A DNA stretch of 64,000 nt from the NCBI GenBank assembly GCA_017616655.1, contig JAFZXU010000042.1, forward strand, positions 1 to 64,000. Reading direction: 5' to 3'. This document shows positions 1-64,000 of the stretch, piece by piece (positions within the stretch are counted from its first letter, which is position 1; every line of letters starts with the position of its first letter). The notes beneath the pieces are model-generated. The model was not told the DNA's origin, searched no databases, and saw nothing but the letters and a program-made list of their open reading frames with translations. The position numbers and the translations under genes are program-made. The stretch is from Bacteroidales bacterium. Lineage in GTDB: Bacteria; Bacteroidota; Bacteroidia; Bacteroidales; UBA932.

Positions 1-189
1 CGCAGCAGCGGCAGTTCCAGCAGCAGTTCCTACAGCTCCGGCACCCGTTCTTCCGGCAGCAGCTACAGCGGAGGCAGCTCATACAGCGGAGGCAGCCGTT
101 CATCAGGCGGCTTCAGCGGCGGCAGCAGCTCCGGCGGACACAGCAGCAGCGGCAGCTCAGGCGGACACACCGGCGGAGGACGCAGGTAA
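1..189 (+). CDS. C-terminal end of a Ser/Gly-rich protein (5' truncated)
   Basis: Frame 1 is open from the left edge to a TAA at 187-189. The 62 visible residues are almost only Ser and Gly with a few Tyr, Arg and His, in short imperfect units such as YSGGS and SSGGH. This is a low-complexity tail of a larger protein whose body lies outside the window, so no function can be assigned. Such tails are common at the end of Bacteroidota surface or envelope proteins, but that is inference. The next gene starts 42 bases downstream on the same strand, so the two may be cotranscribed. Confidence 0.6.
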   Translation, partial: RSSGSSSSSSYSSGTRSSGSSYSGGSSYSGGSRSSGGFSGGSSSGGHSSSGSSGGHTGGGRR

Positions 190-231
190 CGACGCCCCGG
201 ATTGAATAACCTCATTAACACTACAGACGCT

Positions 232-1797
232 ATGAAAAAGATATATACACTGCTCTGTTCACTCCTTCTGGCCGGATCGGCATTCGCCCAGGGCCCCGCT
301 GACGCACTGCTTATCGCAGAGAATCACTACGAGGGCACTGCACGCACGCTGGCTATGGGCAACGCCTTCACCGCACTTGGAGGAGACCTTGGAGCAATAT
401 CGATAAATCCGGCAAGCTCAGGAGTTTACAGGTGCAACGAGTTCACCGTCTCCCCGGCATTCATCACGGCAAGGGGCGACAGCTACTTCAACGGCAACCC
501 ATACTCCGACAGCAAGACGCGTTTCACCCTCTCCAACACGGGATTCGTAACGGCAGTCAACACCGGCAACGCTTCCGGGCTGCTGAACTACAACTTCGGC
601 TTCACGGTCAACCGCACCAACAGTTTCAACAACATCGTCAGCGCCTCCGGTTACAACTCGAAGGCCAGCATCCTCGGCTCGATCGCCTGCAGCGTCAACG
701 GCCTGGATCCCACGATGCTCGAAGTCTCTGAAAACTACGAGCCGTACAACAACGAGAACATCCCCTGGAACGCCATCCTGGCATACGACAGCTACCTGAT
801 CAATCCCATAACCGACACCAATCCCCAGTCCTACATCGCATCTACCGAGAATATCTTCGGTGACGGCAGCATAGGAGTCGGCGGACGCCTGAGGCAGGAT
901 TACTACAGCAAGACCTACGGCGGTTCACACGAGTTCTCCTTCAACTTCGGAGGCAACTGGAACGACAACCTCTTCCTGGGCGTGAACCTCAACCTCATAA
1001 GCGTGGATTACACCATCAAGGAGTACTACTCCGAAATTGCCAACAACTCGCTCGAATTCGACGACGGATTCGTCAGCATGACAAGCGACTACTGGCAGCA
1101 GACCTCCGGCGCGGGATTCAACGCCAAGATCGGAGCCATCTGGGCGCCTGCCGGCGGCCTCAGACTCGGCGCTACGCTGACCACCCCCACCTGGTACTCC
1201 CTCACCGACAGCTGGCAGAGGTGGATGACTTCCGAGTTCGACAACGGCAATACCAACAGTCAGGAGTCGCCTTACGGTTCGTTTGATTACCAGATCACCA
1301 CGCCCCTCCGCTGGAGCATCGGCGCAGCCTATACGATAGGTGGCCTCGGCCTTATCAGCGCCGACTATGAGAGCGTCAACTACGGCAGGATGAAGATGGC
1401 AGACGGCAACGGAAACACCAACACCTTCTCCGACGCCAACATGGCTATCGGCACCGGACTCGGACGCTGCGACATCTTCCGCCTCGGCGGCGAGCTGCTC
1501 TGGGGCAACACCGCATTCCGCGCAGGATACAACTACTACGGCAGCGCAGGCTCGCTCGTCGACTACAACGGACTGCCCTACTACACCTACCAGAGCACAA
1601 GCTACCTCTCCTGCGGCGTCGGATTCAGGTTCGGCGAAGAGGGACGCACAAGCTTCGACATCGCATACCAGAAACTTATCGGCGACAATTACGACAAGTT
1701 CACGGTTTTCGACAGCTATGAAGATGTGACGGCTCCCGCCATCGAGGTCAACAAGGGTCTCGGCAAGCTGGTATTCACGCTCGCCTTCAGATTCTAA
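232..1797 (+). CDS. Outer membrane protein, OmpP1/FadL/TodX-like family
   Basis: The 521-residue product is predicted to be a beta-barrel transporter for hydrophobic compounds. I start it at the ATG at 232, because residues 1-19 (MKKIYTLLCSLLLAGSAFA, then Q) form a clean signal peptide; a TTG 30 bases upstream would spoil it. The N-terminal part (about residues 33-58) has the family signature GTARTLAMGNAFTALGGD followed by INPAS. The body alternates aromatic and polar residues, and the protein ends in LAFRF, a typical C-terminal aromatic for barrel assembly. Bacteroidota carry several FadL paralogues and the substrate is unknown. Its last 4 bases overlap the convergent wbqC-like gene. Confidence 0.8.
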   Translation: MKKIYTLLCSLLLAGSAFAQGPADALLIAENHYEGTARTLAMGNAFTALGGDLGAISINPASSGVYRCNEFTVSPAFITARGDSYFNGNPYSDSKTRFTLSNTGFVTAVNTGNASGLLNYNFGFTVNRTNSFNNIVSASGYNSKASILGSIACSVNGLDPTMLEVSENYEPYNNENIPWNAILAYDSYLINPITDTNPQSYIASTENIFGDGSIGVGGRLRQDYYSKTYGGSHEFSFNFGGNWNDNLFLGVNLNLISVDYTIKEYYSEIANNSLEFDDGFVSMTSDYWQQTSGAGFNAKIGAIWAPAGGLRLGATLTTPTWYSLTDSWQRWMTSEFDNGNTNSQESPYGSFDYQITTPLRWSIGAAYTIGGLGLISADYESVNYGRMKMADGNGNTNTFSDANMAIGTGLGRCDIFRLGGELLWGNTAFRAGYNYYGSAGSLVDYNGLPYYTYQSTSYLSCGVGFRFGEEGRTSFDIAYQKLIGDNYDKFTVFDSYEDVTAPAIEVNKGLGKLVFTLAFRF

Positions 1798-2426
1798 ACA
1801 AGGTAGGAAACGGCATCGGGCCCTTCGCTGCAGAGGAGGTCGATGACTGAAAGATGCGGGATGAATTCCCGCCCTGTGGAGAAGACCTGGAACCAGGTCT
1901 TCTCTTCTTTTTGGTACAGCTCGCAAAAGCCCGGCCCCTTGTATTTGGGCTGGATTACCTGCCTCAAATCCCCTTCGGGATACTCCGGAACATAAGCTTC
2001 CGTAACGGAGATTTCCGCCTTCAGGCCTGCCATTCCCAACAGCAGTTCGATCAGACGTATATTGTAGTCGAAGAGGAAGGTCTCCCTGCGGTCCATCACC
2101 TCGAAGAGGTCGTCGCGGTAATACTCGAAGAAGGCGGAAGAGTTGTACGCAGCCTCCAGGGCCCGCTTGTGGCGTATCAGCCAGGGTTCGGACCAGTCTA
2201 TACGGATGTCGCGTATGGTGGAGGTGCGGATATTGCCGTGCTCGACGGGAATAACCAGGTTCTCCGGACCGCCGGTCGAGAAGATGCGGCAGCGATTGCG
2301 CCAGGACTGCTTCTGGTAGCTCTCGCACCCTTCGATGAGTGCCTTCCCGGAAAGGGCTATCGCCCGGAAATAGTCGACCGGCGGCAGGTATGCCGTCGTC
2401 AGGATACAGACTTCCGGAGCCTCCAT
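1794..2426 (-). CDS. WbqC-like family protein
   Basis: This 210-residue protein resembles the WbqC family found in O-antigen and lipid A neighbourhoods; the biochemical role is not firmly established. Visible family traits are the N-terminal TTAYLPPVDYF stretch, the WRNR segment near residue 42, and alternating hydrophobic strands. The start chosen (2426) overlaps the lpxA stop in a TGATG arrangement, which implies translational coupling and makes it the last gene of lpxD-lpxC-lpxA-wbqC. An upstream ATG 15 bases earlier is possible but lies deeper inside lpxA. The operon position suggests an envelope glycolipid role. Confidence 0.7.
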   Translation of the reverse strand: MEAPEVCILTTAYLPPVDYFRAIALSGKALIEGCESYQKQSWRNRCRIFSTGGPENLVIPVEHGNIRTSTIRDIRIDWSEPWLIRHKRALEAAYNSSAFFEYYRDDLFEVMDRRETFLFDYNIRLIELLLGMAGLKAEISVTEAYVPEYPEGDLRQVIQPKYKGPGFCELYQKEEKTWFQVFSTGREFIPHLSVIDLLCSEGPDAVSYLV

Positions 2427-3208
2427 CACTTGACGGGGCACTTGATGATGCCCCTGCCGGAGTTCTCCACGAATGAGAGGATCATATCGCGGTGGGTACT
2501 CCTGGGGAAGGCGCCCTTTATTGCGATGCAGGCGTCGGAGACGGTCATTCCGCCCTGATAGATCATGCGATAGATCTCCTTGATCTCGCCGATAGTCTCA
2601 TTGGAGAAGCCCTTGCGGCGCAGGCCGACGATATTCAGTCCCTCGAAGACCACGGGATTGCGGCTGGCCAGTACGAAGGGCGGAACATCCTTGATTACGG
2701 TGTTGCCGCCGCCAAGCATCGTGTAGGAGCCGATATGGCAGAACTGATGGACCAGCACGCCGCCGCCGAGTGTGGCGAAATCATCGATCACCACCTCACC
2801 CGCCAGGCCGGTATAGCCCGCAAGGATGCAGTTGTCACCCACCACACAGTCGTGAGCCACGTGGACATAGGACATCAGCAGGCAGTTGGAGCCCACCTTC
2901 GTAAGATACTTTCCGCTGGCCGCAGTGCCGCGGTTGACCGTAGCACACTCGCGGATGGTGGTATTCTCGCCGATCTCCACGCGGGTAACCTCTCCCTCAT
3001 ATTTGAGGTCCTGAGGGATGCCGCCGATAACGGCGCCGGGGAAGATGTTGCATCCTCCGCCGATTTTCACATAGTCGAATATCGTTACGTTGGGGCCTAT
3101 TTTGCAGTTGTCGCCGATCTCCACCTCGCCGCTGATATAGCAGAAAGGGCCGATCTCGACATTCTTGCCGATGCGGGCGTCAGGGTGAATAAAACTGTTA
3201 TTGTTCAT
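2426..3208 (-). CDS. lpxA: UDP-N-acetylglucosamine acyltransferase LpxA
   Basis: LpxA adds the first 3-hydroxyacyl chain to UDP-GlcNAc in the cytoplasm, the first step of lipid A synthesis. The 260-residue product has repeated hexapeptides of a left-handed beta-helix (IGKNVEIG, IGDNCKIG, VEIGENT) and the HVAHDC segment near residue 119 that carries the catalytic His. The C-terminal helical part (about 200-260) contains LNIVGLRRKGFS, typical for LpxA. The start at 3208 gives [14 protein letters not shown], the usual N-terminus; a longer reading would overlap lpxC extensively. It overlaps the lpxC 3' end by 11 bases. Confidence 0.95.
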   Translation of the reverse strand: MNNNSFIHPDARIGKNVEIGPFCYISGEVEIGDNCKIGPNVTIFDYVKIGGGCNIFPGAVIGGIPQDLKYEGEVTRVEIGENTTIRECATVNRGTAASGKYLTKVGSNCLLMSYVHVAHDCVVGDNCILAGYTGLAGEVVIDDFATLGGGVLVHQFCHIGSYTMLGGGNTVIKDVPPFVLASRNPVVFEGLNIVGLRRKGFSNETIGEIKEIYRMIYQGGMTVSDACIAIKGAFPRSTHRDMILSFVENSGRGIIKCPVK

Positions 3209-4115
3209 CGTCGTCAAATACCGGGAAAGTACTGGAAACCAGGGCGGAAACCGCCTCTGCATTGGAGGCGTGGCCGGGTTTGAAGGCCTTTATGCGCATC
3301 TTCAGAGGCATTGCGGCCAGGGTCAGGTCGCCGATCAGGTCGAGCAGTTTGTGGCGGGCTATCTCGTTGTCGAACAGGGGCTTGCTCAGGTAGCCTGCGG
3401 AGACTCTCTCTATCGAGGAGAGGTCGAATACCTTGCACAGGTTGGCGACAGCCTCCTCGGAAGGCTCCTCGTCCACCACTACCAATGCGTTGTCGATGGC
3501 TCCGCCCTTGATCAGCCCCTTTCCCAGCAGGGGCTGCAGTTCGCTGAAGAAGCAGAAAGTACGGCACGGAGCTATCTCCGCGGCATAGTCCATCCCCTCG
3601 CGGAACACGGCCGTCTGGCAGCCGACTATCGGCGAGGGATAGTCCACTTCGACCTCGATTTCGAGGGTGTCGGAGGGTTCGAAAACGTATCTGGAGCCCC
3701 CTTCGGTCTCGTACACGAAGGGTTCGTCGATGGTCAGATATTCGCGGTCCGCATCCTGCTCTTTGATTCCGGCCGCAAGGAAGGCGTCGGTGAACGCCTT
3801 TGCGCTGCCGTCGAGAATCGGCACCTCAGGAGCGTCGATTATGATCGAGGCGTTGTCGATGCCCAGTCCGCTGAGGGCGGAGAGGAGGTGCTCGGCCGTG
3901 ATTATCTCCACGTCATTCTCCTGAAGCATGCTGCATCTGGAGGAGGGCGCCGCATTGAAGAAGTTCACCAGAACCGGCCTGCGCCCCGCATCGGAGCGCA
4001 CGAAGGTTATTCCGAAATCCGGAGGGGCGGGCTGCACGTCGATGTGCACAGCTTTGCCGGTATGGAGGCCCACTCCGTCGAAATGGCAGGTTTTGGCTAG
4101 TGTATGCTGTTTCAT
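3198..4115 (-). CDS. lpxC: UDP-3-O-acyl-N-acetylglucosamine deacetylase LpxC (stand-alone)
   Basis: LpxC is the zinc deacetylase that commits the cell to lipid A synthesis. The 305-residue product keeps the metal and catalytic residues: the His of AEHLLSAL (about residue 76), HKLLDLIGD (about 260-268, His and Asp ligands) and the GHASN His near the end (about 287). The ATG at 4115 overlaps the lpxD stop as ATGA. Most Bacteroidota encode LpxC fused to a C-terminal FabZ dehydratase, about 460 residues in all. Here the reading frame ends soon after the GHASN motif and the next gene is lpxA, so no FabZ domain is present. Confidence 0.93.
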
Positions 4116-5077
4116 TGCTTCTTTTTTCCGGATTGTTTGAATACCGCGTAGGCCCGCATATAGTCCCAATAGTCGATTGCAGGGAATCCGAGGAGGGTCC
4201 CACCCTCTTTCTTCACATTTCCTGCCACACCGGTCCGGGCGGCGATCGTGGTGTTGTCCGCCACGGTTACGTGGTCGGCAACGCCGCTCTGACCCGCGAT
4301 TATGCAGTTGCGGCCTATCCTTGTCGAGCCTGCGATGCCGCACTGGGCCGATATCACGGTGTTCTCGCCGATTTCCACGTTGTGGGCTATCTGGCAGAGG
4401 TTGTCTATCTTGACTCCGTCTCGGATCACGGTAGAGCCCATCATGGCGCGGTCGACGGTGGTTCCGGCACCGATCTCCACATTGTTGCCTATCACGACGT
4501 TGCCTGTCTGGGGAATCTTCCTGTAGGTGCCGTCCTCCATCTTCGTGAAGCCGAATCCATCGGCCCCGATTACGGCGTTAGCGTGGATTATGCAGTTGTC
4601 GCCGATTTCGCAGTCGTGGTAGATTCTCACTCCGGGATAGATTATGCAGTTACTGCCGATCCTGACCTTGCGGCCGATATGGACCTGGGGGAAGATATGG
4701 GTGCCGCGGCCGATGCGGGCGGATACCGCTATATGGTTGCGGTAGTCGAGCCAGCGGGCGGAGAAGCGGTTGCCGCGCAATTTGTTCTTTTTCAGCGAGT
4801 CAAAGAACTCGAGCAGCAAGGTCACTCCCTTGTAGGGATCGTCCACGCGGATCAGGGTGGCCGTCAGCGGCTGTTTGGGCTCGAAGTCGCGGCCTACTAT
4901 GATTATGTCGGCCTTACAGCTGTCGAGATATGATTCGTACTTCGGGTTTGCATAGAAGCAAACCGTTCCGGGGCGGCCGTATTCGATGCGCGCAGGGGCA
5001 GAAACCCTCACCTGAGGGTCCCCTTCCACCGTCCCGCCGATGCGTTCCGCTATCTCTTTTGCTGTTAAACTGACCAT
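4112..5077 (-). CDS. lpxD: UDP-3-O-(3-hydroxyacyl)glucosamine N-acyltransferase LpxD
   Basis: LpxD adds the second acyl chain, on the amino group exposed by LpxC. The 321-residue product has the N-terminal uridine-binding domain (about 1-100, with the CFYANPKYE segment) and a long left-handed beta-helix of hexapeptides (about 105-300), including the QIAHNVEIG segment that carries the catalytic His. I use the ATG at 5077, giving [15 protein letters not shown]; an upstream in-frame ATG would lie before the promoter-like box at 5094-5101. It is the first gene of the lpxD-lpxC-lpxA-wbqC operon. Confidence 0.93.
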
Positions 5078-5093
5078 AGTCCTGACAAGATTA

Positions 5094-5101
5094 CAAATAT
5101 A
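5094..5101 (-). promoter_or_regulatory. Putative -7 box for the lpxD operon
   Basis: Read on the minus strand the bases are TATATTTG, matching the Bacteroidota -7 consensus TAnnTTTG. The lpxD ATG lies 16 bases beyond the last G. A TTTG at the usual 19-20 base spacing is not obvious, so the -33 element is weak or absent. Confidence 0.5.
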
Positions 5102-5150
5102 ACTCTCTTTTTCCAAATAATCGATATTTAATGCTTTAGTTTTTGATGTT

Positions 5151-5297
5151 TTTGGCCCGCTTTATTTGCTCCGGGATGTTCCCCTTCAAACCTTCCGCTT
5201 CGCTCCATCCCTCCCACTTCGTGGGCCCCTCCCGTTCATGTTACCACGGGCGGCACAGGTTTGAAGTGAAACATTCCTCCGCCTAGGGCGGGCTAAG
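5151..5297. repeat. Structured intergenic element, copy A
   Basis: Nested inverted repeats fold this 147-base stretch. The outer helix pairs 5151-5160 with 5288-5297 (core GGCCCGC with GCGGGCT). The second helix pairs 5173-5180 (GGGATGTT) with 5270-5277 (AACATTCC). A 3x3 internal loop follows, then a third helix, 5184-5192 (CTTCAAACC) with 5258-5266 (GGTTTGAAG). Inside are a CCCAC-TTC-GTGGG hairpin and a CCCGT/ACGGG hairpin. Copy B at 15731-15885 has the same layout, a near-identical core and identical loop segments, but different helix sequences that remain complementary. I see no open frame in it. It could be a folded RNA or a DNA-level palindromic repeat; function unknown. Confidence 0.75.
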
Positions 5298-5343
5298 TGT
5301 AGTTCGCCATAGAGATCGGAAGTACAAGACATTGTTTTTTTTG

Positions 5344-5351
5344 TATATTTG
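5344..5351 (+). promoter_or_regulatory. Putative -7 box for the small RNA
   Basis: TATATTTG matches TAnnTTTG and is followed by C. It sits just before the terminator-ended RNA region, so transcription would begin near 5356. No good TTTG is found 19-21 bases upstream, which is a weakness. Confidence 0.5.
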
Positions 5352-5355
5352 CACT

Positions 5356-5492
5356 GTCTTAACAACGTGGGCCTGTTACTCGATAGACACCCACCTGGGC
5401 GGCCTTTTTAGGGAGAGTTAAGGGAAAGGGTAGGTCGGTAGCCCCTTATTTTATAACAGCGGCTTCTAGTCATAGGGTCGCTGTTTTTTTTT
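5356..5492 (+). ncRNA. Putative small RNA, possible Bacteroidales 6S-like RNA
   Basis: This roughly 135-base segment has a promoter box at its 5' side and a strong intrinsic terminator at its 3' side, with no plausible open reading frame. Visible helices: 5358-5363 (CTTAAC) with 5417-5422 (GTTAAG); 5367-5371 (GTGGG) with 5390-5394 (CCCAC), extended by TGTT with GACA around an ACTCGATA loop; and GGGC near 5397 with GCCC near 5441. A separate promoter for rimP lies after the terminator, so this is an independent transcript and not simply a rimP leader. The size and genome-wide expectation that Bacteroidales make a 6S RNA make that a candidate identity, but I cannot confirm it by eye. Confidence 0.55.
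5455..5492 (+). terminator. Intrinsic terminator of the small RNA
   Basis: AACAGCG at 5455-5461 pairs with CGCTGTT at 5479-5485, leaving a 17-base loop, and the stem runs directly into an unbroken T tract to 5492. It would separate the small RNA from the rimP operon. Confidence 0.8.
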
Positions 5493-5516
5493 ATTTGCCA
5501 AAAAAAATATAAACTA

Positions 5517-5547
5517 TTTGTCATTTAGCGGTTTTTCTATATCTTTG
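5517..5547 (+). promoter_or_regulatory. Promoter of the rimP-nusA-infB operon
   Basis: A TTTG at 5517-5520, a 19-base spacer and TATCTTTG at 5540-5547 match the Bacteroidota -33/-7 promoter exactly. Transcription would start near 5553, leaving a leader of about 75 bases before the rimP ATG at 5629. Confidence 0.8.
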
Positions 5548-5628
5548 CAGCCGTTAGATGAAGATGTGCAAGGGGGCCCGACGGTCCCCTTGTCTATTAT
5601 ACCGGACCGAAAGGAGATATTTACGACA

Positions 5629-5886
5629 ATGATTGCAAAGGAAATCATCGAGGCGATTGCCTCCGAATACCTGGCGAATACGCCGCTGACGCTTGTCAAG
5701 GTCAAGGTCAGCAAGGATAACGACATCGACGTCACCATCACCCGCGAGGACGCCGGAGTCACCATCGACGACTGCGTGGAGCTGAGCCGTCACATCGAGT
5801 CGAAACTCGACCGCGACAAGGAGGATTTCTCCCTTACCGTGGGCTCCGCAAGGCGCAAGACCATCGGCCCGGCTGAAGAAGAATAG
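5629..5886 (+). CDS. rimP: Ribosome maturation factor RimP, N-terminal domain only
   Basis: RimP assists maturation of the 30S ribosomal subunit. The position directly before nusA and infB and the sequence identify it: VKVKVSKDNDIDVTI, then the VELSRHIESKLDRD and FSLTVGSA segments of the N-terminal alpha/beta domain. Family members are usually about 150 residues, with a C-terminal SH3-like domain after the GSAG hinge. This product is 85 residues: after VGSA it reads RRKTIGPAEEE and stops. No C-terminal domain is found in any forward frame before nusA at 5925. The ATG at 5629 is chosen because earlier in-frame codons lie at or before the promoter; AAGGAG lies 12 bases upstream. Confidence 0.75.
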   Translation: MIAKEIIEAIASEYLANTPLTLVKVKVSKDNDIDVTITREDAGVTIDDCVELSRHIESKLDRDKEDFSLTVGSARRKTIGPAEEE

Positions 5887-5924
5887 AATAATAGTATAAA
5901 CAATAACAAACGCAACGACTTAAA

Positions 5925-7184
5925 ATGGAAGGTTTGAACCTTATCAGCTCATTCGCTGACTTCAAAGAACAGAAAAGCATCGACCGTCCTACGATGATGA
6001 GTGTGCTCGAGGACGTATTCCGCTCGCAGCTCGAAAAAATGTACGGCGAGACCGCCGATTTCGACATAATCATCAATATCGACAAGGGAGACTTCGAGAT
6101 CTGGCGCAACCGCACCGTGGTCGAGGAGGTGGAGGATCCCGCAAGGGAGATCTCTCTCGAAGAGGTACAGAGAATCGACGACTCCTACGAGGTGGGCGAG
6201 GAGTATCCCGAAGAGGTCAAGCTCGCCGACTTCGGCCGCCGCGGCATCCTCAACATCCGCCAGAACCTCTCCGGACGCATAATGGACATCGAGAAGGCCA
6301 ATCTCTACAACAAGTATCGCGACAAGATCGGCGAGATAATGGTAGGCGAAGTCTATCAGGCATGGAAGAAAGAGGTGCTCGTCATGGACGAGGACGGCAA
6401 CGAACTCGTGCTCCCCAAGGCCGAGCAGATACCGACCGACTTCTTCCGCAAGGGCGACACCGTAAAGGCTGTCATCTCAGACGTGGAGATGAAGAACAAC
6501 ACTCCCGTCATCACCCTTTCGCGTACCTCTCCCCTCTTCCTCGAGAGACTCTTCGAGCAGGAGGTGCCTGAGATTTTCGACGGCCTGATCACTATCAAGA
6601 AGGTGGTCCGCATGCCGGGCGAGCGCGCCAAGATAGCTGTCGAATCGTATGACGACCGCATCGATCCCGTTGGAGCATGCGTCGGCGTGAAGGGTTCGCG
6701 TATCCACGGCATCGTCCGCGAGCTGCGCAACGAGAACATCGACATCATCAACTGGACCTCCAACACCCAGCTTCTCGTAACCAGGGCCCTCAGCCCCGCC
6801 AAGATCAGCTCGATGGAGATCAACGAAGAGGAGAAGCAGATCAGGGTCAACCTGAAGCCTTCGGAGGTTTCGCTCGCAATCGGCAAGAACGGCAGCAACA
6901 TCAAGCTTGCGGGAATGCTTGCAGGCTATCAGATAGAAGTTTACAGGGATATCGACGAAACTGAGATCGACGAGGAAGACGTTATGCTCGACGAATTCAA
7001 CGACGAGATCGAACAGTGGATCATCGACGCCCTCAAGGGCATCGGATGCGATACCGCGAAGAGCGTCCTCGCACTTCCCGTGAAGGAACTCGTGATGCGC
7101 GCCGATCTCGAAGAGGAGACCGCGGAAGAGGTCCAGAGGATTCTCAGGGCCGAGTTCGAAGATACCCCCAAGGAGGAGGAATAA
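5925..7184 (+). CDS. nusA: Transcription termination/antitermination factor NusA
   Basis: NusA binds RNA polymerase and RNA to modulate pausing, termination and antitermination. The 419-residue product has the N-terminal polymerase-binding domain (about 1-125), an S1 domain (about 130-205, [12 protein letters not shown]) and two KH domains (about 225-345). The latter are marked by [18 protein letters not shown] and by [15 protein letters not shown] short acidic C-terminal helical region with one helix-hairpin-helix-like segment ([14 protein letters not shown]) follows. The length fits Bacteroidota NusA, which lacks the long proteobacterial acidic repeats. It lies 38 bases after rimP and one base before infB. 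Confidence 0.95.
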
Positions 7185-7185
7185 T

Positions 7186-9957
7186 ATGTCAGAAGGAACG
7201 ATCAGAATCAACAAGGTACTGAAGGACTTCAACATCGGAAGCGGAACCCTTCAGGAGTTTTTCCACAAGAAGAACATCGACATCGAAGTCAAGCCTACCA
7301 ACAAGATAAGCGAAGAGGTTTACGAGCTGGTGGCCAAGGAGTTCGGTAAGGAGCAGATACTCAAGGAGCAGTCCCGCAAGGTGGCCATCAAGGTAAAGGA
7401 GATTACCGAGATGGAGAGCCGCCACGCAGAGGCGAAGGAACCCGAGAAGGAGATCGTCATCAAGACCAACGTCCTGACCGCGAAGCCGGCCAAGGAGGCC
7501 AAGCCCTCAAAGGCCGAAGAACCCGTCAAGGCGAAAGAGCCCGTCAAGCCGGCAGAACCCGTCAAGGAGGCAGAGCCCGTCAAGGAGGCAGAGGCGCCTG
7601 TGGCCGAGAAGCCCAAGGCAGCAGAGCCTGTCAAGCCGGAACCCGTGGCTGAAGTCGTGAAGCCCGCCGAGCCGGTAAAGCCGGAGCCCGTAGCCGAAGC
7701 CGTGAAGCCCGCCGGGCCCGAGGTCAAGCCTGTGGAGAAGGTCGAGCCCAAGCCCGAGCGTCTGGAGCCCGAGCATATCGCCACCGAGGTGGAGAAGCTC
7801 GACGGTCCCAAGATTACCGGCAAGATCGACCTCTCCCAGTTCGAGAAGAAGCCCTCCCGCGACTCCAAGGAGAAGAAGGATAAGGGCAAGCGCGAACGCA
7901 TCAAGAAGGGCGGCAGCGCAAAGGTCGACGTGGAGAAGGCCGGCATCAATTTCGGCGAGAACAACAAGCCCCAGCGCAACGAAGGCGGAAAGGGCGCCAA
8001 GGGCGGCAAGGCGGCCAAGAAGGAGCGCTTCAAGGCCCTCCGCACCGAGATAAACGAGGATGAGATCCAAAAGCAGATAAAGGAGACCTACGCAAGGATG
8101 GTCGAGGGCAAGGGTAAGACCAAGACCTCGAAGCACCGCCGCGAGAAGCGCGAGGAGGTCTTCCAGAGGATGCAGGAGGAGCAGGAGCTCCAGGAGCTCA
8201 CCAACAAGGTGCTCAAGGTCACCGAATTCGTCACCGTCAACGAGCTGGCCATCCTGATGAACAACACCCCCGTGGTGAAGGTCATCGAGGCCTGCATGAA
8301 CCTCGGCCTGATGGTCTCCATCAACCAGAGGCTCGACGCGGAAGCGCTCGTCCTCGTCGCCGAGGAGTTCGGTTACGAGATCGAGTTCATCAAGCCCGAG
8401 GCTCAGGCAGCCATCGAGGAGAAGGAGGATTCCGAAGAGGATCTCGTACCCCGTCCGCCCATCGTCACCGTGATGGGTCACGTGGACCACGGCAAGACCT
8501 CGCTGCTCGACTACATCCGCAACACCAACGTCATCGCGGGCGAGGCCGGCGGCATCACCCAACATATCGGCGCCTACAGCGTGGTGCTTGAGGACGGAAG
8601 GCACATCACCTTCCTCGACACCCCGGGTCACGAGGCCTTCACGGCGATGCGTGCCCGCGGAGCGAAGGTCACCGACCTTGCCATCATCATCGTGGCGGCC
8701 GACGACGCCGTGATGCCCCAGACCATAGAGGCAATCAACCACGCGCAGGCGGCCGGCGTGCCTATGATCTTCGCCATCAACAAGATAGACAAGCCAGGAG
8801 CAAACCCTGAAAAGATCAAGGAACAGCTCGCCAACATGAACATCCTCGTGGAGGATTGGGGCGGCAAATACCAGTGCCAGGAAATCTCCGCGAAGAAGGG
8901 TCTCAACGTGGACCTGCTGCTCGAGAAGGTCCTTCTCGAGGCCGATATGCTCGACCTGAAGGCAAACCCCGACAAACTGGCTGTGGGAAGCATCATCGAG
9001 TCCTCCCTCGACAAGGGACGCGGCTATCTCGCCACCGTCCTGATCCAGGGCGGAACCCTCCACGTGGGAGATCCCATCGTGGCGGGATGCTACTCCGGAC
9101 GCGTCAAGGCGATGTTCAACGAGCGCGGCCAGAGGCTCAAGGAGGCCGGTCCTTCCACTCCTGTATCAGTCCTCGGACTCAGCGGAGCGCCCACCGCGGG
9201 CGACACCCTGAACGCCACCGAGAACGAGAAGGAGGCGCGCGACGTGGCCAACAAGCGCGAGCAACTCATCCGCATCCAGGGCATCAAGACCCAGACCCAC
9301 ATCACCCTCGAAGAGATCGGACGCCGTATCGCGCTCGGCAACTTCCAGGAGCTCAACATCATCGTCAAGGCCGACGTGGACGGTTCCATCGAGGCCCTCT
9401 CAGATTCCCTCATCAAACTCTCGACCGACGAATTCCACGTCAACGTCATCCACAAGGCGGTGGGTGCCATCTCCGAGTCCGACGTCATGCTGGCAGTCGC
9501 TTCGAACGCCATCATCATCGGTTTCCAGGTCCGCCCGATGCCTGCGGCGCGCAAGCTGGCGGAGAAGGAGTCCATCGAAATCCGCCTCTACTCCGTCATC
9601 TACGACGCCATCGAGGAGGTCAAGGACGGTATCGAGGGTATGCTCGCACCCGAGCAGAAGGAGGAGGTCACCGCAACCGCAGAGGTCCGCGAGACCTTCA
9701 AGATCTCGAAGGTCGGCACCATCGCCGGCTGTATGGTCAAGGAGGGCAAGCTGACACGAACCTCGAAGGTACGCGTCATCCGCGACGGCATCGTCATCCA
9801 CACCGGAAGCCTCGGTTCGCTCAAGCGTTTCAAGGACGACGTCAAGGAGGTTGCTGCAGGATTCGACTGCGGCTTGAACATCGAGAGTTACAACGATGTC
9901 CAGATAGGCGACGTCATCGAGGCGTTCCAGATTGTGGAAGTCAAGCGCAAACTCTAG
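7186..9957 (+). CDS. infB: Translation initiation factor IF-2
   Basis: IF-2 is the GTPase that brings initiator tRNA to the ribosome. The 923-residue protein begins with a small IF2_N domain (about 1-50), followed by a low-complexity Lys/Pro/Glu/Val-rich region (about 80-190) made of imperfect KPEPVAE and EPVKEAE units, and a charged stretch to about 330. The G domain starts near residue 428 with GHVDHGKTS, then DTPGHE (about 477) and NKID (about 530). Domains II to IV follow to the end ([10 protein letters not shown]). The start at 7186 is one base after the nusA stop. The variable N-terminal region is expected in this family. Confidence 0.97.
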
Positions 9958-9958
9958 T

Positions 9959-10636
9959 ATGCTGATAGTTCTGGAAGGGCTCGACGGAGCCGGAAAATCG
10001 ACGCAGCTCAAGATGCTGTCGGAATATATGGCGGCATGCGGGAAGGAGGTGGAGCATCTCCACTTCCCCCGCTATGACGCCCCCGTATTCGGCGGAATGA
10101 TAGCGGGTTACCTGCGCGGGGACTACGGCGCCATAGATGCCGTGCATCCGCAGATAGTGGCCCTTCTCTTCGCCGAGGACCGCCGCACTGCCGCTCCCAT
10201 GATCCGGGAGAAACTGGAGGCGGGCCGCTGCGTCATACTCGACCGCTACGTCTATTCCAACATAGCCTTCCAATGCTCCAAGGCCGCATCCGATGAGGAG
10301 GCCCGCGCCCTGCGCGACTGGATCCTCGACGTGGAGTACCGCCAGTTCGGCATTCCCGTGCCCGACCTGAATCTCTTCCTCGACGTCCCCATCTCCTTCG
10401 TGGACGACAAGCTCCGAAACGCCCGTGAAGGGAGCGACCGCGACTATCTCGAGGGGAAGAGCGACATCCACGAGGCAAGCATCGAGTTCCAGAAGCGCGT
10501 ACGCGCCATCTACCTGGAGCAGTGCGAGGCAGACCCGGGTTTCCGCCGTATAGACTGTTCGGGAAAGGACGACAGGATGCTCCCTGCAGAAGCCATTTTT
10601 GAAAGGATCAAGGCCCAAATCGACAGTTTGATATAA
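9959..10636 (+). CDS. tmk: Thymidylate kinase
   Basis: Tmk phosphorylates dTMP to dTDP. The 225-residue product has the Walker A loop GLDGAGKST (residues 7-15), the DRY motif in ILDRYVYSNIAFQ (about 95-105) and a LID-like segment ending in SDRDYLEG. The ATG at 9959 sits one base after the infB stop and gives MLIVLEGLDG, the expected N-terminus. It probably belongs to the rimP-infB transcript and is followed without a gap by the DoxX-like gene. Confidence 0.93.
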   Translation: MLIVLEGLDGAGKSTQLKMLSEYMAACGKEVEHLHFPRYDAPVFGGMIAGYLRGDYGAIDAVHPQIVALLFAEDRRTAAPMIREKLEAGRCVILDRYVYSNIAFQCSKAASDEEARALRDWILDVEYRQFGIPVPDLNLFLDVPISFVDDKLRNAREGSDRDYLEGKSDIHEASIEFQKRVRAIYLEQCEADPGFRRIDCSGKDDRMLPAEAIFERIKAQIDSLI

Positions 10637-11851
10637 ATGAGATCGCTCAACAACCTTCTCCGTCTCATTTTCGGAGTCACCTTCATCATTTCCGGATTCA
10701 CCAAACTTATCGACCCTGTCGGCACGGGGCTGGTGGTCAAGGAGTATTTCGCATTCATGCACCTGGGCTTCCTTACCCCCTACGCCACCCTCTTCGGACT
10801 GATAATGTCCACTTTGGAGGCAGTTACGGGCATCTGCGTCATCACAGGAGCCTTCCTTGCCATCTTTACCTTCATCGGGATGGTTATGATGGCCGCCTTC
10901 ACCCTGGTCACCGTTTACCTGGTTGCATTCAACCCCATCAGCGACTGCGGGTGCTTCGGCGAGGCAATCCACCTGACCAACTGGCAGAGCCTCTGCAAGA
11001 ACCTCGTGCTGCTTCCCATCAGCATCATCCTCTTCCTATGGAGCCGCAGGAGGCTGTACAACAAGCCGCTGTGGTTCGACTGCTTGGCAGTCGCAATCTT
11101 CACCTGCTGCATCTCGGCCATCGGCATAAGGGTATGGAGAAACATCCCGACCCTCGACTATACCGCCTACCGTGTCGGAACCGATTTGTCAGCATTGGCG
11201 AAGGGAGAAAGCACCGCCACCTTCGAGACCACCTTCATCTATGAGAAGGATGGCGTAAAGCAGAATTTCACCCTCGACAGCCTGCCCGACGACAGCTGGA
11301 CCTTCGTGGACTCCGTGACCGAGATGACCGGCGGCGACGCTGCTGAAGCGATGACCGACATAGCCCTGCGCGACGGCGAAGGCAACTACCGCAATGACAT
11401 CTTCTCGGAGGAGGGCGTCTTTGTGGCGGGAGTCGTCTGGGACAGCGCCTCGATGAGCGAGGAGCGGTGGGGCCGCCTGAGGGAGCTCTCGCAGCAGCTT
11501 GAGATCTTCGAGATGCCGCTATTCATCTTTTCCGACAGTTCAGAGGTTCCGGGTGACCTGGGCGAGCATCTTCTTACCGCCGACCGCAAGTCGCTGCTGA
11601 CGCTTATGCGCGACAACGGAGGAGCCGTCTATCTGAGCGACGGGGTAATCATCCGCAAATGGGCCTCCAGGCAGCTCTCAGGCCACAATGTGCTGCCCGT
11701 AATGGAGGAGGACGAAGATATGGTCCTGGTCGGCAGCACGTTGGAAAGGAAGCACTATCTGGTGCGCAACATCACCGCCATCGCCCTTCTGATAGCCTTC
11801 TATTTCATGTTGCACAACGCATTCGTAAAAAGGCGCCGCGAAAGCAAATGA
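10637..11851 (+). CDS. DoxX/MauE-like membrane protein, BT_3928 type
   Basis: The 404-residue protein has four hydrophobic helices in its first 165 residues, with the family FIISGFTKLIDP start and a CGCFGE motif (about residue 97) typical of MauE/DoxX-like proteins. A hydrophilic domain (about 170-375) follows, then one last membrane helix near the C-terminus. Bacteroidota homologues are annotated as BT_3928-family DoxX proteins; the function is unknown, though the Cys pair suggests thiol redox work in the envelope. The ATG touches the tmk stop (TAAATG), so translation is probably coupled. Confidence 0.75.
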   Translation: MRSLNNLLRLIFGVTFIISGFTKLIDPVGTGLVVKEYFAFMHLGFLTPYATLFGLIMSTLEAVTGICVITGAFLAIFTFIGMVMMAAFTLVTVYLVAFNPISDCGCFGEAIHLTNWQSLCKNLVLLPISIILFLWSRRRLYNKPLWFDCLAVAIFTCCISAIGIRVWRNIPTLDYTAYRVGTDLSALAKGESTATFETTFIYEKDGVKQNFTLDSLPDDSWTFVDSVTEMTGGDAAEAMTDIALRDGEGNYRNDIFSEEGVFVAGVVWDSASMSEERWGRLRELSQQLEIFEMPLFIFSDSSEVPGDLGEHLLTADRKSLLTLMRDNGGAVYLSDGVIIRKWASRQLSGHNVLPVMEEDEDMVLVGSTLERKHYLVRNITAIALLIAFYFMLHNAFVKRRRESK

Positions 11852-11853
11852 TA

Positions 11854-11885
11854 TTTGGGGACTATTTCCTTTATCATTATATTTG
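11854..11885 (+). promoter_or_regulatory. Promoter of the rubrerythrin gene
   Basis: TTTG at 11854-11857, a 20-base spacer and TATATTTG at 11878-11885 match the Bacteroidota promoter. The leader to the ATG at 11925 would be about 33 bases. The -33 box begins just after the stop of the preceding gene. Confidence 0.8.
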
Positions 11886-11924
11886 CAAGGATAACGAACA
11901 ACCAACAAATAAATACTGAACAAT

Positions 11925-12482
11925 ATGGCAAAGAAATGGATCTGCACCGTTTGTGGCTATGTCCACGAAGGTCCCGAGGCTCCCGAGCGCTGCCCGCTCT
12001 GCAAAGCTCCCCAGTCTAAATTCAAAGAGGTCGTCGAGAATGGCGGCGGTCCCCTCCAGTTCGTAACCGAGCACAAGCTCGGAGTTGCAAAGGGCTGCGA
12101 CCCCGAGGTCTGGGACGGTCTCCAGAAGCATTACGCAGGTGAATGCAACGAAGTAGGCATGTATCTGGCCATGAGCCGCCAGGCCGACCGCGAGGGCTAT
12201 CCCGAAGTGGCTGAAGCCTTCAAGCGCTACGCTTTCGAAGAGGCCGAGCACGCTGCCAAGATCGCTGAACTCCTCGGCGAAATCGTCTGGGACACCAAGA
12301 CCAACCTCAAGAAGAGGATGGAGGCCGAGGCAGGCGCATGCGAAGGCAAGATGGCTATCGCCGCAAGGGCTAAGGAACTCAACTACGACGCCATCCACGA
12401 CACCGTCCACGAGATGGCAAAGGACGAGGCCCGTCACGGACAGGGCTTCGAGGGGCTCTACAACAGGTTCTTCAAGAAGTAA
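11925..12482 (+). CDS. Rubrerythrin with N-terminal rubredoxin domain
   Basis: Rubrerythrins reduce hydrogen peroxide in anaerobes. The 185-residue protein has an N-terminal rubredoxin-like iron site (Cys 7, 10, 23 and 26) followed by a ferritin-like diiron four-helix domain (about 60-185) with the EEAEHA and KDEARHG metal motifs. The domain order is reversed relative to classical rubrerythrin, as in the reverse rubrerythrins of anaerobes. It has its own strong promoter, and its codons look highly adapted, consistent with high expression. It indicates an anaerobic or microaerophilic lifestyle. Confidence 0.92.
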
Positions 12483-12485
12483 CCG

Positions 12486-13661
12486 CTATTCGACCAGCCC
12501 TACGGCCTTGTTCCAGGCCAGGGTCCTGTAGAAAGCATTCAGCTTTTCATATTCGGGATACGGCAGATAGACGCCGAATCCCGAATATTTGTTTATGTCT
12601 ATGCTGAGGAAAGTCGGGGTCGCCGCCTTGTAAACCGTGCAGGCTGAGAGGGCGCTCTGGAATGCCGAATACTCGCTTGAGCCGGCAACCCGGGAGATTA
12701 TGTCGTCGAGGTCATAGGACCAGTGTACGCGGCAGCGGTCGTACCACTGCAGCCGGTTGCGGTTGATCGCGGCGATCTCGCTCCGGTGGTTTGACACTAT
12801 CCGGGAGGTCACCTGCATCAGGTCGCCGAGCGCGGAGGTGTTGACCACGGTAACCGTAGCTCCGCCGTGCTGGGAGTTGTAATAGTCGTAGTACTCGGAG
12901 GCGATGGCGGTGCATGCCGCGGCCTTGTCGGGATTCTGGAGGAGCTCCTCCATCATAATATAATAAGGGAAGCCCTTCGCCATTATCTCGGTGGGGGAAA
13001 CCACCAGGTAGTCGCACTTGTTGCGCAGCTCGCAGGCCACCTCCACTTCGCCCATCAGGCAGGAGTCGAAGATGATGACATCGTATTTGAAGGGAAGGGC
13101 CGCCGCAAGGTCGGGAATCTCTATCTCCTCCTCCGAGCCGTAGTCATGCCCGAAGGTGCGGCGCTCCACGCCGGTTGCTCCGCGTGCGCGGAGGTCGGAA
13201 TCCCCGTACCATAGCTTGTCATAATAACCGGTGGGAAGGAATCCCGTGGAGTGGGACCACATCACCAGGTTGTGATGGTCGGCGGGGCATATCGCCTCGG
13301 CGTCGGCTATCACTTGCCTGAGGGTGGAGACCGATGCGGAGTTCTGGTCGGCGGGATAGCTGTAGAGCACCAGTTCCTTGATGACTCCGCTGGAGGTCTT
13401 GGATATCTTCATCAGGACGGGAGCCGCATCGGGAACATGATAATAGACCAGCAGGATGTCGGCATCGGCCTTATCCTCCGGGATGTAGCCGGAACGGAGC
13501 TGCGAAAGGCAGTCGGGCCCGTAATACTCAAGGCTGTTATTCCCCGCCAGATAGATCAGGACGGAGGTAGTCTCACGGCGCGGCTTAGGTCCGCAGGAGA
13601 CTGCGGAGAGCACCATCGGGACCAGCGCCAGAAGCCATATCAGCCTTTTCATGAGTTTCAT
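12486..13661 (-). CDS. Clostripain-like (C11) cysteine peptidase, lipoprotein
   Basis: The 391-residue product starts with a signal sequence ending in a lipobox-like VLSAVSC, so it is probably anchored in the envelope. The C11 catalytic His is in VMWSHSTGF (about residue 135) and the Cys in IIFDSCLMGEVEVA (about 200). Family members cleave after Arg or Lys and many mature by self-cleavage. I start at 13661 (MKLMKRL); 13652 is an alternative. A -7-like box at 13668-13675 lies only 6 bases before this ATG. The gene converges with the rubrerythrin gene and diverges from the M49 peptidase gene. Confidence 0.82.
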   Translation of the reverse strand: MKLMKRLIWLLALVPMVLSAVSCGPKPRRETTSVLIYLAGNNSLEYYGPDCLSQLRSGYIPEDKADADILLVYYHVPDAAPVLMKISKTSSGVIKELVLYSYPADQNSASVSTLRQVIADAEAICPADHHNLVMWSHSTGFLPTGYYDKLWYGDSDLRARGATGVERRTFGHDYGSEEEIEIPDLAAALPFKYDVIIFDSCLMGEVEVACELRNKCDYLVVSPTEIMAKGFPYYIMMEELLQNPDKAAACTAIASEYYDYYNSQHGGATVTVVNTSALGDLMQVTSRIVSNHRSEIAAINRNRLQWYDRCRVHWSYDLDDIISRVAGSSEYSAFQSALSACTVYKAATPTFLSIDINKYSGFGVYLPYPEYEKLNAFYRTLAWNKAVGLVE

Positions 13662-13696
13662 AATCAACAAAGGTAAGATTATTTCCTTAATAGTTG

Positions 13697-13704
13697 TACA
13701 TTTG
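13697..13704 (+). promoter_or_regulatory. Putative -7 box for the M49 peptidase gene
   Basis: TACATTTG matches TAnnTTTG and lies 18 bases before the ATG at 13723. No convincing TTTG stands 19-21 bases upstream. Confidence 0.45.
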
Positions 13705-13722
13705 TACATAAATCAAACCAAT

Positions 13723-15726
13723 ATGAGAATCTTGAAAAGAATGATGATTTTAGCGGGCCTGGGACTTACCTTGACGGCCTGCACCGAAAAGGAGAAAGAG
13801 GCGGAATTCGCCTACTGCATCGACCAGTTCGCCGACATCCAGGTACTCCGGTACCGGATTCCGGGATGGGATGATCTTTCGCTGCAGCAGAAGGAATACA
13901 TCTACCACCTGAGCGAGGCGGCAAAGGCGGGCCGCGACATCACCTGGGACCAGAACTTCAAATACAACCTCAGGATCCGCCATCTGCTCGAGGATATTTT
14001 CGAAAAGTATGACGGGGAACGCGCAGGCGAAGAGTGGGATAATTTCCTCGTCTATGCCAAGAGGGTCTTTTTCAGCAACGGAATCCATCACCACTATGCA
14101 GATTCAAAGATTCTGCCCGGGTGCTCGAAAGAGTATTTCCAGGCTCTTGCGGATGCCGTGGAAACAGATCCCGAAGAGTCGAAGATTCTCCTTCATATAA
14201 TATACGACCCCGACCTCTACGCAACCAAGCGCTACCAGGGCAACGACAAGGACATCGTGAAGGAGTCCGCTGTCAATTTCTATGAGGGTGGTTTGACGGC
14301 CGCCGAGGTCAACGCATTCTACGGCAAGATGGAGGCGGCGGCAGACGAGCATCCGGTAGCCTTCGGCCTCAACAGCAGGCTCGTCAAGAAGAACGGCAGG
14401 ATTTACGAGGAGACCTACAAGGTGGACGGAGTCTATTCCGACGCCATCAAGGTCATAATCGCGCACCTCGAAAAGGCGCGCGAAGTGGCCGAGAACGACC
14501 TGCAGAAGAAGTATATCTCCGAGCTTATCGAGTATTACACCACCGGCGACCTGAAGATGTGGGACCAGTACAATATCTCCTGGGTGGCTGACACCGACTC
14601 CGACGTGGACTTCGTGAACGGCTTCGTGGAGGATTACGGCGACCCTCTCGGCCGCAAGGCGCACTATGAGGGAATCGTCGACTACCGCGACAGGGAGGCA
14701 TCCCGCCGCACCGAGATCATCAGCTCCAACGCCCAGTGGTTCGAGGACAACTCCCCCGTCGATCCCCGTTTCAAGAAGGAGGAGGTCAAGGGCGTTTCCG
14801 CCAAGGTCATCAACGTGGCGGTCATTGCCGGCGACGATTATCCCGCTACGGCAATCGGCATAAACCTCCCCAATTCCAGCTGGATACGCAAAGAATACGG
14901 TTCAAAGTCGGTGACCATAGCCAACATCACCGATGCTTATGCAAAGGCGAAGGAGCAGGCTCCGAAGAGCATCCTCACCGAATTCGCGTGGGACGAGAAG
15001 GAAATCGAGCTCTGCAAGAAGTACGGCACCGTCACCGACGACCTGCACACCGACCTTCACGAGTGCCTCGGACACGGTTCGGGACAGCTGCTGCCCGGCG
15101 TTCCCGCCAACTCTCTCAAGGAGTTCTCATCGACCCTGGAGGAGGCCCGCGCAGACCTTTTCGCCCTCTATTATCTGGCCGATCCCAAACTGGTGGAGCT
15201 CGGACTGCTTAAAGACAAGGAGGCATACAAGGCCGAGTACATCTCATATATACGCAACGGTCTCTTCACCCAGTTCACCCGCATCGAGCCCGGCCAGAAG
15301 AATACCGAGGCGCACATGCAGAACCGCAAACTGATTGCCGACTGGTGCTACGACCACGGCAAGGCGGAGAATGTCATCGAAAAGAGGGTCCGCGACGGAA
15401 AGACCTATTTCGTGATAAACGACTATAAACGTTTACGCGAGCTTTTCGGCGAGTTGCTGAAGGAGGTTCAGAGGATCAAGTCCGAAGGTGATTTCGAGGC
15501 CGGAAAGGCGCTGGTCGAGAAGTATGCGATAGATATCGACCCTGAACTTCACCGCGAGGTTCTCGAGCGATACGCAGCCCTCGAGCTTAAGCCTTACAGC
15601 GGTTTCGTGAATCCGGATATAGTGCCCGTTGAGAAGGACGGCAAGATCGTCGACTACGAAATCGTTTACAACGACGACTTCCTCAAACAACAGCTCGACT
15701 ACGGCAAGAAGTATAAGACTTTATAG
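13723..15726 (+). CDS. Dipeptidyl-peptidase III family (M49) zinc peptidase, lipoprotein
   Basis: The enzyme removes N-terminal dipeptides from oligopeptides. The 667-residue product begins with a lipoprotein signal (LGLTLTACTEKE), placing it at the envelope. The M49 zinc signature HECLGH is at about 446-451, and the second motif EEARAD at about 474 supplies the third zinc ligand. The family is best known from eukaryotes but is common in Bacteroidota. The start at 13723 gives the signal peptide; the longer reading would begin upstream of the promoter box. Structured element B begins 4 bases after its stop codon. Confidence 0.9.
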   Translation: MRILKRMMILAGLGLTLTACTEKEKEAEFAYCIDQFADIQVLRYRIPGWDDLSLQQKEYIYHLSEAAKAGRDITWDQNFKYNLRIRHLLEDIFEKYDGERAGEEWDNFLVYAKRVFFSNGIHHHYADSKILPGCSKEYFQALADAVETDPEESKILLHIIYDPDLYATKRYQGNDKDIVKESAVNFYEGGLTAAEVNAFYGKMEAAADEHPVAFGLNSRLVKKNGRIYEETYKVDGVYSDAIKVIIAHLEKAREVAENDLQKKYISELIEYYTTGDLKMWDQYNISWVADTDSDVDFVNGFVEDYGDPLGRKAHYEGIVDYRDREASRRTEIISSNAQWFEDNSPVDPRFKKEEVKGVSAKVINVAVIAGDDYPATAIGINLPNSSWIRKEYGSKSVTIANITDAYAKAKEQAPKSILTEFAWDEKEIELCKKYGTVTDDLHTDLHECLGHGSGQLLPGVPANSLKEFSSTLEEARADLFALYYLADPKLVELGLLKDKEAYKAEYISYIRNGLFTQFTRIEPGQKNTEAHMQNRKLIADWCYDHGKAENVIEKRVRDGKTYFVINDYKRLRELFGELLKEVQRIKSEGDFEAGKALVEKYAIDIDPELHREVLERYAALELKPYSGFVNPDIVPVEKDGKIVDYEIVYNDDFLKQQLDYGKKYKTL

Positions 15727-15730
15727 AAAA

Positions 15731-15885
15731 GCGACAGTTGCCTCTGCTCCGGGCAGTATATCCTGGAAACCTCCGCTTCGCTCCGTCCCTCCCACGGCAT
15801 GCCGTGGGCCCCTCCCGTTCACGTGGCCACGGGCGGCCACGGTTTCCAGAACATACTGCCACTCCGCAATAACGGCAACTGTCGC
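15731..15885. repeat. Structured intergenic element, copy B
   Basis: Same architecture as the element at 5151-5297. The outer helix is a perfect 12-base inverted repeat, 15731-15742 (GCGACAGTTGCC) with 15874-15885. The second helix pairs GGCAGTAT (15752-15759) with ATACTGCC (15853-15860). A 3x3 internal loop (ATC/AAC) precedes the third helix, CTGGAAACC (15763-15771) with GGTTTCCAG (15841-15849). The core has a CCCACGGC-AT-GCCGTGGG hairpin and a CCCGT/ACGGG hairpin. The loop string TGCTCCGGG and the core pieces TCCGCTTCGCTCC and GTGGGCCCCTCCCGTTCA are shared with copy A. No coding potential is evident. Confidence 0.75.
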
Positions 15886-15890
15886 ATAAA

Positions 15891-15906
15891 GGCCGCTGCA
15901 GCGGCC
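15891..15906. repeat. Perfect 16-base palindrome
   Basis: GGCCGCTGCAGCGGCC reads the same on both strands and begins 5 bases after the end of structured element B. It could form a hairpin in a transcript from either side. It lacks a T tract, so it is not a complete terminator by itself. Confidence 0.6.
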
Positions 15907-15921
15907 CCTCACTTCCTCCAG

Positions 15922-15961
15922 AAAAAAAACCGCAGGCCTAATGGTCTGCGGCTCTTTTTTT
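15922..15961. terminator. Bidirectional intrinsic terminator
   Basis: CCGCAG at 15930-15935 pairs with CTGCGG at 15946-15951. Eight A residues precede the hairpin (a T tract for minus-strand transcripts) and seven T residues follow at 15955-15961. It would end the histone-like gene on the minus strand and any readthrough from the M49 peptidase gene on the plus strand. Confidence 0.85.
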
Positions 15962-15974
15962 CTGGAGGCTGGAA

Positions 15975-16148
15975 TTATTTAGCAGCTTCTACAGATGCCT
16001 TGCGGAAATCCTTCATCAGTTTGCTGATGTTGAGAGCGGCCTTGCGAGCACGGGTGCCGGCAGCCTTGTTGCCCTTAACCAACTGAGCCTCAGCATTTTT
16101 CTGGAAGAGAGCGATCTCAGCGTTGATTGCGTCTACGAGTTTCTTCAT
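15975..16148 (-). CDS. Histone H1-like (Hc1-type) DNA-binding protein
   Basis: A 57-residue, Lys/Ala-rich protein starting MKKLVDAINAEI and ending ASVEAAK. The central segment NKAAGTRARKAAL and the following SKLMKDFRK match the short histone H1-like proteins of Bacteroidetes, thought to bind DNA as part of the nucleoid. The gene has a textbook promoter upstream, its own terminator 24 bases after the stop, and no neighbours in the same transcript, which fits a highly expressed single gene. Confidence 0.85.
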   Translation of the reverse strand: MKKLVDAINAEIALFQKNAEAQLVKGNKAAGTRARKAALNISKLMKDFRKASVEAAK

Positions 16149-16201
16149 AATGGTTAGATTTATTAGTAGGATAAAAAAGTTGCTTTGGTTTTTCGCAGTA
16201 T

Positions 16202-16232
16202 CAAAGATACTTATAATTATTTAATAAACAAA
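16202..16232 (-). promoter_or_regulatory. Promoter of the histone-like gene
   Basis: On the minus strand TTTG (16229-16232), a 19-base AT-rich spacer and TATCTTTG (16202-16209) match the Bacteroidota consensus exactly. The leader to the ATG at 16148 would be about 50 bases. Confidence 0.85.
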
Positions 16233-16252
16233 AATTTATAGCATTTTTTCAA

Positions 16253-17749
16253 TTAAAAACGATTTTTCGGCATGACGGTGTAGAGACCGTACGCAGGATT
16301 GGTGCTCTCCTCGGTCAGATCGATCCTCCCGTGCGACGAAGAACGGGTGGTATATCCGTGAGGGAAAGGCAGACTGGGGAAGGCTCCGGTAACGATATGG
16401 GTGAGGCAGGCCTTGATGTTGTCCTCCTCGACTCCGAAATCGTGATAAAGATCATCTGGACGGTAATTGTCAGGAATGAAGCCGTCGTCGGGAATCGACT
16501 GTCCCTGACCGTTCTTATTATAGAAACATATCGGGAGGAAGACCCACTTGAGCTTGGTGAAATCACCGGCATTGTACTTCTTGTAGTCGTCGTTGCTTCC
16601 GGGATACATCAGGACATACATTCCGTTGGGCTTGCCGTAGGTGGTGTCGCCCACCATCTTCACGTCCATCATCGGACGCAGGCCGTTGGTCACCATCTCG
16701 CTGGCCGAAGCGGAACCCTCGCCGGTAATGACATAGATGCGTTCCGCGCCTATTGAGTTAACTATGCGGTTCTCTCCGGTAACGGGATCGGGAACTCCCA
16801 CAAAGTCGCCTTTATTGTCTTTAGGCCTGACTACGGTCTGTTCGTCCATACTGGAGAGGAGGTCATTGTGGATTCTGTTGACATAGACCTTGCCGGTCTG
16901 GCTTTCGGGAGCGAGGTAATCCACCAGCAGCTGGCTGGCGCGGCTGTCGCCGCCGCCGTTGTAGCGCAGATCGAGAATCACCGTCTTGACCCCCGCAGCA
17001 CGGAAACTCTCCATAGCCTGGGCTATGTCCTCCAGGAAGTTGGCCTTGAACGAGAGATAGAGGAAGTAGCCCACGGGCTCCGTAAGGCCGGGGAAGTCGC
17101 TGGCGGTGAAAACCTTGGCTATAAGCGAGGAGTGGGTCGAGAGGGACTCCGACGCAGTAGCGGTAAAGGTATGCGGGGTGCCATCCAGATCTTCGAAAGT
17201 GAAGGTCTGGGGAGACTTCGAATAATAGGTGGAAAAGTCTCCGGTACGGATGAGATTCATTGTCTTCTCCCCGTTTATGTGGGTGAGGGTCCATCCGCGG
17301 GTCACACCCTGCTCAGCGAAGGGAGAACCGGGATAGACGTAGCGGACTCTGATATCGTAGTCGCCGTGATACTCGAATGGCTGTCCGAGGCTCGCGCCGT
17401 ATGTGCCGCTCACCACGCCGGTCTCGCTGCCCACGTAGTACTCCTTGTCGCACATCCAGCTCCAGCGGTCCTTGGAGTAGAGCATCATGTCGAAGAGGTC
17501 GTAGATACCGTAATTCTTGAGATTGATCTTGCTGTTGACCGCCTTGACCTCCTTGTACCAGTAGTAATAGACGTCCATGTACTCGTCGCGGAGGAACTTC
17601 TTTGCACTGTAATCGGGATCGACTACGATGGTGTCCTGCTTTCCCTCGTTCGGATCCGCGGGATCGCCGCATCCGGGAGCGAGAGCCGCAACCGCCATGA
17701 CTGTGACGGCCACCGGGATGAATGCCTTGTATAAGCGCTTCATATTCAT
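16253..17749 (-). CDS. S41-family C-terminal processing peptidase, envelope-attached
   Basis: The 498-residue protein has a signal sequence ending at a probable lipid-attached Cys (APGCGDP, about residue 27). A PDZ-like region (about 125-165, VRYVYPGSPFAEQG) and the S41 protease domain follow. The strand LDLRYNGGGD is typical, the catalytic Ser is in GEGSASASE (about 346) and the Lys in TYGKPNG (about 375). Such proteins trim or degrade periplasmic proteins. Start choice is uncertain: 17749 (used) has AAGAG just before it, while 17761 and 17743 are also in frame. It follows the FtsB-like gene closely, so the two are probably cotranscribed. Confidence 0.82.
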   Translation of the reverse strand: MNMKRLYKAFIPVAVTVMAVAALAPGCGDPADPNEGKQDTIVVDPDYSAKKFLRDEYMDVYYYWYKEVKAVNSKINLKNYGIYDLFDMMLYSKDRWSWMCDKEYYVGSETGVVSGTYGASLGQPFEYHGDYDIRVRYVYPGSPFAEQGVTRGWTLTHINGEKTMNLIRTGDFSTYYSKSPQTFTFEDLDGTPHTFTATASESLSTHSSLIAKVFTASDFPGLTEPVGYFLYLSFKANFLEDIAQAMESFRAAGVKTVILDLRYNGGGDSRASQLLVDYLAPESQTGKVYVNRIHNDLLSSMDEQTVVRPKDNKGDFVGVPDPVTGENRIVNSIGAERIYVITGEGSASASEMVTNGLRPMMDVKMVGDTTYGKPNGMYVLMYPGSNDDYKKYNAGDFTKLKWVFLPICFYNKNGQGQSIPDDGFIPDNYRPDDLYHDFGVEEDNIKACLTHIVTGAFPSLPFPHGYTTRSSSHGRIDLTEESTNPAYGLYTVMPKNRF

Positions 17750-17762
17750 TCTCTTAAACATT

Positions 17763-18101
17763 TTATTCCACAATATAGACATCTTCGTCGGGCTCATGGA
17801 AGCCGTACTGCTCCCTTGCGAACTTCTCCAGGGAATCCCGGTTGGAGCGCAGGTGGTCGAGACGGTCCTCGGTGGAGGAAATTTCACGGTTGAGATACTC
17901 GATGCGGCGCTCCTGTCCGCGGAGCTGACGGCCGGTCCTGAGCCAGACTCCGATGTTGTTGTTGTCAATGAAGAGCATCCACACAATGAATGCCAGAGTT
18001 ACCAGGACATACTTGTTGAGAAGGAAGCGAAGCCACGGCTTCTCCTCCCTGAGCGAGGCAACCTTCCCGCGAAACTCTGAAATATATGCCCTGATTGACA
18101 C
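17763..18101 (-). CDS. FtsB/DivIC-like septum formation initiator
   Basis: A 112-residue bitopic membrane protein with one transmembrane helix (about 30-46) and a following coiled coil (about 58-95, RRIEYLNREISSTEDRLDHL). It ends with EKFAREQYGFHEPDEDVYIVE-like character: the AREQYGF motif is the FtsB/DivIC signature. The family forms a complex with FtsL and FtsQ at the division site. The start codon is GTG at 18101; no ATG precedes the membrane helix. A TAATTTTG box (minus strand, 18119-18126) lies 17 bases upstream. Confidence 0.85.
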   Translation of the reverse strand: MSIRAYISEFRGKVASLREEKPWLRFLLNKYVLVTLAFIVWMLFIDNNNIGVWLRTGRQLRGQERRIEYLNREISSTEDRLDHLRSNRDSLEKFAREQYGFHEPDEDVYIVE

Positions 18102-18159
18102 TTAAAACTGATTTTTTACAAAATTAGTTTTTTTTGACAACCAAAATGCGTTTTTGTTG

Positions 18160-18167
18160 TAAATTTG
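18160..18167 (+). promoter_or_regulatory. Putative -7 box for the CPBP protease gene
   Basis: TAAATTTG matches TAnnTTTG and lies 18 bases before the ATG at 18186. A TTTG stands about 23 bases upstream, slightly longer than the usual spacer. A divergent box for the FtsB-like gene (TAATTTTG on the minus strand) is at 18119-18126. Confidence 0.5.
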
Positions 18168-18185
18168 AGTTCCATTACAACACTT

Positions 18186-19046
18186 ATGAAGTCCCGTTAT
18201 CATCATACCACCCTCGACTGGTACCGTCCCGGACTCGGAGAATCCTGGATCATAGTCCTTCTTCTCATTGCGGGAAGTATATTCTTCGGCTTATTCATCG
18301 GAATGATGAAAACCATCGCCCCCGGCACAAACACCGTCTGGGAGACCCAGAGCATCACCTACCTCCTGACCTTCGTCTTCCCGGCTGTCTATATTGCATT
18401 CAGGGCAAAGGCGGCCAAGATGGACTCCATAATGAACGGCACCGAACCTGTGAGGATCAACTATCCCACATTCGGAAAGGCCGGAGCCTGGATCGTATTC
18501 TCGCTGGCCGCGATGGCTGTGGTAACCCTTTCTGTGGCAATTGAGCCCCTCACTTCCCTCCTCCCGATGCCGGATATGATGAAGAAGTTATTCGAAGATG
18601 CATTTGTCAACACCAGACTCTGGGACGCCATACTCTCGACCTGCATCTTCGCCCCCATCCTCGAGGAACTGCTCTGCCGCGGAATCATCATGCGCGGCCT
18701 GCTGCAGAAGACAACGCCTATGAAAGCCATCCTATGGTCGGCCTTCATATTCGCAGTCATCCACCTCAACCCCTGGCAGGCGATTCCCGCATTCATAATC
18801 GGCCTGCTGTTCGGATGGCTCTACTACCGTACGGGATGCCTCTGGCTCACGATATTCCTCCACTGCCTCAACAATTCCATTTCCATCGGCCTGACGAGGC
18901 TCTTCCCCGACATCGGAATCGACGAGGGGCTCATAGACATACTGCCGCACGATACCTACGTATACGTTTACGCCGCAGCCGTCCTGCTTCTTGCCGCAGC
19001 CGTTACCCTGCTCCACCGGTTAACGCCCCAGAAAGACGATGAATAA
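18186..19046 (+). CDS. CPBP-family intramembrane glutamic endopeptidase
   Basis: A 286-residue multi-pass membrane protein. The CPBP (Abi/Rce1-like) motifs are present: EELLCR (about residue 160), FAVIHLNPWQ (about 188-197) and HCLNNS (about 226), which form the glutamate-activated active site of this protease superfamily. Substrates in Bacteroidota are unknown; relatives process prenylated proteins or bacteriocins. The ATG at 18186 follows the promoter box closely. Its 3' end overlaps the next gene by 8 bases. Confidence 0.85.
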   Translation: MKSRYHHTTLDWYRPGLGESWIIVLLLIAGSIFFGLFIGMMKTIAPGTNTVWETQSITYLLTFVFPAVYIAFRAKAAKMDSIMNGTEPVRINYPTFGKAGAWIVFSLAAMAVVTLSVAIEPLTSLLPMPDMMKKLFEDAFVNTRLWDAILSTCIFAPILEELLCRGIIMRGLLQKTTPMKAILWSAFIFAVIHLNPWQAIPAFIIGLLFGWLYYRTGCLWLTIFLHCLNNSISIGLTRLFPDIGIDEGLIDILPHDTYVYVYAAAVLLLAAAVTLLHRLTPQKDDE

Positions 19047-20061
19047 GAAGCTCTATCCGATGACCTTCGAACCCATCGCACAGGAGAGGGCCTGGGGCGG
19101 GGAGTCGTGGCTCGTGTCCGCAATGGGCGAAGGACGCAACTCCATCGTAACCAACGGCTTCCTGGCCGAGAACGACCTCGACGACATCCTCGAGACCTAT
19201 ATGGGCGAACTGGTCGGCGACAGTATCTTCGAGTTTTACAATCTCCAGTTCCCGCTGCTGGTCAAGACCCTGGACGTCAGGGAAAACCTCTCCGTACAGG
19301 TGCACCCCGACGACGAGATCGCATTCGAGCGTTTCTACGAATTCGGAAAGTGCGAGTGCTGGTATGTGATGGAGACCTCACCCGACGCCCGTATCTATTT
19401 GGGATTCAAGCGTGAGACCTCAGCCGGGGAGTTCTACGAAAAATGCAAGGACGGCTCCGTGGATGAGCTGATGAACGTTTACCGGCCCGAGCCGGGCGAG
19501 ACCTTCTTCATTCCTGCCGGAACGGTGCACGCCTGCGGCGGCGGGCTGAAGATTGCAGAGATCCAGGAGCCTTCCGACATCACCTTCAGGCTCTATGACT
19601 GGGGACGCGAGAACAACCCGGCCACAGCCCGTGACATGCATCTGGAGGAGGCTCTGGACTGCATCGACTACGGTCCCTATGACGATTCGCGCTTCCATTC
19701 CCGCCACAAGGGCGGCTCCACTCCCGTTGCAGACTGCGACCGCTTCACCGTCAGGGCGCTGGACATCGCATCTCCGCTTAAGGTGGATATGGACGCTTTC
19801 GACAGCTGTGCGGTCTATCTCTGCCTGAAAGGCTCCGTGGAGGTAGCGCAAGGAGGAACAGACGCCTGCACGCTCCGCCGCGGAGAAGCGGTCCTGCTGC
19901 CCGCCGGCATAGACGATTCTCTCATTACCCCCGGAAAGGAGGGCGCGACCCTGCTGGAGGCGCATATACGCGAGATCAAGGAGAAGGATGAATATATCCG
20001 GGAAGGCGTATCCGCCGAACCGGAAGAAGAAAAGGAATTCAATGGACGCTACAAGAGTTGA
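19039..20061 (+). CDS. manA: Type I mannose-6-phosphate isomerase
   Basis: The enzyme interconverts fructose-6-phosphate and mannose-6-phosphate, feeding GDP-sugar synthesis. The 340-residue product has the N-terminal QERAWGGE segment and the metal-binding QVHPDDE motif (about 86-92). The second metal site is in AGTVHACGGG (about 160-169) with IAEIQEPSD after it, and a cupin-type C-terminal half follows. It is translationally coupled to the CPBP gene (8-base overlap) and overlaps the S4 gene by 20 bases. Confidence 0.88.
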   Translation: MNKKLYPMTFEPIAQERAWGGESWLVSAMGEGRNSIVTNGFLAENDLDDILETYMGELVGDSIFEFYNLQFPLLVKTLDVRENLSVQVHPDDEIAFERFYEFGKCECWYVMETSPDARIYLGFKRETSAGEFYEKCKDGSVDELMNVYRPEPGETFFIPAGTVHACGGGLKIAEIQEPSDITFRLYDWGRENNPATARDMHLEEALDCIDYGPYDDSRFHSRHKGGSTPVADCDRFTVRALDIASPLKVDMDAFDSCAVYLCLKGSVEVAQGGTDACTLRRGEAVLLPAGIDDSLITPGKEGATLLEAHIREIKEKDEYIREGVSAEPEEEKEFNGRYKS

Positions 20062-20446
20062 CAAATACCTCTGGGCCATAAGGGTTTACAAGACCCGCAG
20101 CGACGCCACCGACGCCTGCAAGGGCGGCAAGGTGAGCGTCAACGGCACCGAAGTCAAGCCTTCGCGCGACGTGAAGGCCGGCGACATAATCAATGTCCGC
20201 AAGGGCGCGGTCCACTATACCTATAAGGTGCTGGCCCCGCTGGAGAAGCGACAGGGAGCGAAAGAGGTGGAGAAGTTCGCGCAGAACCTCACCCCGGAGA
20301 GCGAACTGGCAAAATTGAAGGCTCCCGTGGAGACCTTCTTCATCAAGCGTGACAGGGGAATGGGGCGCCCGACCAAGAAAGACAGGCGCGAGATGGACGA
20401 GCTCTACTCCTCCTTCTTCATGGACGACGGCGACGACGACGAGTGA
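20042..20446 (+). CDS. S4-domain RNA-binding protein, Hsp15-like
   Basis: A 134-residue basic protein with an N-terminal S4 RNA-binding domain (about 1-60: RVDKYLWAIRVYKTRSDAT, then GKVSVNG). This matches the Hsp15 heat-shock family, which binds stalled 50S subunits that carry peptidyl-tRNA. The tail is charged and ends in acidic residues. The start at 20042 lies inside the end of the isomerase gene. Its 3' end overlaps the convergent pth gene by 43 bases, and both carry family-divergent tails there. The proximity of Pth, which acts on peptidyl-tRNA, is suggestive but may be chance. Confidence 0.8.
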   Translation: MDATRVDKYLWAIRVYKTRSDATDACKGGKVSVNGTEVKPSRDVKAGDIINVRKGAVHYTYKVLAPLEKRQGAKEVEKFAQNLTPESELAKLKAPVETFFIKRDRGMGRPTKKDRREMDELYSSFFMDDGDDDE

Positions 20447-21000
20447 TTGTATCGGGTCATCGCACGGTCGATACCCTCCGTGCCAAAGCATTTTACAGCT
20501 TCGACCGCCCTTTCCAGGATTTCGGGAAGGGCTCTTTTTTCCTCCAGCATCAGCTCTCCCAGCACATAGTCGATCTGGCCGCCTTCGCGGAAACCGGCTC
20601 CGATGCCTATCCTCAGGCGGGCATAATCGTTGCTCGCCAGGCAGTAGTCGATGCTCTTGAGCCCGTTGTGGCCCCCGTCGCTGCCCCTCTTGCGCATCCT
20701 GATGGTGCCGAAGGGGAGCGCCAGGTCATCCACCACGACCATAAGGTTTTCCTGCGGGATCTTGAGCGCCTGGAGGTAATAATTGACCGCCTTGCCGCTG
20801 AGATTCATATAGGTGGAGGGTTTCAGGAGGACGAACTTGCGTCCCTTGAAGGAGACCTCCGTGGTGAAGCCGTAACGGCCGGGGGTAAATACAGCATTGG
20901 ATGCCTGAGCCCAGGCATCCAATACCATAAATCCCATATTGTGGCGGGTGGACGCGTATTCGTCACCGATGTTGCCCAGTCCTGCCACAAGAAAAGCCAT
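20404..21000 (-). CDS. pth: Peptidyl-tRNA hydrolase
   Basis: Pth releases tRNA from peptidyl-tRNA. The 198-residue product has the N-terminal LVAGLGNIG, the active-site His in STRHNMGF (about residue 20) and MNLSG (about 66). VVVDDLALPFG and GSDGGHNGLKS (about 108-118) follow. After the usual RYN ending the protein continues with a Ser-rich tail that is encoded inside the overlapping S4 gene. It lies 11 bases after rplY, the usual Bacteroidota partner, and is probably expressed from the rplY promoter. Confidence 0.93.
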   Translation of the reverse strand: MAFLVAGLGNIGDEYASTRHNMGFMVLDAWAQASNAVFTPGRYGFTTEVSFKGRKFVLLKPSTYMNLSGKAVNYYLQALKIPQENLMVVVDDLALPFGTIRMRKRGSDGGHNGLKSIDYCLASNDYARLRIGIGAGFREGGQIDYVLGELMLEEKRALPEILERAVEAVKCFGTEGIDRAMTRYNHSSSSPSSMKKEE

Positions 21001-21011
21001 AACCTTAAGCT

Positions 21012-21590
21012 TTATTCAGCTGCTGTGGTTGCGGCTGCGGCAGAAGCGCGGGTAGCGCGTACGGCGCAAACGAGGGTACCCTTGGGGGATACGATCTGGA
21101 TGTTGTCGTAGTGCAGGTCCTTTGCGAAGATCTGGCTGCCGATTCCGAGCGGGGTGATGTCGACTTCGAGTTCGTCGGGAAGATTTGCCATCAGACCGCA
21201 CACCTTGAGCTTGCGGGAAGAAACCGCGAGCTTGCCGCCCTGCTTCACACCTTCGGAGTTACCGACGATCTTGACGGGAACCTCGATGGTTACGGGCTTG
21301 TCCTCGGAGAGGGCGATGAAGTCCACGTGGAGGGCCTTGTCGGTTACAGGGTGCCACTGGATATCCTGCAGCTTGGCAAGATACTTATTGCCTTCGATGT
21401 CGAGGTCGATGATGTGTGAGAACGGGGTGTCGGTGAGGACTGCGAGGTCCTTTGCGTTGACTGAGAAGAGGACGTTCTCGATTCCGTTGCCGTAGATGTT
21501 GCAAGGAACCTTCTCTTCCCTGCGGACACTCTTGACGTCCGCCTTCCTTCCGGTAGCGCGAAGCGTACCCTGGAGATTGAGATGTTTCAT
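21012..21590 (-). CDS. rplY: 50S ribosomal protein L25/Ctc
   Basis: L25 binds 5S rRNA. The 192-residue product has the N-terminal L25 domain (about 1-90: RATGRKADVKSVRREEKVPCNIYG and DIQWHPVTDKALHVDF are both recognisable in shorter pieces) and the C-terminal TL5/Ctc domain (about 95-180). It ends in an Ala/Thr-rich tail. It is the first gene of an rplY-pth operon with a strong promoter and a leader of about 75 bases that can form a CCCGG/CCGGG hairpin near 21617-21634. Confidence 0.93.
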   Translation of the reverse strand: MKHLNLQGTLRATGRKADVKSVRREEKVPCNIYGNGIENVLFSVNAKDLAVLTDTPFSHIIDLDIEGNKYLAKLQDIQWHPVTDKALHVDFIALSEDKPVTIEVPVKIVGNSEGVKQGGKLAVSSRKLKVCGLMANLPDELEVDITPLGIGSQIFAKDLHYDNIQIVSPKGTLVCAVRATRASAAAATTAAE

Positions 21591-21670
21591 AATGCTTTAA
21601 AAATGTGTTACTCATCCCGGAAACGGGTCCGGGACCCATTGCACCAAAAAGTCTCCTTTTTAGCAGGCTG

Positions 21671-21701
21671 CAAAGATAGGAAAGAATTCAGTATCAGCAA
21701 A
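21671..21701 (-). promoter_or_regulatory. Promoter of rplY-pth
   Basis: On the minus strand TTTG (21698-21701), a 19-base spacer and TATCTTTG (21671-21678) match the Bacteroidota consensus. The -7 box is followed by C, as in the rimP promoter. Confidence 0.85.
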
Positions 21702-21726
21702 AAAAAGTGCCGGATGCGGCGGCCCG

Positions 21727-22866
21727 TCAAAGCAGGGAATTCAGCCAGTCAGGGAAAAAGAGTCCGACGATGAAGGCAAAGAAGAGTATTGACAGTGAGC
21801 CGTAAACAAGAATTCCGGACAAAGTGCGGGCGGCTTTCGGATGTTCCTCCTCCATCTGCTGAAGGATCATTCCGGAGGCGAAGCAGACCGGGCCGAATAT
21901 GGGCAGCAGATATACTGCAAGCTTGCCGCTGACAGCCGACATGATGACAAAGAAGGCAGCGGAAACCACAAGGAAGAAACGCACTGACGCAGTGAGTTTC
22001 ACCCTCTTAACCAGCGCCCACACCAGCACCGGGATATGGATCAGCACCCACGGCGCCGCCGCATACCATACGGTATAGCAGTAATAATAGAACGGCTCCT
22101 TGTGGTGGAACGCATTCACCGCGCGCCCCGCAGTCTGGTGGAATAGCAGGTTGTTGAGATACTCATCCCCCCCTTCGCGCCACACGAAGAACCACCAGAT
22201 GCCGCAGAGCAGCGCCAGGACCGCCCAGGTAAGCCATCCCCACACCGTTCCCATGAAGCGGAGCGTCCTCTCGCAGAGCAGGAAGGCCGGGATACAGAGC
22301 AGAGGAACCATTATCCCCACAGGCCCCTTCGAAAAGACGGCCAGAAAGACAAAGAGCGGGAACAACAGCCTGTTTTTCAGGCCCGTATCCCCTTCGTACA
22401 TCTTCCAGAAGGTCCAGAGCGCCAGGGTGATGAACATCGTCATCAGCATATCCATCCTCAGCACTATGGCGCTGCCCAGGAACCAGGCGGAGGTCATCAG
22501 GGAGAGGGAGGCCGCATTGCGGTATCGGGCGCTCAGGAGCTTGCCGCACCAACGCTCCAGTACCCGGATCGTTACAAGCGCCGGAATCAGGGAAAAGAGT
22601 TCCAGCAGGAAAGCGCAGTGCCGCCCTAGCAGGGTGCGGAAAAGCATCACTATCCAGATGTAGAGCGGCGGCTTGTCGGTATACATCTCCCCGTTGTGGA
22701 AGAGGCACCAGAAGTGGCCGTCGCGCAGCGCCTCGTCAGCGATTTCGAGATACTTCATCTCGTTGGCCGGGGTCAGGTCGCGGCACAGCAGCACAGGCAG
22801 CAGCAGGACAAAAACCAGCGCCGCCTTGAAGAGGAACGAATCTGCTATGCGCGGTTTTTCTTCCAT
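21727..22866 (-). CDS. ArnT/PMT-like membrane glycosyltransferase (GT39/GT83-type)
   Basis: A 379-residue protein with about nine to ten hydrophobic helices. Features of the lipid-linked-sugar transferase superfamily are the first-loop acidic segment NEMKYLEIADEAL (about 35-47) and the DKPPLYIW motif (about 63-70). The substrate would be an undecaprenyl-phosphate sugar transferred outside the inner membrane, for example onto lipid A; the acceptor is inferred. It is shorter than ArnT (about 550), lacking most of the periplasmic C-terminal domain. It overlaps the LAB-N gene by 22 bases and completes a three-gene glycolipid cassette. Confidence 0.75.
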   Translation of the reverse strand: MEEKPRIADSFLFKAALVFVLLLPVLLCRDLTPANEMKYLEIADEALRDGHFWCLFHNGEMYTDKPPLYIWIVMLFRTLLGRHCAFLLELFSLIPALVTIRVLERWCGKLLSARYRNAASLSLMTSAWFLGSAIVLRMDMLMTMFITLALWTFWKMYEGDTGLKNRLLFPLFVFLAVFSKGPVGIMVPLLCIPAFLLCERTLRFMGTVWGWLTWAVLALLCGIWWFFVWREGGDEYLNNLLFHQTAGRAVNAFHHKEPFYYYCYTVWYAAAPWVLIHIPVLVWALVKRVKLTASVRFFLVVSAAFFVIMSAVSGKLAVYLLPIFGPVCFASGMILQQMEEEHPKAARTLSGILVYGSLSILFFAFIVGLFFPDWLNSLL

Positions 22867-23483
22867 ATCATCAGGTTTCTGGTGTATGAGACGAGGCCGC
22901 AGGCCTGCCCGAGAATCAGGACGGGATCGAGGCGGATGATGCCGTAAGTGACTATAATTGCGGAGCCTATAAGAGAGATGATCCAGAATCCGGCGGGCAG
23001 CAGCGATTCACCCCTGCGGGCCGAATAGATGGCCTGGTAGAGGAAGCGCAGCGAGAAGATTACCTGTCCTGCGGAACCCAGCAGGAGCAGCGCCAATGGC
23101 ACTTTTTCGTTGCTGAAAAGGGACTCTGCGGCAGCGGAGGGATCCTTCAGCATGAGACCCAGCAGGGTAAGCGGAGTGGCCGCCAGGACAAAGCCGACGA
23201 AGTATTTCAAAGCCGGTTTCATCTCCGCCCAGACCCCCTTCGCCTTGAGGTTCCAGATATAGACACAATAGCCTATCACCTGCCCCAGCATGATGGAGAA
23301 GTCGTTGCGGAGCCAGCCGTAGATGAAGAAAAGGTAGGAGGCGATCAGGCTCAGCACCCAGAAAATGGTGGGGGAGACCACTTTGCCTGCCTTTTCGGAC
23401 ATTATCCACTGCACGAGGATGCGCGCCGAGAAGAGCCCCTGCGCCACGAATCCGAGCACATATACGAAAGGCGCGCTGTCCAT
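22845..23483 (-). CDS. LAB-N domain membrane protein (lipid-A-disaccharide synthase N-terminal-like)
   Basis: A 212-residue membrane protein made of two copies of the LAB-N fold. The first copy has FSARILVQWIMSEKAGKVVSP (split here around residues 17-38) and the second has FSLRFLYQAIYSARRGES (about 140-158). Each is followed by PxxFW and helices. LAB-N proteins occur with ArnC-like and ArnT-like partners and are believed to help move or modify lipid-linked sugars. The ATG at 23483 overlaps the upstream stop as TGATG, so it is coupled to the GT2 gene. The longer upstream reading lies inside the GT2 gene and is rejected. Confidence 0.8.
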   Translation of the reverse strand: MDSAPFVYVLGFVAQGLFSARILVQWIMSEKAGKVVSPTIFWVLSLIASYLFFIYGWLRNDFSIMLGQVIGYCVYIWNLKAKGVWAEMKPALKYFVGFVLAATPLTLLGLMLKDPSAAAESLFSNEKVPLALLLLGSAGQVIFSLRFLYQAIYSARRGESLLPAGFWIISLIGSAIIVTYGIIRLDPVLILGQACGLVSYTRNLMIWKKNRA

Positions 23484-24214
23484 CAGAGATTGGTTTCGGC
23501 GGTTTTGGCCGGGGTGTAGCGCTTGCGCATCCAGCGGAAGGCGAAGCAATCCACGAACGGGCCCCAGAGGCGGTTGGCAAGGTGGTATTTGGACTTTCCG
23601 GCTGTCCTGGGATGGTGATGTACAGGAACCTCTTTGCACTCTCCTCCCTGCATCTGGACAAGGGCGGGAATGAAGCGGTGCATCCCCTTGAAGAGGGGAA
23701 GTTCTTTTGCCACCGGGGTCCAGAGCACCTTGAGCGGGCAGCCGGTGTCGGCGATGCCGTCGCCGGTCATCATCCTGCGCCAGGAGTTGGCAATCTTCGA
23801 AGAGGCGCGCTTGACGAAGCCGTCATGCCTTTCCGTACGGATGCCAAGCACCAGCGGATAGCGGTCCGACTCGGCCAGGAGCAGGTTGAAATCCTCCGGA
23901 TCGGTCTGAAGGTCAGCGTCGATATAGCCCACAAGGGGGGAGTCGCAAAGGGCGATTCCGGCCTTCAAGGCCCCGCTGAGGCCGTTATTCACTGCCAGGT
24001 CGGCATAGAAGAAATCCTCGTGGCGGGAGCAGACTTCGTGCACCATCTCCCCTCCTCCGTCAGTCGAGCCGTCGTTGACGAAAAGCACGCAGCAGGGCTG
24101 TACGGAACATTCCGGGAGGAAGGCGGAAAGCCGCCTCTCCAACTCTGGGACATTCTCTTTTTCGTTGAAAAAGGGAACCAGAATGGTGAACTTGTATGCC
24201 GATGTCCTGTTCAT
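23483..24214 (-). CDS. GT2 glycosyltransferase, undecaprenyl-phosphate sugar synthase type
   Basis: The 243-residue protein is a GT-A fold enzyme of the DPM1/ArnC type: ILVPFFNEKENVP (about 10-22), VNDGSTDGG (about 45), and the metal-binding YIDADLQTDPED (about 97-108), with no C-terminal membrane helices. It most likely charges undecaprenyl phosphate with a sugar that the neighbouring ArnT-like protein uses. A TAACTTTG box (minus strand, 24222-24229) ends only 7 bases before the ATG, so the mRNA may have almost no leader. It heads the three-gene cassette. Confidence 0.82.
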   Translation of the reverse strand: MNRTSAYKFTILVPFFNEKENVPELERRLSAFLPECSVQPCCVLFVNDGSTDGGGEMVHEVCSRHEDFFYADLAVNNGLSGALKAGIALCDSPLVGYIDADLQTDPEDFNLLLAESDRYPLVLGIRTERHDGFVKRASSKIANSWRRMMTGDGIADTGCPLKVLWTPVAKELPLFKGMHRFIPALVQMQGGECKEVPVHHHPRTAGKSKYHLANRLWGPFVDCFAFRWMRKRYTPAKTAETNL

Positions 24215-24221
24215 ATCGATA

Positions 24222-24229
24222 CAAAGTTA
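24222..24229 (-). promoter_or_regulatory. Putative -7 box for the GT2/LAB-N/ArnT-like cassette
   Basis: TAACTTTG on the minus strand matches TAnnTTTG. It lies 7 bases before the GT2 ATG, so the predicted transcript would start at or next to the start codon. The -33 element is poor. Confidence 0.45.
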
Positions 24230-24293
24230 AGATTTGTTTTGCTAAATCCATTATTTATTGCTAAATATGCAGATTAATTATATTGCAATAATT

Positions 24294-26369
24294 ATGCGCA
24301 GACTGCTCCTCATAGCCGCTTTGACGCTCATCGCCCTTCCCCTTTGGGGAGTGAGGGGCCCCTCATCCGCCGTGAGGGTAAAGCAGGGCGACGGGAGCTG
24401 CATCTCAATCCGTATCCTCGGTGACGAGAACTTCTCATGCAAGACGACCCTCGACGGCTATCTGGTGGCATGCGGGAAGGATGGCATCTATTACTACGCC
24501 GACTACGGCAACGGTTTCCTCAACATCTCCGGAATCCGGGCCGACAGCGGAAGGAACGGCCTTTCGAAGTCGGTCCCCCATTCCATGAAAATGGCCCTGC
24601 AGAGCACTCCGCAGAGGAGACTCTCCAAGACCTTCACTCTCTCCGAAGGGACTAGGGGTTCCGTCACATCCATCCGCAACATAGTCATCCCGGTGCAGTT
24701 CCAGGACATAAAATTCACCACCGCCACCCCGAGGAACGCCATATACAACCTCTTCAACCAGATCAACTATTCGCACGAAGGGGCCACCGGAAGCGTGAGG
24801 GACTATTTCCGCGACAATCTGGATTCGCGCGCCAACCTCACCTTCGAGGTCTGCAACACCGTCACCCTCCCGCAGATAGCCGCCTTCTACGGCGAGAACT
24901 TCTCTGGGGCCACCGACATCAACATCAGGCAGCTGGTGATACAGGCCTGCAGGGCGGCGGACGAAGCGGGAGTGGACTTTTCGGCCTTCGATGACGACCG
25001 CGACGGCGTGGTGGACAACGTCTTCATCATCTTCGCGGGCCACAACGAGGCCGAGGGAGGCGGGGACGACTGCATCTGGCCGCAAAGCTGGAATATCGGC
25101 GACAGCCAGCTCTATATCGACGGAGTCAAGATTTCAAACTTCTGCTGCTACTCAGAGTACAGCGGTCCCGAGGGAAGCGAAGACTTTGCCGGAATCGGCG
25201 TCATCTGCCACGAGCTGGGCCATCTCATCGGACTGCCCGACCTTTACGACATAAACGGCGAGACGGAAGGCGCCGCAAAGGGGCTCTTCGGCTCGCTCTC
25301 GCTTATGGACGACGGCTGCTACAACAACGGCTGCAAGACGCCCCCATGCCTCAACATCGTGGAGCGGGAGATTATCGGCGTAGCGACCGCGGCAGTACTC
25401 ACCGACTCAACCGGAGTGACGGTGCCTCCGGTGCGCCTGGCCTCAGAAGCCCTGAGGTTCCGCACCTCCTACACCGACGAGAACTTCTACATCGAGTACC
25501 GCGACGGGGAGAAGTGGGACGCATACGCCGGCGGAAGCGGGATTGTGATATACCACGTGGACCGCAGCGGCAACGAGGCGGGCTCGATGACGGCAGCCCA
25601 GAGGTGGAAGTTCAACGCCGTCAACTCCTGCGCCCTGCACGAATGCCTCAAGCCCGTTTCGGCGACAGGCGAAGAGGCGGAGGAGGTGGCCGACCTCTTC
25701 TTCCCGGGCAGGGCCAACACCACCGTCATCATGGCATCTGAGACCTTCCCCCTGCTTGACTGGAGCGGGCGAGGCACGGGCTTCGGCCTCAGGAACATAG
25801 CCAAAGGGGCCGGAGGAATGACCTTCGACGTGGTGGAGGACAACGCCTGGAACCTTCCCCTGATCCTGGAGCACATCGTCCGTCCTGAGCAGACCTCGGC
25901 CAGCCTGAGCTGGATTTACGACAAGGGTCTCGGCGGAGAGTGGCAGCTCATCTGGGGCACCCCTTCCGGCATCGAGGCCGATACCGTGACCGTGCAGTCG
26001 GCATCCTATCTCTTCGAGGGACTGACCCCGGGAAGCAGCTATTACTGCGACATCTACTATCTGTACAAGGGCATCCGCGGCAAGCGGTACCATCTTGAAT
26101 TCCAGACCACCCATATGCTCTCCTCATTCCCCCTCATAGCGGGGATGGCGGGGCCGCACAAGGTGGGTGAAGAGATCAGGCTCCGCCTCCACAACCTCAC
26201 GGAGGAGACATCCTCGGTGACCTGGACCGTGGACGGCGTCGCGGTCACCGGAGGCGTATTCACCCCCGAGAGGGAGGGCAACTGCACCGTAAAGGCGGTC
26301 ATCTCCTATCCCGACGGGTCGCAGGAGAACCTTGTCAAAATCATAAAAGTGGCAACAGGCGATGAATAG
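24294..26369 (+). CDS. Secreted M6-family metalloprotease
   Basis: The 691-residue protein starts with a signal peptide (MRRLLLIAALTLIALPLWG). A propeptide-like region (about 25-120, with TTLDGYLVA) follows. The M6/immune inhibitor A-like catalytic domain (about 130-430) has the zinc motif HELGHLIGLPDLYD (about 305-318) and a Met-turn-like LSLMDDG. The C-terminal third holds beta-rich modules resembling fibronectin type III (about 535-615) and an Ig/PKD-like module (about 620-690). It lacks an evident type IX sorting tail. I start at 24294 for the signal peptide. It is coupled by an 8-base overlap to a small lipoprotein gene. Confidence 0.85.
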   Translation: MRRLLLIAALTLIALPLWGVRGPSSAVRVKQGDGSCISIRILGDENFSCKTTLDGYLVACGKDGIYYYADYGNGFLNISGIRADSGRNGLSKSVPHSMKMALQSTPQRRLSKTFTLSEGTRGSVTSIRNIVIPVQFQDIKFTTATPRNAIYNLFNQINYSHEGATGSVRDYFRDNLDSRANLTFEVCNTVTLPQIAAFYGENFSGATDINIRQLVIQACRAADEAGVDFSAFDDDRDGVVDNVFIIFAGHNEAEGGGDDCIWPQSWNIGDSQLYIDGVKISNFCCYSEYSGPEGSEDFAGIGVICHELGHLIGLPDLYDINGETEGAAKGLFGSLSLMDDGCYNNGCKTPPCLNIVEREIIGVATAAVLTDSTGVTVPPVRLASEALRFRTSYTDENFYIEYRDGEKWDAYAGGSGIVIYHVDRSGNEAGSMTAAQRWKFNAVNSCALHECLKPVSATGEEAEEVADLFFPGRANTTVIMASETFPLLDWSGRGTGFGLRNIAKGAGGMTFDVVEDNAWNLPLILEHIVRPEQTSASLSWIYDKGLGGEWQLIWGTPSGIEADTVTVQSASYLFEGLTPGSSYYCDIYYLYKGIRGKRYHLEFQTTHMLSSFPLIAGMAGPHKVGEEIRLRLHNLTEETSSVTWTVDGVAVTGGVFTPEREGNCTVKAVISYPDGSQENLVKIIKVATGDE

Positions 26370-26850
26370 AAGAACAAGTCACAGAGTGGCATTCGCAGTG
26401 CGTTTCGCACTTGCACTGGCAGTAGTTGCCACCACGATGGCGGTTGCCTGCCCCCAGCCGGAGTCGCAGGAGCCCCTGCCCGTGGATCCCGGCACCGAGA
26501 CCAAGTCCGATGCAAGGGTGGCCTTCGAATCCCGCACGGTGACAGGCCTCTACTTCAACGACGGCGGTACCATAACCTACAGCGAGGAGTCCTTCCAGCA
26601 GGCCGTCAACCACAACAGGAAGAACTTCCGCATCCAGTCGGACGACCAGGAGCGCTATTTCAATCTCAACTTCACCGACAGGATACCCCAGAAGACGGGG
26701 GACGAGGCCGTCGCAAAGATTACCTACCGCAACGGCACGGACGGCGAGACGGTGGTTATCGTCAAGTTCAAGGCAGTCATCGTCAAGAACGAAAAACTCT
26801 GGCTGTGGAACGAGCTCCAGCAACTGGGAGCCATCATTCCGGCATTCTGA
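26362..26850 (+). CDS. Small secreted or lipoprotein, unknown function
   Basis: A 162-residue protein not recognised as any named family. It has a basic start, a hydrophobic segment and Cys near residue 30 (TTMAVACPQP), which looks like an imperfect lipobox. A short Pro-rich linker follows, then a beta-rich domain of about 115 residues with regular alternation (TVTGLYFNDGGTITYSEES; AKITYRNG; TVVIVKFKA). It overlaps the M6 protease gene by 8 bases, suggesting coupled translation and perhaps a partner or inhibitor role, which is inference only. It converges with holA. Confidence 0.6.
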   Translation: MNRRTSHRVAFAVRFALALAVVATTMAVACPQPESQEPLPVDPGTETKSDARVAFESRTVTGLYFNDGGTITYSEESFQQAVNHNRKNFRIQSDDQERYFNLNFTDRIPQKTGDEAVAKITYRNGTDGETVVIVKFKAVIVKNEKLWLWNELQQLGAIIPAF

Positions 26851-26853
26851 CAA

Positions 26854-27912
26854 TCATGCAAGTATCTTGGAAATCAGCTCCGTAAGCAGCTCGCCGTCGG
26901 AGGCGTTGCCGCGGGCGTTGCTCTTGCTCCTGTAATCGTATTCCCGCAGTATCGAAATGACCTTCATCGTCCTGCGCATCGGATAGTTGCGCAGCGCGGT
27001 GTCGTACTCCCGGGCAAAGTAGGGGTTGATGCCCAGTTGGGAGAGAATCTCGCTCCTCTCCACCTTCGCCTGCAGCAGCGCGTGGAAGCGAAGCAGCTTG
27101 AGGAAGTGGCTCGAAAGGGCCGCCATCGTCATCTGGATGGGGAAACGCTTTTCACTCTGGGCGAAGAAGGCGGCAATCCTGAAGCACCTGGGAGCATCCT
27201 TGAGCGAAAGGGCCTTGGTCAGCTCGAATGCCGTATAGTCGCGGCTCATTCCCACATTCTCCTCGATGTCAGAGGCCGAAACGGAGGTCTGCCCCTCTGG
27301 CATCACCTTGAGCAGCTTGTCCACCTCGAGGACCACTTTCTGGATATCCACGCCCACATACTCGGCCAGCAGCGAGGCGGCGTCGGGCGCGATTCTCAGC
27401 CCGCGTGAGGAGAAGTAGGATTCTATCCAGCCGGCCATTTTGTAGTCGGCGATCTGGTTCGACTCGAAGACCACCCCCGCCTTGCAGGCTTGCTTGTAGA
27501 AGGAGGTGCGCTTGTCCACCGACTTGGAACTCTTCGCGGGGTCGTTCGGGGTCTTGTAGCAGATTACCAACACGGTAGTGGGCATCATCGCTTCGAAATA
27601 GACGGCCATGTCCTCCAGTTTGCGCATCATCTGCGCCTCCTTGACCACTACGACCTGACGGGAGACCATCATCGGGAACTGGCGGGCGGCGCTCACCACC
27701 TGGTTGGCGGTGACGTCGGCGCCGTAATAGACCACCTGTCCGAAATCGCGCTCCTCCGGCGGCAGGGCCTTCTCCATTATCGCCGCGCAAAGGGCGTCGA
27801 TGAAGTAGTGCTCCTTGCCGAAAAGCAGGTAAAAGGGGGCGATATTGCCCGCCTTCACGTCAGCCAGCAATGCGTTGAACTGTGCCGTGGTATCAGTGGT
27901 CTGTTTTGCCAT
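26854..27912 (-). CDS. holA: DNA polymerase III delta subunit
   Basis: HolA is the clamp-loader subunit that opens the sliding clamp. The 352-residue product fits the family length and pattern: FYLLFGKEHYFIDALCAAI near the N-terminus (about 23-41) and QVVVVKEAQMM (about 84). EYVGVDIQKVVLEVDKL lies around 190-207, and the helical C-terminal collar domain has FARQYD-like PYFAREYDTALRNYP. A TAAATTTG box (minus strand, 27920-27927) ends 7 bases before the ATG, so the transcript may be leaderless. It diverges from the HSDR_N gene. Confidence 0.9.
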   Translation of the reverse strand: MAKQTTDTTAQFNALLADVKAGNIAPFYLLFGKEHYFIDALCAAIMEKALPPEERDFGQVVYYGADVTANQVVSAARQFPMMVSRQVVVVKEAQMMRKLEDMAVYFEAMMPTTVLVICYKTPNDPAKSSKSVDKRTSFYKQACKAGVVFESNQIADYKMAGWIESYFSSRGLRIAPDAASLLAEYVGVDIQKVVLEVDKLLKVMPEGQTSVSASDIEENVGMSRDYTAFELTKALSLKDAPRCFRIAAFFAQSEKRFPIQMTMAALSSHFLKLLRFHALLQAKVERSEILSQLGINPYFAREYDTALRNYPMRRTMKVISILREYDYRSKSNARGNASDGELLTELISKILA

Positions 27913-27919
27913 ATCGCCA

Positions 27920-27927
27920 CAAATTTA
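27920..27927 (-). promoter_or_regulatory. Putative -7 box for holA
   Basis: TAAATTTG on the minus strand matches TAnnTTTG and lies 7 bases before the holA start codon. No TTTG is found at the usual spacing. If used, the mRNA would have almost no 5' leader. Confidence 0.4.
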
Positions 27928-27966
27928 GCAATTTTTCCCTATCTTAGCGGACACAAAGTGGCAAGG

Positions 27967-28368
27967 ATGGAGATTTACGATCCGCTCAGGAAAAAACAGG
28001 TGAAGCTCACCCCCGAGGAGGAGGTGCGCCAGGGCGCCATACGCTGGCTGAATGAGGTCGTCGGAGCCCCGATCGGCCTGATGGCCAGCGAGTACGGCTT
28101 CACCTACAACCGCCGCCGCTACCGCGCCGACATAGTGGTCTTCGACCGCAGCCTCGCTCCCCTCCTGCTGGTGGAATGCAAGGCCCCGGAGGTGACTCTC
28201 AACGCGAAGGTCATCGAGCAGGCGGTACGTTACAACCGAGTGCTGAGGGTGAAATTTATTATGGTCACCAACGGAAAAACATCCTATCTTTGCCGCCGGA
28301 ACCCGGAGACCGGAGAATACCTCTTCACGGCCGTAGTTCCCACCTACGAAGAGATGCTGCAGCAATGA
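27967..28368 (+). CDS. HSDR_N-type nuclease-fold protein, stand-alone
   Basis: The 133-residue protein matches the N-terminal domain of type I restriction HsdR subunits, widespread in Bacteroidota as a free-standing protein. The PD-(D/E)xK core is visible: RRYRADIVVFDR (about 49-60) gives the Asp, and LLLVECKAPE (about 63-72) gives the ExK. A Gln-rich QAVRYN helix (about 80-86) is also typical. No helicase, specificity or methylase gene is near, so it is not part of a restriction system here. Its stop overlaps the cca start as ATGA, so the two are translationally coupled. Role unknown. Confidence 0.75.
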   Translation: MEIYDPLRKKQVKLTPEEEVRQGAIRWLNEVVGAPIGLMASEYGFTYNRRRYRADIVVFDRSLAPLLLVECKAPEVTLNAKVIEQAVRYNRVLRVKFIMVTNGKTSYLCRRNPETGEYLFTAVVPTYEEMLQQ

Positions 28369-29777
28369 CGGAAGCCCTTTCAAACCCCATTTTCAGGATA
28401 GTGGCCGAGGAGGCCTCCGCCCTCGGGGTACGCGCCTTCGTCATCGGCGGATTCGTGCGGGATTTCTTCCTCCAGCGCCCTTCCAACGACATCGACATAG
28501 TGGTTGAAGGCAGCGGCATCGAAGTGGCCGAGGCAGTGGCCCGAAGGGTGCACACGAAGGTCTCGGTCTTCCGCAATTTCGGCACCGCCATGCTGCACTG
28601 TAACGGCCTGGAGGTGGAGTTCGTGGGGGCCCGCAAGGAGTCCTACGACCGCCGCTCCCGCAAGCCGGTGGTGGAGGACGGAACCCTTCAGGAGGACCAG
28701 GAGAGGCGCGATTTCACCATTAACGCAATGGCGTTCAGCCTGCAGGATGAGGACTACGGCGCGCTGGTGGACCCCTTCGGCGGCATCCGCGACCTCAACG
28801 ACGGCATAATCCGCACCCCGCTCGACCCCGACACCACCTACAGCGACGACCCCCTGAGGATGCTGCGCGCCATCCGTTTCGCCACCCAGCTCGGCTTCTC
28901 CATAGTGCAGGAATCCAAGGATTCGATGCGGCACAACCGGCAGCGGCTCGATATTCTCTCGCAGGAGCGCATCGCCGACGAGCTGATGAAGATAATGGCC
29001 ACTCCGAAGCCCTCGACGGGCTTTTTGCTGATGGACGAGTGCGGCCTTCTCCCCTACATACTCCCCGACCTGAGCAATCTGAAGGGGGTGGAGACCGTGG
29101 AGGGGCGCGGCCACAAGGACAACTTCCTGCACTCCCTGCAGGTACTGGACAACGTAGCAGCCGCAAGCGACAAGATCTGGCTTCGCTGGGCAGCCCTTCT
29201 GCACGACGTGGGAAAGGCTCGCACCAAGCGTTACGACCCGCAGCTCGGATGGACCTTCCACAATCACGAGTATGTGGGCGGCAAGATGGTCAAGGGCATA
29301 TTCGGCCGGCTCAAGATGTCGCAGAACGAGGATATGAAATATGTCCAGAAGCTTGTCGCCCTGCACCTCAGGCCCATAGCGCTGGTCACCGACGAGGTGA
29401 CCGATTCCGCCGTACGGCGCCTCCTATTCGACGCCGGGGACGACATCGACGACCTGATGATTCTCTGCAAGGCCGACATCACCTCCAAGAACGAACTCAA
29501 GGTGGAGAAATACCGCCGCCAGTATGAGAAGGTGAAGGAAAAACTCGTGGAGGTGGAGGCGAAGGATGCCGTCCGCAACTTCAAGAACCCCATAACGGGC
29601 GAACTCGTGATGGAGAAATACCACATCCCGCCCTGCAGGGAGATAGGCGTCATCAAGGAGTATGTCAAGGAGGCGATCCTCGACGGCGTGATACCCAACG
29701 AGTTCGAAGCCGCCTACGCCCTTATGGAGAAGAAGGCCGCCGAGATGGGATTAGTGTCCGAGATTTCCCCGGATTAG
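28365..29777 (+). CDS. cca: CCA-adding tRNA nucleotidyltransferase / poly(A) polymerase family with HD domain
   Basis: The enzyme adds or repairs the CCA end of tRNA. The 470-residue protein has the class II nucleotidyltransferase core: GGFVRDF (about 27-33), NDIDIVV (about 42-48), ERRDFTINA (about 108-116) and the RAIRFATQLGF motif (about 165-175). An RNA-binding helical region and an HD domain with LLHDVGK (about 278) follow. The start at 28365 overlaps the preceding stop (ATGA). Its 3' end overlaps the convergent NTP_transf_5 gene by 27 bases. Confidence 0.88.
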   Translation: MTEALSNPIFRIVAEEASALGVRAFVIGGFVRDFFLQRPSNDIDIVVEGSGIEVAEAVARRVHTKVSVFRNFGTAMLHCNGLEVEFVGARKESYDRRSRKPVVEDGTLQEDQERRDFTINAMAFSLQDEDYGALVDPFGGIRDLNDGIIRTPLDPDTTYSDDPLRMLRAIRFATQLGFSIVQESKDSMRHNRQRLDILSQERIADELMKIMATPKPSTGFLLMDECGLLPYILPDLSNLKGVETVEGRGHKDNFLHSLQVLDNVAAASDKIWLRWAALLHDVGKARTKRYDPQLGWTFHNHEYVGGKMVKGIFGRLKMSQNEDMKYVQKLVALHLRPIALVTDEVTDSAVRRLLFDAGDDIDDLMILCKADITSKNELKVEKYRRQYEKVKEKLVEVEAKDAVRNFKNPITGELVMEKYHIPPCREIGVIKEYVKEAILDGVIPNEFEAAYALMEKKAAEMGLVSEISPD

Positions 29778-30773
29778 CCTGCCCACCGTATGGAGCCACT
29801 CCCGGGGCGCCACGGAGAGGGCGAAGGGAATCCTCCTGAGGAAGAACAGCACAGTATTTTTCTTGCGGACCGAGCCGCCTCCGGAGAGGCTCCGGCGGGA
29901 ATTGTAGTGGCCGAAGTCGCCCCCTTCCAGCACTATCGAAAGCAGTCTTTCCGGGTTCGGGGAGGGCTTTGAAAGTCCGTGAGAAGGAGCCGACTCGGCG
30001 GGCATTCCAAGATAGCGGCACACGAAGGCGTCGAGCATCTTCTGCCAGCGCAGAAGGCCCGCCTCGCGGATTCTCCGCATATAGTCTTCACGGTCATATT
30101 TTCCCTCAAGGGCGCGGCAGGCGACAGCGTAGTCGCACAACTGCTTGAGCCCGATTCCGACGCCGATGGCATGCTTCAGGATATGCGTACTGAGCAGCAG
30201 CATCGTGGCCTCCGGCGAAGGAACCTCCACCCCCTCGAACCGGCTCCGGCAGTCGAAATAGCTCCTGTGATGCTCCACCGTCACCTGGCGCCAGCGGTAG
30301 CAGATGCTGCCGTCCGGCTCAGGACTCAGGGTGACGCCCTCCCCCTCCATAACCGCCGCCGCATAGTCGAACTCCTCCGGAGTGAAAAAGAGATCGATGT
30401 CGCCGCTGCGGCGGGCGAGCGGGCGGGCATAATACTGCGCCACAGCGGGTCCCTTCTGCACCACGGGAGAGAGACCGCGGCTCCGGAAGAGGGCCACCAG
30501 GGCCTCGAAGACCTCCTGGACATAAGCGCTTCGGTGTTCCACGGTATAACTCTCCATAAGGAGGTCGACGCTCTGCTCCCGGGGAGGCATCTTTTCCGCA
30601 TCGAGAAGCTTCGCCCCGTCGCATACCAGCCCCTGGACCGCCTGACGCCTGGATTCGGCTGCCAGAACGGCCCATCCATCCCCGTCAAGACCGGGAAAGC
30701 CGGAAGCATCTCCCCACAATCCGCCCCGGATCAAGGCGAAAAGGGAGTCGGTTATCTTGTTTTCGTTCATCAT
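29751..30773 (-). CDS. NTP_transf_5-like putative nucleotidyltransferase
   Basis: A 340-residue protein of the family often found next to polysaccharide genes. Visible traits are GLSPVVQKGPAVAQYYARP (about 104-122) and the acidic RRSGDIDLFF (about 125-134), which corresponds to the GxD(I/V)D metal site of nucleotidyltransferases. HILKHAIGVGIGLKQLCDYA follows around 200-220. The substrate is not known. It lies beside the polysaccharide locus but on the opposite strand, so membership is uncertain. Confidence 0.72.
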   Translation of the reverse strand: MMNENKITDSLFALIRGGLWGDASGFPGLDGDGWAVLAAESRRQAVQGLVCDGAKLLDAEKMPPREQSVDLLMESYTVEHRSAYVQEVFEALVALFRSRGLSPVVQKGPAVAQYYARPLARRSGDIDLFFTPEEFDYAAAVMEGEGVTLSPEPDGSICYRWRQVTVEHHRSYFDCRSRFEGVEVPSPEATMLLLSTHILKHAIGVGIGLKQLCDYAVACRALEGKYDREDYMRRIREAGLLRWQKMLDAFVCRYLGMPAESAPSHGLSKPSPNPERLLSIVLEGGDFGHYNSRRSLSGGGSVRKKNTVLFFLRRIPFALSVAPREWLHTVGRLIRGNLGH

Positions 30774-30792
30774 ACTCCAAAATTACGAATAA

Positions 30793-30824
30793 TTTGGCTT
30801 CGCCGAAAATAGTTGTTATTTTTG
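30793..30824 (+). promoter_or_regulatory. Promoter of the glycan-initiating transferase gene
   Basis: TTTG at 30793-30796, a 20-base spacer and TATTTTTG at 30817-30824 match the Bacteroidota promoter. It is the only strong promoter seen at the head of the polysaccharide region. The leader to the ATG at 30852 is about 22 bases. Confidence 0.75.
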
Positions 30825-30851
30825 TATTTCCGGAACAGGGGTTTCAAACAA

Positions 30852-32318
30852 ATGGCAAAGACAAGAATCAAAGAATCCTGGATCCTGCTGGCGATGGACA
30901 TCGTTTTGTCGCTGCTCTCCTCTTTGCTTGCGATCCTGATGGTAAGGTGGCTCTCCCACCCGGTATTCGGATTCACCCGCTACGTCATCATCTGGCTTGC
31001 GATGTCGCTGGTTTTCACAGCGATAGGGTTACTGCTCCAAAGGATCCACCGCATCGCCATCGAATACGCCACCCTGCTTTCGATTGGAAAGATATCGGCC
31101 GCAATCCTCATCAAGGAACTGCTGATGCTCGCCGTCGTCCTTCTGGATCTTTTCGGCCTCAGGGAGCTTGACGGGGTATTCCTGATCCTGGTGATGGATG
31201 CGCTGCTCTCTTTCGCGATGATAGTGATGATGCATGTGCTGATGTCGATCGTCATTCACAGCCGGCAGCAGGATATCGAGTTCAATATCAGCAGGATGAG
31301 CATCCTCGTATATGGCGTGTCGAACAAATCTGCGGCAATGATCCGCAGGCTGCTCACCTCATCCCATTACAATCCGATAGGATTCATCACCTCCGACCCG
31401 GACCTTGCGGGAATGATCATCCAGGACATAAAGGCCTATTACTGCAAGGACCAGGAGGCTTTCCAGACCCTCTGCCTGAGCCTGGGCGGAGTCGACGGCA
31501 TACTCTTCTCCCGCCAGAGCGACATCGACAAGGAGCGCAAGCGCCTGATGAAGTGGAGCCTGGCCGCAGGGGTCAGCCTGCTCATGTCCCCCAACATCGA
31601 AGTGGTGGAAGAATCCTCCGATACCGAGGAGGCCGCGGTAAACATCTACGGTGAAATGGCCGACAATCAGCACAGGATAATGGCGCGCAGCACCCTTCCC
31701 GGCGACGATTTCATCCCCGACGGGATGTCCGGGTTCGAGAGGAACGTCAAGAGGTGCGTGGACTGCCTGGCTGCAGCCATACTGCTGATAGTCTTCTCCC
31801 CCCTGTTCCTGATCTGCTACATCGCCATAAAGCTGGAGGACAAGGGGCCTGCTATCTACAAGCAGGAACGCATCGGGCGCTTCGGGCGCTCCTTCGACAT
31901 CCTCAAGTTCCGCACGATGAAAGTCGATGCCGAAGCCAACGGCCCGGCCCTCTTTTCGGGGGACGACGACCCCCGCCTCACCAGGGTGGGCAAGTTCCTC
32001 CGCAGCCATCATCTCGACGAACTGCCGCAACTCTGGAACGTCTTCATGGGCGAGATGGCATTCGTCGGATACCGCCCCGAGAGGCAGTACTACATCGACA
32101 AGATAATGGAGAAGGACCCGCGCTACATCTGCCTCTACCAGATACGCCCCGGCGTAACCTCCTACGCCACCCTCCGCAACGGCTACACCGACACCATCGA
32201 GAAGATGATACAGCGCCTCCACTTCGACCTCTACTACCTCAAGAACCGCTCCTGGTGGTTCGACATCAAGGTGCTCTGGCTCACCTTCGTCAGCATAGTC
32301 TTCGGCAAGAAATTCTAG
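30852..32318 (+). CDS. WcaJ-like undecaprenyl-phosphate glycosylphosphotransferase
   Basis: This enzyme would start glycan assembly by moving a hexose-1-phosphate onto undecaprenyl phosphate. The 488-residue protein has four N-terminal membrane helices (about 1-130), a CoA-binding-like domain (about 145-250) and a membrane helix near 300. The catalytic polyprenyl transferase domain follows, with KQERIGRFGRSFDILKFRTM (about 335-354), RSHHLDELPQLWNV and FVGYRPE. This layout matches WcaJ/WbaP. The sugar (glucose, galactose or a derivative) cannot be read from sequence. UpxY follows 4 bases later. Confidence 0.88.
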   Translation: MAKTRIKESWILLAMDIVLSLLSSLLAILMVRWLSHPVFGFTRYVIIWLAMSLVFTAIGLLLQRIHRIAIEYATLLSIGKISAAILIKELLMLAVVLLDLFGLRELDGVFLILVMDALLSFAMIVMMHVLMSIVIHSRQQDIEFNISRMSILVYGVSNKSAAMIRRLLTSSHYNPIGFITSDPDLAGMIIQDIKAYYCKDQEAFQTLCLSLGGVDGILFSRQSDIDKERKRLMKWSLAAGVSLLMSPNIEVVEESSDTEEAAVNIYGEMADNQHRIMARSTLPGDDFIPDGMSGFERNVKRCVDCLAAAILLIVFSPLFLICYIAIKLEDKGPAIYKQERIGRFGRSFDILKFRTMKVDAEANGPALFSGDDDPRLTRVGKFLRSHHLDELPQLWNVFMGEMAFVGYRPERQYYIDKIMEKDPRYICLYQIRPGVTSYATLRNGYTDTIEKMIQRLHFDLYYLKNRSWWFDIKVLWLTFVSIVFGKKF

Positions 32319-32322
32319 GGTT

Positions 32323-32844
32323 ATGGGAAGCGGCGGCGAAACTCCGCTCTGGTTTGCCGCCAGGGCAGGCAACTGTCAGGAAATCAAGGCCAAAGAAAAG
32401 CTTCAGAAATTCAACGTGGAGCACTTCGTTCCCACTGCCGTCACCCTTGTGGAAAGGCGCGGCAGGAAGGTCAGGGTCGAGAAATCCCTGATCGGCAACC
32501 TGGTCTTCATACGCGCCACCAAAGAGGAAGCCTGCGCCCTTGTCAATTACCGCGGACTCCCGCTTCATTTCATCCCCGACCGCTGCGGCGGAGGCTCCAT
32601 GCTCACGGTCCCCGACAAGCAGATGGAGGACTTCAAGAGGGTCTTCGACCGCTCCGTTTCAGAGGGCTCCGACCCCACCGTATTCTTCACGGCGGGCGAG
32701 CGGATCCGTGTCGTTAAGGGCGAACTGAAAGGGGTCGAAGGCCAGGTTATCGAGGCCGAAGATGGATTCTATGTGGCAGTCTCACTGCCCGGCCTGCTCC
32801 AGGCCAGGGCAAAAATCCCCGCCTCATTCCTTCAGAAAATCTAA
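32323..32844 (+). CDS. UpxY-like NusG-family antiterminator
   Basis: A 173-residue NusG paralogue. The N-terminal NGN domain (about 8-105: WFAARAGN, EHFVPT, LIGNLVFIRAT) and the C-terminal KOW domain (about 122-170: GERIRVVKGELKGVEGQV) are both present. UpxY proteins in Bacteroides allow transcription through long capsule operons. In Bacteroides they head the operon with UpxZ; here the gene is second, after the initiating transferase, and no UpxZ is present. It probably promotes readthrough of the downstream glycan genes. Confidence 0.82.
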   Translation: MGSGGETPLWFAARAGNCQEIKAKEKLQKFNVEHFVPTAVTLVERRGRKVRVEKSLIGNLVFIRATKEEACALVNYRGLPLHFIPDRCGGGSMLTVPDKQMEDFKRVFDRSVSEGSDPTVFFTAGERIRVVKGELKGVEGQVIEAEDGFYVAVSLPGLLQARAKIPASFLQKI

Positions 32845-32883
32845 GGAGTCGGCTTTTTGTTTCATTATTTGGAATAAATTATC

Positions 32884-32891
32884 TACTTTTG
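32884..32891 (+). promoter_or_regulatory. Putative -7 box for ompA
   Basis: TACTTTTG matches TAnnTTTG. TTTG copies occur 12 and 24 bases upstream, neither at the ideal spacing. The resulting leader of about 110 bases includes a GGCAG/CTGCC hairpin at about 32911-32926. A long structured leader is common for abundant porins. Confidence 0.5.
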
Positions 32892-33006
32892 TAAGTTAAT
32901 AATACTAGGCAGCGGAATCTGCCCGTCTTTGCCTGCATTCGTTGCAAGGGCAATGGCGAAGCTATGCAACAAAGTCAATTTTTATCATAATCAAACTATT
33001 AAACAA

Positions 33007-34188
33007 ATGAAACTCAAAACAATTATTCTTTGCGCCGTTGCGGCCCTTATGACCACCGGCAACGCATTCGCGCAAATCAGCAAGTCCGACCCTTCGATCG
33101 AATTTGCACCCAGATTCTATGTCCAGTTCCAGGACGGTGTCGCCTATACCTTCGGTGAGGGTCCCTTTGCGAAACTGATCTCTCCCGTCTTCTATCTCGG
33201 AGGCGGTTATGAGTTCAATCCCCTCCTCTCCGCACGCCTGAACCTGGGCTACGGACAGACCCGCAGCTTCATCAGCGACATCGACAAGGCTTATGCCTCC
33301 AACCTCTTCCAGGCACAGGGCGACGTCATGCTCAACCTTACCAACCTCCTGCTCGGCTACGACCACAAGAGGGCGCTGAACCTTTATCCCTTCATCGGAG
33401 GCGGCGTCAACATGGGTGTCGAGAACTACTGCCAGCACTACCTGCCCAATGCTTGGGAGCCCATCGCCTTCTTCCCCGGTTTCAGGACCGGTCTGCACAT
33501 CGACCTGAGCATCACCAACCACGTGTCGGCCACCCTCGAAGGCAACTATAACTGGATCAACGACAAGTACAACTCCAAGATCGAGAACAAGCTTGACCGC
33601 CAGCTGAATGTTCTCGCCGGCCTCAAGTTCAAGATGGGTCAGGGCTTCCGCACCAGCGCCGCTTACCTGGCAGCACAGGCTGCAGCAGCAGAGGCTGCCC
33701 TTGCAGCTGAAAGGGCTGCAGCGGAACGCGCAGCTGCCGCCAAGGCTGCCGCTGAGAAGGCTGAGCAGGATCGTCTTGCCGCAGAACGCGCCGCAGCTGA
33801 GAAGGCTGCTGCCGACAAGGCTGCCGCTGACGCCGCCGCTGCTGCCGCTCTCCGCGCACAGATGTGCCTTGAGAACTCCTGCGACATCTTCTTCCCTCTC
33901 GACAAGCACTACATCACCAAGGCAGAATCCGTCAAGGTCAAGGCTCTCGCAGAGTTCCTCCTCGCTCACCCCGACTTCAGCGTAGCCCTCTGCGGTTATG
34001 CAGACGTGAACACCGGTACCCACAAGCACAACCTGCCGCTCTCCGAGCGCCGTGTCAACTCCGTCTCCAAGGCTCTCCAGAATCTCGGAGTTCCAGCAGA
34101 CCGCATCGCTACCGACTTCAAGGGTGACACCGTACAGCCGTACAGCACTCCTGAGACCAACCGTGTGGTTATCTGCAAGGTGAGATAA
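33007..34188 (+). CDS. OmpA-family outer membrane protein with Ala-rich linker
   Basis: The 393-residue protein has a signal peptide (residues 1-22, GNAFA then Q), an N-terminal beta-barrel (about 25-215) and a C-terminal OmpA peptidoglycan-binding domain (about 285-393). The last contains CGYADVNTGTHKHN and LSERRVNSV. Between them is an unusual Ala-dense segment (about 217-285) built of AAERAAAE and AAADKAAAD-type units with spaced Glu, Lys and Arg. It should form a long alpha-helix or coiled coil. The protein tethers the outer membrane to the wall. It is likely very highly expressed and is set inside the glycan locus. Confidence 0.9.
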   Translation: MKLKTIILCAVAALMTTGNAFAQISKSDPSIEFAPRFYVQFQDGVAYTFGEGPFAKLISPVFYLGGGYEFNPLLSARLNLGYGQTRSFISDIDKAYASNLFQAQGDVMLNLTNLLLGYDHKRALNLYPFIGGGVNMGVENYCQHYLPNAWEPIAFFPGFRTGLHIDLSITNHVSATLEGNYNWINDKYNSKIENKLDRQLNVLAGLKFKMGQGFRTSAAYLAAQAAAAEAALAAERAAAERAAAAKAAAEKAEQDRLAAERAAAEKAAADKAAADAAAAAALRAQMCLENSCDIFFPLDKHYITKAESVKVKALAEFLLAHPDFSVALCGYADVNTGTHKHNLPLSERRVNSVSKALQNLGVPADRIATDFKGDTVQPYSTPETNRVVICKVR

Positions 34189-34197
34189 CATCTCCCG

Positions 34198-35628
34198 ATG
34201 GCAGCAAAAGCCGCATACGACAAGGGCGAAGGCACCGCAAAGCTGAAGAGAAACCTCTCTCCGGTAAATGTTTGGGCCCTCGCCCTTGGTTGCATCATAG
34301 GATGGGGGGCGTTCGTGATGCCGGGAAACAAATTCCTGCTCTCCGCAGGTCCGCTCGGCACTGCGATAGGTATGGCCTTTGCCGCCCTTGTAATGACCGT
34401 AATCGCGTTCAATTACAACTACATGATCAACACCTACCCGGAGACGGGAGGTGAGTTCGCATTCGCAAGAAACGCCTTCGGCAGGAACCACGCGTTCATC
34501 TGCTCGTGGTTCCTGGGGCTTTCTTACCTTGCGATAGTGGCATTGAACGCCTCCGCACTGGCATTGCTCGGCAGGAACCTGCTGGGCAATGTTTTCCAAT
34601 TCGGATTCCACTATACCGTAGCGGGTTACGACCTCTACTGCGGAGAACTGCTGCTGGCCGTAGCGGCCATCCTGCTCTTCGCCTGGGTCAGCATCCGCGG
34701 AATAAAATCTTCCGGAATCTTCCAGACCGCTCTGGTATTCCTGCTGGTGGGCGGCGTGCTGGTAATCACCATAGCCGCGCTCTTCAGCCCGAAGGCCACT
34801 GTCGCCAACCTCTCACCCGCTTTCCCTCCCGGAAGCGCCCCGATCGCGGGAATCCTCGCGATTATGGCTATCGCACCCTGGACTTTCGTGGGATTCGACA
34901 CAGTACCCCAGGCGGCGGAAGAGTTCAACTTCAAGCCGCGCAAGACCAAGGCCATAATGATCGTCTCGATCTTATTCGGCGCCCTGGTCTATGTGCTTCT
35001 CAACACCGTCAGCGCCGCGGTAGTCCCGGCGGGCTACTCCAACTGGACGGAATATATCTCCGATATCCCCAATCTCAGGGGACTCGAATCCCTGCCCACC
35101 TTCCACGCCGCCAAGGCGCTTCTGGGCAATGCGGGCCTGGTCTTCCTGGGCCTCTCCGTGCTGGCCGCCATCCTTTCGGGAATCGTCGGCTTCTATATGG
35201 CCACCAGCCGCCTGCTCTTCGCGATGGCGCGCGACAGGTTCCTGCCCGCGTGGTTCGCATAGATACATCCCAAGTACGGCACCCCGAGAAACGCCATCAT
35301 CTTCGTAATGGTCTGCTCGCTGGTCGCGCCGTTCTTCGGAAGGACCGCACTCAACTGGATCGTGGATATGTCCGCGATCGGCGCGGCTATCGGCTACGGC
35401 TACACTTCGGCAGCCGCAATGCTGCAGGCACGCAAGGAGGGGCGCACCTGGCTCGTCGCCAGCGGAGCCGCCGGCGTGCTGCTCTCAATCTTCTTCTGCG
35501 TCATACTGCTGATTCCCATCAAGGGCCTCGACTGCTGCCTCGGCAAGGAAGGTTACATCTGCCTGGCCGTCTGGACGGTCCTGGGACTGGTGTTCTACCT
35601 GTCGACCAGGAGGGGGAAGGAAGAATAA
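34198..35628 (+). pseudogene. APC-family amino acid permease interrupted by an in-frame TAG
   Basis: The reading frame from 34198 encodes an APC permease: VWALALGCIIGWGAFVMPG (about 24-42), YPETGGEFAFAR, then about nine membrane helices to FLPAWFA. A TAG at 35260-35262 stops it at residue 354. The same frame continues without another stop to 35628: after the TAG it reads IHPKYGTPRNAIIF, the conserved permease segment after helix 8, and further helices. AAG (Lys) is the expected codon, so one base change explains the stop. It may be a real nonsense mutation, a strain variant or an assembly error. Other genes here end in TAG, so amber recoding is unlikely. Confidence 0.85.
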
Positions 35629-35641
35629 TATTTTTTACATC

Positions 35642-36352
35642 ATGAACGTAGCAATCATCATCGCCGGTGGTTCCGGCTCAAGGATGGGGCAGAGCATCCC
35701 CAAGCAATTCATAACTATCCACGACAAGCCGGTTCTCTTCTACACCCTCGAAGGCTTCCAGAAGCATCCCATGATCGATGCCATCGAGGTCGTATGCATC
35801 GAGGGCTGGCAAGAAGTGGTCTGGGCTTATGCCAAACAGTTCAACATCGACAAGCTCAAATGGATTGTCCCGGGAGGCAATTCGGGTCAGGAATCTATCC
35901 GCAACGGCGTTTTCAACCTCGAGGGAAAATGCAACGACGATGATATTGTAATCATACACGACGGCATACGCCCGCTGGTGGACGCATTCGTGCTGACCGA
36001 CGTCATCGAAATGGCGCAGAAAAAAGGCAACGGTGTAACCTCTATGCCTTATAACGAGCAGATTTTCCTCATCAACGAAGAGGACCCCACCACCACGTGC
36101 AAATACATTCCCCGCGAAACCCTCAGAAGGGTTGCGACGCCACAGGCCTACAGGTTCGGCAAGCTCGACTGGGCATACCACGAGGCTTTCGCCAGGGAAA
36201 TAGGCATCTACGGCTCATCCTACACCAACACGATGATGGTGGAGCTCGGCGAAACGCTCCACTTCGCGGCCGGAAGCGACAAGAATATCAAGCTTACCAC
36301 CAAGGACGATCTCGAACTGTTCAAGGGGTATCTGGAGCGGGAGAAAGAGTAA
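35642..36352 (+). CDS. IspD/TarI-family cytidylyltransferase
   Basis: The 236-residue protein transfers CMP from CTP to a phosphorylated alcohol or sugar. It has the IspD-superfamily IIAGGSGSRMG (6-16) with PKQF and the HDGIRPLVD motif (about 105-113). The RVATPQAYRF and late TKDDLELFKGYL segments are also present. Placement in a glycan locus, directly before an SDR gene, points to a TarI-type CDP-polyol or CDP-sugar pathway and not isoprenoid synthesis. A LicD-family transferase that could use the product lies 6.5 kb downstream. The exact substrate is unknown. Confidence 0.8.
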   Translation: MNVAIIIAGGSGSRMGQSIPKQFITIHDKPVLFYTLEGFQKHPMIDAIEVVCIEGWQEVVWAYAKQFNIDKLKWIVPGGNSGQESIRNGVFNLEGKCNDDDIVIIHDGIRPLVDAFVLTDVIEMAQKKGNGVTSMPYNEQIFLINEEDPTTTCKYIPRETLRRVATPQAYRFGKLDWAYHEAFAREIGIYGSSYTNTMMVELGETLHFAAGSDKNIKLTTKDDLELFKGYLEREKE

Positions 36353-36354
36353 AG

Positions 36355-37413
36355 ATGAAACGGCTTACCGACAATCAGCTCTACCTCAAGGACCTTGACG
36401 CCATTGTTTCTGCGCCATTCCTTCCGTGGGACGAACTAAAGGACGTCTCCCTTTTCATTTCCGGAGCGACCGGAATGATCGGGAGCTGCCTCGTCGACGC
36501 CATTATGCTCAACAACAGGGATTTCAACCTGAACTGCAAGGTTTATGCGCTCTCCAGAAACAGGGAGAACGCCCGCGCAAGGTTTTCCGAATGGGCTGAT
36601 CACCCCCTCCTGCAAATAATCGAAGGAGATGTCAACGACGCCGTCCCCTTCCCTGACGGCGAATCCGTCGACTTTGTCCTGCATCTGGCCAGCAACACCC
36701 ATCCCGTCGCCTATGCCACGGATCCCATAGGGACCATCACGGCAAATATAATCGGCACCAGGAACATGCTGGAACTGGCCGTACGCTGCAAGGCAAAACG
36801 TTTTCTCTTTGCCTCGTCGAACGAGATATACGGTGAAAACCGGGGAGACCGGGAACTTTTCGACGAAACGTACCTCGGCTACATCGACTGCAACACCCTT
36901 CGGGCGGGTTATCCCGAAAGCAAACGCTGCGGCGAGGCCCTGTGCCAGGCATACAGGTCACAATGCGGGTTGGATGTCGTCATTGCCCGACTGACCCGGT
37001 CATTCGGTCCCACGCTTCTGAGTTCTGATACCAAGGCGCTTTCTCAATTCCTGAAGAACGGTCTTAACGGCGAAGATATCGTTCTCAAGAGTGCCGGAAA
37101 CCAATACTATTCCTACACGTACGTCGCAGATGCCGTAACGGGGATCCTGACCATATTGCTCAAAGGGCAGAACGGAGAAGCCTACAATGTGGCGGACTCA
37201 TCCTGCGACATCAGGCTTAAAGACCTTGCTCAGTGCATTGCAGATATCTGCGGAACCAATGTCGTATTCCGGTTGCCGGACGATATCGAAGCCGCCGGCT
37301 TCAGCAAGGCGACAAAAGCCCGTTTGGACGGAACGAAGTTGAGGACTTTGGGCTGGAGATCCATGTTTTCCATCGAAACCGCCCTCGAAAGGACACTTGA
37401 AATGCTTCGATAA
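36355..37413 (+). CDS. NAD(P)-dependent epimerase/dehydratase (extended SDR)
   Basis: A 352-residue nucleotide-sugar SDR. The cofactor motif GATGMIGS (about 38-45) and the catalytic ASSNEIYG plus YPESK (about 182-186) are clear, with RLTRSFGP following. The start at 36355 leaves a 2-base gap after the cytidylyltransferase gene, so the two are likely coupled. The pair resembles a split form of bifunctional cytidylyltransferase/reductase proteins such as Acs1, but those use a classical SDR, so a CDP-sugar or dTDP-sugar modifying role is equally possible. Confidence 0.78.
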   Translation: MKRLTDNQLYLKDLDAIVSAPFLPWDELKDVSLFISGATGMIGSCLVDAIMLNNRDFNLNCKVYALSRNRENARARFSEWADHPLLQIIEGDVNDAVPFPDGESVDFVLHLASNTHPVAYATDPIGTITANIIGTRNMLELAVRCKAKRFLFASSNEIYGENRGDRELFDETYLGYIDCNTLRAGYPESKRCGEALCQAYRSQCGLDVVIARLTRSFGPTLLSSDTKALSQFLKNGLNGEDIVLKSAGNQYYSYTYVADAVTGILTILLKGQNGEAYNVADSSCDIRLKDLAQCIADICGTNVVFRLPDDIEAAGFSKATKARLDGTKLRTLGWRSMFSIETALERTLEMLR

Positions 37414-37424
37414 TCAAAATTATT

Positions 37425-37826
37425 ATGGAAGGGGTAAAGATCATCCAATTAAGCAAGGTGCTGGACAGGCGGGGAAATCTCTCCGTGATTGAAGAGATTA
37501 AAGATATTCCATTCACCATCAAGCGCGCATATTGGATCTATGATGTCCCAGGAGGTTCAGACCGTGGGGGACATGCCTACCTGAAAAACAAAGAGTTTAT
37601 CGTAGCTTTATCCGGAAGTTTTGACGTCCTTCTGGACAATGGCCGTGAAAAAGAGGTTTTTCACTTGAACAGGTCATATTACGGCCTTCTCGTGGAGAAC
37701 CGCATCTGGCGGCAGATGATCAATTTCTCCACTAATTCGCTGGCGTTTATCGTTTCATCGGAAGATTACGACGTCTCTGACTATATCCGCGATTACGACC
37801 TGTTTAAAAAAGAGTATGCCCGATGA
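37425..37826 (+). CDS. FdtA/QdtA-like sugar 3,4-ketoisomerase paralogue with altered active site
   Basis: A 133-residue cupin of the WxcM-like/FdtA family, which isomerises dTDP-4-keto-6-deoxyglucose to the 3-keto form. It shares the RGNLSVIEE start and the RAYWIYDVPGG strand. The family HxHK motif reads HAYLK here: His 50 is kept but the second His is Tyr 52. It overlaps the next, canonical FdtA by 4 bases (ATGA). It may have a shifted activity or act as a partner of the canonical enzyme. The DNA here is more AT-rich than the flanks. Confidence 0.75.
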   Translation: MEGVKIIQLSKVLDRRGNLSVIEEIKDIPFTIKRAYWIYDVPGGSDRGGHAYLKNKEFIVALSGSFDVLLDNGREKEVFHLNRSYYGLLVENRIWRQMINFSTNSLAFIVSSEDYDVSDYIRDYDLFKKEYAR

Positions 37827-38242
37827 ATACCGTTGATGATTGTTTCATTATTGAACTGGACAAGCACCATAGCGACAGAAAAGGGAATCTTTCTGTCGTG
37901 CGGGAGTTTGTCGACATCCCTTTCAGTATTCGGAGGGCTTATTACTTGTATGACATCCCCGGTGGAGAAGCTAGGGGATCGCACGCCCACAAACAACTTG
38001 AGCAATTGATTATCGCAGCTTCCGGGTCATTTACGGTAACTCTTGACGATTCAATGAAGAAGCGCTCTTTTTTCCTGAACCGTCCTTATCAGGCGCTTTA
38101 TGTATGTCCGGGGATATGGCGGGACCTCGGCGACTTCTCATCCGGTTCCGTTTGTCTGGTCCTTGCCTCCGAACGATATGACGAGACAGATTATCTGAGG
38201 GATTACGGTGACTTTCTTTCATATAAAAAATCCGGACAATGA
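37823..38242 (+). CDS. fdtA: FdtA-like dTDP-6-deoxy-hex-4-ulose 3,4-ketoisomerase
   Basis: A 139-residue cupin with the full family pattern: [11 protein letters not shown] (about 19-29), [21 protein letters not shown] with His 54 and His 56 (in pieces, about 37-57), and ASGSFTVTL. It makes the 3-keto sugar used by the aminotransferase FdtB to give dTDP-Fuc3N or Qui3N. It is locked by ATGA overlaps to the paralogue upstream and the acetyltransferase downstream. The two enzymes that make the precursor (RmlA, RmlB) are not in this window. Confidence 0.85.
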
Positions 38243-38697
38243 TCCATCCGCTATCAGACTGCTTAAACGCCCACATCCATGAGAGCACCAATATCTGGCA
38301 GTTTACGGTTGTATTGCCCGGAGCTGTCATCGGGCGTAACTGTAATATCTGTTCCCATTGTTTCATTGAAAACGAGGTTTCCATCGGGGACAATGTCACG
38401 ATTAAAGCGGGCGTGAAGATTTGGGACGGCGTGACAATCGAAGACGATGTATTTGTCGGTGCGAATGTATCGTTCACAAACGACACATATCCCAGATCGA
38501 AACACTACGACACGACCCTCCTTCAGACAAAAGTCTGCAAAGGAGCGTCAATCGGAGCTAATGCGGTCATCCTTCCCGGAGTAACCATTGGAGAGAGGGC
38601 TATCGTCGGAGCGGGCTCCGTCGTCACGAAAGACATTCCCTCCGAAGAAATCTGGGCAGGTAATCCTGCCGTATTTTTAAGAAAAGCTGATAAATGA
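38239..38697 (+). CDS. FdtC/WbbJ-like sugar N-acetyltransferase
   Basis: A 152-residue left-handed beta-helix acyltransferase, with hexapeptides from [10 protein letters not shown] to [10 protein letters not shown] and the VVTKDIP and GNPAVFLR ending of the WbbJ/xenobiotic acetyltransferase group. The insert [11 protein letters not shown] (about 79-89) is characteristic of the dTDP-3-amino-sugar acetyltransferases FdtC and QdtC. Its position between FdtA and FdtB agrees with acetylation of the 3-amino group. It overlaps both neighbours by 4 bases. Confidence 0.82.
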
Positions 38698-39803
38698 TTC
38701 CCTTTTTATCCCTGAAAGAGGTCACGAAACTTCATGGCGAAGAGATAGAAGAAGCCGTGACGCGTGTGGTGAAAAGCGGCTGGTATCTCCAGGGCGAGGA
38801 AAACGCCATGTTCGAAGAGAACTACGCCAGGTTTATCGGCACAGACTATGCAATCGGCTGCGGCAACGGTCTTGATGCCCTGATATGGATATTCAGGGCA
38901 TATATCGAGCTGGGAGTGATGAAACCGGGAGATGAAGTGATTGTTCCGGCAAACACTTACATTGCCACGATTCTGGCCTTGACGGATAACGGCCTTGTGC
39001 CTGTCCTCTGTGAGCCCAAACCCGACACCCTGGAGATTGACGATGAATTAATCGAGGGACTGGTCACCTCCAGAACCAGGGCAATCGTCATCGTTCATCT
39101 GTATGGGCGTAACGCTTATACCGACAGGATCGGGCAGTTATGCAATAAATACAACTTGAAACTGGTCGAGGACAATGCCCAGGCTCACGGGTGCCGCCAT
39201 TTCGACGGCCGGATGACCGGAAGTATAGGCGACGCCGCCGGCCACAGTTTCTACCCGGGCAAGAACCTGGGGGCGCTCGGTGACGGCGGGGCGGTAACCA
39301 CCAATGATTCGAATTTGGCCACGACCATCAGAGCCCTGGCCAACTATGGCAGCCAGAGGAAGTATTTTTGTATGTATCAGGGAAGGAACAGCCGCCTCGA
39401 TGAGATTCAGGCTGCTGTCCTTAGCGTCAAATTGAAATACCTGACAGAAGACAATTCACACCGGCAACTGATTGCCGACTATTATTATAAGCACATCCAC
39501 AATCCCCTCATCGACCTGCCGGTGCGCCTTCCGGATGCACAGAACGTCTATCACCTTTTCCCTATTCTGGTCAACGGCGGAAGGCGGGACTCCCTTCATG
39601 AATATTTGGACGACAACGGCATCGGAACGGTCATCCATTATCCGATTCCTCCGCATAAACAAGCATGCTACCGCGGCCTTAACTGCAAATCGTTTCCCGT
39701 AACAGAGCATATTTCATCCTGCGAACTGTCTCTTCCCATCGGCCCCTGCCTTTCATTGGATGACGCGGCGGAGGTGGTGTCGAGAATCAATGCTTTTTCA
39801 TAG
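38694..39803 (+). CDS. fdtB: FdtB-like dTDP-3-keto-sugar aminotransferase (DegT/DnrJ/EryC1)
   Basis: The PLP enzyme adds the 3-amino group to the keto sugar. The 369-residue product has the start [17 protein letters not shown] (about 60-68), VEDNAQAHG (about 158-166), the PLP Lys in [15 protein letters not shown] (about residue 190) and SRLDEIQAA. The last 50 residues have the [10 protein letters not shown] family ending. It is coupled to the acetyltransferase by an ATGA overlap and ends the dTDP-3-acetamido-sugar set. Confidence 0.88.
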
Positions 39804-39806
39804 CTT

Positions 39807-40694
39807 ATGGATAAGCCGTTAGTTACAGTTTCAATCATTACCTATAACTCTGCCGGAACGGTAATTGAGACGCTCGACAGCATATATGCTCAAACGTATC
39901 CGGATATCGAGCTGATTATTTCCGACGATTACTCGTCAGATGAGACTGTAAATCTCTGCAGGAACTGGGTAATGAAGAACGGTTCCCGGTTCCAGGCTTG
40001 CAAGATATTGGAATCGGCCAGGAATACGGGCATTACTGCCAATTGCAACCGCGCGATAGCTGATGCCAATGGGCGATTTCTTAAGTTGCTGGCGGGAGAC
40101 GACTTACTGGAACCGTATGCTGTTTCCGAGTATGTCCGGTATATGCTGGATAATCCTCAATCGGTTTATGTTTTCAGCAAGGTTACTGTATTCGGCAATA
40201 ATCCGGATGCAATCAGGTTGTTTACCGACACTATCTTTGATTACTCTTTTTTCAATCTGGGAAAAAAAGAGCAATATGAGTGGCTTATCGGACATTGGTT
40301 TCAACCCATTCCGGCGGCTTCTGCGTTTGTCAGTATCGAGAATGCCAAAAATGCAGGCGTTTATTATTTCGATGAAAGAATCCCCATGTTGGAAGACTGG
40401 CCGAAATGGATATTATTGTCACAGAAAGGCATTGATTTCTGCTTCATTGACAAACCTTTGGTTCGCTATCGTGTGACCGACAATTCCGTATGTTCAGGAG
40501 AGCGATACAAAGATTCTTTCATAAAGTCCAGAACCCTGCTGTATCGATACTGTCAGTTCAAACCCACAATCAAATTGTTTGGATTAAGGCGCGCTGTGTT
40601 TTTGTACATAAAGAATATGGCGAAATCCACAAATCATCCGTTCTGGACAACGCTATTCCGTATTTCATCCTATTTTCTGAGAGTCCGTAAATAA
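39807..40694 (+). CDS. GT2 family glycosyltransferase
   Basis: A 295-residue GT-A glycosyltransferase: VSIITYNSAGTVIETLDSI (about 8-26), IISDDYSSDET (about 37-47) and the metal-site region KLLAGDDLLEP (about 91-101). A C-terminal basic, hydrophobic segment follows. Donor and acceptor are unknown; it probably extends the repeat unit after the Fuc3NAc/Qui3NAc-type sugar. Its codons and base composition are clearly more AT-rich than in the housekeeping part of the window. Confidence 0.82.
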   Translation: MDKPLVTVSIITYNSAGTVIETLDSIYAQTYPDIELIISDDYSSDETVNLCRNWVMKNGSRFQACKILESARNTGITANCNRAIADANGRFLKLLAGDDLLEPYAVSEYVRYMLDNPQSVYVFSKVTVFGNNPDAIRLFTDTIFDYSFFNLGKKEQYEWLIGHWFQPIPAASAFVSIENAKNAGVYYFDERIPMLEDWPKWILLSQKGIDFCFIDKPLVRYRVTDNSVCSGERYKDSFIKSRTLLYRYCQFKPTIKLFGLRRAVFLYIKNMAKSTNHPFWTTLFRISSYFLRVRK

Positions 40695-40701
40695 ATCTGT
40701 C

Positions 40702-41832
40702 ATGCAATACGATTTCCTGATTGTCGGCTCCGGGCTTTATGGGGCGACCTTCGCCCACTTGGCAAGAAAGGCAGGTAAAAGATGCCTCGTCATCGACAAG
40801 AGGCCGCATCTTGGCGGCAACGTTTATTGCGAGAATATCAACGGCATAAATGTCCATAAGTACGGCGCCCATATATTCCACACATCAAACAAAGAGGTCT
40901 GGGACTTCGTGAACGCAATCGTCCCGTTCAACCGTTATACTAATTCCCCGGTTGCCAACTATCAGGGCGAACTATACAATCTGCCTTTCAACATGAACAC
41001 GTTCCACCAGATGTGGGGCGTGGCCACACCGGAAGATGCACGACGGATAATCGAGGATCAGCGTGCCGAAGCGAAGTCAGCCATGGCCGCCGCCGGTGTC
41101 ACCGAACCGCGGAATCTGGAGGAACAGGCGCTGCTGCTTATCGGGCGCGACATTTACGAAAAACTGATTAAAGGATATACAGAGAAGCAGTGGGGACGCA
41201 AATGCACCGATCTTCCCGCCTTCATCATCAGACGCCTTCCTGTCCGGTTCGTCTATGACAACAACTACTTCAACGACAAGTATCAAGGCATCCCCGAAGG
41301 AGGATACAACAAGTTGATCGAGGGCCTGCTGGAAAGGGTGGAGACAAGGACCGACGCTGATTTCTTCGCTGACAGGGCCTATTGGGAGAGTCTTGCCGAC
41401 AGGATTGTTTACACCGGGCCTATAGACGAATTCTTCGGATTCCGTTTCGGGAAACTCAACTACCGTACCGTCCGGTTCGAGCATGAAGTATTGGACATTC
41501 CCAACTATCAGGGAAACGCCGTCATCAATTACACATCGGCTGATGTTCCATTCACCAGGATCATTGAGCACAAGCATTTTGAATTGTTCGGCCAGGCCGT
41601 ATATGACTCTCCCTCAACAGTGATCAGCCGTGAATACAGCACCGAGTGGAAAGAGGGGCTTGAGCCATACTATCCCGTCAACGACGATGCCAATACTGCC
41701 CTGTATCTCAAATACAAGACTCTGGCAGATGCCGAAGAAGGTGTCATTTTCGGCGGAAGGCTTGCAGAGTACAAGTATTATGATATGGCCCCTGTCATCG
41801 AAAAAGTGATAAATCTTTACAAAAATGAATAA
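40702..41832 (+). CDS. glf: UDP-galactopyranose mutase
   Basis: The flavoenzyme converts UDP-galactopyranose to UDP-galactofuranose. The 376-residue product has the FAD motif VGSGLYGATFA (7-17), RPHLGGNVY (about 33-41), HKYGAHIFHT (about 50-59), and the EKQWGRK and PEGGYNKLIEG segments. The presence of glf predicts galactofuranose in the glycan. It overlaps the next GT2 gene by 8 bases. Confidence 0.95.
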   Translation: MQYDFLIVGSGLYGATFAHLARKAGKRCLVIDKRPHLGGNVYCENINGINVHKYGAHIFHTSNKEVWDFVNAIVPFNRYTNSPVANYQGELYNLPFNMNTFHQMWGVATPEDARRIIEDQRAEAKSAMAAAGVTEPRNLEEQALLLIGRDIYEKLIKGYTEKQWGRKCTDLPAFIIRRLPVRFVYDNNYFNDKYQGIPEGGYNKLIEGLLERVETRTDADFFADRAYWESLADRIVYTGPIDEFFGFRFGKLNYRTVRFEHEVLDIPNYQGNAVINYTSADVPFTRIIEHKHFELFGQAVYDSPSTVISREYSTEWKEGLEPYYPVNDDANTALYLKYKTLADAEEGVIFGGRLAEYKYYDMAPVIEKVINLYKNE

Positions 41833-42865
41833 GATTCTGACGATTGTCATCCCCTCCTATAACATGGAGAAGTATCTGGACAGGTGCCTCTCTTCCCTGA
41901 TTGTAGACAATGACCTGATGGACAGATTCGAGGCTCTCATAGTCAACGACGGATCGAAGGACCGCACGTCGGAAATCGCTCACGGATACGAAGCCCGCTT
42001 CCCGGGCACATTCCGCGTCATTGACAAGGAGAACGGGCATTACGGCAGCTGCGTCAACGCCGGACTTGCCGAAGCGGAGGGAGACTACATCAAAATCCTG
42101 GATGCGGACGATTTTTTTGCGGCGGGGTTCTCCGACTATCTCTCTTTTCTGGAAAAGACTGATGCCGACCTTGTCCTTACCGAAAGTATTTCCGTCGACG
42201 AAGACGGGAATATGCTCTCAAAGACATCGTTTCACCTGCCCCCGAATGAAACCGCGGTTGTCAACCTTCTCAATGACAGCGGAATAAAGCATCTGGACCA
42301 TTTCAATATAACCTGGAGGACATCTCTGCTCAAAGAAATGGGATATCGACAGACACAGGGGATCTCCTACACCGATCTGGAATGGTCGACGCTCCCGTCA
42401 AGCAGGATTGCCTCCGTGGCATATTGTCCGGCTACGGTTTATTGTTATCTGAGAGGAAGGATCGGACAGTCGGTGGATATCGGATATCGCAAGAACAATA
42501 TGTGGATGGAGAATCAGGTAGTGCTCGGCATCGCCAGGCGATATGAGTCGATAAACGAATGTATGCTTCCCGGAAATGCACTCCTCTTCAAGAATCTGAC
42601 TGCGTTTCTGATTCAGCAGGTTTACTTCCATTATCTGGTCAATTTCCCTCACAGCCTCGACGAGGCGGAACTTGTCTCTTTCGACAAAAGCCTCCTGGAA
42701 ACCAGCAAAACGCTTTATGATGCCGTTTCCGATGCCCGTGACGTACGGAAGTTCGGCACATTCCACTATATAAGGGATTTCCGGAAAAAGGGCACAAGGA
42801 AAACCCTGAAATACGCCTTCGTCGATGCCTGCATCGCTATTGGCTCAATATTCAGGAAACACTGA
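41825..42865 (+). CDS. GT2 family glycosyltransferase
   Basis: A 346-residue GT-A enzyme: IVIPSYNMEKYLDRCLSSL (about 7-25), IVNDGSKDRT (about 38-47), ENGHYGSCVNAG (about 69-80) and the DADDFF metal motif (about 92-97). The C-terminal third is less conserved. It is coupled to glf, so a galactofuranosyl role is possible but not shown by sequence. Confidence 0.82.
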   Translation: MNKILTIVIPSYNMEKYLDRCLSSLIVDNDLMDRFEALIVNDGSKDRTSEIAHGYEARFPGTFRVIDKENGHYGSCVNAGLAEAEGDYIKILDADDFFAAGFSDYLSFLEKTDADLVLTESISVDEDGNMLSKTSFHLPPNETAVVNLLNDSGIKHLDHFNITWRTSLLKEMGYRQTQGISYTDLEWSTLPSSRIASVAYCPATVYCYLRGRIGQSVDIGYRKNNMWMENQVVLGIARRYESINECMLPGNALLFKNLTAFLIQQVYFHYLVNFPHSLDEAELVSFDKSLLETSKTLYDAVSDARDVRKFGTFHYIRDFRKKGTRKTLKYAFVDACIAIGSIFRKH

Positions 42866-42886
42866 CAACACACCGGGTACTCTTCA

Positions 42887-43714
42887 ATGGACGAATCCAC
42901 AAGGGTAAGACTCCGCGAAGTCCAGCTACAGATCCTGGACGAGTTCGTCCGCATCTGCACGGAGAACGGCCTGAGGTACTGCCTGACCGGCGGAACCTGC
43001 CTCGGTGCAGTAAGGCACAAGGGTTTCATTCCCTGGGACGATGATGTGGACGTCATTATGCCCAGGGCGGATTACAGCAAGTTCATCGAAATCACAACCA
43101 CAAGGGATACCGGGGATTTCTTCCTGGATTACTATATGACAAATCCCGCTTACGGGCGGTGCTTTGCCAAGTATTGCAAGAGGAACACGCTGTTCATAGA
43201 GCCTAACGGCTTGAAACAGGCCATCTATGTCGACATTTTCGTGCAGGACAAGGTTCCGGGGCCGGAGTTTGTCGCCAAGTCGAAACTGCCGGCTTTCATC
43301 CACAAGCTGGATGCCGTCACCACCGTGCGCCGGGAAGGGCTGAGGGGAAGGGATTTCAAGACAAGGCTGATCTATTATGCCACCCGCTGGATGCCTGTAA
43401 GATGGTTTTTCAATTGGGAGACAAGGCTGATGACCCGGTTCGAAAAGAGCGACGCACAGTATTACCTGAATTACGGCAGTCCCTACAACCTGGTCAAGGA
43501 GACCATCCCCGTCAGCGAGTTCGAACCCTACGCGCAGCTGGAATTCGAAGGCAAGCCGTACAACGTTCCCCGCAACTGGGACCTCTACCTGAGCCGCATT
43601 TACGGAGATTACATGACCCTTCCACCCGTAGAAAAGAGGGTTGCCCACTATCCGCAGTTCATCAGTTTCGATACGACGAAGGATGATTTAGAAAATGCAA
43701 GAATAAAAGAGTGA
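42887..43714 (+). CDS. LicD/FKRP-family phosphotransferase
   Basis: A 275-residue LicD-domain protein. The signature YCLTGGTCLGAVRHKGFIP (about 30-48) followed by WDDDVDVIMPR (about 49-59) forms the nucleotidyltransferase-fold metal site. Bacterial LicD moves phosphocholine, and related proteins such as FKRP move ribitol phosphate, from a CDP donor to a sugar. No choline kinase or uptake genes are seen, while an IspD/TarI-like cytidylyltransferase is in the same locus. It overlaps the next gene by 4 bases. Confidence 0.85.
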   Translation: MDESTRVRLREVQLQILDEFVRICTENGLRYCLTGGTCLGAVRHKGFIPWDDDVDVIMPRADYSKFIEITTTRDTGDFFLDYYMTNPAYGRCFAKYCKRNTLFIEPNGLKQAIYVDIFVQDKVPGPEFVAKSKLPAFIHKLDAVTTVRREGLRGRDFKTRLIYYATRWMPVRWFFNWETRLMTRFEKSDAQYYLNYGSPYNLVKETIPVSEFEPYAQLEFEGKPYNVPRNWDLYLSRIYGDYMTLPPVEKRVAHYPQFISFDTTKDDLENARIKE

Positions 43715-44253
43715 TGAGTCCATACAGAGAATATGTCAACCAGGACAACCTTGACGGGTTCTACCACGCCCACGAAAAGTACAAGTGGATAGATGCCGTT
43801 TTCAAGGATGAACAGTACTGGATCAGCAGATACCTGAAATACCTGCGCAAGGAGGAGTGGTTCCTGAACAGGAGGCCCAACAGGTTCCTGCGCTTCTATT
43901 ACCTGAGGAAAAAGAATATCCTCGGGGCCAAACTCGGGATTCTGATCCATGTGAACTGCTTCGGCCCTGGGCTGAAGATATACCATTGCGGCTCGATAGT
44001 GGCAAATCCGGCCACCCGCGTCGGGAGCGGATGCATCATTCACGGCAGCTGCACGTTCGGCAACAAGGGAGACAGCCTGCCGGACTGCGCCCCCCGCATC
44101 GGCAACAATGTCGAGATCGGGGTGAATTCACTGATTATCGGCGACATTACCATCGCGGACGACGTCATCATCGGCGGAGGCTCTGTGGTTTTGCATTCAA
44201 TAACGGACAAAGGAGCCGTCGTAGCGGGAAATCCCGCGAAGCGGATAAGATAG
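43711..44253 (+). CDS. Serine acetyltransferase-like hexapeptide transferase
   Basis: A 180-residue protein with a helical N-terminal part (about 1-80) and a left-handed beta-helix (about 85-180) containing HCGSIVANPATRVGSGC and a NNVEIGVNS to IGGGSVV series, ending GNPAKRIR. This domain order is like CysE-type glycan acetyltransferases. Given the context, it probably O-acetylates or N-acetylates a sugar in the repeat unit rather than making O-acetylserine. It is coupled to licD (ATGA). Confidence 0.75.
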   Translation: MMSPYREYVNQDNLDGFYHAHEKYKWIDAVFKDEQYWISRYLKYLRKEEWFLNRRPNRFLRFYYLRKKNILGAKLGILIHVNCFGPGLKIYHCGSIVANPATRVGSGCIIHGSCTFGNKGDSLPDCAPRIGNNVEIGVNSLIIGDITIADDVIIGGGSVVLHSITDKGAVVAGNPAKRIR

Positions 44254-44260
44254 TTTTCAG

Positions 44261-46057
44261 ATGATATCTTTACAGGACAAGGCCGACTGCTGCGGCTGCA
44301 ACGCCTGCGGCGATATCTGCCCGAAGGGTGCCATCTCCTTCAAGACAGATGACGAAGGGTTCTGGTATCCCGAGGTTGATGCGGCCTCCTGCGTGGAGTG
44401 TGGTCTTTGCGAAAAGGTCTGCCCCGTGATTTCCCAGGCGGACTTCATCAGGAGATACGACACCCCCGCCGTCTATGCCGCATACGCGAAGGACGAAGCA
44501 ATCAGGATAGACAGTACCTCCGGCGGAATCCACTCGGTGCTGGCCGAAACGATGTTCGACAGGGAGGCTTTCATCGGAGGAGCCGTTTACAACGAAGATC
44601 ATACGGTATCTCAGATTATCACTGACGACAGAGAAAGACTGCCTGAGATCCGAAGCTCGAAGTACCTGCAGAGCGACGCCGCTTCGGTATACAAAGCTGT
44701 CGCCCGGAGGCTTAAGGAAGGGCGTCAGGTCTTCTTCTGCGGAACCCCCTGCCAGGTCCAGGCGCTTTACAAATTCCTTGGCAAAGAGTACGACAATCTG
44801 ATTACGGCCGACTTCCTCTGCCGCGGCGTCAACTCGCCGAAAGTTTTCCTGTCATATATGGATATGCTTGAGAAGCGGTACAGTTCAAAGGCCACCGCGG
44901 TCAAATTCAAGTCCAAGGAAAAGGGTTGGCACAACTTCTCCGTCAGGGTCAGTTTCGAGAACGGCAAGGTATATTGCCGCGACCGCTGGCACGACCTCTT
45001 CTTCATAGGATACCTCCAGTACAACAACTTCGTCCGCCCGAGCTGCTACAAGTGCCCTTTCAAATGCTTCCCGCAGAAGTCCGACATAACGCTGGCCGAC
45101 TTCTGGGGCATCGAGAAACTCGACCCTTCGATGGACCAGGACAGGGGCACCTCGATGGTTATGGTCAATTCCGACAAGGGCGCCGCCCTATTCGGGGCCA
45201 TAAAGGATGATATCGTCTGGAAGGAATTCACTCAGGAGGAGGCTGCGGCCGGAAATCCTGCGATGAACCACTCCCTGAAATCGAGATTCTCGACGAGGGA
45301 GGCCTTTTTTGCGGACCTCGACCGCCTGCCCTTCGACAAAGTCGCATTGAAATATTTCCCCAACGGAAACGGACATCCGAAACTCAACAAGATTATGAGA
45401 ATTCCCGGACAAATATGCAACAGGGTCTCGGAACTGGGCCTCTCCCTCCCCGCCTGGGCAACCTTCATCAGGTACAATTTCTTCTCCCGGAAGGTCAAAA
45501 AAGGGATGCGTGCCCCCCTGATCAACCTCAAGCACACGGTCATCCAGCTTGACGAAGGCTCCGAACTGATATTGAAGAACCGCCTGAGGGTCGGAGAGAA
45601 GCAGGTTCGCAAATCGAGGCTCGAGACCAGGATTCTCCTCGAAAAAGGGGCCACGATGCGTGTGGACAAACCCTTTACCATCTATGCCGGAAGCTATGTC
45701 CGCGTCATCGAAGGGGGCACGCTCATCCTGCGGGGCAAAGGTTTCATCAACGAGAACGTGCAGATTACCTGCGGCGATACCATTGAAATCGGTGAAGGAT
45801 GCTTCATCGGCCGGGACGTGGTCATACGCTCCTACGACGCACACCGGATAAAGAAAGAAGGATATGCCGTTTCGGCACCCATACATATAGGAAACCACGT
45901 CTGGATCGGGCAGGGTGCCACGATTCTCAAGGGAGTGACCATAGGTGACGGCGCTGTCATCGCAGCGGGAGCCATAGTCACCAAGGATGTTCCCGCGCGC
46001 TCCATAGCGGCAGGCGTTCCGGCCAGGATTGTGGAAGAAGATATCGATTGGGAATAG
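44261..46057 (+). CDS. FrhB-like iron-sulfur protein fused to a hexapeptide acyltransferase
   Basis: A 598-residue fusion. Residues 1-60 hold two 4Fe-4S motifs (Cys 10, 13, 16, 20 and Cys 44, 47, 50, 54). Residues about 70-390 match the coenzyme F420 hydrogenase/dehydrogenase beta-subunit family, with STSGGIHS, RSSKYLQSD, FFCGTPCQVQAL and the YKCPFKC region. Residues about 420-598 are a WbbJ-like beta-helix acyltransferase (GNHVWIGQGATILKG, ending GVPARIV). FrhB-like proteins are common in Bacteroidota glycan loci with unknown function. Joining one to an acyltransferase in one chain suggests that both act on the same sugar. Confidence 0.8.
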   Translation: MISLQDKADCCGCNACGDICPKGAISFKTDDEGFWYPEVDAASCVECGLCEKVCPVISQADFIRRYDTPAVYAAYAKDEAIRIDSTSGGIHSVLAETMFDREAFIGGAVYNEDHTVSQIITDDRERLPEIRSSKYLQSDAASVYKAVARRLKEGRQVFFCGTPCQVQALYKFLGKEYDNLITADFLCRGVNSPKVFLSYMDMLEKRYSSKATAVKFKSKEKGWHNFSVRVSFENGKVYCRDRWHDLFFIGYLQYNNFVRPSCYKCPFKCFPQKSDITLADFWGIEKLDPSMDQDRGTSMVMVNSDKGAALFGAIKDDIVWKEFTQEEAAAGNPAMNHSLKSRFSTREAFFADLDRLPFDKVALKYFPNGNGHPKLNKIMRIPGQICNRVSELGLSLPAWATFIRYNFFSRKVKKGMRAPLINLKHTVIQLDEGSELILKNRLRVGEKQVRKSRLETRILLEKGATMRVDKPFTIYAGSYVRVIEGGTLILRGKGFINENVQITCGDTIEIGEGCFIGRDVVIRSYDAHRIKKEGYAVSAPIHIGNHVWIGQGATILKGVTIGDGAVIAAGAIVTKDVPARSIAAGVPARIVEEDIDWE

Positions 46058-46058
46058 A

Positions 46059-47147
46059 ATGAATCTCCTTATAGTCGGAGGAACCGGAGTACTAAGCACC
46101 GCGGTGGTCAGCGAAGCCCTGAAAGAGGGCCTCGGAGTCACCGTAATCAACCGCGGGAACCATCCGGAGCGCATCCCCGGAGGCGCTGAACTCATCAAGG
46201 CCGACGTACGGGATTCGGAGAGGATCAGGCAGATGCTCGAAGGAAGGCGCTTCGACGCAGTCATCGACTTCATCTGCTATACCCGGGATCAGACGGCTGC
46301 CAGCCTCGAGTTGTTCGGCAGCGCTGCTGACCAGTACATTTTTATCTCATCGGCCTGCGTTTACGACACCTCGCTTCCCGGCCCCAAGGCCGAAGATGCG
46401 CCGAAGGGATTCAAGGAGTGGAGCTACTCCACCGACAAATGGGAGAGCGAGCAGTATCTGGCCTCGAAGGCCGGGGAACTCGGAATCAAATATACCATAA
46501 TCCGCCCCTGCATCACCTATGACGACACCCGCATCCCTTACGGCATAATGCCGCCTTACGGCTACCACTGGACCCTGGCGGCAAGGATACTGAGCGGCAA
46601 GCCGGTCATCACCTGGGACGGCGGAAAGGCGCGCTGGAACATGATGCGCGTAGAGGATTTCGCCGTAGGGCTCACAGGGCTCGTCGGCAATCCGCTGGCT
46701 TACGGCGAGGCATTCAACATCTGCGGGGATGAAGCCCCTACCTGGAACGAAGTGCTGGATACGCTGGGACGCATTCTGGGCAAAGAGGTGGTCAGAGTGG
46801 ACATTTCGTCTCAAAAGATGAAAGAATACTGCCCCGGCCGGGAAGGCGAAATTGCGGCGCGCGCAGCCGACGCCATCATCGACAACGGCAAGATCAAGCG
46901 GGCCGTTCCCGGATTCCGGCAGACCATCCTGCTCGAAGAGGGTATCCGCAAGACCATAGATGCCTACAAGGCGCAGAATTACCAGAAGGGCATTGACTGG
47001 AGATTCGATGCCCAGTGGGACCATATAGCCGGGAGCGGTTTCGTCAACTATCTCGGAACCGCCTCCATGAAGGACCGTGCGGCCTATTTCATTACCAGGC
47101 ATAAAGACGCCGCCATAATCAGACTGCTGAAAAGAATGATCAGATAA
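46059..47147 (+). CDS. NAD-dependent epimerase/dehydratase family protein (atypical SDR)
   Basis: A 362-residue SDR. The cofactor motif is GGTGVLS (about 7-13), then FISSACVYDTS (about 98-108), and a C-terminal half with EAFNICGDEAPTW (about 225-237). The usual YxxxK is not clear: the YLASKAGE segment (about 136-143) may play that role. Such proteins are often nucleotide-sugar reductases or RNA-binding-like SDRs. The ATG at 46059 follows the previous stop by one base. The extra C-terminal 60 residues resemble other glycan-locus SDRs. Confidence 0.7.
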   Translation: MNLLIVGGTGVLSTAVVSEALKEGLGVTVINRGNHPERIPGGAELIKADVRDSERIRQMLEGRRFDAVIDFICYTRDQTAASLELFGSAADQYIFISSACVYDTSLPGPKAEDAPKGFKEWSYSTDKWESEQYLASKAGELGIKYTIIRPCITYDDTRIPYGIMPPYGYHWTLAARILSGKPVITWDGGKARWNMMRVEDFAVGLTGLVGNPLAYGEAFNICGDEAPTWNEVLDTLGRILGKEVVRVDISSQKMKEYCPGREGEIAARAADAIIDNGKIKRAVPGFRQTILLEEGIRKTIDAYKAQNYQKGIDWRFDAQWDHIAGSGFVNYLGTASMKDRAAYFITRHKDAAIIRLLKRMIR

Positions 47148-48686
47148 GTGGCCGAAATCTCATCAAATAAGACGATTGCCAGGAATACGCTGCTCCTCTA
47201 TCTGCGTATGGCGCTCACGATGATCGTGTCGCTTTACACGTCACGTGTCATACTGAGTGTCCTGGGTATCGTCGACGACGGCATCTACAATATCGTGGGC
47301 GGCGCCGTAGGAATGTTCATGTTCCTCAACGGAGCTCTTTCCGGCGCCACATCCCGCTTCCTGACCTTCGAGCTTGGAAGGGACGACAAGGAGCGTCTGA
47401 AGAAGACTTTTTCAGCCGCTCTGATGGTCCACATCCTGCTGGCAATCTTCATCTTCATACTTCTGGAGACAGTCGGCCTGTGGCTGCTCAACAACAAGCT
47501 GGTCATTCCGGAAGAGAGGATGCACGCCGCCAGGGTAGTCTACCAGCTCTCGGCTTTTGCCACGCTCCTCAGCATTACCCAGGTTCCCTATTCAGCCGCC
47601 ATCATAGCTCATGAGAAGATGGGGACCTTCGCTTATATGAGCATCCTCGAGGTCGTCTTAAAACTGCTGATATGCTATCTGATCATCATCTCCCCGATAG
47701 ACAAGCTCATCTCCTACGGCATTCTGGTGCTTTGCGTAAAGACCCTTATCGTTATGATTTACAGGGTTTACTGTATCCGAAAGTTTGAAGAGTGCCATTT
47801 CAGCATAGTCAAGGACTGGGGGCTTATCAAGCCCATACTGACTTTCTCCGGATGGGATTTGATGGGAAGTTTCAGTTCAATGGCCCGCGACCAGGGTGTC
47901 GATGTCGTATTGAATATGTTCTTCGGCCCTGCCATAAACTCCGCGGCAGGAAAGGCCGGAATCATCTGCAATGCGGTGAACGGTTTCTCAAGCAACTTTC
48001 TCACGGCAATAAAGCCTCCTATCGTAAAAGCATACGCAATCGGCGATATCGGGAAGATGGAGAGCCTGATGATAGACGCTTCGAAGTACGCCTATTCGCT
48101 GCTGATGCTGCTGTCGCTCCCCTTTTTCTTCGAGAGCCAGTTCGTGATAGACCTGTGGCTCAAGAATCCTCCGGAGTATTCGGCGCTCTTCTGTGCCGTA
48201 GATCTCGGCCTGGGACTGCTCATCGCCATATTCCTGCCGTTGGTATACGCTATCCACGCAAGCGGCAATATCCGCTTCATGAGCCTTGTCAACGGCTCTA
48301 TCTGGATTACCGTGGTGCCTATCACATATATTCTGCTGCTGGCGGGAAAGAGCCCCATAGTTCCTTATGTGGTCAAATACTTCCTGCTCTTCTTCGTTGT
48401 GATTTCGAATCTGTATTCCGTAAAGAAAAACATACCGGAGTTCGACAGGCCCTTATACCTTAAGAAGACCATTTTGCCGGCAATCATCTCCGCATCCATC
48501 TCAATGGCAGTTACCGCGCTGGTCTTTTTCCGGTTCGACGGCCCTTCCTGGTGGCGGTTCCTGGCAGTCTGCGCCACCTCTACACTATCCATCTGCATTA
48601 CGGTATTCTTCATCGTATTTGACAGGCACATGCGCGAGACGCTGATATCCAAGGTAAAACAATATATATCCCGGAAAAATGGATAA
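47148..48686 (+). CDS. wzx: Wzx-like oligosaccharide flippase (MATE/MOP superfamily)
   Basis: A 512-residue protein with about twelve to fourteen membrane helices and the family opening ARNTLLLYLRMALTMIVSLYTSRVIL (residues about 11-36, pieces only). GAVGMFMFLNGAL and a later FSGWDLMGSFSS follow. It would flip the lipid-linked repeat unit across the inner membrane. The start codon is GTG at 47148, abutting the TAA of the preceding gene with no gap; the next ATG would remove the first helix. It overlaps the following GT2 gene by 8 bases. Confidence 0.85.
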   Translation: MAEISSNKTIARNTLLLYLRMALTMIVSLYTSRVILSVLGIVDDGIYNIVGGAVGMFMFLNGALSGATSRFLTFELGRDDKERLKKTFSAALMVHILLAIFIFILLETVGLWLLNNKLVIPEERMHAARVVYQLSAFATLLSITQVPYSAAIIAHEKMGTFAYMSILEVVLKLLICYLIIISPIDKLISYGILVLCVKTLIVMIYRVYCIRKFEECHFSIVKDWGLIKPILTFSGWDLMGSFSSMARDQGVDVVLNMFFGPAINSAAGKAGIICNAVNGFSSNFLTAIKPPIVKAYAIGDIGKMESLMIDASKYAYSLLMLLSLPFFFESQFVIDLWLKNPPEYSALFCAVDLGLGLLIAIFLPLVYAIHASGNIRFMSLVNGSIWITVVPITYILLLAGKSPIVPYVVKYFLLFFVVISNLYSVKKNIPEFDRPLYLKKTILPAIISASISMAVTALVFFRFDGPSWWRFLAVCATSTLSICITVFFIVFDRHMRETLISKVKQYISRKNG

Positions 48687-49665
48687 ACTGGTAAGCATAA
48701 TAACCCCCTGTTACAACGGAGAGAAGTATCTCGACAGATATTTCACGTCTATCCTGGAACAGACTTATCCTTCGGTGGAGTTGATCTTCGTCAATGACGG
48801 CTCCACCGACGGGACGGAACGGATTGCCCTGGAATACGGGGAGAAACTGAAGGCGAAAGGCTATGGCTTTACCTATATCTGTCAGGAGAATGCCGGGCAG
48901 AGTGCCGCCATAAACCAGGGGCTGAGAATATTCAAGGGAGAGTATCTCAACTGGACCGACTCGGATGATTATCTTACCCCCGATTCCGTGGAAAAGAGGG
49001 TCCGATTCCTTGAGGAGAACCCGGAAATCGGGCTGGTCATAGGATCTATGGCCATCGTTGACGACGTCAACTACAACCACATTTCATTATTTGATGCGGT
49101 CAATTCCAACAGACTGAAGCCAAGGGAGATAATCGAAGATTACCTGCAAGGGGTTTTAGTCAATCCCTGCGGCTCCTCCATGGTCAGGAGCTCCATGTTA
49201 AGGGATTCGATGAATGGCGTGATGCAGATCGAGGCTCCACGCGAAATCGGCCAGAATTACCAGCTGTACATACCCATATTGTTCAATTATCCGGTTGCAT
49301 ACGTTCCCGACATCCTTGGATACTATGTCGTCCACGACAACAGCCATTCCCACTCGAAGAAAACCTTCGAGCAGAAGCTGCACATTCAGGACGTGGCGAC
49401 GGAGACACTCAAGAGCATCGCAGGCAGGATAAAGGCAGACGAGACAGACCGGGAATGGTTCTTAAGGAAGATTGAAGAGTACGACGGCAAGAACCGGCTG
49501 GACATTCTCCAGCACCACAGAAGGAGCGACGGCCTTAAAGGAATCATCGACGGATTGAAATCCATCGGAGCCTATGACAAGGCCGCAAGGAAAATGGTCT
49601 TGAAAATCAGATATCCCTTCCTCAAAAAGATCAGCGACCGCCTCTGGCGGTTGAGACGCAGATGA
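48679..49665 (+). CDS. GT2 family glycosyltransferase
   Basis: A 328-residue GT-A enzyme: IITPCYNGEKYLDRYFTSI (about 7-25), FVNDGSTDGTE (about 38-48), QENAGQSAAINQG (about 73-85) and WTDSDDYLTPDS (about 95-106), which is the metal site. The Glu/Arg-rich tail ends in LRRR. Donor and acceptor are unknown. It overlaps the flippase gene by 8 bases and the pyruvyl transferase gene by 4. Confidence 0.82.
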   Translation: MDKLVSIITPCYNGEKYLDRYFTSILEQTYPSVELIFVNDGSTDGTERIALEYGEKLKAKGYGFTYICQENAGQSAAINQGLRIFKGEYLNWTDSDDYLTPDSVEKRVRFLEENPEIGLVIGSMAIVDDVNYNHISLFDAVNSNRLKPREIIEDYLQGVLVNPCGSSMVRSSMLRDSMNGVMQIEAPREIGQNYQLYIPILFNYPVAYVPDILGYYVVHDNSHSHSKKTFEQKLHIQDVATETLKSIAGRIKADETDREWFLRKIEEYDGKNRLDILQHHRRSDGLKGIIDGLKSIGAYDKAARKMVLKIRYPFLKKISDRLWRLRRR

Positions 49666-50693
49666 GAGTCGGCATCGTGACGCAGCCCCTTTACGCCAAT
49701 TACGGCGGCATTCTCCAGAACTACGCTTTGCAGCAGGTCCTGAAGAAGATGGGGCATACTCCCGTCACGCTGGACTATATGCCGTCGCTTTCATTCGGCC
49801 GCTACCTGCTCTATGTCGGGAAGAGTCTCCTATGTTTCCTCTCCCCTTCCAAACGCCATCCCATCAAGCCGTACAGGCATTTCCTTGAACGCCCCGCTGA
49901 CATAGACGCCTTCGTGCAAAAGTATATAAATACGACAAAAACGATTGCGAAGTATTCGAAAACGATACTCCGGAAATACGGCATCGAGGCCCTTGTAGTG
50001 GGAAGCGACCAGGTGTGGCGCTATGCCTACAACAGAGAGGTCCTTGAGGACATGTACCTGGCCTTCGCCAAGGACTGTCCCTGCCTGAAGGTTGCCTATG
50101 CAGCCTCTTTCGGGGTGGAGAAGTGGGATTATCCCGAAGGGAAGGGCGGAAAAGCCGCGTCTTTGGCGAAGCTGTTCGACGCCGTCTCCGTCAGGGAGGA
50201 CTCCGGCGTCGGTCTCTGCCGCGAAAACCTCGGAGTCGAGGCGAGAACCGTCCTCGACCCCACCCTGCTTCTTGAGCCCTCCGATTACGACAGGTTCTGT
50301 ACGGAACCCGACCCGGAAGCGGAACCTTATCTTGCGGCTTATGTTTTAGATATGAATGACGAAAAAGCTGCATTCATCCAGTCCGTAGCGGAATCCCGCA
50401 ACCTGAAGGTCAGGCAGATGACGGTTTCCGACAATGGTGAATCGATAGAAAGCTGGCTTTCCTCCATCCGGAATGCCGCTTACGTCATCACCGATTCATA
50501 CCACGGTACCCTCTTCTCCATACTCTTCTCAAAGCCCTTCCATACCTTTATCAACAAGGAAAGGGGAGCGGACAGATTCACGACCATATTCCGGAAATTG
50601 GGCATTGAGCGGACTGAAAGCCCTGTCGACAGGGCGAAACTTGCAGTGTTGCGCGAAGAGAGTATGTCATTCATCGAAACAGTTCTGAAGTAA
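49662..50693 (+). CDS. Polysaccharide pyruvyl transferase family protein
   Basis: The family adds a pyruvate ketal from phosphoenolpyruvate to a sugar. The 343-residue product has YANYGGILQNYALQQVL (about 11-27), VVGSDQVWR (about 114-122), YAASFG (about 146-151), VLDPTLLL (about 204-211) and the late TDSYHGTLFSILF (about 276-288). These features match the WcaK/CsaB group found in Bacteroidota glycan loci. It overlaps its downstream neighbour by one base (TAATG). Confidence 0.85.
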   Translation: MRVGIVTQPLYANYGGILQNYALQQVLKKMGHTPVTLDYMPSLSFGRYLLYVGKSLLCFLSPSKRHPIKPYRHFLERPADIDAFVQKYINTTKTIAKYSKTILRKYGIEALVVGSDQVWRYAYNREVLEDMYLAFAKDCPCLKVAYAASFGVEKWDYPEGKGGKAASLAKLFDAVSVREDSGVGLCRENLGVEARTVLDPTLLLEPSDYDRFCTEPDPEAEPYLAAYVLDMNDEKAAFIQSVAESRNLKVRQMTVSDNGESIESWLSSIRNAAYVITDSYHGTLFSILFSKPFHTFINKERGADRFTTIFRKLGIERTESPVDRAKLAVLREESMSFIETVLK

Positions 50694-51589
50694 TGTCTCT
50701 CCGGCATAATATAAAACAGCGGTATCTCAGGTTCACCGAATTCAAATGGATAGTCGGTGTCGCCGAATTCGATTCCGGCCTGGTGCTGGATCCACGTAAG
50801 AAACCCAGGATCCATTGGATAAAAAGCGATGTCAAGGGAAGTTGGTTTGCAGATCCGTTCATACTCTCTGAAACCGGCGACCATATCAACCTCCTGGTGG
50901 AAGAGTACGAATATGCCAAACGGAAGGCCCGGATTTCGAAGCTGGTGGTCAACCGTCATGACTGGAATCTCGAGCAGATCGTTCCGGTAATAGAAATCCC
51001 CACACACCTCTCGTTTCCGGCTTATTACCGCGAAAACGGAAAGGTCTATATCTATCCCGAAAGCACCAAATCCGGAAAACTGACATTGTATGAGTATGAT
51101 GAGGAGTCAGGCCGCACGACGCCGGTCAGGGAGATCAGCGACTGTCCCCTTGCCGATGCAACGCTCTGGAACAGTGACGGAAAGCAATACATACTTGCCA
51201 CCACGGCGCCCAAGGACAACGGAAAGGTGCTGGATTTCTACCCTGTCACCGACACCCCGTCAAAAAGCCCCGAATCTCAGTACTCTTTCAAGAGCTATAC
51301 GGCAAGGAATGCCGGTCTTCCGTTTGATATCGAGGGGCGCACCATCCGCCCGGCACAGGACTGTACGGGGCGCTACGGCTCCTGCGTAGTCCTTCAGGAG
51401 GTCAAAAGAGATAACGGCAGGATCCGGTTCGAAGAGGTCAAACGTCTCTACTCTCCCCTCCTGCGGTACAATTTGGCGTTCCACACATTCAATGTCTTTG
51501 AAAACAGGCTTGTAGCCGTCGATGCGCAGGGATTCCGGAACGGCTGGCCTGCCCAGATTGCATATTACTTCAGGGAACTGTTCAGATGA
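50693..51589 (+). CDS. GINT1 N-terminal-like five-bladed propeller protein
   Basis: A 298-residue protein resembling the N-terminal domain of plant glucosamine inositolphosphorylceramide transferase, a fold related to five-bladed beta-propeller glycosidases. Visible traits are WFADPFILS (about 43-51), HLSFPAYYRENGKVYIYPES (about 104-123, repeated-blade pattern), ADATLWNSDGKQYI and the late RPAQDCTGRYGS (about 222-233). The bacterial function is not known. It is coupled to the pyruvyl transferase gene and to the next GT2 gene, so a glycan modification or recognition role is likely. Confidence 0.65.
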   Translation: MSLRHNIKQRYLRFTEFKWIVGVAEFDSGLVLDPRKKPRIHWIKSDVKGSWFADPFILSETGDHINLLVEEYEYAKRKARISKLVVNRHDWNLEQIVPVIEIPTHLSFPAYYRENGKVYIYPESTKSGKLTLYEYDEESGRTTPVREISDCPLADATLWNSDGKQYILATTAPKDNGKVLDFYPVTDTPSKSPESQYSFKSYTARNAGLPFDIEGRTIRPAQDCTGRYGSCVVLQEVKRDNGRIRFEEVKRLYSPLLRYNLAFHTFNVFENRLVAVDAQGFRNGWPAQIAYYFRELFR

Positions 51590-52518
51590 CGGCCGACAAC
51601 AAACCGATTATTTCCATCGTTCTGCCAGTCTATAACGGAGAACGGTATATCGGCGGAGCTATAGACAGCGTTCTCGCCCAGACCATGGGCGAATGGGAGC
51701 TGCTTGTCATCGATGACGGGTCTACCGATGGTTCCCCGGCGATATGCGACGCTTATGCAGCCCGTGATGCAAGGATCAGGGTCTTCCACCAGCCGAACGG
51801 CGGAGTCAACTCGGCAAGGGCCAAGGGAGTCGACAACGCATCCGGAGAATATGTTACGTTCCTCGATGCCGACGACTCTTTTACTGACGATGCCCTGGAA
51901 GCATTCATATCCCGTTTCGACGAGGAGACTGACATAGTTTCCTGCGGCGGGAGCGATGATTTCCTTGACCGTACCGGATATCTCAAACGGCTCTGGTCCG
52001 GAGAAATCAAGCCCGGGGTCTGCGGCAAGATGTTCCGTACGGCCGGATTCAAAGGTATCGACTACCGCCTCGAAAGACGTATGGCAATGGGAGAAGACCT
52101 GCTCCTCAATTCGGTCTATGCCATAAACCTGAACAAGGCACGGACAATGCCCCGCGACGTCTATCTGATCAACCGGGATAACGACCAGTCCGTCACAAAG
52201 ACTTTCAGGCATAGCTGGGAATATGAGAAATACTATTTCAGCAAAGTCGAAGAGTTGTTCTTGAGTAAATGCCGAGACTGGGATTCGTACGACGAAATCA
52301 AGCTGCTGGTAGGCAAATCCTGGCTCAACGCTATGAAATACGTGATGCTCGACGGCGGCTCCATCAATTACGTCGACCACGAATTCAAGGCCGTAAGGGA
52401 TTATTTCAAAGAGAGGAAACAGGACCTCGGACCGAGCGAAAGGATGATATTCTCCGTCAGGAATTCTTTTCTTTACCGGAACATCCTGAAGGCAATCGTA
52501 AAGATAAAGGGCAGATAA
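51586..52518 (+). CDS. GT2 family glycosyltransferase
   Basis: A 310-residue GT-A enzyme: SIVLPVYNGERYIGGAIDSV (about 10-29), VIDDGSTDGSP (about 41-51), QPNGGVNSARAKG (about 69-81) and FLDADDSFTDDA (about 91-102). It overlaps the previous gene by 4 bases and is followed 4 bases later by the GT32-GtrA gene. Donor and acceptor are unknown. Confidence 0.82.
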   Translation: MTADNKPIISIVLPVYNGERYIGGAIDSVLAQTMGEWELLVIDDGSTDGSPAICDAYAARDARIRVFHQPNGGVNSARAKGVDNASGEYVTFLDADDSFTDDALEAFISRFDEETDIVSCGGSDDFLDRTGYLKRLWSGEIKPGVCGKMFRTAGFKGIDYRLERRMAMGEDLLLNSVYAINLNKARTMPRDVYLINRDNDQSVTKTFRHSWEYEKYYFSKVEELFLSKCRDWDSYDEIKLLVGKSWLNAMKYVMLDGGSINYVDHEFKAVRDYFKERKQDLGPSERMIFSVRNSFLYRNILKAIVKIKGR

Positions 52519-52522
52519 GGCA

Positions 52523-53635
52523 ATGATTCCCAAGGTCATACACTATTGCTGGTTCGGCGGGAATCCCCTGCCGGAGTCCACGAAGCGATACATCGAGAGC
52601 TGGAAGAAGTTCTGCCCCGACTATGAGATCAAGGAGTGGAACGAAAGCAACTTCGATGTAAACTGCAATGCCTATATCTCCGAGGCATACAAGGCAAAGA
52701 GGTGGGCTTTCGTTTCTGACGTGGCGCGGACCTGGGTCCTGGTCAACCACGGCGGGGTCTATTTCGACACCGATGTGGAGGTGATCAAGCCGATCGACGA
52801 CCTGCTGGAATACGACGCCTTCACAGCCTTCGAATCGAAGTTCCAGATCGGGATGGGCATCCTCGGCTGCGTCAAGGGTCACCCGATGTTCGCGGCCCTG
52901 CTGGAGGAGTACGAAAAAGCCCGTTTCAAGCTGCCCGACGGAACCTGCGACACCTCCGTAATCGGAAGGCGCTTCAAGGAAATCTGCCTCCGGTACGGCT
53001 TCGAGCCAAACAACACACTTCAGACAGTCAACGGACTGACCATACTGCCAAAGGAGTACTTCTATCCGAGCGACCCCGTAACGAAGGAGTTCAAGATAAC
53101 GGAAAACACCCGCACCATACATTATTACGACGCCTCCTGGGTCTCCCCGGTTGACATATACGGACGCACACAACAGGGGAAATTCAAGTTCATCCCCGCA
53201 AGGTTCCGCCCCGGCTTCACGAGGATGGTGGGAATGCTGAAATATGAAGGCCCGGGAAGCGTGCTCCGCTCCCTGCTTTCCACCGAGTTCGTCAGGTTCG
53301 TGCTGGTCGGCCTCCTGGCTACAGCCATCCATTACGGCATCTACCTGCTGTTCAATCTGATAATGCCGGCGAATCCGGCATATGCCATCGGCTATATCCT
53401 CAGCTTCCTCTGCAACTTCTTCCTCACCTCCGCTTTCACCTTCAGGAAGAAGGCCACTTTCAAGAAGGGGGTGGGATTCGGCTTGAGCCATGCGGTCAAT
53501 TTCACTATGCACATGCTCCTGCTCAACCTTTTCCTCTTCCTGGGCCTGAGCGAGACCCTGGCCCCGATACCCGTCTACTGCATCTGCATTCCGGTCAACT
53601 TCCTGCTGGTCAGATTCGTATTCAATAAACTATGA
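52523..53635 (+). CDS. GT32-like glycosyltransferase fused to a GtrA-like membrane domain
   Basis: A 370-residue fusion. The first 240 residues are a DXD-type sugar transferase: IPKVIHYCWFGG (2-13), SDVARTWVLVNHGGVY (about 65-80) and FDTDVEV (81-87). From about 255 to 370 there are four membrane helices of the GtrA family (FVRFVLVGLLATAIHYGIY, FLCNFFLTSAFTFRKK), which helps flip lipid-linked sugars. The next genes are a GtrB-like enzyme and a large membrane protein, so the three rebuild a GtrA/GtrB/GtrC module. The two domains are normally separate genes. Confidence 0.82.
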   Translation: MIPKVIHYCWFGGNPLPESTKRYIESWKKFCPDYEIKEWNESNFDVNCNAYISEAYKAKRWAFVSDVARTWVLVNHGGVYFDTDVEVIKPIDDLLEYDAFTAFESKFQIGMGILGCVKGHPMFAALLEEYEKARFKLPDGTCDTSVIGRRFKEICLRYGFEPNNTLQTVNGLTILPKEYFYPSDPVTKEFKITENTRTIHYYDASWVSPVDIYGRTQQGKFKFIPARFRPGFTRMVGMLKYEGPGSVLRSLLSTEFVRFVLVGLLATAIHYGIYLLFNLIMPANPAYAIGYILSFLCNFFLTSAFTFRKKATFKKGVGFGLSHAVNFTMHMLLLNLFLFLGLSETLAPIPVYCICIPVNFLLVRFVFNKL

Positions 53636-54576
53636 AAAAGATATCAATCCTGATTCCCTGCTACAACGAGCAGGAATCCCTGCCTCTGCTCTACAAAGCG
53701 CTCAATGAAGCTATGGCCGACTCCAGGGTGGCCGGCAGATACGAATTCGAGGTGATGCTGGTAAACGACGGCTCTTCGGATTCGACCCTCGCCATCCTGC
53801 GCCAGCTGCACAAGGAGGACAGCCGCGTCAGCTACATCGACCTGTCGAGGAATTTCGGCAAGGAGAATGCGATGATGGCCGGCTTCGACTATGTGACCGG
53901 CGACTGCTGCATCATTATGGACGCCGACCTCCAGGATCCGCCCCAGGTTATGTTCGAGATGATTGAAAAATGGGAGGAGGGATATGAGGACGTCTATGCC
54001 AAGAGGATTTCCAGAGGTAAGGAGAGCTGGCTGAGAAAGAAGCTTTCGATGAAGTTCTACAAGATCCTCAACAAGATGTCGAAGGTGGAGATGCTGCAGA
54101 ATGTCGGGGATTTCCGGCTGCTCGACAAGCGGTGCGTGGAGGCTCTCAAGTCCCTCAGGGAGACGGAGCGCTACACCAAAGGCCTGTTCTGCTGGATAGG
54201 ATACCGCAAGGCCGAGGTCCTCTTCGACCGCGGCGACAGGGTTGCAGGAACCACCTCATGGAGCATGTGGAAACTGATGCGGCTGGGCATCGACGGTATA
54301 ATCTCATTCACCACCGCCCCCCTGCATCTTGCCACCTGGCTTGGAATCATCATCTCATTCTTTGCCTTCATCTATCTGGTCTTCGTGCTGCTCAAGACCC
54401 TGATCTTCGGCGATCCCGTGGCCGGTTTCCCCACCCTGATATGCGTCATCCTGTTCCTTGGCGGAGTCATCCTTCTCTGCCTGGGCATCCTCGGTGAATA
54501 TGTGGCCAGGATGTATAGCGAGACAAAACGCAGGCCCGGATATATTGTCAGGGAGTTTAACGATAAATTGGTTTAA
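53632..54576 (+). CDS. GtrB-like undecaprenyl-phosphate glycosyltransferase
   Basis: A 314-residue enzyme of the GtrB/DPM1 type: ILIPCYNEQESLPLL (about 6-20), VNDGSSDST (about 44-52), DLSRNFGKENAMMAG (about 70-84) and IMDADLQDPP (about 96-105). GDFRLLDKR (about 160-168) and two C-terminal membrane helices (about 230-300) follow. It should charge undecaprenyl phosphate with a hexose for a side branch. Its ATG overlaps the GT32-GtrA stop by 4 bases. Confidence 0.88.
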   Translation: MKKISILIPCYNEQESLPLLYKALNEAMADSRVAGRYEFEVMLVNDGSSDSTLAILRQLHKEDSRVSYIDLSRNFGKENAMMAGFDYVTGDCCIIMDADLQDPPQVMFEMIEKWEEGYEDVYAKRISRGKESWLRKKLSMKFYKILNKMSKVEMLQNVGDFRLLDKRCVEALKSLRETERYTKGLFCWIGYRKAEVLFDRGDRVAGTTSWSMWKLMRLGIDGIISFTTAPLHLATWLGIIISFFAFIYLVFVLLKTLIFGDPVAGFPTLICVILFLGGVILLCLGILGEYVARMYSETKRRPGYIVREFNDKLV

Positions 54577-54578
54577 TT

Positions 54579-56123
54579 ATGGGAAAGGTAGTTTGCAACT
54601 GGAAATCCGCACTGACGGCGGCGGCGCTGGCGCTCCTGGTATTCGCCTTCTCACAGATGGCATTGTGGCTGGGCGATGACATAACCTATAAATACAACTT
54701 CAAGGACGGCTCGCAGATTTCAAGCCTCAACGATGTCGTCGTCTCCCAGATCGAGCACTACAAATCAGTCAACGGCAGGACCTTGGCCCATTTCCTGTGC
54801 CAGCTCTACATCCCGTTTTTCGGAAAGACTGCATTTGCCGTCTCCAATGCACTGGTATGGGTGGCGCTGCTGCTGTTGATGGCAAGCCTCTTCAAGATAA
54901 GGTTTGACGACTGGAAGCAGATGGCCCTGCTGGCCTGCCTGATCTTCCTGGGGTTCCGGACCAAGTTCACGCCGACCTGCCAGATAGGCTTCCCCTGGAT
55001 GTTCGCGCTTGTTACGGCTTTCCTGCTGATACTCAAGAATTTCAGCAGGGAGCAGGAGCGGCCGTGGAGCGGCTGGCACCTCTTATGGGCCGTCCCCGTC
55101 GCCTTCCTGGCCGGATGGTCGCAGGAGGCGCTGGTAATCGGCGTCGGAGCGGCGCTCGGAATCTTCGTGCTGATGCATATCCGCAAGGTTACACTGCCCC
55201 AATGGATCCTTCTGGTCTGCTTTGCGGCCGGCGCAGCCCTGCTCTGCCTATCCCCTGCAACACTTGGACGCACGGGCGAGACGCACGGAGGCACGAATCT
55301 GCTGCCTCCGGCGATTCTGAGCCTCGCCAAACTCGGATTCTATCTCAGGATCACCTATCTGATGCTGATTTTGCTCCTCTATCTGAGAATCTTCCGGAAG
55401 ATAAAATTCAAGGAACTCTTCTCAAAAGCCTCTTTCTTCTGGATTGTGTGGGCAGTGATGCTGGCTTTCAATCTCTATATCGGAGTTTACGGCAACCGGC
55501 AGCTCTTCGGTATGGAGTTCGCAGCAATTGCAATCATCGCCAGGTATGTCCAGCTGTACATCATCCCTGAAAGGAAGCGATACAGGACTGCCGGTGCAGT
55601 CGTCCTGGCCGCATTGGCACTCTGGGCGGTTTGTGTATCTGTCGGTAACGCCCGCTTCCTGATCCATCACGGAAAGGTCGTGGAAGAGATTACGGCATCC
55701 TACGCGCTATCCTCCGACGGAACCGTCTATTATGACTTTTCCAAGGATGATGTGACATTCAAGGACACCTACCCTTCCGACGTCTTTACCTGGTATGCCC
55801 TCAACACGCTGGGGCGGGAACTCTGGCAGGAGTATCAGCACGGCGCGCTTCAGGTTGCGCCGACTCTTTGCGCTGAACTGAATGAATCGCCCGGGGAAAA
55901 CGGCTGGGAAAGGATTGCTCCGGGTGCCATCGCGATAATCGTTGACAAGACCGATCAGCCTGCAGGCATCAAAATCAATCGTTCGCTCCTCGGGCGCCGG
56001 CACTTCTCCGACCTCTGGGTAAGCACCGACGAACCCGTCTTTGAGAATGACATCAATATGGTGATTACCGTATATGAGAAGATGCCTTTCGTAAGACACG
56101 AAAACGTTATCTTCGATTATTAA
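54579..56123 (+). CDS. DUF6056/GtrC-like membrane protein, probable side-chain transferase
   Basis: A 514-residue protein with about ten to eleven membrane helices and a hydrophilic C-terminal tail of about 120 residues. The first extracytoplasmic loop has an acidic pair in LGDDITYKY (Asp 33 and 34), and NGRTLAHFL follows (about 65-73). This pattern resembles DUF6056 proteins and the GtrII/GtrC transferases, which use undecaprenyl-phosphate sugars outside the membrane. It directly follows the GtrB-like gene. The role is inferred from topology and context. Confidence 0.65.
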   Translation: MGKVVCNWKSALTAAALALLVFAFSQMALWLGDDITYKYNFKDGSQISSLNDVVVSQIEHYKSVNGRTLAHFLCQLYIPFFGKTAFAVSNALVWVALLLLMASLFKIRFDDWKQMALLACLIFLGFRTKFTPTCQIGFPWMFALVTAFLLILKNFSREQERPWSGWHLLWAVPVAFLAGWSQEALVIGVGAALGIFVLMHIRKVTLPQWILLVCFAAGAALLCLSPATLGRTGETHGGTNLLPPAILSLAKLGFYLRITYLMLILLLYLRIFRKIKFKELFSKASFFWIVWAVMLAFNLYIGVYGNRQLFGMEFAAIAIIARYVQLYIIPERKRYRTAGAVVLAALALWAVCVSVGNARFLIHHGKVVEEITASYALSSDGTVYYDFSKDDVTFKDTYPSDVFTWYALNTLGRELWQEYQHGALQVAPTLCAELNESPGENGWERIAPGAIAIIVDKTDQPAGIKINRSLLGRRHFSDLWVSTDEPVFENDINMVITVYEKMPFVRHENVIFDY

Positions 56124-56138
56124 TGATCATTCATTGGA

Positions 56139-56981
56139 ATGAAACACGCATATCTCATAATGGCCCATAACCAGTTCCTCGCCTTGAAGGAGCTTGTTTC
56201 GATGCTGGACGATGCAAGGAATGACATTTATATCCATTTCGACAGGAAGGTAAGCACCCTTCCCGCCATTTCAACCTGTCATAGCAGACTGGTAATCCTC
56301 GATAAGCGTGTAAATGTCATCTGGGGAGATATTTCCCAGATCAAGGCTGAATATGCCCTGTTCAATGCAGCCTTTAAGGAAGGGGAATACTCCTATTATC
56401 ATCTGATCTCGGGAGTACATTTTCCCCTGAAATCGAATGACGGCCTGCATCGCTGGTTTGAAGGGTGCAACGGAGCCTGCGTATTGAGGAAAGTCCCCCT
56501 GTCTGAGGAAGAGATCCGGATGCGGTTCGGGCTGTATCATTTCTTCCTGAAGCATCTGGTTTCCAGGAACAGATTCCTCAACAAGACATATCATCTGGGC
56601 TGGAGGGCGATGCTCAGGATCCAGAAGGTACTCGGCATCAGCAGGGATACATCATTTATCTGCGACAAGGCAAGCCAGTGGTGCTCCCTGAACGAGGATG
56701 CCGTAAGGCTGATCCTTTCACGGGAGAAAGAGGCCATGAAACTCTTCCGCCGCACTTTCTGCTGCGACGAGTTCTTTGTCAGCGCAATGATCGGAAAATC
56801 GGAAATACCAGTCATCTATGACGACAGGATATGTCACGTGGAGTTTGTCAATACCACCCCGAAGTTATTCACAGAAGAGGATTATCCGGCTTTGAAGGCA
56901 TCGGGAGCGCTTTTCTTCAGGAAACTGAGCGACGCCACGCTCGGTCTAGCAAAAATGATTGAGGAGCATATCGAATCATGA
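56139..56981 (+). CDS. GT14 (core-2/I-branching-like) glycosyltransferase
   Basis: A 280-residue GT-A-like transferase of the beta-1,6-N-acetylglucosaminyltransferase family: AYLIMAHNQF (4-13), DARNDIYIHFDRK (about 25-37), YHLISGVHFPLKS (about 89-101), SQWCSLNED (about 183-191) and CCDEFFVS (about 208-215). Bacterial members add branching sugars. A second copy of the same family lies two genes downstream, with GT25 between them. It overlaps the GT25 gene by 4 bases. Confidence 0.8.
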   Translation: MKHAYLIMAHNQFLALKELVSMLDDARNDIYIHFDRKVSTLPAISTCHSRLVILDKRVNVIWGDISQIKAEYALFNAAFKEGEYSYYHLISGVHFPLKSNDGLHRWFEGCNGACVLRKVPLSEEEIRMRFGLYHFFLKHLVSRNRFLNKTYHLGWRAMLRIQKVLGISRDTSFICDKASQWCSLNEDAVRLILSREKEAMKLFRRTFCCDEFFVSAMIGKSEIPVIYDDRICHVEFVNTTPKLFTEEDYPALKASGALFFRKLSDATLGLAKMIEEHIES

Positions 56982-57721
56982 TCATGGGCCTTGCGACATA
57001 TATAGTCAACCTTGAGACCTCTTCAGCCCGGAGGCAGTATATGCAGGGACTACTCGAGCCTTTCAGTTTCCTCGATGTGACTTTCATAAAGGCGGTCGAC
57101 GGACGGCAGATGTCCGATTCCCAAAGGAAGGAAGCATTTGACTATGATGCGAGCATGAAGCATTATGGCAGATATATGAATGAAGGCGAGGTCGGCTGCG
57201 CATTGAGTCACAGATTATGCTATAGGGCGTTGCTTGACTCGGACAAGCCATTTGCAATGGTTCTGGAAGATGACATTTCTGTGATCCGGGACTGGAATTC
57301 ACTTCCGTGGGATGAGATTGAAAAGACCCTCACGAGCTCACGTCCCAGGGTTCTTTTCCTCTCCGGCGATTACTGGCGCCTGTCGTCAAGAAGCATCACT
57401 CCGGTATTCGACGCGGTCGGGGCTTATGCCTATATCATAAACAGGGCGGCGGCAGAAGCCATTTTATCCATTGACAAGCCTTATGTCGTCGCCGACGACT
57501 GGCTGGCGTATAAAAGACTGGGAATCAAACTGTTCGCCGTGTACCCCTATGCCGCTGACGCCAACCTGGTGGAGGCGCTGGTTTCCGATGTCAGGCAGGA
57601 CAGCTGGATGACGAACCATTCCCTGATGGCGAAGTCGGAACTGGCAAGACGCGCTCTTCCGGCTTTTATAAAGCATGTTTTGAAGACGGCGGGGCTTTTC
57701 GAATCGAAATTCAGGGGATAG
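56978..57721 (+). CDS. GT25 family glycosyltransferase (LPS beta-1,4-galactosyltransferase-like)
   Basis: A 247-residue enzyme of the Lgt5/LpsA type: TYIVNLETSSARRQYM (about 6-21), FIKAVDGRQM (about 36-45), GEVGCALSHRLCYRALL (about 67-83) and MVLEDDISV (about 91-99) with the metal-binding acidic pair. GAYAYIINRAAAE follows (about 146-158). The family adds galactose or similar residues in LPS outer cores. The ATG at 56978 overlaps the previous stop (ATGA); ATG at 56984 is an alternative. Confidence 0.83.
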   Translation: MIMGLATYIVNLETSSARRQYMQGLLEPFSFLDVTFIKAVDGRQMSDSQRKEAFDYDASMKHYGRYMNEGEVGCALSHRLCYRALLDSDKPFAMVLEDDISVIRDWNSLPWDEIEKTLTSSRPRVLFLSGDYWRLSSRSITPVFDAVGAYAYIINRAAAEAILSIDKPYVVADDWLAYKRLGIKLFAVYPYAADANLVEALVSDVRQDSWMTNHSLMAKSELARRALPAFIKHVLKTAGLFESKFRG

Positions 57722-57722
57722 C

Positions 57723-58565
57723 ATGCACGCATACCTGATACTCGCACATAACGACATTCCCCTGCTGAAGAAGCTGGTCGGCTGCCTGGATGACAGCCGC
57801 AACGATATCTACATCCACTGGGATGCGAAATCGGGCGCCGTTCCCAAGCTTTCGACGGAAAAATCCCGCCTCACGATCCTGGATGAACGCATCAGCGTGA
57901 ACTGGGCCTCTTTCAGTATGGTGGAAGCCGAGTACCTGCTGTTCAAGGCGGCATTTGCCAACGGCCCTTACGACTATTATCACCTGCTTTCCGGCGCCGA
58001 CCTGCCCGTCAAGCCGCAGGATTATATCCACGCGGAATGCGACAGGCTGGCCGGGACCGAGTTCATCGCATTCGCCCCCGCCTCGAAAGAGGAGATTGAC
58101 TACAGGGTACAGCACCGCTTCCTCTTCCCCGAGGAGTTCCGCACGAAGAACGTCTTGAAACGGGGCCTGAGGATCCTGTACGTCAAGTACCAGGATCTGG
58201 CACACAGGAAAAGAACCTCTGTCGAGGTAAAGAAGGGGTCGCAATGGTGCAGCGTGACGCAGGATTTCGTGGAGTACCTTCTCGGACGGGAAGAGTCCGT
58301 AAGGGAGCTTTTCAGCGGAACCTTCTGTCCCGACGAAATGTTCGTACAGACGGTCTGCTTCAATTCGCCTTTCTGTCAGAAGGTCAAAGCCGCCGCCACC
58401 GAGTTTGAAGGGAATATGCGTTTCATAAAGTGGGAAGAGGGGAAACTGCTTCCCATTGTCGATGCCGACTTCGACGCAATGGTGGAATCCGACCGATGGT
58501 TTGCCCGGAAGTTTTCAGAATCGGGAGAAGAGTTGATCAACAGAACAGTACAGATAAGCCGATGA
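57723..58565 (+). CDS. GT14 (core-2/I-branching-like) glycosyltransferase, second copy
   Basis: A 280-residue protein, the same length as the copy at 56139 but diverged: AYLILAHNDIPLL (3-15), DDSRNDIYIHWDAK (about 23-36), YHLLSGADLPVK (about 88-99), GSQWCSVTQDF (about 182-192) and CPDEMFVQT (about 208-216). Motifs shared with the first copy suggest an old duplication or independent recruitment. It probably adds another branch sugar. It is coupled to the next GT2 gene by an ATGA overlap. Confidence 0.8.
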   Translation: MHAYLILAHNDIPLLKKLVGCLDDSRNDIYIHWDAKSGAVPKLSTEKSRLTILDERISVNWASFSMVEAEYLLFKAAFANGPYDYYHLLSGADLPVKPQDYIHAECDRLAGTEFIAFAPASKEEIDYRVQHRFLFPEEFRTKNVLKRGLRILYVKYQDLAHRKRTSVEVKKGSQWCSVTQDFVEYLLGREESVRELFSGTFCPDEMFVQTVCFNSPFCQKVKAAATEFEGNMRFIKWEEGKLLPIVDADFDAMVESDRWFARKFSESGEELINRTVQISR

Positions 58566-59545
58566 TAAAAGTTTCGGTCATAATACCCGTTTACGGTGTG
58601 GAGCGCTTCATCGTGCGCTGCGCACGCAACCTCTTCGGGCAGACCCTGGAGGATGTGGAGTTCATTTTCGTGGACGACGCGTCGCCTGACGGCAGCATAG
58701 CGCTGCTTGAAGATATCCTCAAGGAGTTCCCCGCCCGCACCGGGCAGACAAGGATTTTACGGCATCCTGTGAACAAGGGGCTGCCCGCCGCCAGGAACAC
58801 TGGACTTGCCGCCGCAAGCGGTGAGTATATCTACCACTGCGACAGCGACGACTGGACGGAGACGACAATGCTTGAAAAGATGTACGATGCCGCCAAGGAG
58901 GCGGATGCCGACATCGTCTATTGCGATTTCTTCCTTTCGTTCGAGAAGAACGAGCGGTATATGTCCAATCCGGATTACACCTCCGCCGAAGAAATGCTCA
59001 GGAAAGGATTCCTGGGAGGCAGGATGAAATATAACGTCTGGAACAAGCTGGCGAAGAGGAGTTTATACACGGACAACGGCATCTCGTTCCCCGAAGGGCA
59101 TCCTATGGGCGAGGATATGACGATGATACAGGTTGCGGCATGCAGCACCAGGGTAATACATGTTCCGGAAGCACTTTACCATTATGTCAAGCTGAACGAA
59201 GGGGCATACTCCAACTCATACTCTCAGAAAAAGCTCGATGACATCCGCTTCAATGTCGACCGTACCGTCACCTTCCTTGAAGGCAGGTTCGGAGAAAGCA
59301 TCGAACGGGACCTCGCATTCTTCAAATTGAGCATCAAACTCCCGTTCCTTTTGACGGGAGACAGGAATATGTACGATATCTGGAAAGAGTGGTATCCTGA
59401 AGCGGACCGGTATGCAGGGGACAGCAAAGAGCTTCCCTTCCGCACCAGGCTTCTTCAGACAATGGCCAGATACGGTCAATGGTGGTATGTAAAAGCATAT
59501 TACACAATCATCTATAAGGTAATCTACGGCATCATCTACAGGTAA
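58562..59545 (+). CDS. GT2 family glycosyltransferase
   Basis: A 327-residue GT-A enzyme: VIIPVYGVERFIVRCARNL (about 6-24), FVDDASPDGS (about 36-45), NKGLPAARNTG (about 70-80) and the metal-site CDSDDWTE (about 92-99). The C-terminus has two short aromatic, hydrophobic stretches. The start at 58562 is taken because it overlaps the preceding stop; the much longer upstream reading lies inside the GT14 gene. It shares one base with the next gene (TAATG). Confidence 0.82.
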   Translation: MIKVSVIIPVYGVERFIVRCARNLFGQTLEDVEFIFVDDASPDGSIALLEDILKEFPARTGQTRILRHPVNKGLPAARNTGLAAASGEYIYHCDSDDWTETTMLEKMYDAAKEADADIVYCDFFLSFEKNERYMSNPDYTSAEEMLRKGFLGGRMKYNVWNKLAKRSLYTDNGISFPEGHPMGEDMTMIQVAACSTRVIHVPEALYHYVKLNEGAYSNSYSQKKLDDIRFNVDRTVTFLEGRFGESIERDLAFFKLSIKLPFLLTGDRNMYDIWKEWYPEADRYAGDSKELPFRTRLLQTMARYGQWWYVKAYYTIIYKVIYGIIYR

Positions 59546-60834
59546 TGAAATTATTAAAGATTCTTTTCTGCTTCATAGTTGTCGATTTCTTCTTCTTTTC
59601 GACCACTTTTTCATTCTCCTACGGCTATAACACGAAGGAGCTGCTGGCTGTCGTGGGTCTTATAATCTACGCCCTGGACATGCGTCGCAAGGGAACCTTC
59701 ACGGTTACCAGAGAGTTACTCGGGTTACTCATCCTTTCGGCCACGATATCCTTCTTCGCACTCTTTTCGGCCTACTACCATAATACCCAGGAAAGGACAT
59801 ATACCACCTACTTCCTTTCGATGCTTGTCTGGTTGAGTGCCGCCTTCACCGTCATAAGGACAATCAAGGCCGTACACGGAAAGCTGTCTATCGAATTGGT
59901 CTCCACATATATAATCGCTGTTGCCACCGTACAGGGCCTGATAGCGGTGATTGCGGACAATTATGCCCCCCTCGACAATATCCTCCTGACTTATATACCC
60001 GGACTGAGCTGGAGCAAGTCCGTTGACCGTCTGTACGGCTTTGGAGCCACTGCGACACTTGACACGGGAGGTATCCGGTTTGCCATAGCCTGCGTATTAT
60101 GCGCCCACAACATAAAGTCGCTGGTCAACGTAGGGCAGACAAAGTACATCCCGCTGTATGTGATTGCATATCTGATTATTACATTCACCGGCAACATGGT
60201 CGCAAGGACCACTTCCGTCGGATCTGCCATAGCTTTGGTTTACCTCCTTATATACATTTTCCCGTTCAAGACGTCCATACAAAAGAGTGTCTTCAGCGCC
60301 TGGCTATGGCTGTTGGCGGGAACCGTCGTCACTTTCTTCATCATTGCCGCACTCTACAGTTCCGACCCCAAATTCCATGACAGGACAAGGTTTGCATTCG
60401 AAGGATTCTTCTCCCTTATAGAGGAGGGGCATTGGCATACTGGATCAAATGATAAACTGAAATCGATGTATGTCTTCCCTGACAATCCGGAAACATGGTT
60501 CATAGGCGACGGTTATTTCATCAATCCTTCCTATGACGCCAACTATATGGGAGAAGACACGATCGGATTCTATAAGGATACGGACGTGGGTTATCTGAGG
60601 TTTATCTTCTTCTTCGGATTATTGGGCCTGACAGCATATACCGTCTTCATTCTCTATGCGGGAAGCGTATGTGCAAGGCTGAATCCGGGGAACCTGCTGC
60701 TGTCCATAGTATTGACATCGATGACATTCGTAATCTGGTTCAAGGTCGCCACCGACTGCTTCTTCATCCTGGCCGTCTTCATCTGCCTGGGATTTGTGAA
60801 AAGCCGGATGGAACCGCTCCCTGAAGAGGAATGA
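59545..60834 (+). CDS. wzy: Candidate O-antigen/capsule polymerase (Wzy-like)
   Basis: A 429-residue protein with about ten to twelve membrane helices and one long extracytoplasmic loop (about 270-350, with KFHDRTRF, GSNDKLKSMY and IGDGYF). This topology and the position between glycosyltransferases fit Wzy polymerases, which have little sequence conservation. It is the only protein in the locus with this layout, so it is the best polymerase candidate. It has lower GC than the flanking housekeeping genes. The identification is mainly by topology. Confidence 0.65.
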   Translation: MKLLKILFCFIVVDFFFFSTTFSFSYGYNTKELLAVVGLIIYALDMRRKGTFTVTRELLGLLILSATISFFALFSAYYHNTQERTYTTYFLSMLVWLSAAFTVIRTIKAVHGKLSIELVSTYIIAVATVQGLIAVIADNYAPLDNILLTYIPGLSWSKSVDRLYGFGATATLDTGGIRFAIACVLCAHNIKSLVNVGQTKYIPLYVIAYLIITFTGNMVARTTSVGSAIALVYLLIYIFPFKTSIQKSVFSAWLWLLAGTVVTFFIIAALYSSDPKFHDRTRFAFEGFFSLIEEGHWHTGSNDKLKSMYVFPDNPETWFIGDGYFINPSYDANYMGEDTIGFYKDTDVGYLRFIFFFGLLGLTAYTVFILYAGSVCARLNPGNLLLSIVLTSMTFVIWFKVATDCFFILAVFICLGFVKSRMEPLPEEE

Positions 60835-61919
60835 AACTGATCTACCTCATACCGGGCACCTACCGCGCCGCAGGGATGGAGCGCGTGCTGGCGGAAAAGG
60901 CCAACTGGCTGGCTTCGCACGGATACGACATTCTTATTGTCACATGCGAACAGAAGGGGCGTGAGCCGGCTTTCGGATTCGACCCGCGCATACGTTTCGA
61001 AGACCTCGCCATAGGCTATGAGGAGAACAACGGCGGCAGTTTTGCCAACAAGCTAATACATTACCCGGCAAAGCAGCGAAGGCACCGCAGGGCTCTGGAG
61101 GAGCTGCTGAAAAGGGAGAAGGCCGACATCGTGGTCTCGATGTTCGGCAACGAGGCCGGGTTCCTGCCCCGCATAAAGGATGGCAGCCGCAAGGTGCTGG
61201 AGGTCCATTTCAGCCGCTTCAAGAAACTGCAGTACGGCAGGAAAGGACTCTGGGCGCTGGCGGACCGCTGGCGTACCCGGCAGGATGCCGTAACCGCCTC
61301 GAGATACGACCGTTTCGTGGTGCTTACCGAAGAGGACAGCGGCTACTGGGGCCCGCTCGGCAATATCCGGGTGATACCCAATCCCAGGACCTTCACCTTC
61401 CCCGAACCAGCTTCGCTCGACAGCAGGACCGTGCTTGCCGTTGGCCGCTACAACTATCAGAAGGGGTTCGACATGCTGCTTGAAGCCTGGAAAAAGATTG
61501 ATACCACCGGCTGGACGCTGCGCATAGCCGGCAGCGGAGAGCCTCTCGGAGAGGTGCCTTCGAATGTCGTCACGGGCCCTTCGCCTGACATTAAAAGCGA
61601 GTATCTCACTGCTGCTTTCCTGGTGATGAGTTCCCGCTACGAGGGGCTGCCGATGGTGCTTCTGGAGGCACAGGCGGCAGGACTGCCGGCAGTTTCATTC
61701 ACCTGCAAATGCGGTCCGCGCGATGTGATTACCGACGGGCAGGACGGCATCCTCGTTCCGGAAGGAGATATCGAAGGTCTCTCTGCAGGGATGTGCAAAC
61801 TGATGGACGACAAGGAGTTGCGCCTCAAGATGGGCGCCGCAGCCTTCCGCAACTCCGAAAAGTACGACAAAGAGGAGATAATGATATTATGGGAGAATCT
61901 CTTCCGAGAATTATCGTAG
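60831..61919 (+). CDS. GT4 family glycosyltransferase
   Basis: A 362-residue GT-B enzyme: IPGTYRAAGMERVLAEKAN (about 7-25) in the acceptor domain, VIPNPRTF (about 176-183), and VGRYNYQKGFDMLLEAW (about 201-217). The donor-site region SSRYEGLPMVLLEAQAAGLP (about 264-283) follows. It is a retaining transferase for a nucleotide sugar, substrate unknown. It overlaps the previous gene by 4 bases and the following GT4 gene by 31 bases. Confidence 0.87.
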   Translation: MKLIYLIPGTYRAAGMERVLAEKANWLASHGYDILIVTCEQKGREPAFGFDPRIRFEDLAIGYEENNGGSFANKLIHYPAKQRRHRRALEELLKREKADIVVSMFGNEAGFLPRIKDGSRKVLEVHFSRFKKLQYGRKGLWALADRWRTRQDAVTASRYDRFVVLTEEDSGYWGPLGNIRVIPNPRTFTFPEPASLDSRTVLAVGRYNYQKGFDMLLEAWKKIDTTGWTLRIAGSGEPLGEVPSNVVTGPSPDIKSEYLTAAFLVMSSRYEGLPMVLLEAQAAGLPAVSFTCKCGPRDVITDGQDGILVPEGDIEGLSAGMCKLMDDKELRLKMGAAAFRNSEKYDKEEIMILWENLFRELS

Positions 61920-62920
61920 TCTCGGCGGTCAATATCCGCAAGGGAGGCACCCTGACCATACTAAGGGAGTGCCTTCAGTATCTCTCCGCGCAGGAGGGGC
62001 TGAAGGTCTATGCCCTGGTGCACAGGCGCGACCTGTGCGACTATCCCGGAATTGAGCACCTCGAATTCCCCTGGACCATCAAGGGCTGGGGCCGACGTCT
62101 ATGGTGCGAGTATGTCACGATGCACCGCGTAAGCCTTGAAATCGCCCGCATGGAGGGTCAGGAAATCGACACCTGGCTCTCGCTTCACGACACCACCCCG
62201 AGGGTGAAGGCAAAGCACCGGGAGGTCTATTGCCACACCTCCTTCCCCTTCCTCAAATGGAATCTGCGCGACCTATGGATGGACCCGAAGATTCCCCTTT
62301 TCGCGATGTTCACCCGCTTCGCCTACCGCATCAACATCCAGCGCAACGACTGCCTGATAGTGCAGCAGGAGTGGTTCCGCGACGGGCTCAGCAGGATTAC
62401 CGGCTTCCCGAAGGAAAGGATCAGGGTGATTCCGCCGAAGGTTACGGTGGAGGGAATTAAACCCGAACAGGTTTCTTTCGACCTGCCGACCTTTCTCTAT
62501 GTTTCGACTCCCGACTGCCACAAGAATTTCGAGACGCTATGCGAAGCTGCCCGGCTGCTGGAGCAGGAGGTCGGAGAGGGTAGATTCAAGGTGTTCCTTA
62601 CCATTTCGGGCGATGAGAACCGCTACGCCCGCTGGATTGCAAAGCGCTGGGGCACAGTCCATTCAATCGAATTTACAGGCCATATGAGCCGTGAAAGGCT
62701 CTTTGGCTGCTACAAGGCGGCAACCTGCTTCGTCTTCCCCTCGAGGGTGGAGACCTGGGGACTGCCGATAACCGAATATTTGTTGCTGAACGGCGGCAGG
62801 ATGCTGCTTGCAGACCTCCCCTACGCCCACGAAACGGGCGGCGGAAAGGGGGAGTTCTTCCCTGTCACGGATGCCCGCAGACTCAAGGAACTGATGTATG
62901 AAAGTATTGCAGCTCGGTAA
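61889..62920 (+). CDS. GT4 family glycosyltransferase
   Basis: A 343-residue GT-B enzyme: VVSAVNIRKGGTLTILRECL (about 10-29), YCHTSFPFLKW, VQQEWFRDGL, VIPPKV and the donor-side FPSRVETWGLPITEYLL (about 287-303). The start at 61889 (MGESLPRIIV) lies inside the previous gene, giving a 31-base overlap; a later start would remove the conserved first strand. Donor and acceptor are unknown. Confidence 0.83.
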   Translation: MGESLPRIIVVSAVNIRKGGTLTILRECLQYLSAQEGLKVYALVHRRDLCDYPGIEHLEFPWTIKGWGRRLWCEYVTMHRVSLEIARMEGQEIDTWLSLHDTTPRVKAKHREVYCHTSFPFLKWNLRDLWMDPKIPLFAMFTRFAYRINIQRNDCLIVQQEWFRDGLSRITGFPKERIRVIPPKVTVEGIKPEQVSFDLPTFLYVSTPDCHKNFETLCEAARLLEQEVGEGRFKVFLTISGDENRYARWIAKRWGTVHSIEFTGHMSRERLFGCYKAATCFVFPSRVETWGLPITEYLLLNGGRMLLADLPYAHETGGGKGEFFPVTDARRLKELMYESIAAR

Positions 62921-64000
62921 GTTTTATCCCATCGTGGGAGGAGTGGAGAAGGTGATGTGGGACCTCACCCGCGGCATCTCAAGCCGTGGCATCGACTGCG
63001 ACATGCTCTGCTGCTGCCTGCCCGCCGATATGCCGGAGGGCAGGGAGATCCGTTTCAACGAGCACGGCCGCTGCATCTGCGTCAAGGCGTGGCGCAAGGT
63101 GGCCGCAACTATGATCTCCCCCGCCCTGGTTTTCAGGCTACGGAAGATTAGCCGTAATTACGACATAATCCATATACACCACCCCGACCCGATGGCCGCC
63201 CTCGCGCTGTGGCTAAGCGGGTTCCGCGGAAAGGTGGTGCTCCATTGGCACAGCGACATCCTGAAGCAGAAGCGCCTGCTGCAACTCTACAAACCGCTCC
63301 AAAGCTGGCTTCTGCGCAGGGCCGACATCATTGTCGGCACCTCCCCCGTCTATCTGGAATCCTCACCCTTCCTGGAAGGGTTTCGCGACAAGGCGGTATG
63401 CGTTCCCATCGGCATCGAGCCGCTTGAATACGATCGGGAGGCGGCAGAAGCCATCAGGGCGCGCTTCCCCGGCAGGAAGATCGTCTTCAGCATGGGCCGC
63501 CTGGTGGGATACAAAGGATACGGCTACCTCGTGGAGGCGGCCTCGATGCTGCCCGAAGACCATGTAGTGGTCATTGCGGGCGAAGGGCCTTTGAGAGAGG
63601 AACTTACGGCTCGGATAAAAACCCTCGGCCTCGAAGGCAGGGTGTTGCTGCCGGGCTATCTGAAACACGCCGAGGCCGCTGCCTGGTTCAACGCCTGCGA
63701 CCTCTACGTGATGAGTTCGGTATGGAAAACCGAGGCCTTCGGCATCGTCCAGATAGAGGCGATGTCATGCGGAAAGCCGGTGGTCTCGACCAGGATTCCG
63801 GGCTCCGGAGTATCGTGGGTCAACGCCCACGGAGTCTCCGGCCTGACCGTCGGAACGGAGGATTCCGACGCGTTGGCCAAAGCCATTTTGGAAATCACGT
63901 CAAATAATAATAACTTTGCAAGTTATTCGGCCGGTGCAAGGAAACGTTACGAGTCTCTTTTCACCTTCGAAGAAATGATAGACAACGCTATTAATCAGTA
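62898..64000 (+). CDS. GT4 family glycosyltransferase (3' end cut by window edge)
   Basis: The frame opens at the ATG at 62898, inside the last 23 bases of the preceding gene, and stays open to the right edge, giving 367 residues. Features: LGKFYPIVGGVEKVMWDL (about 5-22), the HIHHPDPMAALAL segment (about 93-105), LHWHSDILKQKR, FSMGRLVGYKGYGYLVEA (about 197-214) and SSVWKTEAFGIVQIEAMSCGKP (about 273-294, read in pieces). The domain content is complete and the edge reads TA, so a stop codon may come next. It is a retaining transferase, probably for mannose or a similar sugar. Confidence 0.85.
   Translation, partial: MKVLQLGKFYPIVGGVEKVMWDLTRGISSRGIDCDMLCCCLPADMPEGREIRFNEHGRCICVKAWRKVAATMISPALVFRLRKISRNYDIIHIHHPDPMAALALWLSGFRGKVVLHWHSDILKQKRLLQLYKPLQSWLLRRADIIVGTSPVYLESSPFLEGFRDKAVCVPIGIEPLEYDREAAEAIRARFPGRKIVFSMGRLVGYKGYGYLVEAASMLPEDHVVVIAGEGPLREELTARIKTLGLEGRVLLPGYLKHAEAAAWFNACDLYVMSSVWKTEAFGIVQIEAMSCGKPVVSTRIPGSGVSWVNAHGVSGLTVGTEDSDALAKAILEITSNNNNFASYSAGARKRYESLFTFEEMIDNAINQ

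Follow-up and report, generated by a model that had tools for sequence, protein, structure and literature searches.

Two intergenic elements about 10 kb apart in the genome of a Bacteroidales bacterium (UBA932; NCBI GenBank assembly GCA_017616655.1) raise the question of what kind of element keeps its helices complementary while their sequences change from copy to copy. Both lie in the first 64,000 nucleotides of contig JAFZXU010000042.1, the whole stretch analysed here (hereafter the window). The initial annotation took compensatory change with conserved loops as the signature of a selected fold, in RNA or single-stranded DNA, and contrasted it with a recently copied transposable repeat, which would keep identical helices. 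We investigated the layout of the two elements, their copies in this and other genomes, the strand that folds, and the orthologous sites with and without a copy.

Layout of the two elements

Element 1 (5151-5297), delimited by direct reading, blastn and a covariance model, is intergenic, between the divergent LpxD gene (4112-5116, minus strand) and RimP-like and NusA genes on the plus strand; its folded strand is probably the minus, G-rich one, judged from wobble pairs and folding energy. Element 2 (15731-15885, minus strand) is separated by 4 bases from the end of the open frame 13651-15726. Both palindromes were found at the positions first claimed and have a common nested plan. The outer helix (P1) had been described as having 10-12 pairs, which is right for element 2 (15731-15742/15874-15885, 12 pairs) but not for element 1, where direct reading gives nine pairs, one of them G.T, between the left arm at 5152-5160 and the right arm at 5288-5296. 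The identical string reported at the helix edge is TGCTCCGGG in both elements (5167-5175 and 15745-15753). The 8-pair helix, 3x3 internal loop and 9-pair helix were likewise read in both: in element 1 a 3x3 loop separates P2 GGGATGTT (5173-5180/5270-5277) from P3 CTTCAAACC (5184-5192/5258-5266), the joint left arm (5173-5193) being 86% complementary to the right (5257-5277), and in element 2 P2 (15752-15759/15853-15860) is followed by a 3x3 loop and P3 (15763-15771/15841-15849), with 90% complementarity between 15752-15771 and 15841-15860.

The core had been described as two hairpins, and two are present, but an H-type pseudoknot had been overlooked. In element 1, all on the minus strand, the core consists of P4, a GC-GNA-GC mini-hairpin (5197-5203, minus-strand letters GCGAAGC), the P5 hairpin CCCAC-GAA-GTGGG (5213-5225), flanked on the minus strand by the conserved purine runs GGGAGGGG and AGGG, and the pseudoknot (5231-5256; S2 5231-5235/5246-5250, S1 5240-5245/5252-5256), in which one A.C of S1 on the plus strand is G.T on the minus (G-rich) strand. 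In element 2 the minus-strand P5 (15791-15808) has 8 bp, longer than that of element 1 and with another stem sequence, and the pseudoknot, read directly (15814-15840, minus strand; S2 15814-15818/15829-15833, S1 15823-15828/15835-15840), has a perfect S1 of 6 bp. The likeness of the two elements is far beyond chance.

Beside element 1, on the plus strand at 5330-5490, there is probably a separate small RNA gene of about 150 bases, followed by a hairpin with a T run; it has no Rfam match at the gathering score, and it is preceded by the string TATATTTGCAC, which we take to be promoter-like, of the Bacteroidota type.

Copies and distribution

In its own genome (2.09 Mb, 73 contigs), element 1 retrieved 29 places by blastn. 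A covariance model (R1, 117 positions), built from an alignment of 19 own-genome copies (A1), gave 43 matches (E <= 0.01); copies of the family are about 120-200 bases long. The model and genome search that had been proposed as a check returned far more than two copies, and many more in related genomes: R1 matched 29 of 61 relatives, every one a member of the window's genus, where 29 of 37 genomes (counting the window's own) had matches as against 0 of 24 from other families, with 1 to 46 copies apiece. In an order-wide sample at E <= 1e-6, at least 6 of 393 genomes matched (the own genome, two other genera of the family and three other families), a lower bound obtained with stricter filters than in the genus search. 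In one record (L160, 4405-4878) three copies stand in tandem with a period of about 187 bases.

An exact core 25-mer was present in at least 109 stretches of public genomes. Among the matches listed were 92 records assigned to Bacteroidales or Bacteroidia (many of ruminant-gut origin), including one Candidatus Cryptobacteroides fimicaballi (L186) and two labelled Alistipes, and 17 from Microbacterium, Azospirillum, Magnetospirillum, Pelagibius and other Alphaproteobacteria; uniformity of P5 among these loci is uninformative because they were chosen by the exact 25-mer. Three Microbacterium records (L088, L165, L175) carry core copies within locus-specific palindromic arms, L165 and L175 at the same site with compensated arm changes, and two genomes searched (L088, L165) gave one pattern match each. 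The Microbacterium and Alphaproteobacteria matches are either relatives or convergence. In Azospirillum rugosum (the L091 genome) we found 45 exact matches of CCCTCCC-hairpin-GGGCCCCTCCC (reversed control, 0), with varied stems and several head to head about 60 bp apart; these repeats have the 25-base core string in common with our element but differ in their arms, and no pseudoknot was seen in them. Carriage by phage or plasmid was considered and dropped, as the exact 25-mer had no match in viral contigs and a distant blastn search with element 1 found none in phage and plasmid records.

The family fold and its covariation

Read 5' to 3' on the C-rich strand, the family has a variable P1, an internal loop bearing GCTCCG-like strings on either side, P2 and P3 of about 19 bp together, and a core of P4 (a GC-NNN-GC mini-hairpin), CCCT, P5, CCCCTCCC and the H-type pseudoknot, followed by the return arms. 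In five loci (L082, L083, L084, L085, L325) P5 is about 45 bases larger and forms a second structured domain (matches of 165-167 bases). That the helices differ in sequence yet stay complementary is borne out by A1, in which both partners have changed in 18 of the 19 arm pairs. Standard pairs occupy 89.1% of the A1 pair cells vs 76.2% with the 3' letters shuffled (0 of 500 shuffles as high), and pairing is 39-46% with partners slid by 1-3 columns; P5 pairs are invariant across A1. Over many genomes, own arms exceeded the 99th percentile of between-copy crossed arms in 115 of 183 copies, and every crossed pair in 56; 68 were under the 99th percentile, and some of these we read as having short or decayed arms. 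The 183 include a few Microbacterium and Alphaproteobacteria copies. A GGGNCCCNCCC-type string was required of copies in the pooled arm and wobble, pseudoknot, orthologous-site, absent-site and frame scans, which favours conserved cores.

Arm pairing by itself says little for a selected fold: the arms could also be kept matched by template switching or mismatch repair inside the palindrome. An explanation built on this is that the element is a by-product of DNA metabolism, its arms matched in that way, its core homogenised by ectopic conversion, and its fold unselected. We regard it as possible but unlikely, and the pseudoknot counts against it: its interleaved stems covary across subfamilies, and correction of nested arms within a palindrome is not an easy cause of that. 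All four S1 pairs form in 134 of 167 copies and at least three in 165, both S2 pairs form in 156 of 167, and 6 further copies had no candidate. S1 occurs as GGCC/GGCC, TGCC/GGCA, AAGC/GCTT, AGCC/GGCT, AACC/GGTT, TTGC/GCAA, CTGC/GCAG and others. Since the pseudoknot was spotted by eye and then tallied, with pairing maximised over three spacer lengths, the fair comparison is the crossed control, in which 27 distinct S1 types (at least three pairs) average 1.73 of 4 pairs vs 3.52 with their own partners. In an alignment of 41 ungapped distinct rows (A4), all with a 1-base spacer and a 6-base loop (the loop length of 92 of 167 copies) and picked after pairing was maximised, 99.2% of cells are paired vs 81.0% when shuffled and 40-59% when slid; two of five measures were not above shuffles: 41 of 500 shuffles had at least as many pairs changed on both sides, and 417 of 500 at least as many further pair types.

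Which strand folds

The initial annotation described the fold on the plus strand, whereas the complementary, G-rich strand folds best by wobble pairs and by folding energy. Isolated arm mismatches in 107 deduplicated copies with strong arms could form G.U on the G-rich strand in 60 cases vs 24 on the C-rich strand (p = 1e-4), and before deduplication (115 copies) in 66 vs 26; the stricter aligner behind both counts was devised after an earlier count with a permissive aligner was known to show no contrast (GT 1279, AC 1209). RNA folding energy was lower on the G-rich strand in 148 of 176 copies, with means of -75.0 (G-rich) and -69.0 kcal/mol (C-rich) in a model that leaves out pseudoknots. On the G-rich strand the loops of P4 and P5 are what we take to be GNA triloops, which argues for that strand, and the one-base and longer loops of the pseudoknot are placed there as, presumably, an A-form H-type pseudoknot requires. 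We infer that the fold sits on the G-rich strand, as RNA or single-stranded DNA. Strand-biased mutation could be a source of the wobble asymmetry, which otherwise speaks against a by-product of DNA metabolism. As to compensatory change as the mark of a selected fold, the paired changes and the conserved core stand, but pairing of the arms alone does not suffice; the interleaved pseudoknot and the wobble strand asymmetry are the better evidence. Most of the outcomes that the initial annotation had named as refuting it did not arise.

Orthologous sites with and without a copy

The closest genome in the genus (G013) is 77-86% identical over the pieces around the elements. At the site of element 1 (L001) it lacks the element and about 200 neighbouring bases, the junction being imprecise; at that of element 2 (L309) it has a perfect hairpin and then what appears to us to be the end of a group II intron. 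The element 2 site (L019) is also without the element in G019, G022 and G030, which have short, differing spacers. Loci L138 and L153 each lack the copy of the other, and the L169 and L394 sites lack theirs in L361 and L403; in all of these the whole palindrome is absent. Five absent-copy sites were aligned, out of a longer list of candidates. At one of them (the L365 site in L362) the element is missing and a 10-bp hairpin equal to the outer helix of the filled site is retained; this pair fits an 11-base imperfect target-site duplication, and none was clear at the four other aligned sites. A different insertion, about 117 bases long and with CACTGTGACGAGTT repeated at its ends, is present in one of two close genomes (G068, L366 about 1655-1772, vs G069, L373).

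The hairpin in L362 raises the alternative that the core is a mobile unit entering the loops of existing hairpins, so that the arms are those of the target. L365 accordingly has at most bases 31-108 of 136, the core, in common with its paralogues, and cores of the B type are alike in unrelated arms (ten own-genome copies: core identity 92%, arm identity 38%, 45 pairs). However, no comparable hairpin was seen at the four other aligned sites or at L310, core-less long perfect hairpins are rare in the window, and the L362 hairpin may be either a target or the footprint of a deletion between CCGG repeats. Insertion specific to hairpin loops, as suggested by L362/L365, is not general across the aligned sites, and we hold it to be improbable.

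Comparison of 35 own-genome loci with 15 of the 18 G013 copies found a copy in the same place only at L006 and L023. Some orthologous copies are nearly unchanged (L048/L052, L089/L187, L035/L036, L110/L123 and six G068/G069 pairs). In L048/L052 the adjoining bases are as conserved as the element, and in L089/L187 the core is 98% identical vs 82% for the flanks; in another G068/G069 pair, the seventh, which lies in miaA, the G069 copy has lost 17 core bases. At the trmB site in three MAGs, L100 differs from L110/L123 by compensated arm changes around an identical 46-base stretch of core. L006 and L329 have the same core type in wholly different paired arms, although their left flanks are almost the same as far as the arm. 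In L023/L031 and L093/L143, where both flanks match, the core is inverted with respect to them, and so it is in L099/L164, where one flank matches.

In L093/L143 the flanks are 95-96% identical and yet 7 of 28 arm pairs have changed on both sides and the core is inverted, which suits an origin in DNA metabolism, as does a tendency, judged by eye, for cores of one genome to resemble each other more than cores of G000 resemble those of G013 (L008 and L019 are among the exceptions). The arm changes of L093/L143 looked too fast, and hypermutation of the arms was considered; by our uncomputed estimate ordinary neutral drift on both sides could suffice. One group of own-genome copies has its arms in common, and we read this group as a younger one. 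The contrast with a transposable repeat drawn at the outset is not supported: the element is a dispersed repeat gained or lost between species, and some of its copies share arms.

Copies in frame inside genes

Among 190 copies scanned, 28 rows lay in long open frames (some rows spurious or duplicated), from which 13 intragenic loci were chosen by eye and 10 submitted to NCBIfam. All 10 frames were recognised, eight of them above a curated cut-off: class I fumarate hydratase (FumA), MtaB, ThiL, AroE, TrmB, PrmC, shikimate kinase, TruB, MiaA and MurB, with the AroE and shikimate kinase frames under the cut-offs. Two intragenic copies (L029 and L087) are in the genome of the window itself. The MurB genes of G068 and G069 carry two copies each, of which one is in the same place in both genomes and the other is not. 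The frame is kept, relative to relatives that cover the sequence on each side of the insertion, in L048 and L052 (orthologues), L087, L121 and L394, 9 of 185 copies being open to this comparison. L103, L127, L153 and L169 were flagged as out of frame or mixed, and we take them to be located between two genes; the flag on L394 came from an antisense reading, the sense frame of that copy resting on the open-frame scan and NCBIfam.

A structured element inside conserved genes might be tolerated as a self-splicing intron, but an intron needs no frame, and the intragenic cases with an unbroken relative (within the nine judged, L048 and L052 being orthologues) are all in frame; we give this explanation hardly any weight.

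More is to be said for a functional structured host RNA, a regulatory RNA or ribozyme whose many copies would reflect its action at many places in the genome. Covarying helices with a pseudoknot and a conserved core, wobble on one strand, and a core kept in place between species while the flanks diverge (L089/L187) are what such an RNA would have. In such an RNA one would not expect the core to face the other way, with respect to the genes beside it, at two orthologous sites and probably at a third, nor copies to occur in both orientations relative to (crudely called) neighbours, to sit in frame in unrelated genes, or to have counterparts at only 2 of 35 own-genome loci in the G013 comparison. 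The proposed comparison with Rfam also yielded no family at cut-off: Rfam 15 matched none over the whole window at the gathering score; an E-value search of 5120-5560 gave matches outside element 1, all under their cut-offs; and one of 10 loci gave a microRNA model on both strands of Microbacterium L165, at 28 bits vs a cut-off of 97. We think a host RNA rather unlikely.

RAYT genes as candidate mobilisers

REP, BIME and REPIN repeats are palindromes scattered through genomes that presumably depend on a folded single strand, and REPs within palindromes have been reported (PMC3733652). The element is a dispersed palindrome too, and its single-strand-like structure would suit movement by RAYT, a Y1 HUH transposase (PF01797). 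PF01797 matches occur in 24 of 29 element-bearing and 2 of 8 element-free genomes of the genus (one of the two under the cut-off), and at L260, in the own genome, about 2 kb separate a copy from a PF01797 gene. The locations of the genes in general, however, do not support this. The model matched nothing in 30 PF01797 loci taken with flanks of up to 1.5 kb (92,343 bases, one locus from Azospirillum), and of 20 larger loci, about 4 kb long and in part covering the same genes, 19 had no copy; L270, a PF01797 locus, had two matches at chance level. Sixteen of the 20 loci have a perfect stem of at least 12 bp within 260 bases of the gene, and these genes therefore have palindromes of their own. 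A PF01797 match is absent from 5 of 29 element-bearing genus genomes, including G021 with its 25 copies, and from the L148 genome (some genomes being incomplete). In Azospirillum rugosum the only PF01797 gene found is not beside the repeats.

Beyond these loci, the element differs from REP-type repeats in its larger and more complex fold, and in A1 no GTAG/GTRG (or CGTC) tag at the hairpin foot stood out by eye. RAYT as the mobiliser, prompted by the head-to-head Azospirillum copies and by co-occurrence, is thus not supported by gene location, and we rate a REP/REPIN-type origin as poorly probable. The RAYT-like genes of L259-L278 encode about 290-310 aa, and several have nested palindromes with CTGATAATCAG-like strings, of similar plan but with other cores.

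Relation to known repeats and the favoured explanation

Miniature inverted-repeat transposable elements (MITEs) have conserved ends. Like them, our element is small and gene-less, with inverted arms and many copies; unlike them, its ends vary and its centre is conserved, as in the B-type copies. In all, the element departs from RAYT/REP repeats in two tests and from MITEs in that of conserved ends. With Rfam structured RNAs it shares covarying helices and a pseudoknot. No comparable Bacteroidales element was found in the open PMC literature, and the remark that no named Bacteroidota element has this plan agrees with both that search and Rfam at its cut-offs.

By described behaviour rather than by sequence, the element appears most like the Rickettsia palindromic elements (RPEs). 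The portions of the accounts used here describe these as palindromic long stem-loops of about 100-150 bp, several families per genome, both intergenic and in frame in conserved genes (PMC2229807, PMC10969869), or as ten families of repeats about 150 bp long, whose copies are frequently joined in frame to conserved genes (PMC10969869, PMC2229807). The element is likewise palindromic, of about the same size, present in many copies (43 in its own genome) and in frame in unrelated conserved genes; it differs in belonging to another phylum, and the same portions mention no pseudoknot core, locus-specific paired arms or core inversion (PMC2229807, PMC10969869).

We consider it probable that the family is a small selfish dispersed palindromic element, RPE-like, moved by a putative enzyme that acts in trans and reads the folded core. 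This reading rests on copy number, genus-wide spread, covariation of helices and pseudoknot, and the signals on the G-rich strand, together with element-free orthologous sites, in-frame copies, inverted cores, compensated changes and the contrast of core and arms in B-type copies; its mobility is judged from gains and losses between genomes. In this reading, an enzyme acting in trans would recognise the core folded on the G-rich strand, either as single-stranded DNA in replication or as RNA, and the element would spread through that recognition, the arms merely holding the core in a hairpin. After insertion the arms may drift at roughly neutral speed while still matched, and the near-perfect palindrome would permit the core to flip, so that flips and arm matching would be consequences of the palindromic form. 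Copies would be selfish and tolerated between genes or in frame, and would not be regulators of their neighbours.

Against a selfish element it may be said that a search for a mobilising gene, covering the RAYT family, found none, that G021 and the L148 genome carry copies and have no RAYT genes, that sites without the element could be deletions instead of gains, and that the core is at times better conserved than its flanks (L089/L187), unlike that of a dead selfish copy. For the core to be conserved in place, either conversion among the copies or selection on every one of them is required; cores tend to be alike within a genome (by eye, with exceptions), which would favour conversion. It is conceivable, though doubtful, that what is copied is the conserved core itself, as a selfish folded RNA or single-stranded DNA. 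The element would then be the bacterial equivalent of a short retroelement, its pseudoknotted core being written again and again into new places and its arms made or remade at each; if true, this would explain near-identical cores in unrelated perfect arms.

The selfish, RPE-like reading that we prefer bears on how such folds are recognised. Paired changes in arms, the classic sign of a functional RNA, are seen here in an element that is gained and lost between species and that flips, which calls for caution. Palindromic repeats in frame within genes are best known from Rickettsia, and the present family adds another case, to all appearance unrelated, from gut bacteria. Its dozens of genomes, well-defined orthologous sites and conserved knotted core make it a system in which fold, strand, gain, flip and arm drift can be measured.
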